A program made the position numbers and the translations under genes. Shown here piece by piece: positions 1-64,000 of a stretch of 64,000 nt of DNA. The DNA comes from Acanthochromis polyacanthus (Eukaryota; Chordata; Actinopteri; Pomacentridae). How positions within the stretch are numbered: position 1 is the first letter of the stretch; every line of letters begins with the position of its first letter. Location of the stretch: the NCBI RefSeq assembly GCF_021347895.1, contig NC_067115.1, forward strand, positions 10,316,064 to 10,380,063, read 5' to 3'. The notes below the pieces were generated by a model. The model was not told the DNA's origin. It searched no databases and was given only the letters and a program-made list of their open reading frames with translations.

Positions 1-421
1 GTATTTTGCACACTCAGGAATTTGTGCAATAACTGAATTTCCACATGTGGAAGGTTCTGTACAGTATCAACAGTATATTTCTTGCTTATTTTATCACATT
101 TGCTGCTCTAAGATTGTAAATTTCCCTGCTATGGGGCTTATAAAGGATTGTCTCATAGAGAAAATAATGCACATGTCCAGTGGATTTATTTAAATTACTT
201 CGGATAACCATGACCTGGATGAATGAGAACCTACACAGACAAATAATGCACATAGTTCAGCAGATAAATTTCTTCTCTTTACATATAGAGAAATTAGTGC
301 AGGATTATGGTACAATGCTTAAAGTAATTCTTAAGATATTGGTATTAGGACAACTTTACTGTATGTTGACTGCTGGAAAATGTTTTTTTCATACAAAATA
401 CTTTCTCCCCACCCCCTCCAG
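1..421 (+). other. mgarp intron, 3' end, with a short dispersed repeat
   Basis: This is non-coding sequence ending in a pyrimidine-rich tract and AG that form the acceptor of the large mgarp exon. Around 200-250 lies a motif reading ACCATGACCTGGATGA, followed shortly by CTACACAGACA. A close variant occurs again at about 15470-15510 inside an elf2 intron, so it is a small dispersed repeat. I see no coding exon here. Confidence 0.5.
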
Positions 422-3244
422 AATCTATGCCGGATCTGCTCACAGCTGTGAAGATCTTGGCCAGCTCTCCAGTTGAGATCGCAGCAGCTTCAGTTGGTGA
501 GACGAGTCTGGTGACAGCTGTCCGACAAATTGAAAGTGAAGAAAAAGTAGTGGAGTCCACACAGGAGGTGTTGGAACCAGAAGCTCTGGAGGCAACTCCA
601 GAGGTGGCAGCTCAAGAGGCATCGGAGGAGGCAGCTGCTGTAGAGAGCGAAGAGGAGATGAAGTCTGTGGAGCCTGAGGATGAAGCATTGGCTCCAGCTG
701 CAGGAGAAGAGATAACAGAGGAGACACCTGCTCCTGCTGTTACAGAAGAGGAGGAAGCTGCTGGTGCTTCTGAGGAAACTGCTGCAGGCCCCACAGTGGA
801 GGAGGCTGATGCTGAAGGTCAGGAACTGCAGACGGACACTGCTCCTGAAGATGCTGCTCCCACTGAGGAAGCTCCTTCTGTTGCGGAGGTCACCATTACT
901 GCTGAAGCTGCTCCAGTGGATGAAACATCAGCAGAGGAGGTAGCAGTTGGTGGAACATCAGCAGCGGAGGCAGGAGCTGATGAAACATCAGCACAGGAGG
1001 CAGGAGCTGGTGAAACATCAGCAGAGGAGGTAGCAGTTGGTGGAACATCAGCAGCGGAGGCAGGAGCTGATGAAACATCAGCACAGGAGGCAGGAGCTGG
1101 TGAAACATCAGCAGAGGAGGCAGGAGCTGGTGGAACATCAGCAGAGGAGGCAGGAGCTGGTGGAACATCAGCAGAGGAGGCAGGAGCTGGTGGAACATCA
1201 GCAGAGGAGGCAGGAGCTGGTGGAACATCAGCAGTGGAGGCAGGAGCTGGTGGAACATCAGTAGCAGCTGGTGGAACATCAGCAGAAGAGGGAGCAGCTG
1301 AAGCTCCAGCAGAGGAAGCAGTCATTGGCGTGTCTCAGCTGGCAGCGGCCTCCACTGGCCCGGACCTGGAGGTTCTTTCAGCTGCAGGACCAGAATCTCC
1401 AGTGCATGAAGAGGAACACTGCCACTCCTGCCACTCTGCTTCAGCAGCAGCAGCAGAGGAGGTGGCGCCATCTGCTGCTTTGGGAGAGAAGCCGGTCACC
1501 AAAGGAGCTCTGGATATTACACTTGAAGTCAATGAGGCCACATCACTGGTGGAGGGACAAGGTAAGAACACATACACTGCCCTTCAGCGACTGTCACATG
1601 ATACACAGTATATTCCTACAACTTTTTCAAATCTGAAGCAAGCGGTTCAACTTTTTGGGATTTACACAGAAGTGTAAATCATTTAGATGCAGTCAGAGAA
1701 TTATTCATTCACTCATTAAAAAAATTTGGAAATTAGCTGACAGAAGCCACAAAGGCTGAAATGTGGATGATTTGTTTTAATTTCAATACAGTAATGTCAA
1801 AGAAGGAGCTGGTCAAGCCTGACAGACTTATGGAATGGCAACCATGCACCCTAAAGGGACAGTACAAACGATTTGGAGATGAGGAAAAGTGATGAAAATT
1901 ATGTTTTACATGAAAAAAAGGCCAGACCAGTGAAGTGTTTTACCTGCAAGTGATGGTATACAAAATATAAAAAAACTCATGAACACTATAAAAAAGATGC
2001 TAGTAGTGACTGAAAATTTTTGTCATGTGACTATTTGTCAAAACTGAATCAGTCATGGCTGCTGAGCTCTGCTATGGAGCGTAGGAATTATTTCTTTCTG
2101 TCAGAATCTAGGGAGTACAAATGTTTGTTTTTGGCACAATTTTCAACACAACACAAAAAGTAAAATAATATTACTGAAATGTTACAATTGAAGAGTTTAT
2201 TTGCAAAAACAGATAACTCCATTTTATAAATTTTCAGAAAACTTATTTTTTATTGTTTATTTGAGATAATAATAATTATTATTATTATTTTTTGTCTGTT
2301 TTGTCATGTATTTTTATAGAGTCAAATCCACTCAACTTCAGTTTGATTGATATTATCTCAAGTAAACAATAAAAAAAACTTTTCTGAAAATTTATAAAAA
2401 TGGAGATATCCATTTTTGCAAATAAACTCTTCAGTTATAAGCTTAGATTTGGTTCAGTTCCCTGACGGAACCACACATTGCAGATGGTTGTTCAAGAGCT
2501 GTCAGAAAGCTCAAAATGTGACTCTTATTCTCTGGTTTTACAGTTTCTGACTCTGATAAATGGTGTTAATTTGGTGATTTTTTTTTTTATTTTAAAAAAG
2601 ACAACATGCCTTTAAAACCCATTGGCAAGTTTTGAGGTTTGGAGGGTTAAAAGAAAAAATATTGCCAACATGCAGATTCAGTGAAGGCTACTAAACAAAT
2701 TTTAAAATTAGAAACAAAGAAAAAAGTTTTCTAGCATTACAGGATGTAGTTGACTGATAACCACTGTTCAGGTTTGACCTTGAAAAGAAAAATACAATCT
2801 AGTTTTCTCTGTATTTGGCTCTGACCAGATGTATTTCTGCCTGCATCCACAGAGCCACAGGTGTCTAGCTGGACTGTAAAAAGCTGCTCAGTGATGTAAT
2901 ATTGCAGTTTAGAAGGTAAATAGTTTACAGCAGCACAGCTACAAACACAGCTGTCTGTGGAGAGTAGAATGGACATCATTCAGCATCAACATTTTACATA
3001 TTTAGAGGATGACGAGAGCAGTGTGCCTCAATAAAATTATGCCAAAACCACTACTTCCACCTGGTAAACATTACACAAGATGCTGCAATAAAAGCTGTGT
3101 AACAATGTCCATTCTACTTTTTTAAATTTGCAAAATCACATAGTTGTTTACACTAAACTAATGCATGTCCATCTCAAAAAGTTAATGTTGTGCTTGTGTG
3201 TTGTGGCCACAGGGACGATGGCGGTGGTGACGGCCCAGTCGTGA
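422..3244 (+). CDS. mgarp: mgarp (mitochondria-localised glutamic-acid-rich protein), last two coding exons
   Basis: Two exons are supported. The first runs 422-1561, after a pyrimidine tract plus AG and before AAG|GTAAGA. The second runs 3213-3244 after CCACAG. They join in phase and end in GTMAVVTAQS then TGA. The protein is very rich in Glu, Ala and Thr, with a repeated GTSAEEAGAG block and no recognisable fold. In mammals MGARP is a mitochondrial membrane protein with an N-terminal membrane segment and an acidic tail; it is linked to mitochondrial transport under hypoxia and to steroidogenic tissue. The upstream exons, including the membrane segment, lie outside the window. Assignment rests on composition and on position next to elf2 and noct, matching human MGARP-ELF2-NOCT, not on clear residue identity. 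If the intron at 1562 is retained, the frame stops at 1675-1677. Confidence 0.72.
921..1280 (+). repeat. 30-bp coding minisatellite in mgarp
   Basis: Eleven 30-bp units run 921-1250, each encoding a variant of the ten-residue block TSAEEAGAGG, followed by a shorter degenerate unit. Units 1-3 (921-1010) and 4-6 (1011-1100) are identical over 90 bp, showing a recent three-unit duplication. The units at 1131, 1161 and 1191 are also identical to each other. All units keep the reading frame. Confidence 0.95.
1562..3212 (+). other. mgarp last intron with foldback and dispersed repeat
   Basis: The intron lies between the two supported mgarp exons. It holds a long inverted repeat (2189-2270 against 2352-2433). 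This sits inside a dispersed repeat of about 2009-2660 whose relatives occur near 32600-32920 and 56990-57066. No additional exon was recognised. Confidence 0.6.
2189..2433. repeat. Long inverted repeat (foldback), about 82-bp arms
   Basis: The arm at 2189-2270 contains TTTATTTGCAAAAAC and ATTTTCAGAAAACTT. It returns in reverse complement at 2352-2433, separated by about 81 bp of AT-rich spacer. The arms differ by only a few substitutions and indels. It resembles the stem of a MITE or foldback element. No target duplication was located. Confidence 0.7.
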
Positions 3245-4890
3245 CAGCGTGCCTTCCATAACACTCCTATCTGTCGATCAAACCAGGACGACTGATGGAA
3301 AACTCAGGAAAAGAGTAGCTGCAGATTAACTATCTAATGTGTCCTTTCTGAGTCAGCGTTAGCGTGTGTGAAATGATTCCAGTGATCGTCCTCTAGGTGC
3401 TGCTGCTGCAAAACCTTTCGTGACCAGCTGAGGTTCTTGTAGTCTGCAGTGGAGTGGAAGTGATTTGTTGTTGCTGTAATTTTGTGACAGGCTGGACACA
3501 AGAGATTCAGTGGGGCTGCACCTGCTGTCTATGTCATTTACCTGCTTGTGTCAGAGGAGATTATAACCAAGAGATACACATTTTGTCACTTTTCCTCTAA
3601 TACAAATGCAGGTGCAAACATGAATATCTTGAAGTACTTTGGAGCATTACACTTTTAAAATTTTGCTCATTTAAAATTGATGCATTTCTAGATTTAAAAA
3701 AAAAATCCAAAAATCCAAATGAAAATGTTACACTAAGGTTTTAAAAGCTGATATATCTAATAGCAAGTTCAGATTTGGCGCATATACACCCCCTGTCAAA
3801 GGTTTTAGGACACTTTCTCATTCAAATAAAGTAGAACCTGTCCTACAACTTTTGACAGGGGGTGTATCTACCAAATTTGGTACACATATGCAGCACATCA
3901 GGCTGAACAAAAAAGTCAGTGACAGCCACATTCCAAACCCATCAGGAAGTGAGCTATTTTGCACTGAATGTCAGATTTTGCCCATTTTTCAGTTTTTTCT
4001 TAGAGCGAACTCCTCCAAGGGCGAAACTCCAATTCACCTCAAATTCGGTCAGTACATACAGGAGGCCTTAATGATCCAAAGTGTTTAAAATCTTTTTCCA
4101 AAGTCAAAGGGCGTGTCCGTGGCGGCCTCTGGAATTTTGATCCTTCGCCATGAAATTTCAAATGCTGTGTAAATGCCCTGAACATGCTCCAATCTGCCTG
4201 AAACTTTACATGTATGATCAGAGTCCTGCCCTGATCACATCCATATGATGAAATACACCCCCTGTCAAAAGTTGTAGGACAGGTTCTACTTTATTTGAAT
4301 GAGATAGTGTCCTAAAACCTTTGACAGGGGGAGTAAATTTCCTTTTTGGGCTGTTGTTTGAATTTTACCCTCTACAATAAAAGATTTCTAAATGGCATTT
4401 AAGGTCAAACTCTAAATTAGTTTGATTGTACTGAAGAGCAATGCTTCCACTTATCTAAGAGTTGTACAAGGACACAAATGATTTACTGTTACATGCTGAA
4501 ATGAAAAAGTTATCAGTGCAATGAATTCCTACTGTCATTGCTAGTTCACTATTGTAATGCCATTAGTTATTGTATTCAGCTCAAATATATTAGAAACTAC
4601 AACTGAAAGATAAAGTTTATATCCACACATATGCAAACATTTGTGTAGCTCCAAATATTTCCACTTACATACGTACATACTAAGGAATGCAGTAGGAGAG
4701 AGAAGATAGATGTATAGAAGCAAATGGAGACTTTGTTTTAAATACATTTGCATGTGTATTGTAAAAATGCTCAGATACATTATTAAATTGTGAATATATC
4801 TAGTTTTTATTTCGTAAATTGTAATGCAGTGTGAAGTCTCTGTTGATAACGAGTTCATCTTTTAAATAAAATGATGTGGAAACAATTAAA
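3245..4890 (+). other. Probable mgarp 3' UTR and downstream sequence
   Basis: After the TGA at 3242-3244 there is no further exon. Candidate poly(A) signals AATAAA occur near 3824, 4374 and 4866; which one is used cannot be told. The 78-bp palindromic pair at 3787 and 4256 lies within this stretch. Confidence 0.4.
3787..4333. mobile_element. Pair of 78-bp palindromic MITE copies in opposite orientation
   Basis: Copy A (3787-3864) and copy B (4256-4333) are each near-palindromes starting CACCCCCTGTCAAA, flanked by TA. B is the reverse complement of A, as shown by the asymmetric centres TTCAAATAAAGTAGAA and its complement. The outer ends therefore form 78-bp inverted repeats around a 391-bp core with TA on both outer sides. 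A Tc1/mariner-type origin is suggested by the TA and the TGTCAAA-type ends. Either two small elements landed nearby, or the whole 547-bp unit is one composite element. Confidence 0.7.
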
Positions 4891-5940
4891 CTCAGCTTTG
4901 CTGTCATGAAATTCTGAACTTCACTTCAAAACTGATAACTGTGATTTGATCATTTGTCTAACTTGTATGATATTAGCTTTTTAGAAGCTTTTCATGTAAT
5001 TTGGACACTAATGGTGGAAAGTAACAAAATATAGTTACTGAAGTAGCGCAATTACCTGTAGCTTTGAGGTACTTGTATTTACTTGAGTCCTTCATTTATA
5101 TGCTACTTTATTATGTTTTATTAAGTAGGATTTTTCATGCAGGGATTTAATTTGTAACTTAATATTTACATTGCTAAAACTGTACATCTTAGTCAAGTAG
5201 AAAATCTGAATACATAGGAATGAGAGTGACACATTAAAAATGAACACATTATATTAGTTATTGTCTCATTCTGCAAATTAAAGGAAATAGTTTGACAACT
5301 AGACTTTTTTTGTTCAAAAAAGATAAAATTCTGCGATGTTTAAGTAATATTTTCAGCTATACATTTCTTTTTTTTTTTTTATCTTCCAGAATATTCTTCC
5401 TAAAGGCAGGATAAAGTTATCTAAGACATTCTGAAATGTATTCTTGGAGCATTTGCCAAACTATGCACTGAGGTTGTTGGTTATCGTGTAACATTATGGG
5501 AAGCATTACGGGAGAATATTGTCTAATGTGTTCCTCGACAACATCACAAAAACATCCTCAGAATGTTACAGACAAAATGTTCTGCCACAGTTTGTTAGTA
5601 CATCACATTAAAGGAACGTTTTATAAAATAGATTCTGTCTGACCAAACCACTACTTTAGCCCGGATTCTTTAAGTACATTTTGCTTCGGTGTACTTCTAC
5701 TTTGGAAGGTTTTCTTATGCAGGAATTTTACTTTCTACCAAGTGTTTTTACATTGTTGAATTCGTACTTTTAAGTCAAGCAAAGGATCTGAATACAAAGG
5801 AAGAAGAGGGATGCGTTTTTAAAAAATATGACAGATTATTTTTTGGGGATCTTATTTTTAGTTTTTGCAAATGAGGGAAAAGAACTTGCCAAAAATAAAT
5901 AAACGAGCGGCTGTTTATTCTGCTGAGCCCGGATTGTTTA
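4891..5940. other. mgarp-elf2 intergenic stretch with diverged repeat copies
   Basis: Two diverged copies of a repeat lie at about 5040-5235 and 5655-5815. They share a pattern of TACTTTNNTTAAG-like words, ATGCAGGRATTT and AAGYARARRATCTGAATACA. This is typical of a short repeat scattered through percomorph genomes. No gene was recognised. Confidence 0.45.
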
Positions 5941-5949
5941 TTGTACGTG

Positions 5950-6117
5950 GTGACGTCACGGGTGTAATTTGCCTGAACAGAGTAAACTGACATCAGACCG
6001 TCTCCATTAGCAGCCGCCGTCCACTCCCAACCGACACTCATTTAACCACTTATTACCCACCGGGATCACCGAGCTCTTCTCCCCTCATCTGCTCTGTGCT
6101 CTCCGGGGTTCCTCACC
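5950..6117 (+). promoter_or_regulatory. elf2: elf2 upstream promoter region with a perfect CRE
   Basis: A GC- and CpG-rich block begins here. It contains the full palindromic CRE GTGACGTCAC at 5950-5959, and the non-coding first exon follows. Promoter assignment is inferred from the CRE, the CpG content and the exon donor at 6346/6347. The exact start of transcription cannot be read. Confidence 0.6.
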
Positions 6118-6346
6118 ATGGAGAAGAGCAGCTAACGTTGAGCTAAGCGGTGTCCGTTTAGCAGCGGGACTCCTCCGGCTGACAGTCGACGGCAGCAGCG
6201 GGATCAGACCGCGGCTCGTCCGGGGAGGAGGAGGGAGGTTACTGGATGTCAGCGACACCGTGAAACTCTCTCGTTAGCCGGGCAGCCAGCTAACGATAAA
6301 GCGCCTGTAAAGTCACAAACAACAAACGGAAAGAAAGAAATTAAGG
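6118..6346 (+). other. elf2: elf2 non-coding first exon with two upstream ORFs
   Basis: The 5' leader ends at a consensus donor AAGG|GTGAGT (6346/6347). It contains a five-codon upstream ORF MEKSS with stop (6118-6135) in a near-perfect Kozak context, CACCATGG. A second one, MSATP with stop, lies at 6246-6263. The next exon begins at 14599. Exon identity is inferred from the donor and promoter context; the 5' boundary is not defined. Confidence 0.6.
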
Positions 6347-7653
6347 GTGAGTGAGCTGATTTGGCATTAGCCACATGGTTTGTTGTGTTTCTTTTCTGAC
6401 AGCTTGTTTTTGTCAGGATGCTAACTTAGCTAGCTAGCGTTAGCCAAGTTCATGTCGGTGTTCAGTTTGGGTTTGTTTTTGGCTCGTTTGGGCCTCCTGT
6501 CTAGCTGTGAGTCACGTTAAACGAGGACAGAGCTGGCTGGTAGTTCAGTGAGCTCCTCTGAACAGCAAAGGTACCGCAGTGAATTTCCCCCCAGTGACCT
6601 GCTCCACATGCTCATGTAATCTTCTGTTGTCTGGCTCCAGACAGAGGGTTGTAATCTTAATTCAACTCTGATTTTTGATAGAAACTCACTATTGTTTCTA
6701 TTTTTATTTAATTTTATTTTTATGCATGTGTCAGAGGTGTAATCACTAAATCGATACTGTCAAACTATATTGGTTGGGTAGCTTGAAGTAGTAACAGGTG
6801 GTGATAAGTAGGTCATAGATGTTGGTGGGGGATTTTTTTCACCTGAAACTTCTAATTAGTTTTCAGCAGGTGTATACATTCACTTCCCCCTCTGTACTAT
6901 TTGTTAACATGCATGCATTTTGGTTTACTTAACAGATGTAACTTGGAGTATACTGAGCAAGCATGTATTATTTAAGTAAATTCTAACTCTTCTTTTTGAC
7001 AAAGGGGGAAAAGTATTTGTTTTTGTTTAACACGACATGTCTACCATAGATTAAATATCATGAAGCAATTAAAATGATAATGGGCAGCTTGAGAGACCAG
7101 ATATCACAAATCAGTTAATTAATCAAACATACAAGACAGAGAAGTTGTGAAAAACTGTTCCAATCTTCATGGAAGGGCTTGGTGAAGTTGGAGGATATTT
7201 TTGGATGTCTGCATCACATTGTCAGACATCTAGAGCATCATATGGCCGAGTCTTTGTTGTACCACTCTGTCTAAAGCGATTTTTACATGGAAAATGGTTG
7301 AGTTGTGGACATTCAGGTACCTAGCTACAGCCCTAACTGGTGTGACAACATTGAACAGCGGACATCACATTCTTGTCTTTGTTTTGTCATTTGTGGCATT
7401 ATGTCATTTGCATAAAGCTGTAGTTTAAGACGACCTAGTCAAAGGAATGTCTGCTTCATGGTCATGCTATCTGATCAGTGGGAGTGAATCTACTCAGTGG
7501 TTGAGAATTTGTAAATGCTTAAACATTTTTTTTAAAGTTTTGGCTAGCCATGGAAATAAAGACCAAGTGTAGATTGACTGTAGTGGATGGCATGATGCAT
7601 TAATAGGTGGCAACAGGTTAGTCAATAGTAGGCTATTTTCTCAATTCCTGTTC

Positions 7654-7929
7654 CATCCATTCATTATCTACACACAACTTAATCCTCATTAGGGTCGGGT
7701 GAACGCAGGGGATGCCATCGACAGGTCGCCAGTCTATCACCGGGCTACACAGAGAGACAAACAAGCACACTCACATTCACACCTACGGACACCAATTAAC
7801 CTAAACATGTTTTTGGACTGTGGAAGGAAGCCATGGAGTACCTGGAGAAAACCCACGCAGGGAGAACATTCAAACTCCATGCAAAAAGACATCAACCAAC
7901 AGTGCTAACCACCGCGCTACTCTGCAGCC
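7654..7929 (-). mobile_element. tRNA-derived SINE with L2-type tail, 14-bp target duplication
   Basis: This 276-bp element reads on the minus strand. It has a tRNA-like head with a TAGNGCGGTGGTTAGCAC-like A box, then a core including the GGAGAACAT and TCCAAAAACATG complements, and a tail of GGATGG type. It is flanked by exact 14-bp copies of CTCAATTCCTGTTC at 7640-7653 and 7930-7943. A better preserved relative sits at 27219-27581. The family is common in teleosts. Confidence 0.85.
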
Positions 7930-8739
7930 CTCAATTCCTGTTCAACAGGTGGAAATATTCACTTCCCTTCCTGTAGTACTTGTTGACATGCATGTGATTT
8001 ACTTTATTTGTAAAGTGTAGTTTGGACTCTTGTAATTATTTTGTCCTGTTACAATATATTCGTTCAAGATGCTGGGCTACAGTATGCTCTAATTGGTACA
8101 GGAATTTACAGGTTTGATTGTGTGGGGCAAAGTCATTTCTGTTTAGAGGCGGTGAATTGTCCGCGCTTTGTGCTAGCAAATGATTGACCAGCACGCCTTT
8201 TGATCAGCTAGTATATCCTGCTGTCTGAGCCAACAGTTGCACTGTGGTCTGAAGGTTTCTGGTGGGCGGACACAGTCGTGCCTTAATGTTCAGCTTTGGG
8301 GTTAATTATATGAGGCCAAACAAGGACACTGAGCACAATGGTTTAGTACCACAGAGATGGAGGGATGATTGCTTACCGGAGAATGCTGTACATCACAGCG
8401 GCAGGACTCAGATTTTACAGAGGGACACTTGCATTCTGCATAAATCAACTCTTAACTTACAGAAACCCAAAGTGAAGTTTTAAAAATGACTTTTCTTTTT
8501 TATACCAACTATTGAAAATGTAGATGTATGTATGTATTCAGTCTTTGGGAGACTGAAACCTGTATGTACTTTGAATCTCTGCTTGTTCAGGACTCAAAAG
8601 TTGAACTTTTTACCAACGTAGTTTGCAAATAATTTTTTGTCTGTCACATAATTGATTGTTTCACTAATCATTTAGCCACTACATTGAATATAAAAGGCTC
8701 ATTTGTTCTAACTTTGCACATTTTGCCTCAACTCCTAGC

Positions 8740-8895
8740 CACATTTTTTAGCTTTTAGTAGACAGGAAATGTGGGAAACAGAGCAGGGAAATAATCATTT
8801 ACAGGAAGGGTCCGGCTGGACGGGAATCAAACTAGGGACTCTGAAACTAAAGGCGTTTTCACCCTTGGGACTCTAACCAGTCCTCCATCAGGTCA
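8740..8895 (-). mobile_element. Degenerate tRNA-derived SINE fragment
   Basis: On the minus strand this reads like a decayed SINE of the family at 19640-19839. A B-box-like GTTTGATTCCC precedes a tail region with CATTTCCTGTC. Boundaries are approximate and no target duplication was found. Confidence 0.45.
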
Positions 8896-11800
8896 CCAAA
8901 TGCAGCTACTTAAGATCCTCTTGACATGTAACGACTGAAGATGTAACCTGGTGCATTTTTCACTTAGACTTGATCACACAGTTTTCTGCCATTTGATATA
9001 ATTTATACTGCAGAACAAACTGTGAATGTAGAACTGTACACACAGTTGGAAACGTTGTGGCTACAACTTGCTTCATAATTTGTCTCAATGGTTTGTGTGA
9101 CTTTCTGTAAATCCAGAGGTCATGCTTGCTGTATATTTGCCCGTTGTGTCAGCGCTGTGTGTGTGCTGCACGGCACAAGGCAGGGCGTTGTATCTGGACC
9201 AGCAGCCCCGGGTACATGGAACAAAAGCGCTGTTGTTGAAAGATCATGTGACTGTGTGTGTGTCTGAGTGTGTGCGCGTTTTCCACCCTTGTCATGTGAT
9301 GTGGGCTCAGGGCAGGGTCTGAGAAGTGCTGAGTCGCTCTGAGAGGTTCCTTCCACCCAGGGAGCAGTCAGACAGCAAGCATGCAGGAAGGGCTAGGAGA
9401 TGGTCGGCCAGACGGATGGATAGATGTCAGGCAGAGAAGTGGAATGGGAAAGATCAGAGATGGACAGATGCAGAACAAGTCCTGTTGCTTTCGCTTGCCA
9501 CAGCAAGATAAGCATCACTTTGATTCTCCTTGAGTCTTTGTGGATTTTTAGCCAGCAGATGGGTAAAGATGCAAGACTGCATTTTGAATCGACTTCTCCG
9601 CATCGAGGCAAGTTTGGACTTCTTTTCCTTTTAGTTTTTGATGTGCTCATTGGGATTGGGCGGTGGAAAATTTGCCCTGTCAGGATGACTTTGCTCTACC
9701 TCTTGAAGTCTTCAAAGTGCTTCTGACTCACCATGAACCAGACCTACATTTATAAAAACAAAACTGAGCTATTCATCTGCTCTTACCCCACTAATCAGAA
9801 GTTAAAAGTGAGCTGAATCTGACATGTCTTAGCTGGATAACAGCTCAGACATGTGGGTGTTATCCAGACTGGTGCAAATATTTTCAATTCTTCAAATACC
9901 CACATGACTAACAGCTAACTGCATGCAGTTAAAAGGTTACACCGACTACTTTTGATTAAAAATCATTAGTTCTGTTGCTCTTCTTCTGGCAGTTCCTGAG
10001 GGAAATGGTTTGTTGAAATGATAATAGTGCAGGCCCTTGATTTATAACGTTGTAGCTGAGAAGCAACATGCAGCCACGTGTTCTCAGTTGTCTTGTACGT
10101 CCTGTTATACTTGTTTGAATCAGTGCTTGTTTGGTCAGTGCAGCCCGGGTGAGAGACTCGATCTTTTGCTTGTGTGAGTGTGAATACAGTTAACTCATTT
10201 ATGGTCGCCCTGCACCGTACATGCTGCATTTTCCACGTGGCACTTCAGATTGTGTTGTGCAGTTGTTGCATTTTCCAAATTAGATGGATTTTCTTAATTT
10301 ATTTTTCAGTTTTTGTACATTTCTACAGTCTTTAGGTGGCATTATAATGCATATTTTGCTGATGAAATGAGAGCACACAGTACACTTACCACATTGAGGA
10401 CTCTGCACTTTGACACTCCTATCGCTCAATCTCTTGCTGATTAACTTTCTAATGGACTGAGGTGCATAGATTACAAAATCCCAGTGTGTCACAATCTTCA
10501 ACTCCTCCATAGAGTTACACAACAGCAGCAAAATAACGACGCATAGTGCAGCACACATGTACGACTGTCTTTGGTGTGCCTGTTTCTGTGTCAGAGAGGA
10601 AAATGTTTGAAATAACAAGTAAAGGGTGAAATATTTAAACAAAAATAGAGAGGACCACAGAGTTAACCTAAAGTAAAGGAGGTGGTTCATTATAGAGGTT
10701 GGCTTGTTCTTGGGATCGATATTCAGAATTTGTGCAATTATTGTTATTTCAGATCCTTATAAAGTAAAATGATTAAAAAATGTACTGCTTTGACTTTGTG
10801 TGGTCGTAAGCAATGTCCTGCTTACATCAGTTTGTGACTGGTGACATGTGTAATCATAATCAACGATGTATGATAAAGGCGAAAAAGTTCTCTTTTAGTT
10901 GAACATATGGAAAATAGAAATGCACAAAAGCATTTCAATTAAGTTTTGTTCATTCATTTTAACTGCAAATACCTATTGTTTACACATATCAGACCATATC
11001 ATTAGGCCTATAGTTTATTCCTTTGTGCTCTCTGTAAGTCTGTAATTTAACTTTAGTAAAGAAACCTGTGGAGTGAAGTGTGTCTGCATTGTCCTGATGT
11101 CCTGGGACTCCAGATTCTTTTCTGTGAGATCTGTGGATTTGTCATATCATGACTAAACTCTCTGTGAGCACAACACAAATTTGATTAAACAAGCCCTTTT
11201 AAAACCGTATGTACAGTTATGTTGGTTGGTTTCTGCTGTATGATATTGAATAATTGAACAGGAGGAATTTCCATCTGAGCCGATGGCACGCTGGTCTCAG
11301 TAGCCGAGGGAACACCAGCACAGCATGGCTCATCCATTATACAGCAGGCGAAGTAACTGAGCATGTCTTCATGTCCTCATACACACCATGTAAGAGGCTG
11401 GTGCAGTAGGCTTGTACAAAACGATAAAGACCCTGGATTGTGCTTGAATTTTACATTCTCCTCTGGGTGTTTTAAAATATGGTGCTACATTTTCACTGAA
11501 TAAATAATTATTTTCAGATCTTTTGTCTGTACAGAAGAATTTGAAGAATTTGGTGTAGGGTTGTCTGTAGGCAGGGGGTAGGCCCTCTTAGCTGGAGAAG
11601 TGTGCAGATGTGAACTGAGACTGTTCTGTTCCTTGATTTTGATCATAAAAGGTTCAGTAAAAAATGTAAAATAGGTGGAAAGTTACAAGAGTCCATGCCA
11701 AGGGAAGTTATTCTTTCCCAAAGACTTAGGAGTTTTGCACTGTAATATATTTGTGTAATGCCTGTGTAGCAGGTAGTTTGGACACACCATCAAAGAATAA

Positions 11801-12198
11801 GCAGCTGCCACCCACTCTTGCTGTTATTTCACCTTCTCTTAGTTCTACGTTGCTCTGCCTACACTCACAAGTCTGGATTTATGATATGTAGTGTTACCTT
11901 GCTTTCATCAGGCCAGCTGCAGAGTGGCCACTAATGACTGTTTTTCTGTTGATCAGTCCATGGATTACTTTATCAATTAGTCGAACAATTAAACCGTTAC
12001 TTTCCCTCCAAAAATCTAAATGACCATTTCATTTAAGTTCATTTATGTTTTGGCAAACTGTATGTCACTGTGTGAAGCAGCACAGTTCAAAATGTTGACT
12101 AATTTTAATTAAAAAAAACTTAAATCTGTTCTGTTATACAGGAAAATCCAACATGATAAAAATAAGTTAAAAAAAATAGGGTTTATTATTGAAATCAG

Positions 12199-12750
12199 TA
12201 GCCTAGCCGCGCTAGACCCATGATCTGAAGACGCAAGGGTCTAGGCACGCTGGACAGGGAGGGAGGCGGGCTAAAAGGTTGTCTATCAAATCACTCTGCA
12301 GCAATTGGGTAGGTATACAACCAATCAGCGCAACGAATAGGCTCCTAGAGTGCCAGAAATCAGAGGATGCGGTAGTTCGGTGAAGCCTTATTTATACAGT
12401 CAATGGGTGAAGCTCAAGTATATTACAGACATGTTAACAGAAAGATTATTCAGTCAGTGCTAATGGAGCTCAACGACTGTTGTCGTTTTTGTTGTCGACC
12501 CTGGCAGAGAATTAAATTCGTTGCCGTGAGTTGTCTAGCACGGCTAGGCTAGTTGTTTCCGGTTGTTTCTGTCAGAATTGTCACGCCTCTGTCGTCACTT
12601 AGTTACGCCCACCTTCTGATTCTACACTTCATGGTGATTGGTCCGGCCAGTTTTAGGAGCATCCAACCTCGAGCCTTATGGAGGGTAACTAGACCCACCC
12701 TGGCAGAGAATTAAATTCGTTGCTGTGGATTGTCTAGCGTGGCTAGGCTA
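12199..12750. mobile_element. 552-bp MITE with TAGCCTAGCC ends and 9-bp target duplication
   Basis: The left end begins TAGCCTAGCCGCGCTAGAC and the right end is the complement of TAGCCTAGCCACGCTAGAC. The direct repeats TGAAATCAG flank it at 12190-12198 and 12751-12759. The last roughly 50 bp (CCTGGCAGAGAATTAAATTC through GGCTAGGCTA) also occurs internally at about 12498-12552, so the right end is duplicated. It has no coding capacity. The 9-bp duplication would suit a Mutator-type element; an 8-bp reading would suit hAT. Confidence 0.8.
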
Positions 12751-14664
12751 TGAAATCAGTGGACACCAAAAGAAATCAAAGTTTCTATTAAACCCTTCAC
12801 AAAGTGAATCAGTGTGGTCTGTATATTATAAAGTGCAACATGGACACTATGAATATTTTACAGCACAAAGCAACAAAAGCATTTTATTCTGTGCTTATTA
12901 TGTAATTGTTTTCAGACTTTGTATTAGCTTTGAATTATAGGGAAATATTGACAAATTTACAGCACAGACATTGTCTATAACCCATTAGACAGCATTGCTT
13001 TTTGATTTCAGTGTTGCAGAGCAGCAGCTTGGTGGACATTTCTGTCATTGTTTTACATTTGTTCTGTTGAGTGACAACAGATATAGAAAACATGTAAATG
13101 AAAAAAATTAAGGGGGAAATTCCGCTGCACTGAAATGCAGTATGTGAGTGTAGAAAACTGGAAGGAAACAAACAGAAAGTCCCCTCACACTGAATTGCAC
13201 CACAATGTTTTCTCTTCAGGAGATAAGGCATTGAACTGTACTGCTGTGGTTTGCTCCTGAAAGTAATTATAGGGAGACCTCTACTTTGAAAGCATTGGGT
13301 TTTTGGAAGCTTTTACACCGAAAAACTGAAGAAACTAAGTTTAGGTGGGCCATAAGTTTAAATAACGTCCAGCAATTTGTGTATATACCTGTCTCTGTGT
13401 TCCGGTTTTCCCTTTGTCTTGTATCCTATTGTCACCCCGCAGAGCAGCACAGAACAGGAACTCAGGGCCCTGCGGTTCTTAGCAACTGTTACCATGGCTC
13501 CAGTCCACCCTGCCTCGATCTTCCACTGGACACTGTGTTTGTGTGTGAGGGAAGGACTTGGCTTGATGTCAGTGCATTTCTTCCTGTAATAGCAGACAGG
13601 CACTTCCTGCAGGCCGAAGGCTGAAGGGAGGAGATGAAAGAGATGAGATCTGTGTCTTTAATGAGACTTCGGCTCACAGTTGGGACAGATGGATGGAGGT
13701 GTAGTTCAGTGTTAGTCAGACTACTTTCATTTTCTCAAGAATGTTCAGATTGTAAAACGTGAGCCGACCATTTAGCTAAACTTTTTTTTTATTTTTAATC
13801 TTAAGTCCAGCAGCTGGTATTTAATACTTTTTTTTTTAGTTTTTTTTTTTTTTTTTTACCCGAGTTGGTGAGGAGACTGACACCACTCGCATATCTGTAA
13901 GGTAAATATATAACTGAAGCCAGCAGGTTGTTAGCTTAGCCTGACAGACAGAATGGAAATATGGGGGACCAGCTAGCCTGCTGCCGCCCAAAGCTAACCA
14001 GATCTCGCAATCAGCACCTCTAAAGCTCACACATCACTGGGTGCAAAACCGATAGGAATATATTTCAAAATACTACATGATTTCTGATTGTTTAACCTGC
14101 ATGAGAAGATTAAAATACATGCACATACAGTGAATTTAAAACGGTGCTCCTTTGCTCCGAGAGTACTTACACAAAAACACACATACGAAAATGATTGTTT
14201 AAATGCTATGTACAGCTATTGATATGTGTAGAAGAGCATATTTAAAGGGAGCCAAAACTGCCATGCAAATTGTGCAGATTCTGATGATAGGAGTAAATAC
14301 AATTATTAGCAATAAACACAGCATTACTGACCCTTTATACACATGATGCAGATGGATGATAGTGGAATGGTGCAGAGAGCAATGTTGCTCGAATGAAATA
14401 ATTGCAGGTATCTGATATAAAATATACAAATCTGTCCAGGGTTGTGGATTCAAAAACAGTTATTCCTGTCATTCTAGACTGAGTTAATTGCTTGCCACGG
14501 TGATGATCTGTGGGAATGTATAAAATCTGGTCCTCTGCTATTGCTGCAATATGAACTTTACAATGTTAAGGTTTTGTTTACCATCTTCTTGTTTCCAGAC
14601 CGCCGGCCAGAGGAGCTGTGGAAAACCACTGACTGTGAATGCTGATTTTCGAGGAGCATGAGTC

Positions 14665-23762
<9,098 letters not shown>

Positions 23763-25285
23763 AATACATCCTTCTTCTCTGCCAGAGACAGTCAGTTTGT
23801 ACATTTCTGAAGTCATTTTTACTCTTGTGATAACCAGCAGTAGTCTGTGAGACTTTAAACACTCCTGAAGGCCTGTTTTTAGTCCTGAACCCGTCTTCAC
23901 ATCTTCCATTTCAATGCCTAGAACATTTTCTGAACTCAGCCGGTCTCCCTCAAAACCACACAGAAACCTCCAGAGTGCCGTGTACGGAGTCCTGCATCAT
24001 AGGAATACACAGACTTTAAAGGGATTTGTTGGGAAAAGTAAAGGGACCAACCTTGATCACTACATTTTATGCCTTCAAAATGGATCACTGTCACTGACTC
24101 CAATCAGGAAAAACCTTGGAAAACAAAGTGAAACACTACAAAAAGAAAACAAGGCGAGTAATTACAAGCAACCAAATGTGAAGCATCAAGTTTTTAAAAA
24201 GACGCAATGAGGTCAGGGGTGGAGTAATGCAGCTTTTGTAGAGAGCAGCTATTTGTGATTTTGCCTCTACAAATGATAAAACCAGCAACTTCTTTTAAAA
24301 AAAAAAAAAAAAATACTTGTATCACTGTGCAGATCAAGTGTGGGTGGTGCTACAAGAACCCTTAAAGAGTGAAAGTGGAGCTGCATAAAGCTCCCACAGG
24401 AACGATATCAGAGAGAAAACGGTCATGTATGTACATATATATAAATAAATATATATACTATACAGTTTACAGAGCTAACGTTAACAGAACAGCCTTAGAT
24501 TTTAATTTTGACTTTCTTTTTCATGTATTGTCTGAACGGTAAGCTGAAATTTGTTTGTGTTTTGATACCTTTGTACCAAGCACAGTATTATTGAAACTAG
24601 GAGGATTCATATTTGTATTATTATTGGTTCCTCTTTTCAGGCTGTTAATGCTAATATAGGTTGAATCTTACAGTAAAAACAGCACCATGTTGTAGATCAG
24701 CGGCCAGATTGCTTGCGGTGTGTCCTCTGGCGTCTCACAAACTCATTTGACAAAAGGATCCCGTTTCAGTTTTTTTTTTTTTTTTTTTTTTTCTTCTCTT
24801 TTATGACAGATGTTTGCGGTTTTCCCCAAACCTGCAGTCAGGTGCATGCACATGTCAAGAAACGTGGGCTGACGCATGCTGCCATGTTTTGGGGGAAAAA
24901 ACAAAACAAATAGGAATGTGTCTAATCTCAGATTTCAAGAATGAACTGAACCAAACAATTTTAATAAGTAAGAGGGATTGGAAATCATGACTTTATGCAA
25001 AATGGCTGCAAATTTTATCCAACCACTGTGGATTTCAGGTCACTTTACTTCTTGTTTAAAACAAAGGGTCAGTTTGCCAGAAGAGAGTTTCTGCCATGTT
25101 GGCTCTGCCCCTACATTTTATTGTTTTTCTTTCATTTTTTTTAAAATCTAAGATGAGGAAAGAGAGAGAGAAAGAGGTTTGTGTTCAGACTGAACTGTTT
25201 GTATATTCAACATTTGAAGTATATTCTATTTTGTTGTACTCTTGTTTCAAAGTGTATTAAAGTAGATTTTACTGAAATATAAAAA
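23763..25285 (+). other. elf2: elf2 3' UTR with candidate poly(A) signal
   Basis: The sequence is AT-rich with an A tract (about 24296-24313) and a long T tract (about 24769-24792). A variant poly(A) signal ATTAAA at 25256-25261, close to AATATAAAAAG, is the likely end. Other ORFs here look accidental. Confidence 0.6.
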
Positions 25286-26890
25286 GACATTGGAAACCTG
25301 ACTATGGTCCTTCTTAATCACGATTTTTATATATTTGTGTTCTTGTGTGTGTGGTAAGCGTACATGATTTGGCCTACTTTTCCTTTCTGCTAGTTTGCGT
25401 TTCTTAAACAGTAGCTTACGATGGCATACAATAGGAGCTCACTGATAAAACCAAATCTGTCCAGCAGTAATCTCACTTTAGGCAGTGATAACATTTACTG
25501 ATTTATCAGAAGCACAGTTGGCAGAGATCATCTGCGGTTATTTTGCACATTCTGCTATACAGTCTGAGGTCACAGAATTTACTTTTTCGTTGATAAACCA
25601 AATAAAAATAAATCGGGGTGAAGTTCAGTTGGGCTGCAAGTTAGAAGATGCTCATGAAAAACAAGCTTAAAACGGTGCAAATGCTTGGAAATCTTTGGTA
25701 TGTGGAATCAAAAATAGTTTCTAAAGTCTATAGTGGCTTTTTACAGTGTAGTTTGAGGGATGTTTAAGAACTATTGGTGTGCTGCAGTTACAGGCAAATC
25801 TACGGGGGGAACTGCTGCAGCAGGTGAAGGAGTTTGGCAGATTTACCTTCAATATACACTGAGGACTGTGGACATCTGGAAGGAGTCTGGAGTAGTCGCT
25901 GCTTCAGCCAAAGTAGTTCGGACATCCGATTTGAAAGCCTACAGAGCACTTTCCTTTGCAGGTTTTGAGGCAGACTACCAGGACCCAGAACTCGCTGGAG
26001 GGATTATACATCATACAAGAAAAAGACTAAATTTCTGTCCATACTTTCAAACTACACCACCTTTCAGTAGTTGCATAGTTTCTTCTGTAAGCTGACAAGA
26101 CGAGTACAAAGCATGACTGGCTCACCACAATCCCAAATTACGGTGATTTTAATATTTATTAATCCAGGTTTTCTTTATCAGGATTATGAAACAAGACATT
26201 TGTGTGATTTGACTCTTCTTCCACATGAACTGGACCAATCTGGTGCTTCCTACTTCATTCACCTGCTTGTGTAACAACAAAAGGGTCATAAAACACGTGT
26301 TCCCACTCATAAGCTAAAATGCTATGTTTTATGGTGCTCCAGTGACTTGTAGTAAAACACCACTTTTTACTTTTTGAGAAGCGACAATTTATGGCCCCTG
26401 TAGGCTTTTGACAGAGGTTGTTCTATTGGTGAGCTATGAAGAAGAGTCAGACTTGGTCATATAATGAAGGATATGTGGAAGTCAGTTTGATTTTTGGTAT
26501 GACATGAATCATTTTAATTGAATACTTACTGTGATAAATACCAGAGAATAACCACTTTTCTAATTTGTCTTGTTTTAGCTGCAGTTCATGCAATGTAAAA
26601 TAGAATTGGCAAACAATAACATATTAATGCATTTTCTGCGACCGACCGAATACGTGTTGGGTCCCAAACACATTGTGCACTACTGCAGCTGCATGGATTT
26701 GCTCAGTGGGATTACTAACGTACAGCTCATAGAGTATAATCACAAAGCAAATTATTGAAAGGGTGGTGCTTCTTACAGTCGATTTAAATCCTAAACTTTG
26801 AACAGTTAGCAGTGAAGTGCTGCATAAGTGAGTATGATGATCTAGGAGGTTGACACTGAAAACTCTGAAAAGGCTTAAGGCTCAACATAC
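25286..26890. other. elf2-noct intergenic stretch
   Basis: A 111-codon plus-strand ORF (25760-26095) has no recognisable domain or flanking splice pattern, so I do not call it a gene. Nothing else was recognised. Confidence 0.4.
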
Positions 26891-27014
26891 CTCACTAAAC
26901 CATTTGTAGTACAACCCGCTGGCCTCAGGATCCTCCAGGAGGAACTGGAAAACATTGCTGAGGAGAAGGATGTCCAGAATGACCTGCTTATTCTGCTGCC
27001 ACCCAAACCTGACT
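26891..27014 (-). CDS. Isolated exon-like block of unknown gene (41 codons)
   Basis: On the minus strand a pyrimidine-rich acceptor (TTCTTCCACCTATCCAG) precedes 124 open bases and a consensus donor, GTGAG|GTATGT. The reading is VRFGWQQNKQVILDIL at its start and FQFLLEDPEASGLYYKWFSE at its end, phase 2 to phase 0. The end pattern (F-x-FL, acidic gap, YY-x-W) resembles the second half of a SURP module as in U2SURP, but the first half does not. It lies between the convergent ends of elf2 and noct, next to a hAT insertion, with no partner exon recognised. It may be an exon of an unseen gene, an exon left from a duplicated gene, or chance. Confidence 0.35.
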
Positions 27015-27146
27015 CTGGATAGGTGGAAGAAAATGAAAAAATGGAAGTTACAAAGCACATGCAGTAATGTTTCAACAGATTGTAAATAAAAACAGGACAA
27101 ACAAAGAATTGCAAAAGTAGTTTTCGTGTCTTCAAGCCGCTAAAGC

Positions 27147-28727
27147 AGCAGGCATGGGCAAACTATGGCCCCCGGGCCACATACGTCCCGTTGGGCTTTT
27201 CAATCCGGCCCGCGAAATATCCATCCATCCATCCATTCTCTATGCATGGCTTTATCCTCACCAGGGTTGCAGGGGGCGCTGGAGCCTATCCCAGCTGACT
27301 TGGGCGAAGGCAGGGGACACCCTGGACAGGTCGCCAGTCTGTCGCAGCGCTAGACAAACATTCACACTCACATTCACACCTACGGGCAATTTAGAGTAAT
27401 CACTTAACCTCAGCATGTTTTTGGACTGTGGGAGGAAGTCGGAGTGCCCAGAGAAAACCCACGCATGCACAGGGAGAACATGCAAACTCCATGCAGAAAG
27501 ATCCCTGGAAAGCCGGGACGTGAACCAGGGATCTTTTTGCTGCAAGGCGAAAGTGCTAACCACTACGTCACTATGCAGCCTGGCCCGCGAAATTATTTTG
27601 TCAATATTAGAATTGACGAAATTACAGTAAAGCCCACATTCATTCAAGACAGTCGAGCTGCACCCCTGCAGTACCCGACGTTTCTGTTGACACCACTAGA
27701 TGGCGCGCTCCAGACACAAGTGACCTTTGTTGGTTTATTTTCTCTTCTTCTACGTTGAAGCTGCATTGAGCCCTGCCGTAACAATGAGTGGACCAAAGAA
27801 AAGTCGACAGTGAGTGTGTAGTGTTTCAGAAAGAACGGACTGCTAAATATTTTTTTCGCTCAAGTCCATTCAAAGGCTGTATGTCTTATTTGTAATAAAA
27901 CCGTTGCGGTTTTTAAAGAATACAATGTCAGCCGGCACTTTTCCACGAAGCATGCTAACTACGCTAGCAACCAGTCAGCGCAAGAACGGACAGCTACGGC
28001 TCAGAGGCTGGCAGCCAGTTTACAGACTCAGGAAAGTACTTTTTTCTGTAAACTACGATTCAAGAGTCAAGCACGAAGGCAAGTTATTTGCGAGCTGTAT
28101 TCGTTAGCAGTGGACGAAAGTAGTGACATAAAAGACACTGCTCAGCTTTTAATTTTTATTAGAGGGATTCATGAACATTTGAGACAACGGATGAATTTTT
28201 GACCATGGAAACCATGAAGGGGAAAACACGAGGAGAGGACTTGTAGGACAGGATGTCTGGGTCATGAGGAGGAAGCTGCCGTGATGTAAACTCGCCAATG
28301 TCACCAAGGATGGATCGGCAATCTCGACAGGAAAAACGTCGGGCCCTGAAAAGAATCCAGGATAAGGTGAAGGAGGAAAACCCTGAGCTGGATGTGATTT
28401 TCTTACGCTGCACAATCCACCAGGAAGCGCTCTGTAAGTCTGTTTTGCATCTTGATCATGTCGTGAAGTCAGTCATAAAACTCGTTAACTTTATATGAGC
28501 CAGAGGGCTTCAGCATCGTCAGTTCATTAAGTTTCTTGAAGAAATTTTGACACCAGACTTTGATGCGCTGGCAATAAAGGGTGACCAAAAACACTTCACT
28601 AAAACTGAATGCGAGTATTTTTTACTTTGTCAGTATTGTCTTTAACATGTAATTCATATTAATCTCCAATCCTGTCAAATTTCAAAAGTCAATGTGGCCC
28701 CTGAGCCAAAAAGTTTGCCCACCCCGT
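27147..28727 (+). mobile_element. Decayed hAT transposon (GTF2IRD2-like transposase family)
   Basis: The ends share GGGCAAACT...GGCC...GCCACAT in inverted orientation. The 8-bp target duplication GCTAAAGC lies at 27139-27146 and 28728-28735. Inside, disrupted frames give transposase pieces: a start MSGPKKSR near 27784, LAVDESSDIKDTAQLLIFIR near 28105-28165, and IFLRCTIHQEALCKSVL with VVKSVIKLVNFI at 28400-28497. These match the hAT lineage from which GTF2IRD2-type proteins were built. Stops and frameshifts make it a pseudogene. A 363-bp SINE is inserted near its left end. Confidence 0.88.
27219..27581 (-). mobile_element. tRNA-derived SINE with L2-type tail nested in the hAT element
   Basis: Read on the minus strand, a tRNA-like head has an A box GTAGTGGTTAGCAC and a B box GGTTCACGTCCCGG. 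The core contains GGAGTTTGCATGTTCTCCC and GACAGACTGGCGACCTGTCC, and the tail is GGATGGATGGATGG. The 12-bp duplications GGCCCGCGAAAT flank it at 27207-27218 and 27582-27593, both copies being hAT sequence. It is the same family as 7654-7929. Confidence 0.9.
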
Positions 28728-28735
28728 GCTAAAGC

Positions 28736-29335
28736 AAGTTGAGGTGAAGTAGAAATGTCAGAATAAATAAAACTATATGGATAGAAAGATACAACTATAG
28801 GTAAGCGAGAATTGTTTCTTTTCTTGGAAACAACCTTTTAAATCCCTTAATAAGTAACTTGCAAACTGACAAGAGCATAGTCAGAAATAGTAAATGGTAA
28901 TAACAATCGAAACCTCCCAGACATCAAGCAAAACACTTTATTTACAATCTGTAGTACATTGGCAGTGTGAAGCAAACACTGACTATAGTTTGATGTAAGG
29001 ATGATTTTAAAATCATAAGAACAAAAAAAGTACATTTGTGTGCAGTTTGAGTTTAGAAGTTGAAGGTAACTTGGTTCAGAAAACACTCATGTAGTATGGG
29101 GAAGGTAGCTGATACAGAGTGTATCTCTGTAAATTTAGTGTCTTAAATCACCCGACTCTTCAGTCCAGTCACAGTTATTAAACTTTCCACTCCGGTATCT
29201 CGGCCTCCTGTCTTTGTCTTCACCGTTTCATGTGGCTTCCTGTCTGGCTCCCTTCTTGTGGAGTGAACCGCACCAGGATCCAAACTCGACTCCACAGCTA
29301 CATCACTTCTCGTGTCTTCATTCTTCGCCTCCTTC
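28736..29335 (-). other. noct: noct 3' UTR
   Basis: This lies downstream of the noct stop on the minus strand. The complement of an AATAAA signal lies at about 28938-28943 (TTTATT on the plus strand). No coding sequence was seen. Confidence 0.5.
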
Positions 29336-29857
29336 TCAGTCCTTCTCCTTGAAGCTGAAGTCACAAACCAGAGAGAGATGATCGGATGGATAGCTGAAGG
29401 ACGGGAGCCTGTTTGGTCCGATTTCCTCCTCAGTGGGCATATCTAGAACAGCGTCCACTCTCAGCGTGTCCTGACTGTACCAGATGTAGTCCAGAGTGGA
29501 ACAACATTCCCCTGTAGGCCGAATCTTCCACGTCGTGTACTCCGGCTCTGTCAGACCATCTTGGCTGAGCTTCTTGTAGGCCGAGTCCAAACCGAGAGGT
29601 GAAGTGGCGAACCGCCGGTACACCTCCTCTGTTGGCACTGCGTTGAAATCTCCACAAATGAGCAGAGGAATGTCGGTGTTTGGTTCACCTGCAGGTCCAC
29701 TGGAGTGTTTCTGGACTAGATTCTGCAGGTGGCGAAGGAGATCAGAACCCTGAGCGCTGCGGAGCCACTCCCAGCCAGAACGAGCCTTCAGGTGGGTCAC
29801 GGCCACGCACAAACACCTGCCTGTGGTCCGACATCGCAACGTGGTCACTACGGCAAC
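29336..29857 (-). CDS. noct: noct last coding exon (C-terminal half of catalytic domain)
   Basis: The acceptor TGCCACAG is followed by VAVVTTLRC, in phase with the previous exon ending TNQ. It encodes the GDFNA motif (Asp about 292, Asn about 294), the YTTWKIRPTGEC and TLDYIWYS blocks, and the terminal SDHLSLVCDF motif (His about 382), all hallmark nocturnin motifs. It stops after SFKEKD. Confidence 0.97.
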   Translation of the reverse strand, partial: VAVVTTLRCRTTGRCLCVAVTHLKARSGWEWLRSAQGSDLLRHLQNLVQKHSSGPAGEPNTDIPLLICGDFNAVPTEEVYRRFATSPLGLDSAYKKLSQDGLTEPEYTTWKIRPTGECCSTLDYIWYSQDTLRVDAVLDMPTEEEIGPNRLPSFSYPSDHLSLVCDFSFKEKD

Positions 29858-32800
29858 CTGTGGCAAGAAAGCGTCGGATTAGAGGTGTGTCTGAGTGGAT
29901 TTTTATGTGAGAATCGCATGAAATTTTACCCACTTGATTGGTTGGAATCCTTATGGCGGAGAGTCGTATGTTCACGCTGTCCAGGAGCTCGAATCGTGAC
30001 TGGTCAAAGAACAGCGCACAGCCGTCGGGGCCATTGTTGCCCTCCACGTCCAGGCAGGGAGACCAGGGTTTGGGGCAGAAGTGGCTGCTGTAGCCCAGGC
30101 CTGCCAGGACTGGCTGGAAGGTGTCATAGTAGTGGTCGACTTCCTGTAGGCACAGGATGTGAGGTCGGTAGGTCAGGATCTCCTCCAAGATGAGGTACTT
30201 TCTTCTGGACCAACTGAGGGCCTCCAGGGGACACTGGACAAAACTGTCAAGTCCTTCACCCAGAGCTGAAGGAGAGGAGAAACAAAGAATGAAATCTGAC
30301 TTCAGTACATTTCAAGTATCATGAGATATGCAGCTTAATGCCAGTGAGCCACCTTTGCCGAAGAAGCTGTTGGTCCTCTCAAACAGCTCACACCCACCAA
30401 GACCAGAAGCTCTGAAGGTGCTCTTTATTATGGAGCACCAGGATGGTAGCAGCAGATCCTTTAAATTCAGTAAACTGTGAATGAGCTGCTGTAAAACAGA
30501 CTTATTCTGACACGCTGCCGCTGGTTCCTCTTTAAATCACTATTGGATGGTACTACACTGATGGCTACATGTTTTAGAGGTGGTCTGATACAGCTGTCTG
30601 GTCATAAGTACAGTTTTGGAAATGATTACTGAACCACCTATCGTTTTCTTTACAAAGTCTACACAACAGGCTTTAAACACTGAAGATTTTGTTTGAATTT
30701 TATCATAGTGGTTAAATAATTATAGTATATTACAGTAGACGTGAAGAAAATCTCAATGTTTCGAACCTTTACAAATTTCAATGTTGACATTAGATAGCAT
30801 TTTTTAAAACCACCATTTTATGTATGAGCTTTAATTTGGATCATATGTTGACATCACATTATTACTTTTAAGCTTCAGTGTACCGCCGGCGGTACACCTA
30901 CTAATTTGCATAGGAATTTCAGGAATGTCCGACGGGTGCAAACGCGATTATACAAACACTATACACCGATGGAAAGCTTAGATTCTCATGAATCCGCCGG
31001 TATAAACCACTTTCAGATGCGATTACCACAGCGGGTGAGAAAAACACATTTGTCCGACAAAAACGAATATTCATCCATCCGTTCTCTATACACGGCTTCA
31101 AAGCACACAGTGCGACTCACATTTCCGGGTTTATTATTACACACAAAAAAAAGATTCCACAAAAAACGGCCATAATCCAACCTTTTACATCAGATGACAC
31201 AAGCCAGTAAACTATTTTGTCCAAAACATGTCCTGAAGTCGGTATAAAATCCCCGAATCGGTCGTTTTCAAGGAAATGCACCTCCCGATGCGCGTCCAAT
31301 ATTCCCCGTATTTTTCGTAATTTTTTTTATTTAAAAATAGAATATTAGCGATTTTTTGTACTGAAAACGGCTGGAATTGACTGAAGCTTAAAGGGTTAAA
31401 ATCAACAAAATTGCAAGATGACGATGATCTTGATGCTTAACGATGAGTGATGCAGGAAGAGAGCTGTCTCTAACAGGCTTGGGATGAGGAAAAAAACTGT
31501 CAGATTTACTCTAAGGAGAAAACAGTCTAGTTGTACCTCAAACCACAAATGGAGACAGAAAACACTGATCGTAGTGTCCTAATAATAATTTCCAAAGCTG
31601 TACGTGGCTTTTGTCATAGGCAGGTATCTAACTGCCCATGACTACTTGCTCTACAAATATCTCAGAGCTCAACATGTGCCATTTTTTTAGACTTTGACAT
31701 AATGATCTCTACACATTTCAGCATTGCAAAACTGGGCAGTTTTTCTTGAAAAGATATGTTCAAATCCTGAGCTAATAATTGCTACTAAATTTGTAGAGGT
31801 GGTGTTAATAAAATCAGCATTTATAGGTGTTCTTGGCCACTTGAGGGCAGCAGGAGCAGGTGTAAACCATAGACTGTACAAGTTACTGATGTAACATCCG
31901 CCTTGTGGTGTGTTGCAATCATGTTACACCCGTGATAAACTGCTGAATTTCCCACATGTGCTCACATTGCTGCTGCCACTGCTAGCCTCATCTATACATC
32001 TTTGAGTTTGCTTTTGAAAATCAATAATACCATATTCTATTATCTATTTGATTTATATATTTAATTTAAATTGAGTTTATCCTAATTCAGAACAAGACAG
32101 AGCACTAAAAATACACTGGTCTTTACACAATGTTACGTTCACTTCTCAACGTGATGTAATTACAGCCTTCACTGGGTTTTTGCTGTGACTCTACAGCACA
32201 TATGTGGCCTCCGCTTTGCCCTCCAACCTTCTGAACCCCCAAGCAGGTTCTAGATGTTTTTTGTCTGCCACTATTTCACTGCCCCTTTATAGAAACGGCA
32301 CACAATGGCTGGTTGTACAGAGAACTTTGAAACTCTTTTGCGCAGTATGCCACAGTTAAAATGTCATAAATCACAGAAAAAAGAAAACAGGTTGAAGTTC
32401 TTTGATTATTTGTTTTACAAGAAATTGTAAAACCAGGAACAAGATGAACAACATTTTTCAAAGTGCCCATGAGTGTTACCAGCACTGGAAAAACTGATGA
32501 CCCTACATACTAAAGATATTTTACTTCTTTCTTTTAAAATTTGTTTCCATAAGTGTCTCCTATCTGCTCTGTGTAAAGACAGCCTCTAGTTCAGCCTAAA
32601 AGTCAGATTTTTTTGTCATATGACTGTTTGTCACAGCTGAATCAGTCATGGCTCTGTGGTTGTGCCGATAAGCGCAGAATTCTTAGTTTTCGCACAGTTA
32701 GTGCAAATGGTTTATCTTGGGTGACTTTTAAAACAACAAATGTAAAATAAAGTGATTTTCAGATAATTTCTTGGCAGAATGAAGGAGCATCAGAAAGCTG

Positions 32801-35800
32801 AAAATCTGATGATGTGTCTGTTTTTACAGTTTCTGGCTCTGACAAATACTGTCCTTTTGGTGATTTTTTTTAAGACAGCACACATTCTAGACTTGCAAAC
32901 AGGTTAGGGGGTTAAAGAGGTTTAGCTTTTACTAAAATAAACACAGACAAACAGATGAGACTTGATATCTAAAATTACACAGAATGTGTGAAAAAATGAC
33001 CAGGAATAAGGACGAGTGTATGATTTAAGTGCTTTTATCATCATGGCTCACTGAACTTGCCTTATATCTGTTACTAGAAGCATCTGAGCCTACAGTTCTT
33101 GGTGATGTGGTGTCAGACAGTGTTCAGTGTAAAGGGAATCTACCTTGGGCTAGTATGTTCCACTGCATCACCCTGATGGGGCTGCTGGAGGTGCTGTCTC
33201 CATCACTCAGGCAGATGAGCTTCCTGTGGAAGCGAGCTGGTCGATCCCTGAGGGCCTCCTGACACTGTCGAAGCAGATCCACTGGATCAGGGCGACATAA
33301 AGGAGACCCTGTCTGCTCCTGCAAGGCAACGTGATGTTTACGTTTAGACATTTATCCACATGAAATCACTTCCTTAAGGTAAATGTAGTCAGAACAGAAG
33401 AGAAAGGGCAACCTGGCAGAAATCTGGATCCAGGTTTGTGTTTGCAGGCTGGTGAGGGTCCAGGTGGGAGGGAGGGAGGGGCAAAGGAGAGCTGGTGCTG
33501 CTGAGGGTCTGAGTCAGGGTTCTGTACAGCCGGGTGGCTCCTCCACCCATCGGACACACTGTGAGGAGGAAAAACAGGGATTATGAGGCAGTGATAGGAT
33601 GGAGAAAATTCAACAGTCAATGATGATACTACATCAGCGTTAATAACTGAAGCGAACACACATCTGTGTTTTTATTTCTATGGCAAACACAGCCTCTGGT
33701 GAGCAGGTGGTGCCGTTTTCAAAATCCTTCCAAATGCTCAGATCGGATGATTTTTTTACTGTGAGGATATCACCACCTCAAACGTCACTGCTGCTTCATC
33801 ATTTGGAGCAGCATAATGGAGACAAATCCCTGCTTTTTAAACACTTACCAGATAACTAAAGTGTTTCTGATTTGACTCCCACAATGACAGTGAGGCTGCA
33901 GCTCTACTCACCTTTTATCCTCCTTCAACAACATCTGTTGGCTCACATGTGAGCTGAATCACTAAAGCGAGCTAAAAATAAGACTGTGCTTCCTAATTAC
34001 TACTAAAGAGTGATTTTAGCGGAGTGGATAACACATTGTTTGCCACATCTCATCTTGATCTTTACTATGTATCAGTTCAAACCTGAAATTGCAAGAAATA
34101 TTTTTTCTTTTCAAGGGCAATGGCAATATTAATATGTATCAAGCGTCACGAATGCACGTGATCCTTTTTTGAGATTAAAAAAGGATCACAATAAGAAAAC
34201 AAATATAAATGAGCCAAAAAAGTTCCCACTGATATAAAAGCTATTTTCTTAAAAGCAAAGAACATCAAAAAAAAGAAAAAACAGATAAATGTGAGAGCCC
34301 AGATGGAAAAAGTACTCAGAACCTAGTCACCAGCTGACCTGAGATGGCCTGTGAGCTCATATGGGGTAAGCAGATCTGATACTGTGAATTAATATCAACG
34401 CGAAAACAAGTTGTAAAGGCTGGCATTACTGTTACAGCGTAAGTGCAACATACAGCTGCTTGTTTACAGTCCAGCAGACAGGGGCTACTTTGTTATTTAT
34501 GTGGATCAGAGGTCTTTAAGGGTCCTAGCATCTGGGATTCATCCTTGGACCTGTATGGGTTCCTGGTTGGGTCCTGTTACCTTCCATCTCTTTTTAACTG
34601 GACCCAACCACAACCCGACTAACCACATAAATTGTAGGTTCAAATTCACAGTTTATGTGGTAGTCGGGTCCTGGTTGGGTCCTGTTACTTTCCAAGATTT
34701 AACGTTTGACTACATGTAGGCCTAATACTGCATTCAATGGCAACTTGAACATACAACAAGTATTATTTATCTGCTTTCAAAGTCTGTATCACGTTTGCAA
34801 GTACAAAAGGGTCCACTAGGGTCTACGTGACGCAAATTCTGACATCAAAGTTCCAAGAACTGCTAAAATTTTTTAAAGTCATACTTCTGCTTTCACCACG
34901 GACATAAAGTTTTGTGTATTTGACTAATGTGCAGATGTGTAGAAATTAGGCAAACCAGCTTTAACAAGAAGTTTTTGTCAGACGATTACTTTTTAAGATT
35001 ACATCAGATGTTTTTGCTGAACACTTCTGTGTGTCTGTTGTTTCTGGACACTAGATGAATGCACATCCAATATTCACACTGTTTTACTGTTTTAGTTGTG
35101 TTTTGATACAGCTGCTAAATGTTACACTGTATTCTACTGCTAATACCAGCTCACTACTCTGTTACAAATAAACTTTCAGCATTGAAAATCTAACTGGTAT
35201 TCATACTTTAATGTATAAGCAGAATTTCACTGTCGCAGTTGATTGAACGAGAGGTCATTTCAAACTATTTTATCCAAAACCAGTGCAACTGATAATTATT
35301 TTCAATATGGATTATTATTACTGATTAAGTCAGAGAGGCCAGACTGAGATGGTTCGGACATGTCCAGAGGAGAGAGAGTGAATATATTGGTAGAAGGATG
35401 CTGAGTTTCCTACTGCCAGGCAGGAGGCCTAGAGGCAGACCAAAGAGGAGGTTTATGGATGTGGTTAACCCGTTGCGCTTCACCGGCCCGCCCGCGAGAC
35501 ACTGTGAGATCTGCATAAGCATTTCTTTAAATGTCTGAAGCTGCAAACGCGATTATACAAACACTATACACCCATGGAAAGCTTAGATTCTCATGAATCC
35601 GCCGGTAAAAACCACTTTCAGATGTGATTACCACAGCGGGTAATATAAACACATTTCTCCAACAAACAACAAATAACATAAACAGCACAACTTACCTTTG
35701 AAGGCTCATAACGAGTCACAGATGAAAATATTCCACAAAAAACAGCCATAATCCAACCTTGGACATCCAGACAAAACAAGCCAGTAAAATACTTTGTCCA

Positions 35801-37626
35801 AAACGTGTCTTGAAATCAGTAAACAATCCACAAATAGCTAGTTTTCGTGAACGTGCACCTCGCGCTGCGCGTCCCATATTTGGGATAGGCTACAGCACCC
35901 CCGCAACCCTAGTGAGGATAAAGCGGTGTATAAACAATGGATGGATGGATATTAGCGAACTTCAGTAGAAATTTCAGGCGGAATTGACTGCAGTGTATAG
36001 GGCTACAGAGGACATGAAGGTAGGTGGTGTGAGAGAAGAAAATGCAGCAGACAGGGTTAGATGGAGGCAATTGATTCGCTGTGGCGACCCCCGAAGGGAA
36101 AAGCCGAAAGGAAAAGACTAAGATTACTGATTTTTTTCTTCATTAATCAATTGACTGCTTGGTCTCTAAAATATCTGAAAATAATGAGAAGGTACTAAAA
36201 TAGCAGATTTTCTGCCAATTAGTGAACTGATTATTTGACTAATGATTTCAGGTTGTATGAACCATTGATTAGTTTAATTACCTACAAAGTATCCTGTTTT
36301 GTAAGCTCTTCATACATTTTGTGTGCAAAAGTGTACATGCAGTGAAATACTTCCCTCTTAGATGCAGTTAAAGGAGTAGAAGAAGAAAGTGCCATCAAAA
36401 GAAAAGATAGGTGCATATACCTCAAATCTGTACTACATGAGTAAATGTGTTTAGTGACATTCCACCACTGCAGCAGTGAGAACGAATCAAACAATGAGCT
36501 TAAAGTGAAAAAGAGCTACAACTGCATAAAGCTAAGGGGAGCTGCAGAGATGGATTATTTTTATATATTGATCAGGGTTTACAAGCAACACCTTCCACAT
36601 ATGCAGTGATCTGATCCATTAATGATCTTAAAATTTTATTATAGCGACTTTAAAATTATTCCTATCGTTGGTCTTTTCAATACAACAGCACTGAAAGGAG
36701 GCAACTTTCAATTTTAAATCATAGGTTGCAGAGGCCACACCCTGCTGGATAATAAGCACCGTGGCATGTGTTCACATAAACACACACATGCACAGACACC
36801 ATCTGTTCGTCTACTTTGTACCTCCATGACTATTTAACATGGTGTCTGTGTTTGGCAACACTGAACTGCAGTAGGCCAAACTGAAGTGGGTCAAACTGAT
36901 TGTTTGTTTTGCCAACAGACATTAGGTCTATGCAAATCCAAAAGCTGCAGTTGCTAAATAATATTAATTACACTATTGTTTTAAATGCAATGCTAACTGT
37001 TTTCCTTTGCAGCAAGATAACTGCAACAACAACAACCAAATGTTTGTGTAATTTAAGTCAGATTTGAGCTTAAATGTTCTAAAAGCAGGAGTACTTTAAT
37101 CAATTATGTTCCAGTTCATTGCTTGCTGCAGACACATTAAATCAAAAACTGAGTCTTTCGGATCTGTATAAAAATGTTGAGTGCTAATATGTACAGAACT
37201 GAGTGACCTCTGCACTATCAAACAAATCCGGGTTTCTCTCCTGGACCAGAACTATATGACTATAAAAGGATGTGATAGATATACTTTGACCACTGGATGT
37301 TTAAGTTGTGTTCAGTACTCGTTTATACATTTAAAACTAAATCCAGTGCATTCAGATTAATCAGAACAGACATAGTCACTGTTTCACCTGATATGTTATA
37401 ACAACACAAACATGGTTTATCTGCATACATGCCACCACAGCTAGTTTGGTAATTAGATTCCCACACTCTGCTCCATTGCACCATCAGATATGCAGAACTT
37501 CGACACCTTCATTCTCTGATAGGCTTTGGTAAAATGACACCAGTGTATATATAGTCTACTAAGCATCCAAACATCCAACATCTACAATAAGAAAAAGAAT
37601 AGCTGCCTCTTACCCATAGTCTCCAT
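29336..37626 (-). CDS. noct: noct, nocturnin (NADPH 2'-phosphatase of the EEP family), 395 aa
   Basis: Coding exons in order of translation: 37626-37614, 33558-33413, 33318-33144, 30265-29934 and 29857-29336. All are GT/AG with matching phase. The first is short (13 coding nt, METM plus one base) and is the least certain. The second gives CPMGGGATRLYRTLTQTL, equivalent to the MGTGTSRLYSALAKTL segment of human NOCT where the cytoplasmic form starts. The endonuclease/exonuclease/phosphatase fold follows, with RVMQWNILAQALGEG, LCLQEVDHYYDTFQP (metal-binding Glu about 153), CGDFNA and SDHL. Nocturnin is a circadian metabolic enzyme that dephosphorylates NADP(H); it was earlier called a deadenylase. 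No mitochondrial targeting exon of the human type was found. It converges with elf2, as in human. Confidence 0.96.
29934..30265 (-). CDS. noct: noct exon with QEVDHYYD catalytic motif
   Basis: The acceptor CTCCTTCAG is followed by ALGEGLDSFVQCPLEAL. The exon contains ILEEILTYRPHILCLQEVDH, with the conserved metal-binding Glu, and WSPCLDVEGNNGPDGCALFF. It ends at TNQ before CAA|GTGGGT. Confidence 0.97.
30865..31395. mobile_element. piggyBac-like MITE, copy 1
   Basis: This non-coding element of roughly 530 bp shares an extended, clearly homologous body with the copy at 35469-36002, for example AACGCGATTATACAAACACT and AAAGCTTAGATTCTCATGAA. The right end reads TTTAAGCTTCAGTCAATTCC in complement and abuts TTAA at 31396-31399. 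The left end carries the matching TTTAAGCTTCAG but its terminal bases are eroded. TTAA with CCC/GGG ends suggests the piggyBac type. A short GGATGGAT-type SINE tail interrupts it near 31072. Confidence 0.6.
32600..32920. repeat. Dispersed repeat related to 2009-2660
   Basis: Words such as ACTGTTTGTCACAGCTGAATCAGTCATGG, TTTACAGTTTCTGGCTCTGA and TTTTTTTAAGACA recur in the same order in the mgarp intron at 2026-2610. A partial third copy is at 56993-57066. The class is unknown. Only the mgarp copy carries the long inverted repeat. Confidence 0.6.
33144..33318 (-). CDS. noct: noct third coding exon
   Basis: The acceptor TTGCCTTGCAG is followed by EQTGSPLCRPDPVDLL. It ends RVMQWNILAQ plus one base at CAAG|GTAGAT. 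The MQWNILAQ stretch opens the catalytic fold. Confidence 0.96.
33413..33558 (-). CDS. noct: noct second coding exon
   Basis: Acceptor CCTCCTCACAG, donor GCCAG|GTTGCC. After completing the split codon it reads CPMGGGATRLYRTLTQTLSS, then a Pro/Ser-rich linker. The internal ATG (MGGG) corresponds to the known alternative start of mammalian nocturnin. Confidence 0.93.
34602..34681. repeat. Inverted repeat with about 29-bp arms
   Basis: ACCCAACCACAACCCGACTA with CCACATAAA at 34602-34631 pairs with TTTATGTGGTAGTCGGGTCC and GGTTGGGT at 34653-34681. CCTGGTTGGGTCCTGTTAC occurs both before it (34562) and at its end (34669), suggesting a small MITE or tandem remnant. Confidence 0.65.
35327..36122 (+). 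mobile_element. 5'-truncated non-LTR retrotransposon (LINE) 3' end
   Basis: The reading KVREARLRWFGHVQRRESEY followed by IGRRMLSFLLPGRRPRGRPK matches the C-terminus of the LINE at 57067-58363. After a MITE interruption (35469-36002) it resumes at EDMKVGGVREEN and ends WRQLIRCGDP, then GGAAAAGCCGAAAGGAAAAG. Direct repeats ATTACTGATT at 35317-35326 and 36123-36132 flank it. Confidence 0.85.
35469..36002. mobile_element. piggyBac-like MITE, copy 2, inserted in the LINE
   Basis: Starts CCCGTTGCGCTTCACCGG directly after TTAA (35465-35468) of the LINE and ends TATAGGG before the LINE resumes. The second TTAA has decayed to CTAC at 36003-36006. The body matches copy 1 at 30865-31395. A 5'-truncated SINE 3' end with a GGATGGATGGAT tail is inserted at about 35880-35951. 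Confidence 0.65.
37614..37626 (-). CDS. noct: Candidate noct first coding exon (METM plus one base)
   Basis: On the minus strand, CAGTGATGGAGACTATGG meets a consensus donor GTAAGA. The ATG is the first in the preceding roughly 115 bases and has G at -3 and +4. Its phase fits the second exon, giving METMVCPMGGG. It is predicted from splice and start signals only. An unseen upstream exon encoding a targeting peptide is possible. Confidence 0.5.
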
Positions 37627-37699
37627 CACTGTCCACTTCAGTAAAATGTCCTGTCTTCTTTTATTTTTAGCTGTCAGCGATTTGAAGCTAAGTGTTTTC

Positions 37700-37830
37700 A
37701 CTACGTCAGAAAACAGTAACAGATGTGTTGTCTGTGTGTGAATGCAGAAATCTGACTTCTCACTGCTGCCTATAAAGCCTCAGGGAGGAAGAGAGAGGGA
37801 GAGAGAGATTAGGAAGCATAGACGTCACCA
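37700..37830 (-). promoter_or_regulatory. noct: Candidate noct promoter with CRE-like sites
   Basis: Upstream of the candidate first exon, on the minus strand, are TGACGTAG (37701-37708) and TGACGTCT (37820-37827). These are one- or two-base variants of the CRE palindrome. cAMP/CREB control of nocturnin is known from vertebrate retina; use of these sites is inference. Confidence 0.4.
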
Positions 37831-38379
37831 GGCCATATGGAGTATTACAGGTCATGTGGTGGTGAGGGAGAGAGGGATACACTGCGCAATCCAAACCGCT
37901 GCTTTCAACACAAGTTGGCTTTGTGGCAGACAAATGACTGACAGATTCATTATACTGACTTGGCACGCCCTCGCTTTAATACTGAGCTTCACATCCTCGC
38001 AAGAGCACTCTGAAATGGAAGGACAAAGCAGAGGATAGGTAATTTTATAAGGTTTAGTATGTTAATGATTTCTACTCATTCGCTACATAACAGTCAGTGC
38101 ATGAGTGAATGTGCATGTGAGGGTTTTGCAACAATTACTTCCCCAGTCTGCATGGTGTAACAGCACCCACGTTGGTCTGATTACATTTTACTAACATCAC
38201 GACAGTGTTATTTTCCGTGTAGTATACTGTAGTTTTCCAAATTCATAAAACAAAACTTACTAATATCCTGGTTTGGAATCAAAGCTGGTCATTTTATCTA
38301 CAGTTTGAATAAGAATAATGGCCACAACACTGAGGGCATAAAATTTTAGACATTTATAAAAGGATAAATATAACAAATA

Positions 38380-38607
38380 CACTACCAGTCAAAAGTCTGG
38401 ACACACCTTCTCATTCAGTGGTTTATCTTTGATTATTTTCTACATTGTAGATTAATACTGAAGACATCAAAACTATAAAAGAATATATATGGAATTATGT
38501 TATAAACAAAAGTGTTAATCTTCAGTATTAATCTACAATGTAGAAAATAATGCAAATAAATCAAAAGCATTGAATGAGAAGGTGTGTCTAAACTTTTGAC
38601 TGGTATG
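38380..38607. mobile_element. Tc1/mariner MITE, 228 bp
   Basis: The ends CACTACCAGTCAAAAGTCTG and its near-complement (CAAACTTTTGACTGGTATG-like) abut TA on both sides (38378-38379 and 38608-38609). Subterminal CTACATTGTAGATTAATACT recurs inverted at 38524. It is non-coding and a familiar fish Tc1-derived type. Confidence 0.9.
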
Positions 38608-38689
38608 TATATTAGGCTGTATCGTGACAAATAGGAAAATCTTTACATTTATGAAACAGCACTCCTGCTGTTTTCCACAGTCTCTGCAC

Positions 38690-39180
38690 TTGGCCTCTGA
38701 ACTACCATGTGCCTTATGCAACAAGAGAGAATGAGATGAGTGATGAGAAACTGTCAGCACTGTCAGTGAGTGAGCGGTGGAAGACCCTTCATTAACACAA
38801 CATGAAGGTTGTTCGATAGTTTTATTTAAATGCACTGGGTGCAAACTATGCAGGGACGCATTCAAGAGGGGGCAAGGGGTCCACATTCAGATCTGATAGG
38901 TTGAGTTCATTCACTGAAACTCCACTGTCCAAATTTCAGTTAAAGCAAATAGGGTGTTCTAGTGGAAGTGAAAGCATTTTGATGACTATTTTGGCACACG
39001 TCCACAGGATATATCAATTTAATGCTGCCCATTTATTGTCTATTTAACAACACTACAATGCATTCTGCTTTCACTTTGAGAGATGAGGCATTGCTTTGCT
39101 TGGTCCTCATTAACATACCATATCCTGTTCAACGATGGAGAATGAGATGAGTGAAGAGAAGCTGACAGCACTGCGAGTTT
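38690..39180. repeat. Diverged direct duplication, spacing about 412 bp
   Basis: GAGAATGAGATGAGTGATGAG with CTGTCAGCACTG near 38725-38765 recurs as GAGAATGAGATGAGTGAAGAG with CTGACAGCACTG near 39138-39175, with similar upstream context. Class unknown. Confidence 0.5.
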
Positions 39181-42100
39181 TAACCAAAGTGACACACATC
39201 TACTCTCAGACGTATGTCGCTTTGGATAAAAACGTCTGCTAAATGAAACTGTAGAATTGTAGAATATACACAAAGTTGACGTCTAGGTTACTTTATACAA
39301 ATCAGTAGCATTGAGTATGATCTGACAGCTCTGGAAACATAAGAAAAGCTTTTAAATCAAGAATTGTTCATTTTAAATGAAGACAGATTCAGCAACCACA
39401 TGGCTTATTCACACCTTGAATGTTTCAAAAACACATTTTGGTGAACTGTTTTGGCATTAAAGAGAGAGTTTACAAGCCAGTTGCCATGTTTGTCCAGTTT
39501 GAAATCCAGGAGCAGGCAGCCTCTGAGTTAAGTGTCATCCAATCAGATGCAGCCAACAGCCATAAAAGCTTGAAGCATGTGTTGGTTTTTGTTGGAAGCA
39601 GCTGTTAATCATCCATTGTGACATGGTTGAATGTGAGCATCAAGTGTCCGATGTTAGGAAGCATTGTGATGCATTGCATCTATAAATGCTCCTTCAGACA
39701 CAAACCATAAGGACTTCAGATAGCAGCAGCCAATCTGCCATGTGTCCCATTAGACAGCACGGGACACACAGGCTTCATTCAGAGATCTATAAAACTAAAC
39801 TATATTAGTGCAGTATGTCAGAAAAAACGTCCCACTATATAATGTGTCAAATACAGTATGCCAAAAATACCTTGAACTTTGGCAACCCAAAGTAACAAAA
39901 TGTTAAATGCGCCTGCAGGACCAGTAACATTCACTAAAAAACGAACCATATATATCATTGTGACTTCTTAACTCTCACCATGTTGCCCATTACGTAAGCA
40001 GTAATGGGCAACCTTCAATCAACAATCATTTAATCAGTAACACAAAATGAACTCAGTGATATCATTGCAAGCACTGAAACAGGTCACGCAATCACTCAAC
40101 ACAAATCGCTCCAGTAGTGTAGATTATCAGACACAAGGCCATGGCCATGCTGTCCTAGCACGCTGGCTATTATGCATTAAGCATCAAAGACTTTTTCATG
40201 GTGGCCACGTCCTAACTAAACTCCAACAATGCTGTCCGTTTGCCTACACAGAACTGCTGGTAGTCTGTGTGACCACTTCCTCAACTCGCTACAGTGTCAC
40301 AATAAGAGGCTCCACCTGGTGGCACAACCAGGTGCTACAGCTATTGTACAACACATTTCCTAAGATGCTTGTCCTCTGTTTTTACCATATTTGGTAATAT
40401 ACTTTTGATCGCTTAAAAAAAATTAACTCAAATCAACTAACACTTATCATTAACAATCTAAGTTATGACTTTTGTGTGCCACCCCAAGATATTCAGCGGC
40501 TAGCTTTCAAAAATAATATAACGAAAACACAAAGTTCTGCTGCATAAACCAAATCCAGGCCTGGTTCACTACAGCCCCCATAACAGGAGACTGTGGCCAG
40601 CAGGTACTGACATGTGCCCTTGTAAAAACACCTACAACTCTGGGTCTTTCACCACCTCTACCTAAACAACGCATCCTTGGTGGCCTGCTGTGAGGAGTGA
40701 CAGATTTTTCGTCAGGATGTGAGCAGAAACCTGTGCAGGGTCCTGGGCAGCTGCTATAAACTTTATGCAGTGCGATGGCTCTCAGTGCAGCTTCATGTTT
40801 TGCTTGCTTTCTTTATTATATATTTATGAAGGTGAGATCAACAGAATGCTAATAAAGACCTACATTTCATTTCTCTGCACTAAAAACATGTCAGCACATC
40901 AACGTGGATGCTTGAGTGACTACACAGAATCAAAATAAGGAATCATCATGAGTATTCTGCAGAGAGCTCTGTCTGAGCTACTGGTTGTGCTAGGAATACA
41001 TAAAAGACAAATTTCTGCACTTGTAGATACTCAAAGAATTCCCATGTTTTATGAGCAGAGACAAATCCATATCAGGCCTCTATCTGTAAATCCCCTTAAT
41101 CCAGCTGAATAGAGTCAAAGAGCGAGGAGTGTTTTCCTTTCCATGCTGTTGCTTTGACGTCAGTGTTCTGACGTACCGATTGGACAGCATTGTGATAAAA
41201 AACTGGAGGCTCTGCTGACCTGTGAGTGGTGACTCATGTCTGTAAGCTCAAGACCTCGACTTTTATCATGAGCGATATTTTATTTCTACAGTACGGAGGA
41301 TGTTTTGAAAGCAGCAAAACCACAAACTACTAACAGACTGAACCTTTGCTGATAATGTGCATGCATGCTACAGTGACTCACATCCTGTGGACAAAGTCTT
41401 GTGGCTCCAGGCAGAATGATTTATTTTAGTGGGGTGGTCGGGTGCACTGGGCTGTGTGTAGGAGATGTGATTGTTTGTAAATGTGTGTATACAGTATGTA
41501 TGAGTGAGTGAGAGTGTCACTGTATCCTTCAGTGGCACATTGACATTTCCACATTGAAGGTCAGCTGCTTCATTACAATATGCGAGTGGGTTTTGTGCAT
41601 GTGAGTGTGGGTCTGAGAGCAGCTGAAACGGCTTCACTGTGTCTATTTGTGACACATCTTTCCCTGCTGGCACTGCCATATACAGCAGATCATCATACAC
41701 ATTTGACAGATTTTTTCCTGATTGCTGATTTACTAATCATAGGAAAAAATACAGAAAAGTTATAATGTAAAATGCCACTCAATAAAATACAGGGCGAAAG
41801 TGCAAATGATGAATATATCTGTCATTTACAGGTAGCACTTAGTTTTACTTGTCAGAAATTTGTCATGTCATTTGCCCCGGATGGAGCTATAAGGATCAAG
41901 GAGTGACACCTAAACTAATAACACGTTTTACAAACGGCAAATAAGCAATAGTTTATTTATGATTTCAGTCAATGTGTGGTGATTTTTTTTCTAACTACAG
42001 AACTTATGGTACAAAAAAATGTGCCGTCATTTTGGTTGGCCACTTGTTGCCACATCTTGGTAGCTACTTTAATGATAGGTCTATGTATCGTCTAGTCATA

Positions 42101-43264
42101 GGAAGCACCCATGTGCACAACAATGCTAACATTCTTATGAGAGACAGCAAAGCCAAAATGTCTTGGTCATAAAAAACTTGATACAACCAGAAATATATTT
42201 ACAGATTTTTGCAGTTAAATCTGTATTCTGACAGCCTTGATTAGGCTCAAGGCTTAACAAATGATTTAACTGTAGCTTATAAACTGTTGACTCTCTGTGT
42301 GACAGTTCATCTGTGAAGTGTTAGATCCTGACCGATCCCTTCATTCATGTCAGGGATAATTTACAATATGAAGTAATTCACAAGGTTACTGCTGTTGTAC
42401 GTAAATGTATACAACTCTCTCTCTCTTTGGAGATGCTCATATGGATCCTGCTGCTGTCTGGTGTTGCAGGAAATTAATACATCCAGAGGAAAACCACTTA
42501 CAAAAAGCTGGAAGCAACAAACTAACCTTCAGCTCCTAATGTTTCGTTAAACTCATTACTTTTGAGCCTCGATAATCTGACCCGTTTGCCTCCATCATCC
42601 ATGAAGCTTTATGGTAAATTCGTTGGGGTTTAACTCAGCATACATGAATGGTGTTCTTGTGATTTGGAGAGGTCTGTGTACATGCTTCAACAACTAAATG
42701 CATTTACTCTGTGTCTTAAGCCTTACTCAACCATTCCACTAGCGTGAACAAACCAACACTACAGGGCTCCATCTGATAGGACTAATGTTTGCATGCTGAG
42801 TGTGAATGCATGATGTCTGTAAATAATATGATTTTTCTAGCAATGGTAGCATTTCAGAAAGTCATGTATGATTTCTTTAATGCGTATGTAAACTGAGCAA
42901 TGACGATGGAAATGTTTACGCCGCAAGAATAATCTATACTCGTCTGTAGCTGTCAGACATTTATCAGGTCCCATAGACACTACATTTTATAGTACTGCAA
43001 AATCCCCACTTCCTGGACTATTATCTTTGACACTACACATGTACCGTGAATATTTGCACATTTAAATGACTCATATTTGTACATCCTGGCACAAATTGTG
43101 AAGCGTCTTCTATCAAAAACAGTCACTTTTAATCTTCATGTACTGTATACATTTTCCTTGTTTTAAGTAATTTTCAAAATGTGTTCCTCAACTTGCAGTA
43201 CTTGTTTTTACTTTTCTCTCTCACCTTTTTTAGGACTCCGAAAACGAACATGGCAGAGTTATGT

Positions 43265-43635
43265 GACGATCAGGGTACATTTGTCTGTTTATCTGTGTGC
43301 AAACATTACTAAAAATGGACAAATGGATTTAGATGAAATTTTCGGGGAAAGTTAGAAATGACACAAAAACCAACTGATTAGATTTGGCAGTGATGCGGCT
43401 TTCTAGTCTGGATTTGTTAAAGATTTCTGTATTACTGCGAGATAGTGGCACTGCATCATATGACAACAAGTGAACAGTAATTCAGCTCCCTGTTGATGAT
43501 CACGATTGCGATCCTACTACAAATCCAACGTTGTGGACTTATCAGGACTTATCTGTCGTAAATCATACAACAACTGAGCAGCCTGGCAGAGCACTGCGCT
43601 CTCCAAGTGCTTTTCTTGTTGTCATTGTTATGCTA
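43265..43635 (+). repeat. Decayed interspersed repeat
   Basis: The sequence from GGATTTAGATGAAATTTTC to CTGCGCTCTCCAAGTGCTTT looks like a widely scattered repeat in fish and amphibian genomes. Class and ends are not determined. Confidence 0.35.
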
Positions 43636-45293
43636 ATTGCCAATTAACATGAAACACATGAGGTTTATGGTTTGCAGTATTTGCTCAAAAATCAAAGTGC
43701 TCAACAGTAATTTTACAAATTTGACCTGACAATGCTCTGTATCACCAAGGTGATAATCTATTGGAGGGGACGTGGGGTCTGAATTAAATTCGATGACAAC
43801 CCAACAACAATTCTGGCATATTTCTGTCTGGACCAAAGCTGTGAATTGGTATGGCTTGGGGGAAAAAAAAAAGTTTCACATAACTGAATGACTGTTAAGT
43901 TTGTTTACATTTGCCACACAATGTAAGTAAAGGCTGGGAGTGAAGCCAGAATCAGAATTACAGCGAGCAGTGCACTTAAAAATCCATTAAAGCCGGGTCT
44001 TACCTGTAAGAATCTTAGCGTATGTGTTAAGTCTCGCAGTAATACATGTGCAGACATACTAGCAAGTACATCAGTGTGATATTTTGGGCACCTTACGTGT
44101 AGTGTGTGACTTTACTCTTTGCCTTAAGACAGGCAGCTTCCTTCAGCTGTTAAACTGAGCAAACACAAACTACAATCCTGCTGATTACCGTCAAACGAGC
44201 TGTTAATCAGTGACAGTAAAGAAGACAGTGATAACTTGTTATCTGAAGATGTGACCCACATTAGCCTGATTTGATCACACACTGTGTCTTGCATTGTATT
44301 GTATTTTCAGAGCCCCAAAAAGCCCTTAGCTTGCAGTATTACCCAGACTGGTGCGTCAATGTTTTAGTCTGTGTTAAAAGTGGCATTTGTTTAAAAGTGT
44401 GAACAGTATGTGAGAATACAGAAAATCCATTTAAAATTGAACAAAAGCACTGGGCCATTGCAGAATATGATATCAGAACCGGCTATCCTTCCCATCTTAA
44501 GTCATTAAACATCTTCTTCATCCATCTTTTACACAGAGTTATTGGTTATTATAACAATATTTTTCTGTCAAAAACAAAGAAATAAAATTAAAGATTTCCT
44601 TGTCCTGCACTCTGGAAAATTAAGTCAGCCACACCTCTGATCTGCATTTTGGGTGGCAACACTGTTTTCTCTCATTTTTCAAAGCCATTAATGGTGTAAA
44701 ATTATATTAGCAGAATGTTACTATTTAAAAGTATTAGATACTTGATTGGTTCCTTTACTTTTTCTGAATTATGAAAGGACCTGGGACTCTTAGCTTTGAG
44801 AGGAAGATCTCCAAATCAGGGAGAGTCTGAACATAGTGCGTTTTGCATATTTCACCTGAATAATCAAGTTGTAATTGGTATTACACTGAAAAGATCAGTT
44901 ACAACTCAGAACACACAAAGCTAATTGGACTTGATCCATTAAAAACTTGTGCCTTAAAAACTTTTCACATCCCAAAGCGAAGCCGTTTTAAGCTCAGCTG
45001 ACTGTAAAACTACAAAACATTAAGAAAACAAACCAGGTTTTCCAATGATAAACAAACACATGTTCTTAAGCTGAACTTAAGTCACAATCATCAAGAATAT
45101 TTTCTTGCGACAAAAGCAACAAAATGTGCTGTACAAACTGTGCTTTGTGATGCAACATCTCAGAACAGAACAGCTTGTGTTTTGACATCAACCACAGCCC
45201 TGATATAGGAGATAAGCAGATACATTGAAACAGAGGGAATGCTAAAGATAGCAAACAGCTTCTAATATTTTCTGACCACACCATAAAACTAAA

Positions 45294-45364
45294 GATACTG
45301 TAGCTGTCGGTTCAGAGCAAAGTTAGAGCTCCTTAACTTGCTCTGAACCGGCAGCTACAGTATC
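45294..45364. repeat. 71-bp hairpin with a third half-copy
   Basis: GATACTGTAGCTGTCGGTTC... at 45294 returns as the complement ...GAACCGGCAGCTACAGTATC ending at 45364, with few mismatches and a very short loop around GAGCTC. A further half-copy, GTTAGCTGTTAGTTCAGAGC, follows at 45365. It could be a miniature inverted-repeat remnant or a transcribed hairpin. Confidence 0.8.
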
Positions 45365-46919
45365 GTTAGCTGTTAGTTCAGAGCAAAGTTTCCTTTTGTT
45401 TTTTCTGAAGCTTTACCTTCTTACTGGAATGAACTGATGGTTGGCTCTCAACTTCAACTCTTCAGCTGCTGAGGTCTGTGTTCCACTCTCTAGCTTGACC
45501 AGTGTGAGTCCTGAGACCTGTGTGCCTCTACATGCATGAGTCTGTGCGCTTCAGTTCAGAGGGAAGTGTTGTTTGACCCTCCTGCTGCAAGGCAAGGTCA
45601 CAGGCAAACAGAAACCTGGTTCCCTTCTGCCATCTGCTGTAGTAAGACGAGTTTTCACACCAAAATTTCATACAGGGGAAGTCTTGAAAAGAAGAAAAAA
45701 TAAGTGTTTATCATTCCCAGGATCCAACTAGAAAACACTGAAAACTGATATGGTTGCTCAAAAACACTGATGGAACAAGAAATGGGTTGTTCTGCTATTT
45801 TAGTTTGGCAAAATCATTGCTTTGCTTTGTGAAGTGAAAACATTGGGGAAGAAATCTCTCGAAAAACAAGGACTGATTAAAATGGTTATTAAATCAGCAT
45901 GTCCTACGTGGACTACTAAAAGATGCCCACAGCTCGTGTCTTCTTCAAGGCATTGAGCAAATTTAATGCAGTTAACCAAACAGGAAGCACAGTGTCTATT
46001 AATACTCACACAAGAGCTGCACCAAACATCCCAGATTCCACCTCTAAATGAATTCCACTGACTGCAAATCTAGTTAATTTGGTCTGTATGTGACATGTCT
46101 TAACGACACAAAAAAGAACACCAGCAACAACAAAAAGAAAAAGCCTCAAATACAAGAAATTCAACATATCACCAAAGTCACAAATACACAGGATATCATA
46201 CCCTCAGTTTAGAATAACAGTGCCTGTGTTTATCTTCACATATTATAAAAAAAATTATGATAAAATAAATCACATAGCTATTGCAAAAACTATAAAATCA
46301 ATTGTCTCATGAAGACTTGAATTTTCACAACTCTGTCTTCAAATTCAAAGTATTTCTAGTTAAAGTAACATTTCAGTCACTTGCACACACAGATCTTTCA
46401 TCATGTCAATGTCATATATACTGAAAGGCACCATATTGTGCCCCCTTCAGTGAACTAAATAAAATCTTATATGCCCCTGGAATGTGTCTTTCAATTTGTT
46501 TTAACTCAAAACACTGAAAAAATGGTTAATTTCCCCTTGACTGTATAACGCTTGGTTTTAGTGATGTTATAAGCGAGCTATTTCAGTAAATGCATCTGAG
46601 CTCCTGCTGTTAACGTCGCAGGAAGAAGACTCTCATTAACTGAGGGAATGGCAACTATAGTGTGTTATGCAGCATGGCCAGGAGTTTTTTAGAGGACATT
46701 GGCTGTTGCACCCTCTATTAATGCCAGTGGAAAACCCTATCCGGATAATCTAGATTACTTTTAATTAAGCCCTATTAATACAGAGCATGCATACATTTAT
46801 CTTTCTTGACTTAAAGCATGTTGCAGACGATGGTAGAACGCTCTCAAAATCAGTGAAATTGTTGCATTATTGTTCCTTCCTTAGCAAAAGAAACTGGTTT
46901 AAATGAGCCTTGGTATGTT

Positions 46920-47181
46920 TGTGTTTTTATTCCAGCACACGGAAGAACAAACCAGTGGGTGAGGTGCAATAGTTTAATCAGGGAATTTCATGAAGGTGTT
47001 ACAACAGACAATGAAACAAAAATGTTCAAAGCTCCAAAGTAAAGTGCTAAATTTATGACCTGTTGTGGGACTACATAAACACTCTTAAAGAACTGTATCT
47101 GTTTTTCCACTGCACAGAAAGAGAGCATTTGAAAGCCATTTGTATTCTGTATAAAGTCAGCTTTGCTGTTTCACTGTTGTT
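46920..47181 (-). other. 3' UTR of the ccdc175-like gene
   Basis: The complement of AATAAAAAC lies at about 46925-46933 (TTTTTATTCC on the plus strand), a likely poly(A) signal about 250 bases after the stop. Confidence 0.5.
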
Positions 47182-49374
47182 TTATCTCCCAGATGTTTGC
47201 TGAAGTCCAGCATATGTTGGTGCAGGAGTGTGCTGACATGTCCTAACTCCTGTCTCCTGATCTTCAGATGGTTCAACAGAGAAACTATCGACTCTAACAG
47301 GACACCATCTCTGCATTGACTTTCCTGCGTTTACCAATAAATCCTCCCTCCAGGCCTCCTGTAAACTCTCAAACAAGGCCTTAGTGTCCTGGTTGAACTG
47401 CTGGAACTCCTGCTGGTATCGGTCTTTGTGCTGCTTGGCTCTGCTCACCTCTTCTGTCATCTGTCTGATACAGAGATGCATTCTGCTGTTCTCCATGTTG
47501 ACCTCCTCCAGTTTCACATTGTTGTTATAGATGCTCACCTCCACGGCCGTCAGCTCTGAGGCCTGTTTGTCGAGCATGTCCATGTAGTGCTCTCTCAGCT
47601 CCTCCAGCTCGGACTTGAGTTGCTCTTTGGGCTGAAGCAGGATGCTGGTTTTCTCCTTCAGCCGCTTAATCGACATCTCCAGCTCAATCTTTTTCCTATT
47701 CAGCTCAAAAGCGTGCGCTTTCAGTTTCTCGTGCCGGTCTTGCGCCTCGTTCCACTCAGTCTCCACTTCCTTCAGCACCTCCTCTTTCCCTTCCACCTCC
47801 CTCTGCTTCTCCTCATTCCTCTTTGTGATACTCTCAACCTCTGTGGCAAACTGCTGGATTTCCTGCTCGTGCATGCTCTCTATTTGTCTGTACTCTAACT
47901 CAGACTGGTTAATATGGCTCATCAGTAAACCATCATGCGAGCTCTTGGGCTGTCTCAGCTGGAGCGCTGCCTCGTCTCGTTGCAGCTCCTCATATCTCCT
48001 CCTGGTGTCGCTGGTATCAGACTTCATTTTTGCCACGTACTCCTCCTGCTTCCTGTTCGCCTCCTCCAGGAGCTGACTGAGCTGGCGCCTCTCCTCCTCT
48101 AAATGGCTGATGTTCTTCTTCTCTGTTTTCACATTCTCGCATAGCTCTTCCTGATTCCTCTCAAACAAACGCTTATTGATAGTGTCTGTTTCCAGGAGTT
48201 CACCGATCAGCTTTTCCATCTCTTTGATCTCCTTGCTGTGTCTGACAATGGAAGCAATGCGCTCCTCCAGCTGCAGCTTGGACCGCTCCAGTTGCTGCAA
48301 CATACTGAGATACTCAGCCCTCACCTCGGTTTCTTCACGGTGCCGAAACTTGAACACCTCACAGATCTGAACCAAAGCGTCTTGACGGAGCAACCTTGAT
48401 GCCCGACCATCTTCTATTTTACCTTCAGCTGTGGTGATTTCCTCTTGAAGGTGCTGGACTGCAAGTGTGAAGGCTTCCCCTAACTCACGCAACTCCTTCT
48501 TCAGCGTTTCTTTCTGCTGCCTCAGCTCCTGATGCTTTTGGATTTCCCCTTCCAGCTTTTTCTCACACTGGCACCGAGACGCTGTCAGCCTTCGGATGTT
48601 GCTCTCCTCCTTGGCCATGTGAACTGTAACTTCATTCAGATGGTCAGAAGATTCTTGTTTCTTGCTGGTGAGTCTGTCCAGCTCTTTTCTGCGCCTCCTG
48701 ATCGCTTGATTCTGCTGCTTAATCGTCTCCCCGGCCTGGTCCACCTCTCCTGACAGGTTGTGGTTTTTCACAGAGAAAGCTTCTCTCTCCAGTGCCATGC
48801 TTTGCTCCAGTGCTACTTTATCCCGGTCCACAGCAGCAATGCAGGACTTGATCGCCTCTGTCCGCTCCCGTGTCTGATCCAGTTGTATCTGCGAGCTATA
48901 TTTGAGGGTGATTTGATCGTTCAGAGTTGCGATGACGGCTTCATACTCAGCCTTCACCTGTTCTCGCTCTGGCTGCAGCGCTTTGTTTTGGTTCAGAAGT
49001 TCCTGATGCCTCCTCATGGTCTCTTCTTGGAGCTGAGAAGCTGCGTTGAGCTCTTTGCGGAGCGTCTCTATCTCCTCAGCGTTGGACGCCCGGGCTGCCG
49101 CTATGTCTGTCATTATTTCCTCGGTCATTCGCTCGCGTATGCCGTTAATCTGGTGCCTCAGCTTGCTGTTTTCTATCGTTTCCACCTCTAAATGTTCGTG
49201 AGCAGCCCGCCTGTTCGCCTCCAGCTCGGTGATGGCAGCCGTTATCTCCGTGAAGTGGAGGCTGGCTTCAGGTGCGAACGGGACTCCCTCCTCTCTCAGC
49301 TGCTTGTCCAGCTCCTTTAAATGTTCCAGAGCCGCCATCACGGCCGGGAAGTCGGGAACGAGGCAAGAGGCCAT
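47182..49374 (-). CDS. ccdc175: Intronless coiled-coil protein resembling CCDC175 (730 aa)
   Basis: One uninterrupted frame from ATG 49374 to the stop gives 730 residues. These are almost entirely charged heptad-type coiled coil, with a non-coiled tail after about residue 690. The N-terminal block (ALEHLKELDKQLREE, then FTEITAAITELEANRRAAHE and HLEVETIENSKLRHQI) aligns in layout with human CCDC175. The C-terminal QEFQQFNQDTKALFESLQEA also resembles its counterpart. CCDC175 is a poorly studied protein expressed mainly in testis. The human gene has many introns, so this copy is either an ancestral fish form that lost introns or a retrocopy replacing it. The X-box promoter motif and long intact frame argue for a working gene. 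Family assignment is moderate, since coiled coils align easily. Confidence 0.7.
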   Translation of the reverse strand: MASCLVPDFPAVMAALEHLKELDKQLREEGVPFAPEASLHFTEITAAITELEANRRAAHEHLEVETIENSKLRHQINGIRERMTEEIMTDIAAARASNAEEIETLRKELNAASQLQEETMRRHQELLNQNKALQPEREQVKAEYEAVIATLNDQITLKYSSQIQLDQTRERTEAIKSCIAAVDRDKVALEQSMALEREAFSVKNHNLSGEVDQAGETIKQQNQAIRRRRKELDRLTSKKQESSDHLNEVTVHMAKEESNIRRLTASRCQCEKKLEGEIQKHQELRQQKETLKKELRELGEAFTLAVQHLQEEITTAEGKIEDGRASRLLRQDALVQICEVFKFRHREETEVRAEYLSMLQQLERSKLQLEERIASIVRHSKEIKEMEKLIGELLETDTINKRLFERNQEELCENVKTEKKNISHLEEERRQLSQLLEEANRKQEEYVAKMKSDTSDTRRRYEELQRDEAALQLRQPKSSHDGLLMSHINQSELEYRQIESMHEQEIQQFATEVESITKRNEEKQREVEGKEEVLKEVETEWNEAQDRHEKLKAHAFELNRKKIELEMSIKRLKEKTSILLQPKEQLKSELEELREHYMDMLDKQASELTAVEVSIYNNNVKLEEVNMENSRMHLCIRQMTEEVSRAKQHKDRYQQEFQQFNQDTKALFESLQEAWREDLLVNAGKSMQRWCPVRVDSFSVEPSEDQETGVRTCQHTPAPTYAGLQQTSGR

Positions 49375-49463
49375 GATTTGCCAGTCGTTTTGTTTGTTTT
49401 AGCTGCGTGGTTCTCGAAAGTGTGTCCGCGGCGTTAAAGTTCAGGAAGTTTCTACAGAGTGCT

Positions 49464-49477
49464 GTCGCCATAGCAAC
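49464..49477. promoter_or_regulatory. RFX X-box upstream of the ccdc175-like gene
   Basis: GTCGCCATAGCAAC matches the consensus GTNRCC-N(0-3)-RGYAAC exactly, 90 bp before the ATG at 49374. RFX factors bind such sites in promoters of cilium and flagellum genes. The site is seen; regulation is inferred. Confidence 0.75.
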
Positions 49478-49577
49478 AGCTGCTACGGCAAACCGATGAG
49501 GCCAGAAATGCTCGCTAACGGCCAACCGTGAAATAAAGCGGAATCCAGTACTAAAGCTGGAGCTGTCCGCAAACAAG

Positions 49578-51721
49578 CTAAGCTAAAACGAAATTTAGAG
49601 GCACATAAAAGTCGGGTAAATTATGTGCTCGTAGGTATTGGTAAATACGAAGCACTACGACAGACAACATTCACGAAAATAAAGCGTTTTAAATGTCCGC
49701 AACGGGTTTAGCGCTTACCTGACAGGAGTAACAATTAACGAGTAGACGTTCACATTCACCCTCAGTTCCTCAGCATGTCTGTGTTCGTCTTTACAGTAAG
49801 CTAATACTGTATGAGCTGAAGTCACAGGTTTGGTCGCTAAACGAGATGGCGAGATGCACACGAGCTGCGGTGTTGCCAGATTTGAACATTTCACGTAAAT
49901 CGGATAAAAGGGGAGCGTTGTTATCGCTGCGGTTGTATGAGCATCTGGTTGTTGTTTTTATTATTGCCTTTGTGTTTGTTCTGTGGTAATTACTGTTAAA
50001 ATATTGCATTTTGTATTGTAGTTTCCTCTTGTTTTAACTCATCTTATATTCACCTGGCCTTACTGTCTTTGGCATCTGCTTTTTAAAGGCGCCAAGCAAA
50101 ACAATAATATCCTTTTAAAAAATATTTGCACAAGAGAGACAGACCTGTATTAAAAGTTCCAACCTTTCACATTGCACATTAGGGTTTAAATACTTTAATC
50201 AATGTATTTGCATTTTTTATTGTATAAATATCATGTTTTGTATTTTTGTGCTACCCCTATTTATGCACTTTTAAACTGAGATTTCACTTAAATGTAAACT
50301 TTAGTATTCTTTGTTTGGTCTTACTGTCTGGCCTGTTGTAATGTTCTTTTTCCTTGTTGGTACACTGCTCTTTAAAAGTGCTCTTTAACCTGACTGTTTG
50401 CTTAACCATTTTTTAATAGATACTGTTTTTACATGGTACTCTTTAATACATTTACATTAAGCCAATTACCACAAACTGACACATAGCAAAGCTGATAAGT
50501 TTACCTCTTTTTTAAAAAATTCATTTATTTGAAAATTTTAAATGCCGGTATGTTTCTGAGTACACATGACATTTAACTCTTTCTAACTTTTGCTAGAGCA
50601 AGTGCTAATATTTCACAGTAAAATCACACATACCCCAGGTTTGCTGAATGTTTATTTGTTGGTAGTATGTCTAATGAAGGGACTTTATTGCCTTGAACCT
50701 ATTAAACTAGGCCTCGTGATTGGATAAAACTGCAGAAGCCATACAGGAGCTAAAGGTTGGCTTTAGCAGATCAAGCAAAATGCCAAACAAATGGAATTAA
50801 CCAAGATTTCAGATACTACCTGATACACAGGTTTAGACATTCAGCTTTTCAACTACATTCATTTAAAGCAAATAGTTGATTATACATTTAACACAATGAG
50901 CTAAATTACTTTGTACTTTTGGTACTGTATTGTAATTACGTTATTTTTGTTACAACACAAAAGGAAGCAGTGAGTTGAAAAACAGATCGGCAGAGGGATT
51001 AACTTTTGTCACAGCAGACATTTTGACTTATCACAGCAAGAAAATAAGTGGAATTAACAGAATAAATCCTGGTTCAGTTTTATTATGTGTTCCAGTAAAC
51101 TGTAAGAGTCAATCAGCACACAAAAAGGGTAAAGCCACCATAACTATTGCACCTGTGCATGTCCTGCTGTGACATTTCAAACTATCCGATGTGAAAATGG
51201 TTTATTGCTGCCAGGGAGAAATTTAAAGTAAAATCTTTTTTTTCTAGTTTGGAAAGAAATTGATTTACATTTGAATTTAAACATGCAAATTTCACAGACA
51301 TTTGCAAATATCTGGTAATTTTTTCTTTTCCTTACATGCATGTTTTGTGCGAGTGTGTTGACAACAGGACCTGGCAACCCTACCGTCGCAGTGTGTTGTC
51401 GTTGGTCCGCTAAGAAAGGCGTGCAAATCACAGAAATAGAGCAGGTAGAAGGTACACCAACGGCCAAATGACTGTCTCCTATGAATTAATAATGACAGCC
51501 ACTGAAAATTCTTGAAATATTTGTTAATGAATTAGCATTTGCACAAAATAAATACCAAGCTGTCACATTTTTCCTCTGTAGTAGTAGCTATAGTTGTACT
51601 GAAATGAATGTGCCGTGCAGTTATGCAGTGGTCTTGAAATGCAGTTTGCCTCTGAGTGTTCAATCTATCCGTCCCAGATCTGCAGCCAGCGGACAGGCTG
51701 CAGAAAAGCAGAAAAAGAAAC
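49578..51721. other. Intergenic region between the ccdc175-like gene and the BED-SET gene
   Basis: The first part is the shared upstream side of two genes pointing away from each other. Most of the rest is AT-rich and featureless. A possible acceptor (TATCCGTCCCAG, ending 51677) suggests a 5' UTR exon for the downstream gene. Confidence 0.45.
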
Positions 51722-51962
51722 ATGGATCTGATCACCAAACCGAGGAGCAAGTCCGTCGTGTGGTTGTATTTTGGGCTGAAAGCAGATGACAAAGGGCAGC
51801 CTTTGAACTCCGAGGAGGCTGTTTGCAGGTTGTGCCGAAAAATAGTGCTGGCAAAAAGTGGAAATACCACGAATTTAAGAAGTCATCTGAGACGACGACA
51901 TCGTGCAGATCTTTTTGAGACCACTTCCCCCACGACCTCTGGAGCTTTGTTAGAGGCTCAAG
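51722..51962 (+). CDS. Exon encoding BED zinc finger 1
   Basis: It reads MDLITKPRSKSVVWLYFG, then a BED finger with aromatic W and YF, CRLC, and NTTNLRSHLRRRH. Donor AAG|GTGATT in phase 1 fits the acceptor at 53802. An in-frame upstream ATG at 51656 exists but probably lies before a splice acceptor at 51677. Confidence 0.88.
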
Positions 51963-54900
51963 GTGATTTAACAACTAATTGCGTTATTTCGTTGCAAAAA
52001 TATGCTAGAATGTAATGTGTGCATCATATTATTGTTTCCCAGCAGAGATCTGTAACTCCACATGCAGCTATCCTCCTTACAGCTGTAATATGCAACTACA
52101 ATGGGAGTCTGTTACTAGTGTTTTAAAGTTGGGTTCAACTGTAGAGCTGCTAAATGTAATAAACATAGGCCCTGATAATAATGCTGTTATTCAATTCAAT
52201 TCCAAGCATTTTATGTGTTCCCGAGGGGCAATTCAAAGGCACAGAGAGCAGCACATGGGATGCAAACAAGCATGAGCCTTAAACATAGAAACTGTTTTAA
52301 AAAATGCTGCAGTAACCAACCACATTCTAAGCAGTTGTGATTATCTAGGTCAATATATACTGTAAATTAGACTATAAGCCGCGACTTTTTTCTCATGCCC
52401 TGGACCCTGTGGCTTATCCAAGGGTGCGGTTAATGTATGGATTTTTACGGTCGCGCTTCATGCCCCCAATACGTTTTTTGCGTGGTCACATCAGACCAAT
52501 GAAATTACCGAACAGGGCACAGTGGACCAATGAAACTGTTCGAATAAAATCAAATTCAAGCGCACTAAATTCTTCAGATCAGTTATTTTGGGCTTCATGC
52601 ACACAACCTCATCATGGAGAATCCAAGAAGAAATGCATACAACGCGGCCTTTAAGTTAAAAGCAATCAAGCTAGCTGTCGAGGAAGGAAATAGAGCTGCT
52701 GCACGTAAGCTTGGCGTTAGCGAATCGATGGTGAGACGTTGGAGAGGGCAGCGTGAAGAACTGACTCGATGCAAAAAGACGAGAAAAGCTTTCAGGGGTA
52801 AAAAATGCAGATGGGCCGACCTTGAAAACGTTCTTGAAGACTGGGTGAACACACAGAGAGCAGGCGTTTCCACCGTGCAGATGAGAATGAAAGCCAAATC
52901 AATCGCCACCGAAAAGAAGATTGAAGATTTTAAAGGTGGACCATCTTGGTGTTTCCGATTTATGAGGCGAAAAGGCATATTCATCAAGGCACGGACTAGT
53001 TCGTGTCAGCAACTCACTCCCGACTACGAGGAAAAACATACAAACTCCTGCAAATTCATTCAAACAAAGATAGCCGAGAATTCCATCGGACCAGACGACA
53101 TCATAAATGTGAAAGAAGTACCTCTGACGTCTGACCTGCCTCTCACTCCGACTGTTAACACGAAAGGTGAATCGTCCATCATGCTGAAAACAACTGGCCA
53201 TGAGAGAATGCATTTCACTTGTGTTCTGAGCTGCCGTGTTACTGCACTGTCAATGCCATGTTACAGGCACTGTTTTTTTTTAAAAAGCATTTGTTTAATA
53301 AAAATTTGTATAAATATCTCTTATTACAATGTGGACACCTGCAGCTTATATTCAGGTGCGCTCAATAGTCCGGAATTTACGGTAATTGAGGGACTTTTGT
53401 ATATCTTGCATACATTTTTATTAAAGGCGTGAAGAATTTATGTTGTGTAAAGTATTGAGAGAAACAGTGGCAGAAAGTCAGAATGTAAAAAGAAACAATG
53501 ATGCTATAGCAAGTTAAATAAAGTTTTCATGGTCGGGGAGTTAAATACCATGGACTGAAACAAACTCAAAGCTCCTGTCTTTGCTGTACATACCTAAAAA
53601 TGTTGCACCTGTATTTTTTAATGTAATATTTCTATTGTTGAACAGTAATATTGCATTTTAATACAGCAACATCCACAGAGGATCATTGTTGCCTTTCTGT
53701 TCTTGCATCTAAAATGATGAATTTACCCGCATTGACTGTCAGCAATATCTCACCATAATTCCATATTTCACTATTTCTCTGCTGTGTTTTTTTTCCCTCC
53801 AGGTTTGGATCTAAACCAAGAGGAACTCTTTGAGGATGTTCCCTGCCTCCAAGCAGCCTCCAACCAGAACTATGTTCCAGATGCAGTGCTGCCGCCTGGA
53901 GAGCCGTGGCTCCGTGGCGGTCCTTATCGGGCGGTGCTGTCACTGCCCTCCTGTCTGTGCCTCTGTGGGGATGTGGGATCTGGACTATCTGGTCCTGGAT
54001 CTGCTGGCGAGGAGCAGATGGGGGAGATGAAAGTGTTCGCCAAGTGTCACCTGCAGCAGGGCGTTATGTTCGGGCCATTTGTCGGGGAAGTGTGCAAAGG
54101 ACAAATGCCAGCCAACCTCAAATACGCCTGGGCTGTGAGTAGACCAACTGATTATTTTTCATACAGGATTGTGGAAACAGTATTTTAACCTACAGTGGCA
54201 GAGCTTCTATCTCCAGCTCTTCCTTCCTCATGAAGGAAGGTGAGTGTGAATTTGCAGAAAACATAAACTGCAGTGCATCACAGCTAAGATGTGCAAACCA
54301 GCTAATCACATCTCAGATTAAATAGAAACCGTAAAGAAGAGTTACGTGTTAGGATGCGAGGGGCAAAATTACTTTTACTATTTTCTAAATTGGATGTAAG
54401 GAAGTCAGAGAACCGAGGTCAGCCAGCAATAGTGGTGACTCTTTATTATAGTTATGTTATTACAGTCAGACTCTCGGATTAAAAAAAACTCACTTATATA
54501 AGAAAAAAAGCACTATAATCCTTTTTACACATAAAAACTTAATTTCAAAAGCAATAAAATGCAGTTTTAGTTGATCTAGTATGAACACGGTGTCCGCTAA
54601 TTTTAGCTGACTTTAATTTAAACAATTAATGCTGTGTGACTGACATTGCAGACTCAGTTCTTCTGAATCCATTACTCATATCTACTTATGCTACTGTTTA
54701 ACTACCATTTTTGTACAGGATACCAGTTTTATGGTCTTACTGCACATCAGACTGAAATAGCTGTGTATTGCTGGCCTCTGTGGTTGAAAATTTAAATGAA
54801 ACGCCACGATTCCTTAAAGTTAAGCAAGATATTACACCTAGAACTATAAGTTAGCAAAAAACTTTTTTTGACATGTCTCAAGTTACTCTTGAAATGAAAA

Positions 54901-57900
54901 TGCTCATATTTTGAATGATTAATCAATCCTTTAAGCCTCTGGGGCCTCATTTATAAAACATTGCGTTTGATCCATACTAAAAGTTTGCGTACGCCGAAAA
55001 TCTGAAATGGGCGTATGCCCTTCGCCCCTGATTTATAAAACTGTGCGTAAGCACAGCTGCACGCAATTTCTTAATAAATCACACACCAGCTGGAAGATTG
55101 CACAGGTGGATCCACCTCACATTCCGCCCACAACACACCCACATTTTACCATGAATGGTCAATGCAAAGTAACTCATGAATGTATCTGTATATAAATAAG
55201 CTGCTGATCCACGGCATTTCACGCAGCGCCGGCCTGCAGTCTTTTCACTGCTGTGCGTCAGGATGAATGAATCATGTGTTGACCCAGGCCAATCTGCCAC
55301 TAAATTTGTTATGATCATGTCCGAAGTACAAATAATTTGTACACTGATTGAACGTACATTTTTTCGGTTCACATAGACAAATGAATTTTCACTCGGAGCC
55401 CTTACAGCAGCATGAGTGCAGTCAGTTACGCCGATTACATTTGGGAAACCGGACATCACTGCAAATTGCCGTTTAATGTTGGCCTGTTCACCCACAGTGT
55501 AAGGAAGCCTGATGTATTGACTGGTCATGTTTATAATGTCATCAAAACAGCTGGCATTATTGCGCTGAGGGATGGTTGTGATATCCCAGACCTAAAGGAA
55601 ATCATTTAACTGTATATCAGACCCAGATAGGATTTAGACAACAAATGAAACCTCATATATTCTTCATATAAAACACATACCTGTCGACCACTTCCCGCTG
55701 GAAGGAGCCGGTGTCGCCAGAAACCCCGGAGTCGTCAGCTCCTGTGTCTGTACCGGGATGGCGTGGTTTCGGCGGGTGGGTCGGTCTAAGACGGCCCAGT
55801 TCAGTACGTAGATCCAAGAGCACTGCTTTGGGAATCTGAATCGGCTTATTCGCCGGGAAATCCCCGTGATCCCTAAAATCTCTCTCCATTCTTAACGTGA
55901 TCTTCCAGCAATGCCAGCGCATCCATTGTGCCACATTACACACGGCTGTCACCCGCTATTTATCCGCTTGATCAGCGATTGGACTGATTGTCACATGCCT
56001 TTTCCATGGTAATCACTGATTGGTAATCAATCAGTGCCACTCACCGCTCTATATCATTTGAAGATGGAAGTTTGATATATGAACATAGTTCTGCAAATAC
56101 AGTTGTAGGCCGAATGGCGCACTATATGAACATCTACAACAATGAGGGTTTATGATTATTCGGCTCTACAAGTCTAATATGTGATAACAATACAGGTTTG
56201 AGATCAATCTGGTTTCAATTCACCACTTCACCCTCCGGCACTGCCGTTCCCTCTGTCTCCAAAATGTGCTTAAGCAAACATCAAAGTTGGCGCACTGGTG
56301 CGCACATTCTCACGCCAAGTTTGTTTTTAGAAATCACAATGTACACAGTGTACGCCACTTTCTACGCAAAGGTTGTGATTTAAGCCACTTTCTAGCCCTG
56401 TTTTGTGCGTATGTAAGCATCAAGAATCAAGGTTGGCGCACCGGTGCGCACATTCTCACGCCAAGTTTGTTTTTATAAATCACAACCTTTGCGTAGAAAG
56501 GGGCGTACGCCACTTTCTAGCCCTGTTTTGTGCGTACGCAAGCTTTATAAATGAGGCTCCAGAGCTCCAAGCACTCTCTAGGTGTTTTTGGATCCTGTCA
56601 CATTTTTACTTTCCTGTGTTTTTTTTTTTTTATACTGCAATATAAAGTCCTGCACCTCTATGGAAACAGCAAAACCACGCCTAGGAGAGAGAACCGACAA
56701 ATGTCCTCTGTGCAGTATGATAAAGTTTTATTGCCATAAATCCTAAAATGTATAAATTCCTGGATTGTTTACATAAATTCAATAAAGCTGGAATCAGCAT
56801 GAACAGCATTTTGTATTGAGTCTGTATAGTCTCAACTGAGTCACTAATGGCATCACAGTTGTGCCAAAACTTTACATTTTTCTGTCTTTTACAAGAACTG
56901 GTTAAGTACAAATACTTTATTTTTTTTAGATGTTTATGATATGTATGATGTAAAATGATATGTATTGATATGCTTAGATTTGGTCAAGGTTAAGACAGTT
57001 TCTGGCTCTGACAAAGGGTTTAATTTTTTATTTTTTTTAAAAGATAGTATATGCCTTGTAAACCCTTCTTGTTTGCTATGGTGATGGACAGGATGACAGA
57101 AGAAGTTAGACAGGAGTCTCCATGGACTATGATGTTTGCAGATGACATTGTGATCTGTAGTGAGAGCAGGGAACAGGTGGAGGAGAAGCTAGAGGCGTGG
57201 AGGTTTGCCCTGGAAAGGAGAGGAATGAAGGTTAGCTGCAGCAAGACGGAGTATCTGTGTATGAATGAGAGGGACCCAAGTGGAAGAGTGAGGTTACAGG
57301 GAGAAGAGATCAAGAAGGTGGACGATTTTAAGTACTTAGGGTCAACAGTCCAGAGCAATGGAGAGTGTGGGGAAAGAGGTGAAGAAGCGTGTACAGGCAG
57401 GCGGGAACGGCTGGAGAAAAGTGTCAGGTGTGATGTAGGCGTGGGGGGTATTACGGTAATACCATATACTGCCGGTGTTTAAAAATAGCAGCGGTATCAG
57501 TTCCAATACCATCAGATCAATATATACCACAAGATCCCGCACGGAGTGACTTTGTGTCAAAAAAGAACACAACTTCTGCAGTCTGGGAGTATTTGAGGTT
57601 CCAGGAAAACGAGAAAGGAGAGCTGGTAAATACTGATGAAGCAATTTGTAAATTTTGCAATCAAAAGGTGATCACGAGAGATGGAAACACCTCTAACCTA
57701 AGGACGCATCTCCGAATCAACCACCCACTCACTGCTGCGAGTATTCAATTTCCGAACGTGAAGGCACAAGCCAGTAACAGTAATAGTCATGGTAATACCG
57801 TATACCCCGGTAAAATGTGAAGGAAGTTTGACGGTATCAAAATTTGGATACCGCCTAAGCCTAGTGTGATGTGTGATCGAAGAGTTTCAGCTAAAATGAA

Positions 57901-60900
57901 AGGAAAGGTTTACAAAACTGTGGTGAGACCAGCCATGTTGTTTGGTCTGGAGACAGTGTCCCTGAGGAAAAGACAGGAGGCAGAGCTGGAGGTAGCAGAA
58001 CTGAAGATGCTGAGGTTCTCTTTGGGAGTGACCAGGATGGATAGGATCAGGAATGAGTACATCAGAGGGACAGCACATGTTAGAGGCTTTGGAGATAAAG
58101 TCAGAGAGGCCAGACTGAGATGGTTCAGACATGTCCAGAGGAGAGAGAGTGAATATATTGGTAGAAGGATGCTGAGTTTCCCACTGCCAGGGAGGAGGCC
58201 TAGAGGAAGACCAAAGAGGAGGTTTATGGATGTGGTTAAAGAGGACATGAAGGTAGTTGGTGTGAGAGAAGAGGATGCAGAAGACGGGGTTAAATGGAGG
58301 CAATTGATTCGCTGTGACGACCCCTGAAGGGCAAAGCTGAAAGGAAAAGAAGAAGAAGAAGATATGCATTGTAAACCCTCCAGCAGGTGTTGGAGTTCAG
58401 AGATTAACAATTTCAGTTCTGTAAACTTGAAATGTTGTTCAAGCTAAATTTGCTTCTGCTTGTATTTGATTCAAATTTTGTATCGTGTACTTTAATAAAA
58501 AAAAAAATTCTGACTCTGAAATTTTCTTCTTCTTCCAGATCAGGGATGATGCTGCTTTCATATATGTGGATGCCTCTGATGAGAACGTATCAAACTGGAT
58601 GAGGTGAGCAGTTATTGTCTTGTCTCTCTGATTATTGTTGTTGTCTGAATGGTCTTACCTCGCTGATTAGTTACCTGCTGTGTGTGTTTGCTGTTTCAGG
58701 TACGTAACATACACCAGCAGCGAAGACAAACACAACCTGGTGGTTTTCCAGTTTTACCGTCACATCTACTACAAGGTTTCCCAGCCTATACCAGAGGGGG
58801 AAGAGCTCAGGGTCTGGATTGGGAAGGAATACGCCACTCTTCTGGGCCTGGGGATGGGTGAGTTCTGTCCCACTGGGTGATGGATACATACTAGCTCAAC
58901 ACTTTGGATTTTTCACTTAAGCAGGGAGTTCATTTCTCTTCAAACTGAAAATACAGCTTGCTAACATTTGCCCTGTACTTTTGTTTTTGGTGGTGAGTTC
59001 AGGTGACAATGTGAAATGTGAAGTTGGAGACAAGGAAACAGCTCTGCGCCTCCTGCAGGACATCCAGCTGGTCACCCTCCCAGAGCCCAGCAGCACTTCC
59101 CTTTGGTCGGACCAGAGCCAATCACAGAGCCCCATGCCTGTCATCAGTGACGTGACGACGATGTCAAACCCGGATGCAGCCAGCGATCCCGGCATAATTT
59201 CTGGCTCCATCCTTCCCTCCACCTCCCTAATCTGCGCTCCCTCTCCTGGCTGTCACTCGAGTGAAAAGTACGATTTTCTGCCTGGAACTGAGAAATTGCT
59301 GAAGAACCCAAACGCCCCTCCGAGCAGCCCGTGGTACTTTTTTGGGTTCGAGCCGGACCCGACCGGCCGTCCTCTGGATCGAAGCACCACAGTGTGCAAA
59401 CTGTGTGTGGAGCAAGTGGGCTGTGCAGGAGGAGTCACCGATCTCCAAAACCATCTGCTTAACAAGCACCACATCAGACCACGTGACAAAGATCGCAGTG
59501 TGACAACAGGTAACTGTCATTCTCCTGCTTCTGTGTTGCATAATAGATAACGGTGTTAAAGCTGCAAGACTAGAGGAAAGTACAAGGTTATCACAAGTTA
59601 TTTTTGTAGATTTCACTATATGTGTCACACGAGTGCCTGAGTCCGAGGGCTAGAGAGGAAGTGGCGTTGTCATCCGGGTGTTTACGCTCCTTCTGCAGGG
59701 AGTTATGTACAATTTCTATCAGTTATAATCTTTTACTCACCGGAGTAAGTGCAGAGATGTGAATGCAGAAACATCACTGCAATGAAGTCCAGCACAGCAA
59801 AGAAATGTGCAGTCAGTCCAAATACAAGTAAAATACAAACCAAGCGTTAAACCACAACATATTTGAAGGTCAGTCTACAAGTTAGCACACCGAAAGTGTT
59901 AAAAGTAATAATCCTTCATTTATAGCTGAACGATTATGGCAACAATGACAATACATAATTTTAGGCTCAAAATATTTTTATTACACTTCCACATTTTCCT
60001 CGTCATATTTTTATGCATAAAAATAAAGACTGCTCCTTCTTCACAGAGCATCTTGCTAAATATGATGAAACTCGTACCAAAACGTCGCTGGCTATTTCAT
60101 TATGCAGTTGCACTTTCATTATTTGAAAAACAGTGAGCTGACAGCTGTGAGCTTTTAAGTAGAGTAAATTTACAAATGGTAATTTAAGCCATAATCTTGC
60201 TAATTGTTGCTGAAAGAAATGATGACTAAAATTAGACTAAAATTCTACAGTCATTCAAACACCTCTCTGAAATCTGTAACTCATCCTGAAGGGTATATGA
60301 ATGTTTCTACAGATCCATAATATAGCAGTGAAGGCGTTTCTTTTACGACCACCAGAGAAAGTCAGTTTCATAATTAGTTTTCACCAGTTGTCAGGATTCG
60401 TCAACCTGGAGCCATGAATTGTAGCAAATTTTGTGCCAATCTATTCTGTTGATGCTGAGACATTACTTAGTACAGGTGAACAGTTTGACTTACAGATGGG
60501 GCTACAGGAAAACTTAGAGAATCACCCTCATCTGTAGGGCGTAGGACTTAAAAATGTAATTTAATAGCAGCACTGCATTCAACCAACCAAAATTAATATG
60601 ACAGTTCACAGTGCTACACAACTGTCATGGCTAAAAATGAGAAAATTTTCTTTTACCCAACCTAGACTTCTTTGGTTATGGAGATGAATTTCTTGTCAAA
60701 ATGAGTCTGAAAACCGCTCTTTTTTTTTTTTAAACCAAATGTACAGGTTTACCCAATTAAGTAACATGTAGTAGAGAACAGAATTGATCTTCTACTTGAT
60801 CAGACGTTGCTAAACTGTTGAAGCTTATTTTCTGACTGACAATCTATGTTTTTGTCATTACAGGTCAACAACGCTCTCAGCCGATGATGCTTACCAGCGG

Positions 60901-62356
60901 TTTGCTCGGCACACTGCCCCTGGTTTTATCTGCTCAAGTGACTGATGCCATCGCCAACTTTCTCATCTTGGACCTCCAGCCCCCAGCTCTGGTAGAAGGG
61001 GAAGGCTTCAAGCAGCTGCTCCACACCCTCCTGCCTTCCTACAAGGAGCTGCTTTCCTCTTGTCAGCTCGAGGACCTCCTGAAAGACCACCACGCCAAAG
61101 GCAAGACGAGTCTAGCTCAGCTGTTGAGGCGGAAAACTGGGAGCATTGAGAGCGAAGAGTTCAGTGACCACACCGCTCCCATCGAGTTTGAGGTCAGGAG
61201 ACGTGGCCGACCTCCCAGCAGATGGAGGGAAGTTCCTCACTTTGTTACGTTGAGTGGAGATGTTTGGCTCCATAACTGGCAGGGCAGCACTGAGAGGTAC
61301 CTCACCCTGTGGGCGCACTACACAGACGGTCATTTTCGTTGTCAGAATCTGGCCCTTACAACCCAAAGACTGACAGAGAGTGGAACGAAGGACTACAGCC
61401 TTCGAGCAGTGGAGGCCCAGGTGAAGGTGATAGCACATGAATGGGGAGTCTCTCAGCCCAATCTGGTCTTACTGGGAGGAGAAGGGAGAAACGGGATGAG
61501 GTTGGGGACGATAAAGAGTGAGAAGGGCGGGGAGTCTGCAGCAAGTGTCTATCATCCAAACTCCACGACATTTCTGGAGCGGGATGACTCTGTGTGGCCT
61601 GAGGAGCCGCGTGCCTCAGAGTATGGCCATTCCAGTAGCCGACTTCCACCTGTCCCATGTTTCTTCAGTGCTGTCCAGGGATGCATTGAGGAAGTTATGG
61701 CACACCCCACAGTCTCTAAAACCCTCAGCCAGTTTCAGAATATTCTCTCTGCCCTGTTCCTGCCAACTGCCCACAACAAAAGCTTGTATCATCCTCACAG
61801 CCAGAGCCTCTTGGACGACCTGACGAAACAGGAACAGGCCGGACTGAAGTCGTGGGCTCACAGCCCGCCGACCTGGAATAAGCTGTACCCTTTACTGAAC
61901 ACGCTCATCAAACATAAAAGCCTTGTGTGTGACATAATAAGAGAGATTAAAACTGAGGGTCTCTCCGGAGAAGATGCTGCTTCAGAGTCCAATTCATCTG
62001 GCAGCTGCCATGCAAACTCTACTTCCAACACCTCAGCAAGCATCTCAATGTTGCGTTCTGAGTGGAAGGTTCTGGAGGAGCTCTGCTTGGTCCTCAAACC
62101 TCTGGACGTGGCTTGTAGAACTCTCGCCAAGGAGGCCTTCCCTCGCCTATCACTCGTCAAACCCATTCTCACCGGCTTGCTGTCACGCCACCTTGTGTCC
62201 CGGCCCGGAGATTCATCATCCATCTTGAAGGAGGTCAAGAGGATGATGAGGCAGAACTTGGCAAGCTGTTATGACAACCCTGCTGTGAACAGGGCCCTGA
62301 GTGTGGCATGTTCCCTCGATCCACAGTTCCACGGGCTGGGCTTCATGGAGGCGAAG
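51722..62356 (+). CDS. BED-SET-BED-hAT fusion gene, 3' end outside the window
   Basis: Six exons join with perfect phase: 51722-51962, 53803-54134, 58539-58603, 58700-58857, 59003-59509 and 60864-62356. They give 932 residues still open at donor AAG|GTGAGT. Order: BED finger 1 (residues 11-62; Cys 35/38, His 55/60), PRDM-type SET (about 150-265; GPFVGEVCKG, NWMRYVTY, HIYYKVSQPIPEGEELRVW), BED finger 2 (about 375-422; CKLC and HLLNKH), then a hAT transposase core (about 442-932). The transposase keeps VEGEGFKQLLHTLLPSY, the first catalytic Asp (LSGDVW, about 567) and SLDPQFHGLGF. Its expected D-N-A motif reads LGGEGRNG, and an RGRP AT-hook is present. This suggests a nuclear DNA-binding chromatin protein derived from a transposase. 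The start is chosen at ATG 51722 (AACATGG). The missing 3' exon(s) should encode the hAT dimerisation region. Confidence 0.85.
51963..53802 (+). other. Intron 1 of the BED-SET gene
   Basis: Holds a truncated pogo-like element (52360-53382). The rest is AT-rich, ending in CTGTGTTTTTTTTCCCTCCAG. Confidence 0.7.
52360..53382 (+). mobile_element. Internally deleted pogo-like (Tc1/mariner superfamily) transposon
   Basis: The ends CTGTAAATTAGACTATAAGC and, in complement, CCGTAAATTCCGGACTATTG flank the element with TA at both sides (52358-52359, 53383-53384). The ATG at 52614 opens an intact frame reading NAAFKLKAIKLAVEEGNRAA and ARKLGVSESMVRRWR. This is a CENP-B/pogo-type helix-turn-helix, followed by a second one (WADLENVLEDWVNTQRAGVS). 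The catalytic part is cut off shortly after IMLKTTGHERMHFTCVLSC, so it cannot be an active transposase. Confidence 0.85.
53803..54134 (+). CDS. Exon with first half of the SET domain
   Basis: Begins GLDLNQEELFEDVPCLQAAS. The second half reads KVFAKCHLQQGVMFGPFVGE, typical of the N-terminal part of PRDM SET domains. Donor GGCT|GTGAGT, phase 0. Confidence 0.88.
54941..56560 (-). mobile_element. Harbinger (PIF) transposon, decayed
   Basis: Terminal GGGGCCTCATTTATAAA and, in complement, GGAGCCTCATTTATAAA form the inverted ends. On the minus strand, transposase pieces match HARBI1-type proteins. MERDFRDHGDF and SFQREVVDR (55952-55683) are followed by a GTATGT intron. Then come SGISQPSLSAIM and FPNVIGVTDCTHAAVRAPSE through WPGSTHDSFILTHSS (ending near 55265). 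A frameshift near 55540 and loss of the C-terminus make it non-functional. Confidence 0.85.
56272..56560. repeat. Two 146-bp tandem repeats at the right end of Harbinger
   Basis: GGCGCACTGGTGCGCAC at 56289 and GGCGCACCGGTGCGCAC at 56435 mark equivalent points. CACGCCAAGTTTGTTTTT and CCACTTTCTAGCCCTGTTTT also recur with the same 146-bp period. Each unit contains a palindrome around GTGCGCAC. Confidence 0.85.
57067..58363 (+). mobile_element. 5'-truncated LINE with reverse transcriptase fragment
   Basis: The reverse transcriptase active-site block MMFADDIVICSESREQVEEK is followed by KVDDFKYLGSTVQSNGECGE. After a hAT interruption the frame resumes KMKGKVYKTVVRPAMLFGLE and ends WRQLIRCDDP, with a GAAGAAGAAG tail. 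A frameshift near 57375 moves the expected VKKRVQAG reading out of frame. The 16-bp target duplications ATGCCTTGTAAACCCT and ATGCATTGTAAACCCT lie at 57051-57066 and 58364-58379. A second truncated copy is at 35327. Confidence 0.9.
57436..57863 (+). mobile_element. Small hAT element carrying an intact BED finger, inside the LINE
   Basis: The ends TAGGCGTGGGGGGTAT and, in complement, TAGGCTTAGGCGGTAT are flanked by 8-bp copies of GTGTGATG (57428-57435, 57864-57871). Removing it restores the LINE reading KVSGVMCDRR. Inside, an 88-codon ORF (57554-57820) encodes a BED finger: SAVWEYLRF, ICKFC, NTSNLRTHLRINH. The rest of the transposase is missing. Confidence 0.9.
58539..58603 (+). CDS. Small SET exon with NWM
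   Basis: Acceptor TTCTTCCAG, donor ATGAG|GTGAGC, phase 0 to 2. It encodes IRDDAAFIYVDASDENVSNW and M, the conserved VDASD...NWMRYV region of PRDM SET domains. Confidence 0.92.
58700..58857 (+). CDS. Exon with the end of the SET domain
   Basis: Encodes RYVTYTSSEDKHNLVVFQFY and HIYYKVSQPIPEGEELRVWI, then GKEYATLLGLGM. The position that is Tyr in the WYG motif of active PRDM proteins such as PRDM9 is Ile here. Confidence 0.92.
59003..59509 (+). CDS. Exon with linker and BED zinc finger 2
   Basis: A Ser/Pro-rich linker is followed by SSPWYFFGFEPDPTGRPLDR, CKLC and TDLQNHLLNKHH. The fold is a BED finger with a Cx2C...Hx4H pattern, at about 59329-59472. Phase 1 to 1. Confidence 0.9.
59510..60863 (+). 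other. Intron 5 of the BED-SET gene
   Basis: About 1.35 kb, AT-rich. No mobile element with clear ends and no exon were recognised. Confidence 0.6.
60864..62356 (+). CDS. Exon encoding the hAT transposase core
   Basis: A single 1,493-bp exon. It contains ANFLILDLQPPALVEGEGFK, the AT-hook EVRRRGRPPSRW (61193-61228), and VTLSGDVWLHNW with the first catalytic Asp. LTLWAHYTDGHFRCQNLAL follows, then the altered LGGEGRNGMRL, EWKVLEELCLVLKPLDVACR and RALSVACSLDPQFHGLGF. It ends in phase 0. Its length without introns fits the capture of an intronless transposase. Confidence 0.9.
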
Positions 62357-62650
62357 GTGAGTTCTGAAGTTAAAATGCTAAACCCCGCACCCCTTTATGG
62401 TCACTGTTGCTATGCCTGTCAAAGCTTTTGTTCCTGCACAACGTACATACACAGTGCCTATGAAAAGTATTCACCCCATTGGATGTTTTCCCCTTAAACT
62501 GCTTTTCAACATTAGATCATGGTTAATTTGATTTAGTTTTTTTTTTTTTGACAAGAATTCCCAAAAAATAAACTCTTTCATGTCAAAGCCAAAACAGATT
62601 TTTACAAAGTATCGTCAATTACAAAAAATATATAACATGTAAAATAAGTA

Positions 62651-62752
62651 AAGACATTATCAATCAAACTTTATTTATAGGGTAATTTTCATACAGTTTT
62701 TAAAATGCAACACAAAGTGCTTTACAACAATTAAAAACATTAAAAACAAATA
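62651..62752. repeat. Short retroposon-tail-like insertion
   Basis: CAATCAAACTTTATTTATAG with AAGTGCTTTACAACAATTAA is a widespread fish retroposon 3' segment. It splits sequence that should be continuous in the Tc1 element. Boundaries and target duplication are unclear. Confidence 0.5.
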
Positions 62753-63017
62753 ATACATGAGTATTCACCTCTTTAAATTCAGTGTTTAGTAAATGCACCT
62801 TTGTTCTCAATTTCAGCACTGTGCCTGTGTGAAGAAGTCTCAGCCATCCTTGCATGTCTGCAGTTTCACATGATTCATTCATTTTACCCTCTACTTTTAC
62901 AAGCCTTTCAGGGCCTACTGCCGAGAAGCATGCCCACGTCATGATGCTGCCGCCACCATGCCTCACAGTAGGGATGGTGTGTTTGTGTTTGGTATCTGCC
63001 AAGCATATTGTCTAGTC

Positions 63018-63866
63018 CAGGGTTCGGCAACCTTTAACACTCAAAGAGCCATTTCGACCCGTTTCCCACAGAAAAGAAAACACCGGGAGCCGCAAAATCC
63101 TTTTGTCATTTAAAATGAAGACAACACTGCATATATCACTTTTTACCTCTATGCCCTTGTTAATCAGTCGTGATTAATTAATTACAAAGCCTCTAATTAG
63201 ATAAATTCATTTTTTAAATTGTGTCCTACCACTAATATTTATCTTACTTGGTTAATGTCATTTTTGCTCCTGGACCTCATGTTACGTAATGTTAGCTGGA
63301 AATCAATATTTTGCTAATGTCTATTTAACTTGTAAAATCTAGTTATCTATTTATCTTAAGCTAATAACTTTTCTCCGGTAAGTCGCTGCCCTATTTTCCA
63401 AGACGACACTCCTCTGACTCTCTGACCTGCTGCCTGGATGCTGGACGTGTTTTTGCCAGTAACGTGTATTACCCTATCAAAGAGTAGATACTGAGCAAGA
63501 CAATTATCTGTAGTCTACCTCAGTACTCATGAGTACTTTTGACTCAAAGACAGGACGTGCCTTTCTTGGAGTGGAGCTTTAATATACAGGCTTGCCATTC
63601 TTGAGTACAAAACGATGTGAAACTACAGGCGTTGCTTCCCCGTCTTCTCTGCATCAAGTTTGCGCTCTCATGTCCCAAGGGAAAACTGCAGCATATCAGG
63701 TGGAGTGACACGTCAAAATAAGAGCGATAATTTCACAATAAAACTCTATATTAAATTAAAACGCGCCTGAAAGGCAGAACAATTTATTTTCCAAAGTTAC
63801 AGGGAGCCACAACAGAGGACTGAAAGAGCTGCATGCGGCTCCGGAGCCGCGGGTTGCCGACCCCTG
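63018..63866. mobile_element. Non-autonomous hAT element, 849 bp
   Basis: The ends CAGGGTTCGGCAACC and, in complement, CAGGGGTCGGCAACC are flanked by perfect 8-bp copies of GTCTAGTC (63010-63017, 63867-63874). It has no transposase frame. Excision would restore Tc1 sequence TTGTCTAGTCTGATGG. Confidence 0.92.
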
Positions 63867-64000
63867 GTCTAGTCTGATGGACAAAAAAAAAATTGATTGT
63901 GACTCTTTCAGAGGAGTCATGCGTGTCTTGGTGGCCTCCCTCGGTAGTCTCTTTCTTGCATTGACAATGAGTTTTTAAGGATGGCCTGTTTTAGACAGAT

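Follow-up and report, generated by a model that had tools for sequence, protein, structure and literature searches.

Fusions between host genes and transposases comprise a recognised route to new regulators, and SETMAR, the best-known case of a SET domain joined to a transposase, is confined to primates. A stretch of 64,000 nucleotides from Acanthochromis polyacanthus (hereafter the window) raises the question of whether a fish gene joins a SET domain to a transposase in a similar way, and what its protein would do. An earlier note on this DNA had proposed that six linked exons encode one frame of 932 residues in which a PRDM-type SET lies between two BED fingers and ahead of a hAT body, that the design is analogous to SETMAR yet independent of it, and that it might carry a histone-binding or methylating module to sites recognised by the transposase. 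The fused frame, the kinship of its parts, the teleost orthologues and the catalytic residue changes in both modules are established at the level of sequence. The probable explanation, in our view, is that the gene has been passed down vertically in fishes since the merger of a PRDM9-type PR/SET gene with BED fingers and a hAT transposase, and that its protein acts as a DNA-bound transcriptional or chromatin regulator in which the PR domain is an interaction module and no DNA is moved.

All six exons lie on the plus strand. Translation starts in exon 1 (51722-51962), which contains BED finger 1 (residues 1-80; zf-BED E 4e-13), and exon 2 (53803-54134) encodes a pre-PR segment and the first portion of the PR/SET domain (residues 81-191), with 88% identity to the Amphiprion orthologue P0001. 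The middle of the PR/SET domain is encoded by exon 3 (58539-58603; residues 192-213), which is ungapped near its junctions against P0001, and the end by exon 4 (58700-58857), including an altered catalytic position that reads VWIGKEY against VWYGDEY in PRDM9. A post-PR block, a Ser-rich linker and BED finger 2 follow in exon 5 (59003-59509; residues 266-435) and the hAT transposase body in exon 6 (60864-62356; residues 435-932), whose 3' limit is a GT donor. Introns 1-5 measure 1840, 4404, 96, 145 and 1354 bp, and the gene spans more than 10 kb of genomic DNA. When the splice sites were checked in the window sequence, all were GT-AG with consistent phases and the 932 codons contained no stop, as the earlier note had read them. 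In the window protein, Pfam identified a PR domain at residues 152-262 (PF21549, E 3e-34) along with both BED fingers; together with the hAT fold found in relatives, this bears out the proposal that one gene carries all of these parts, with a host-type domain and a transposase domain in a single spliced coding frame. The gene runs on past the end of the window, exon 6 closing at a donor; P0001 from clownfish is 1159 residues long, and tblastn with its residues 936-1159 gave no match within the 64-kb window.

A search of 5.8 billion proteins, in which 7993 word-sharing candidates were scored, returned 140 clusters at E <= 1e-3. Every named cluster among the 120 matches listed of these 140 is from a teleost, which does not imply absence from zebrafish, herring, gar or shark; the matches listed include medaka, killifish, platyfish and stickleback, and identities were 42-45% in Oncorhynchus and Esox and 90% in Amphiprion ocellaris (LOC111585152). 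By the precomputed Pfam column, the PR model is present in 112 and the PR and hAT-dimer models together in 102 of the 120 listed (of 140). Database names include uncharacterized, 'E3 SUMO-protein ligase ZBED1-like' and 'Histone-lysine N-methyltransferase PRDM9'. From the 120 listed matches, 54 orthologues were chosen for length and spread and aligned (alignment A1). A quick-method tree of 46 rows, comprising the window protein and 45 relatives picked for length and spread, placed each of seven preset taxonomic groups (7/7) on one side of a branch, the group labels being taken from genus names and general knowledge of fish taxonomy and ten rows being left ungrouped. A tree that follows taxonomy is the pattern expected from vertical descent of a host gene, and on these comparisons we take this to be a conserved host gene, vertically inherited in fishes from salmonids and pike to percomorphs.

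Eight PR-bearing proteins among the matches listed derive from 'lgn' contigs (3.4-4.9 kb), on each of which an ORF of 986-1196 residues runs without interruption; all six exons are represented in seven of the proteins, in some cases with minor gaps beside a junction, and the eighth lacks exon 1. Because the genomic gene exceeds 10 kb, these contigs look like assembled transcripts, processed copies being the alternative. The earlier note held that separate transcripts for the BED1-SET and BED2-hAT parts, or the want of orthologues outside this species, would speak against it; instead, transcript-like contigs carry all parts, and the protein search with the product found orthologues in many teleosts.

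The solved structures nearest to the PR domain are those of PRDM9 (E 4e-21), followed by PRDM2, PRDM11 and PRDM1, and the domain is among the best-conserved parts of the protein (median 0.82 across the 54 orthologues). The catalytic tyrosines of PRDM9 are given as Y276, Y341 and Y357 in eLife 24133. At the Y341 position Tyr occurs in 54/54 orthologues, at the Y276 position Phe in 34 and Tyr in 20, and at the Y357 position Ile in 48, Val in 4, Met in 2 and Tyr in none, so that the full PRDM9 set is absent from the fish family. The position of N320, presumably a cofactor contact, holds Thr (43), Arg (4), Ala (4) or Ser (3) and never Asn in the same 54. When 177 fetched proteins were scanned with a sequence pattern, the Y357 position was located in 105, where it is never Tyr (I 97, V 6, M 2); of the 72 non-matches, 62 are without SNWMR, a motif of the PR domain, and the remaining 10 have Ile or Val at that position. 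Methylation by the PR domain looks lost or altered because the Y357 and N320 positions are changed in 54/54, and this part of the earlier proposal, a methylating module, finds no favour here; some residual enzyme activity is possible, since Tyr is kept at Y341 in all orthologues and at Y276 in 20 of them. That the domain is strongly conserved while its catalytic positions are altered suggests that it serves for binding or as a scaffold. No C2H2 zinc-finger array was detected, at any E up to 1 in the window protein and up to 0.1 in P0001, P0023 and P0109, and no KRAB or SSXRD match was obtained with Pfam in these four proteins.

A search with the PR domain of the salmon protein led to P0176, a paddlefish protein of 234 aa named 'PRDM9-like', with 53% identity. 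P0176 has no BED finger and shares, in the alignment, the Tyr-to-Ile change at the Y357 position; its N-terminal Cys/His segment, which we take to be a zinc knuckle, has counterparts in the structures of PRDM9 and PRDM11. Structure matches of P0176 are best with PRDM9 (E 8.5e-46), then PRDM11 (E 2e-37). The post-PR block of P0176 is identical to that of the salmon protein at 13/27 positions and to that in exon 5 of the window protein at 13/30, and in each comparison 0/5000 shuffles scored as well. P0176 clusters with the fish fusion family at support 100/99. The placement of that family relative to PRDM9 and PRDM11 was weak (71/47), and a second PR tree, in which human PRDM2, human PRDM4 and Muraenolepis were left out, gave no resolution. 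Our reading is that P0176 is probably kin of the gene that existed before the fusion.

Both BED fingers are well preserved. The CCHH ligand positions of BED1 are kept in 53-54 of the 54 orthologues (median conservation 0.78), a count in which P0103, P0107, P0113 and P0051 are included as BED1 though the BED there differs; CCHH of BED2 is present in 51/51 rows with letters, three of the 54 rows being gapped. BED1 matches the ZBED1 BED structure 2ct5 (E 2e-6). A further BED-finger fragment, probably from a transposon, lies in intron 2 (57545-57730, plus strand; zf-BED E 3.5e-9), where it is identical to salmon BED1 at 32/60 positions and to BED1 of its own gene at 24/59. By eye, it sits within an apparent LINE reverse transcriptase remnant (~57048-58327), and no inverted repeats were found around it.

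The transposase body has an RNase H-like hAT fold, with 14% identity to Hermes over the fold, and Pfam gave no hAT core match in the window protein. AlphaFold models had a pLDDT of 51 for full-length P0001, with most of the PR region below 50, and of 67 for the BED-hAT relative P0142; the assignment of a hAT fold leans mainly on this relative and not on the window sequence. The catalytic Glu position, presumably equivalent to Hermes E572, reads Ala in 44, Val in 7, Thr in 2 and Ser in 1 of the orthologues and Glu in 0/54, and the first catalytic Asp (residue 569) is Asp in 49 and Glu in 5. As that Asp is mostly kept, the active site is erased in part only. The C-terminal dimerisation region (PF05699, E 7.5e-7 in P0001), which for A. 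polyacanthus lies beyond the window, is strongly conserved among the 54 orthologues. By the features tested, the protein appears to be a hAT descendant and not an active hAT transposase.

The segment ahead of exon 2 varies among relatives. In 108 fetched SNWMR-bearing proteins, classified by score cut-offs that we set, it was BED1 in 72, DUF3504 in whole or part in 18, both in 2, a pogo-type HTH in 1, almost nothing in 3 and other in 12, the last class including several truncated or misplaced models; five more proteins with the Y357-region pattern and an inexact SNWMR motif were left out. The DUF3504 segment, which we take to be of Crypton origin, matches PF12012 in P0023 (E 5e-11), and its model is carried by 15 of the 120 listed clusters (of 140); tblastn with P0003 and P0023 found no DUF3504 within the 64-kb window. 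Two predicted isoforms of Anarrhichthys LOC116392948 begin with DUF3504 (P0037) and BED1 (P0009), which makes these two segments alternative starts of one gene there. Judged by eye, an unrelated BED occupies the place of BED1 in three pipefishes (P0103, P0107 and P0113) and another in sole (P0051). Proteins P0148, P0158, P0162 and P0164 of Phycodurus, Syngnathoides and Stigmatopora carry a Myb/SANT domain before the hAT body and are missing BED and PR, those of Phycodurus and Syngnathoides retaining the post-PR linker. The differing BEDs in four rows of A1 and the loss of BED and PR in syngnathids indicate that neither part is essential in every lineage. Intron 1 contains an open pogo/Tigger-type transposase ORF of 287 aa (52569-53432, plus strand; HTH_Tnp_Tc5 E 2e-10), and the Monopterus model P0059 opens with a pogo segment joined to exon 2 that is 52% identical to it; the two are probably independent insertions.

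Taken mostly from automatic gene models, this turnover of N-terminal modules is a strong lead and not proof. We offer only tentatively the wider possibility that a further PRDM9-clade gene of ray-finned fishes came to be targeted by a transposase instead of zinc fingers and turned into a platform for swapping modules. The phase-1 acceptor of exon 2 would have received new DNA-binding domains time after time, most of them from transposons (BED1, unrelated BEDs, Crypton-type DUF3504, pogo HTH), with Myb/SANT replacing BED and PR in seahorse relatives; the unchanging PR and hAT-dimer parts would be the conserved scaffold, possibly within a rivalry with transposons. Should the turnover be real, the gene documents how DNA-binding domains of transposons were captured repeatedly at a single splice site.

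Comparison with known systems helps to place the gene. SETMAR (Metnase) is described in NAR gky937 as a primate fusion of SET and Hsmar1 whose transposase lost a key catalytic residue and kept its DNA-binding part, and on that description the fish gene resembles it in joining a SET-type domain to a transposase that is missing a key catalytic residue and retains a DNA-binding part. However, the fish SET is of the PRDM/PR type and probably impaired, the transposase is a hAT with BED fingers and not a mariner, which rules out membership in SETMAR, its dimerisation region is strongly conserved, and the fusion occurs in fishes, from salmonids to percomorphs, and not in primates; the earlier idea of an analogous yet independent design therefore stands. 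By the tested features the gene belongs among host-transposase fusions, and by analogy it may work as a regulator like SETMAR. In teleost PRDM9 the PR domain is spread over three exons (BMC Biol 02059-w), as it is here, and PRDM9 is the nearest solved PR relative. PRDM9-beta of Xiphophorus carries Y341F and Y357P according to eLife 24133, a likeness in that catalytic tyrosine positions are altered in both, whereas the fusion family keeps Y341 in 54/54, Xiphophorus P0060 included, and is thus a separate gene. Membership in PRDM9 is excluded by the catalytic tyrosines and the missing KRAB and SSXRD; within the PRDM family at large, the PR/SET domain is present and the C2H2 array is not, its place being occupied by BED and hAT. 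PRDM11, for which we know of no hAT or BED, has its PR domain after an N-terminal Cys/His segment, as does P0176, but P0176 scores lower against it than against PRDM9. Domesticated BED-hAT proteins of the ZBED1 type share the BED finger, hAT body and dimerisation region, and several databases use the name 'ZBED1-like'; unlike them, the fish protein has a PR/SET between two BED fingers and a hAT core so diverged that Pfam leaves it unmatched in the window protein. Compared with Hermes, the catalytic Glu is replaced and a PR domain added. Among the open-licence papers listed by the literature searches, none concerns a PR/SET plus BED/hAT gene, as far as titles and abstract beginnings tell; the supplement of msaf097, a 2025 MBE domain-fusion screen that cites a tetrapod survey of host-transposase fusions, may list it.

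How the protein acts can be suggested from its anatomy. In the fused product, BED1 and BED2 would bind DNA sequence-specifically, and the protein would be nuclear, dimeric through the hAT C-terminus and no longer able to move DNA. At the sites bound, the protein would present its PR domain as a module for interaction with proteins or histones, with methylation weak or altered at most, and the outcome would be transcriptional or chromatin regulation. The protein may target what is left of hAT element ends, or host sequences that evolved later.

Two other functions deserve weighing. The PR domain may still methylate histones (e.g. H3K4) at BED/hAT-bound sites, as an active SETMAR-like writer; its median conservation of 0.82 and the Tyr at Y341 in 54/54 agree with this, and PRDM7, with a change at Y357, seems still to produce H3K4me3 owing to compensatory substitutions. 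We think it unlikely, as both the Y357 and N320 positions are changed in 54/54 and PRDM9-beta genes, whose catalytic tyrosines are changed, are probably deficient in some of the methyltransferase activity (for both genes, eLife 24133). The protein might also defend the genome by binding related hAT ends, silencing elements or blocking live transposases through dead dimers. A dead transposase with a conserved dimerisation domain, the resemblance of BED1 to the intron 2 fragment at the identities given above, and varied N-terminal modules, which are what shifting targets would favour, make this conceivable, but a conserved BED1 (median 0.78) is unlike an arms-race domain in most lineages and the idea remains rather doubtful to us.

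Two structural alternatives were rejected. That neighbouring BED1-SET and BED2-hAT genes were read as one could draw on the length of intron 2 (4404 bp) and its transposon debris; nevertheless, SET is separated from BED2 by no more than intron 4 (145 bp) and exon 5, the latter bearing both the post-PR block and BED2, short contigs have ORFs that run through all parts without interruption, and the same arrangement recurs across teleosts, so that this artefact is exceedingly improbable. Nor is it at all likely that a hAT transposon, live now or until recently, captured the SET domain and moves it: a retained hAT fold and a mostly retained first catalytic Asp are set against a catalytic Glu absent from 54/54, a gene tree that tracks species taxonomy, and six exons with five introns in A. 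polyacanthus.

On the favoured reading of a regulator with the PR domain as an interaction module, a PRDM9-type domain has been retargeted by a transposase in place of zinc fingers. The fusion is common to salmonids, pike and percomorphs, which opens it to study across deep evolutionary time as well as in laboratory species (medaka, killifish, platyfish, stickleback); a PR domain that is probably non-catalytic yet strongly conserved makes the role of PR domains without methylation directly testable.

Other features were seen in and around the gene. Intron 2 also holds a transposase fragment on the minus strand (55079-55591; DDE_Tnp_4 E 1e-11), presumably of the Harbinger type. Just upstream on the opposite strand, an uninterrupted coiled-coil ORF of 738 aa (47182-49398, minus strand) is possibly, on our assumption, a CCDC-type gene. 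Near the start of the window, an ORF at 370-1677 (plus strand), together with 819-1334 (minus strand), has Ala/Gly/Glu-rich internal repeats and several open frames.
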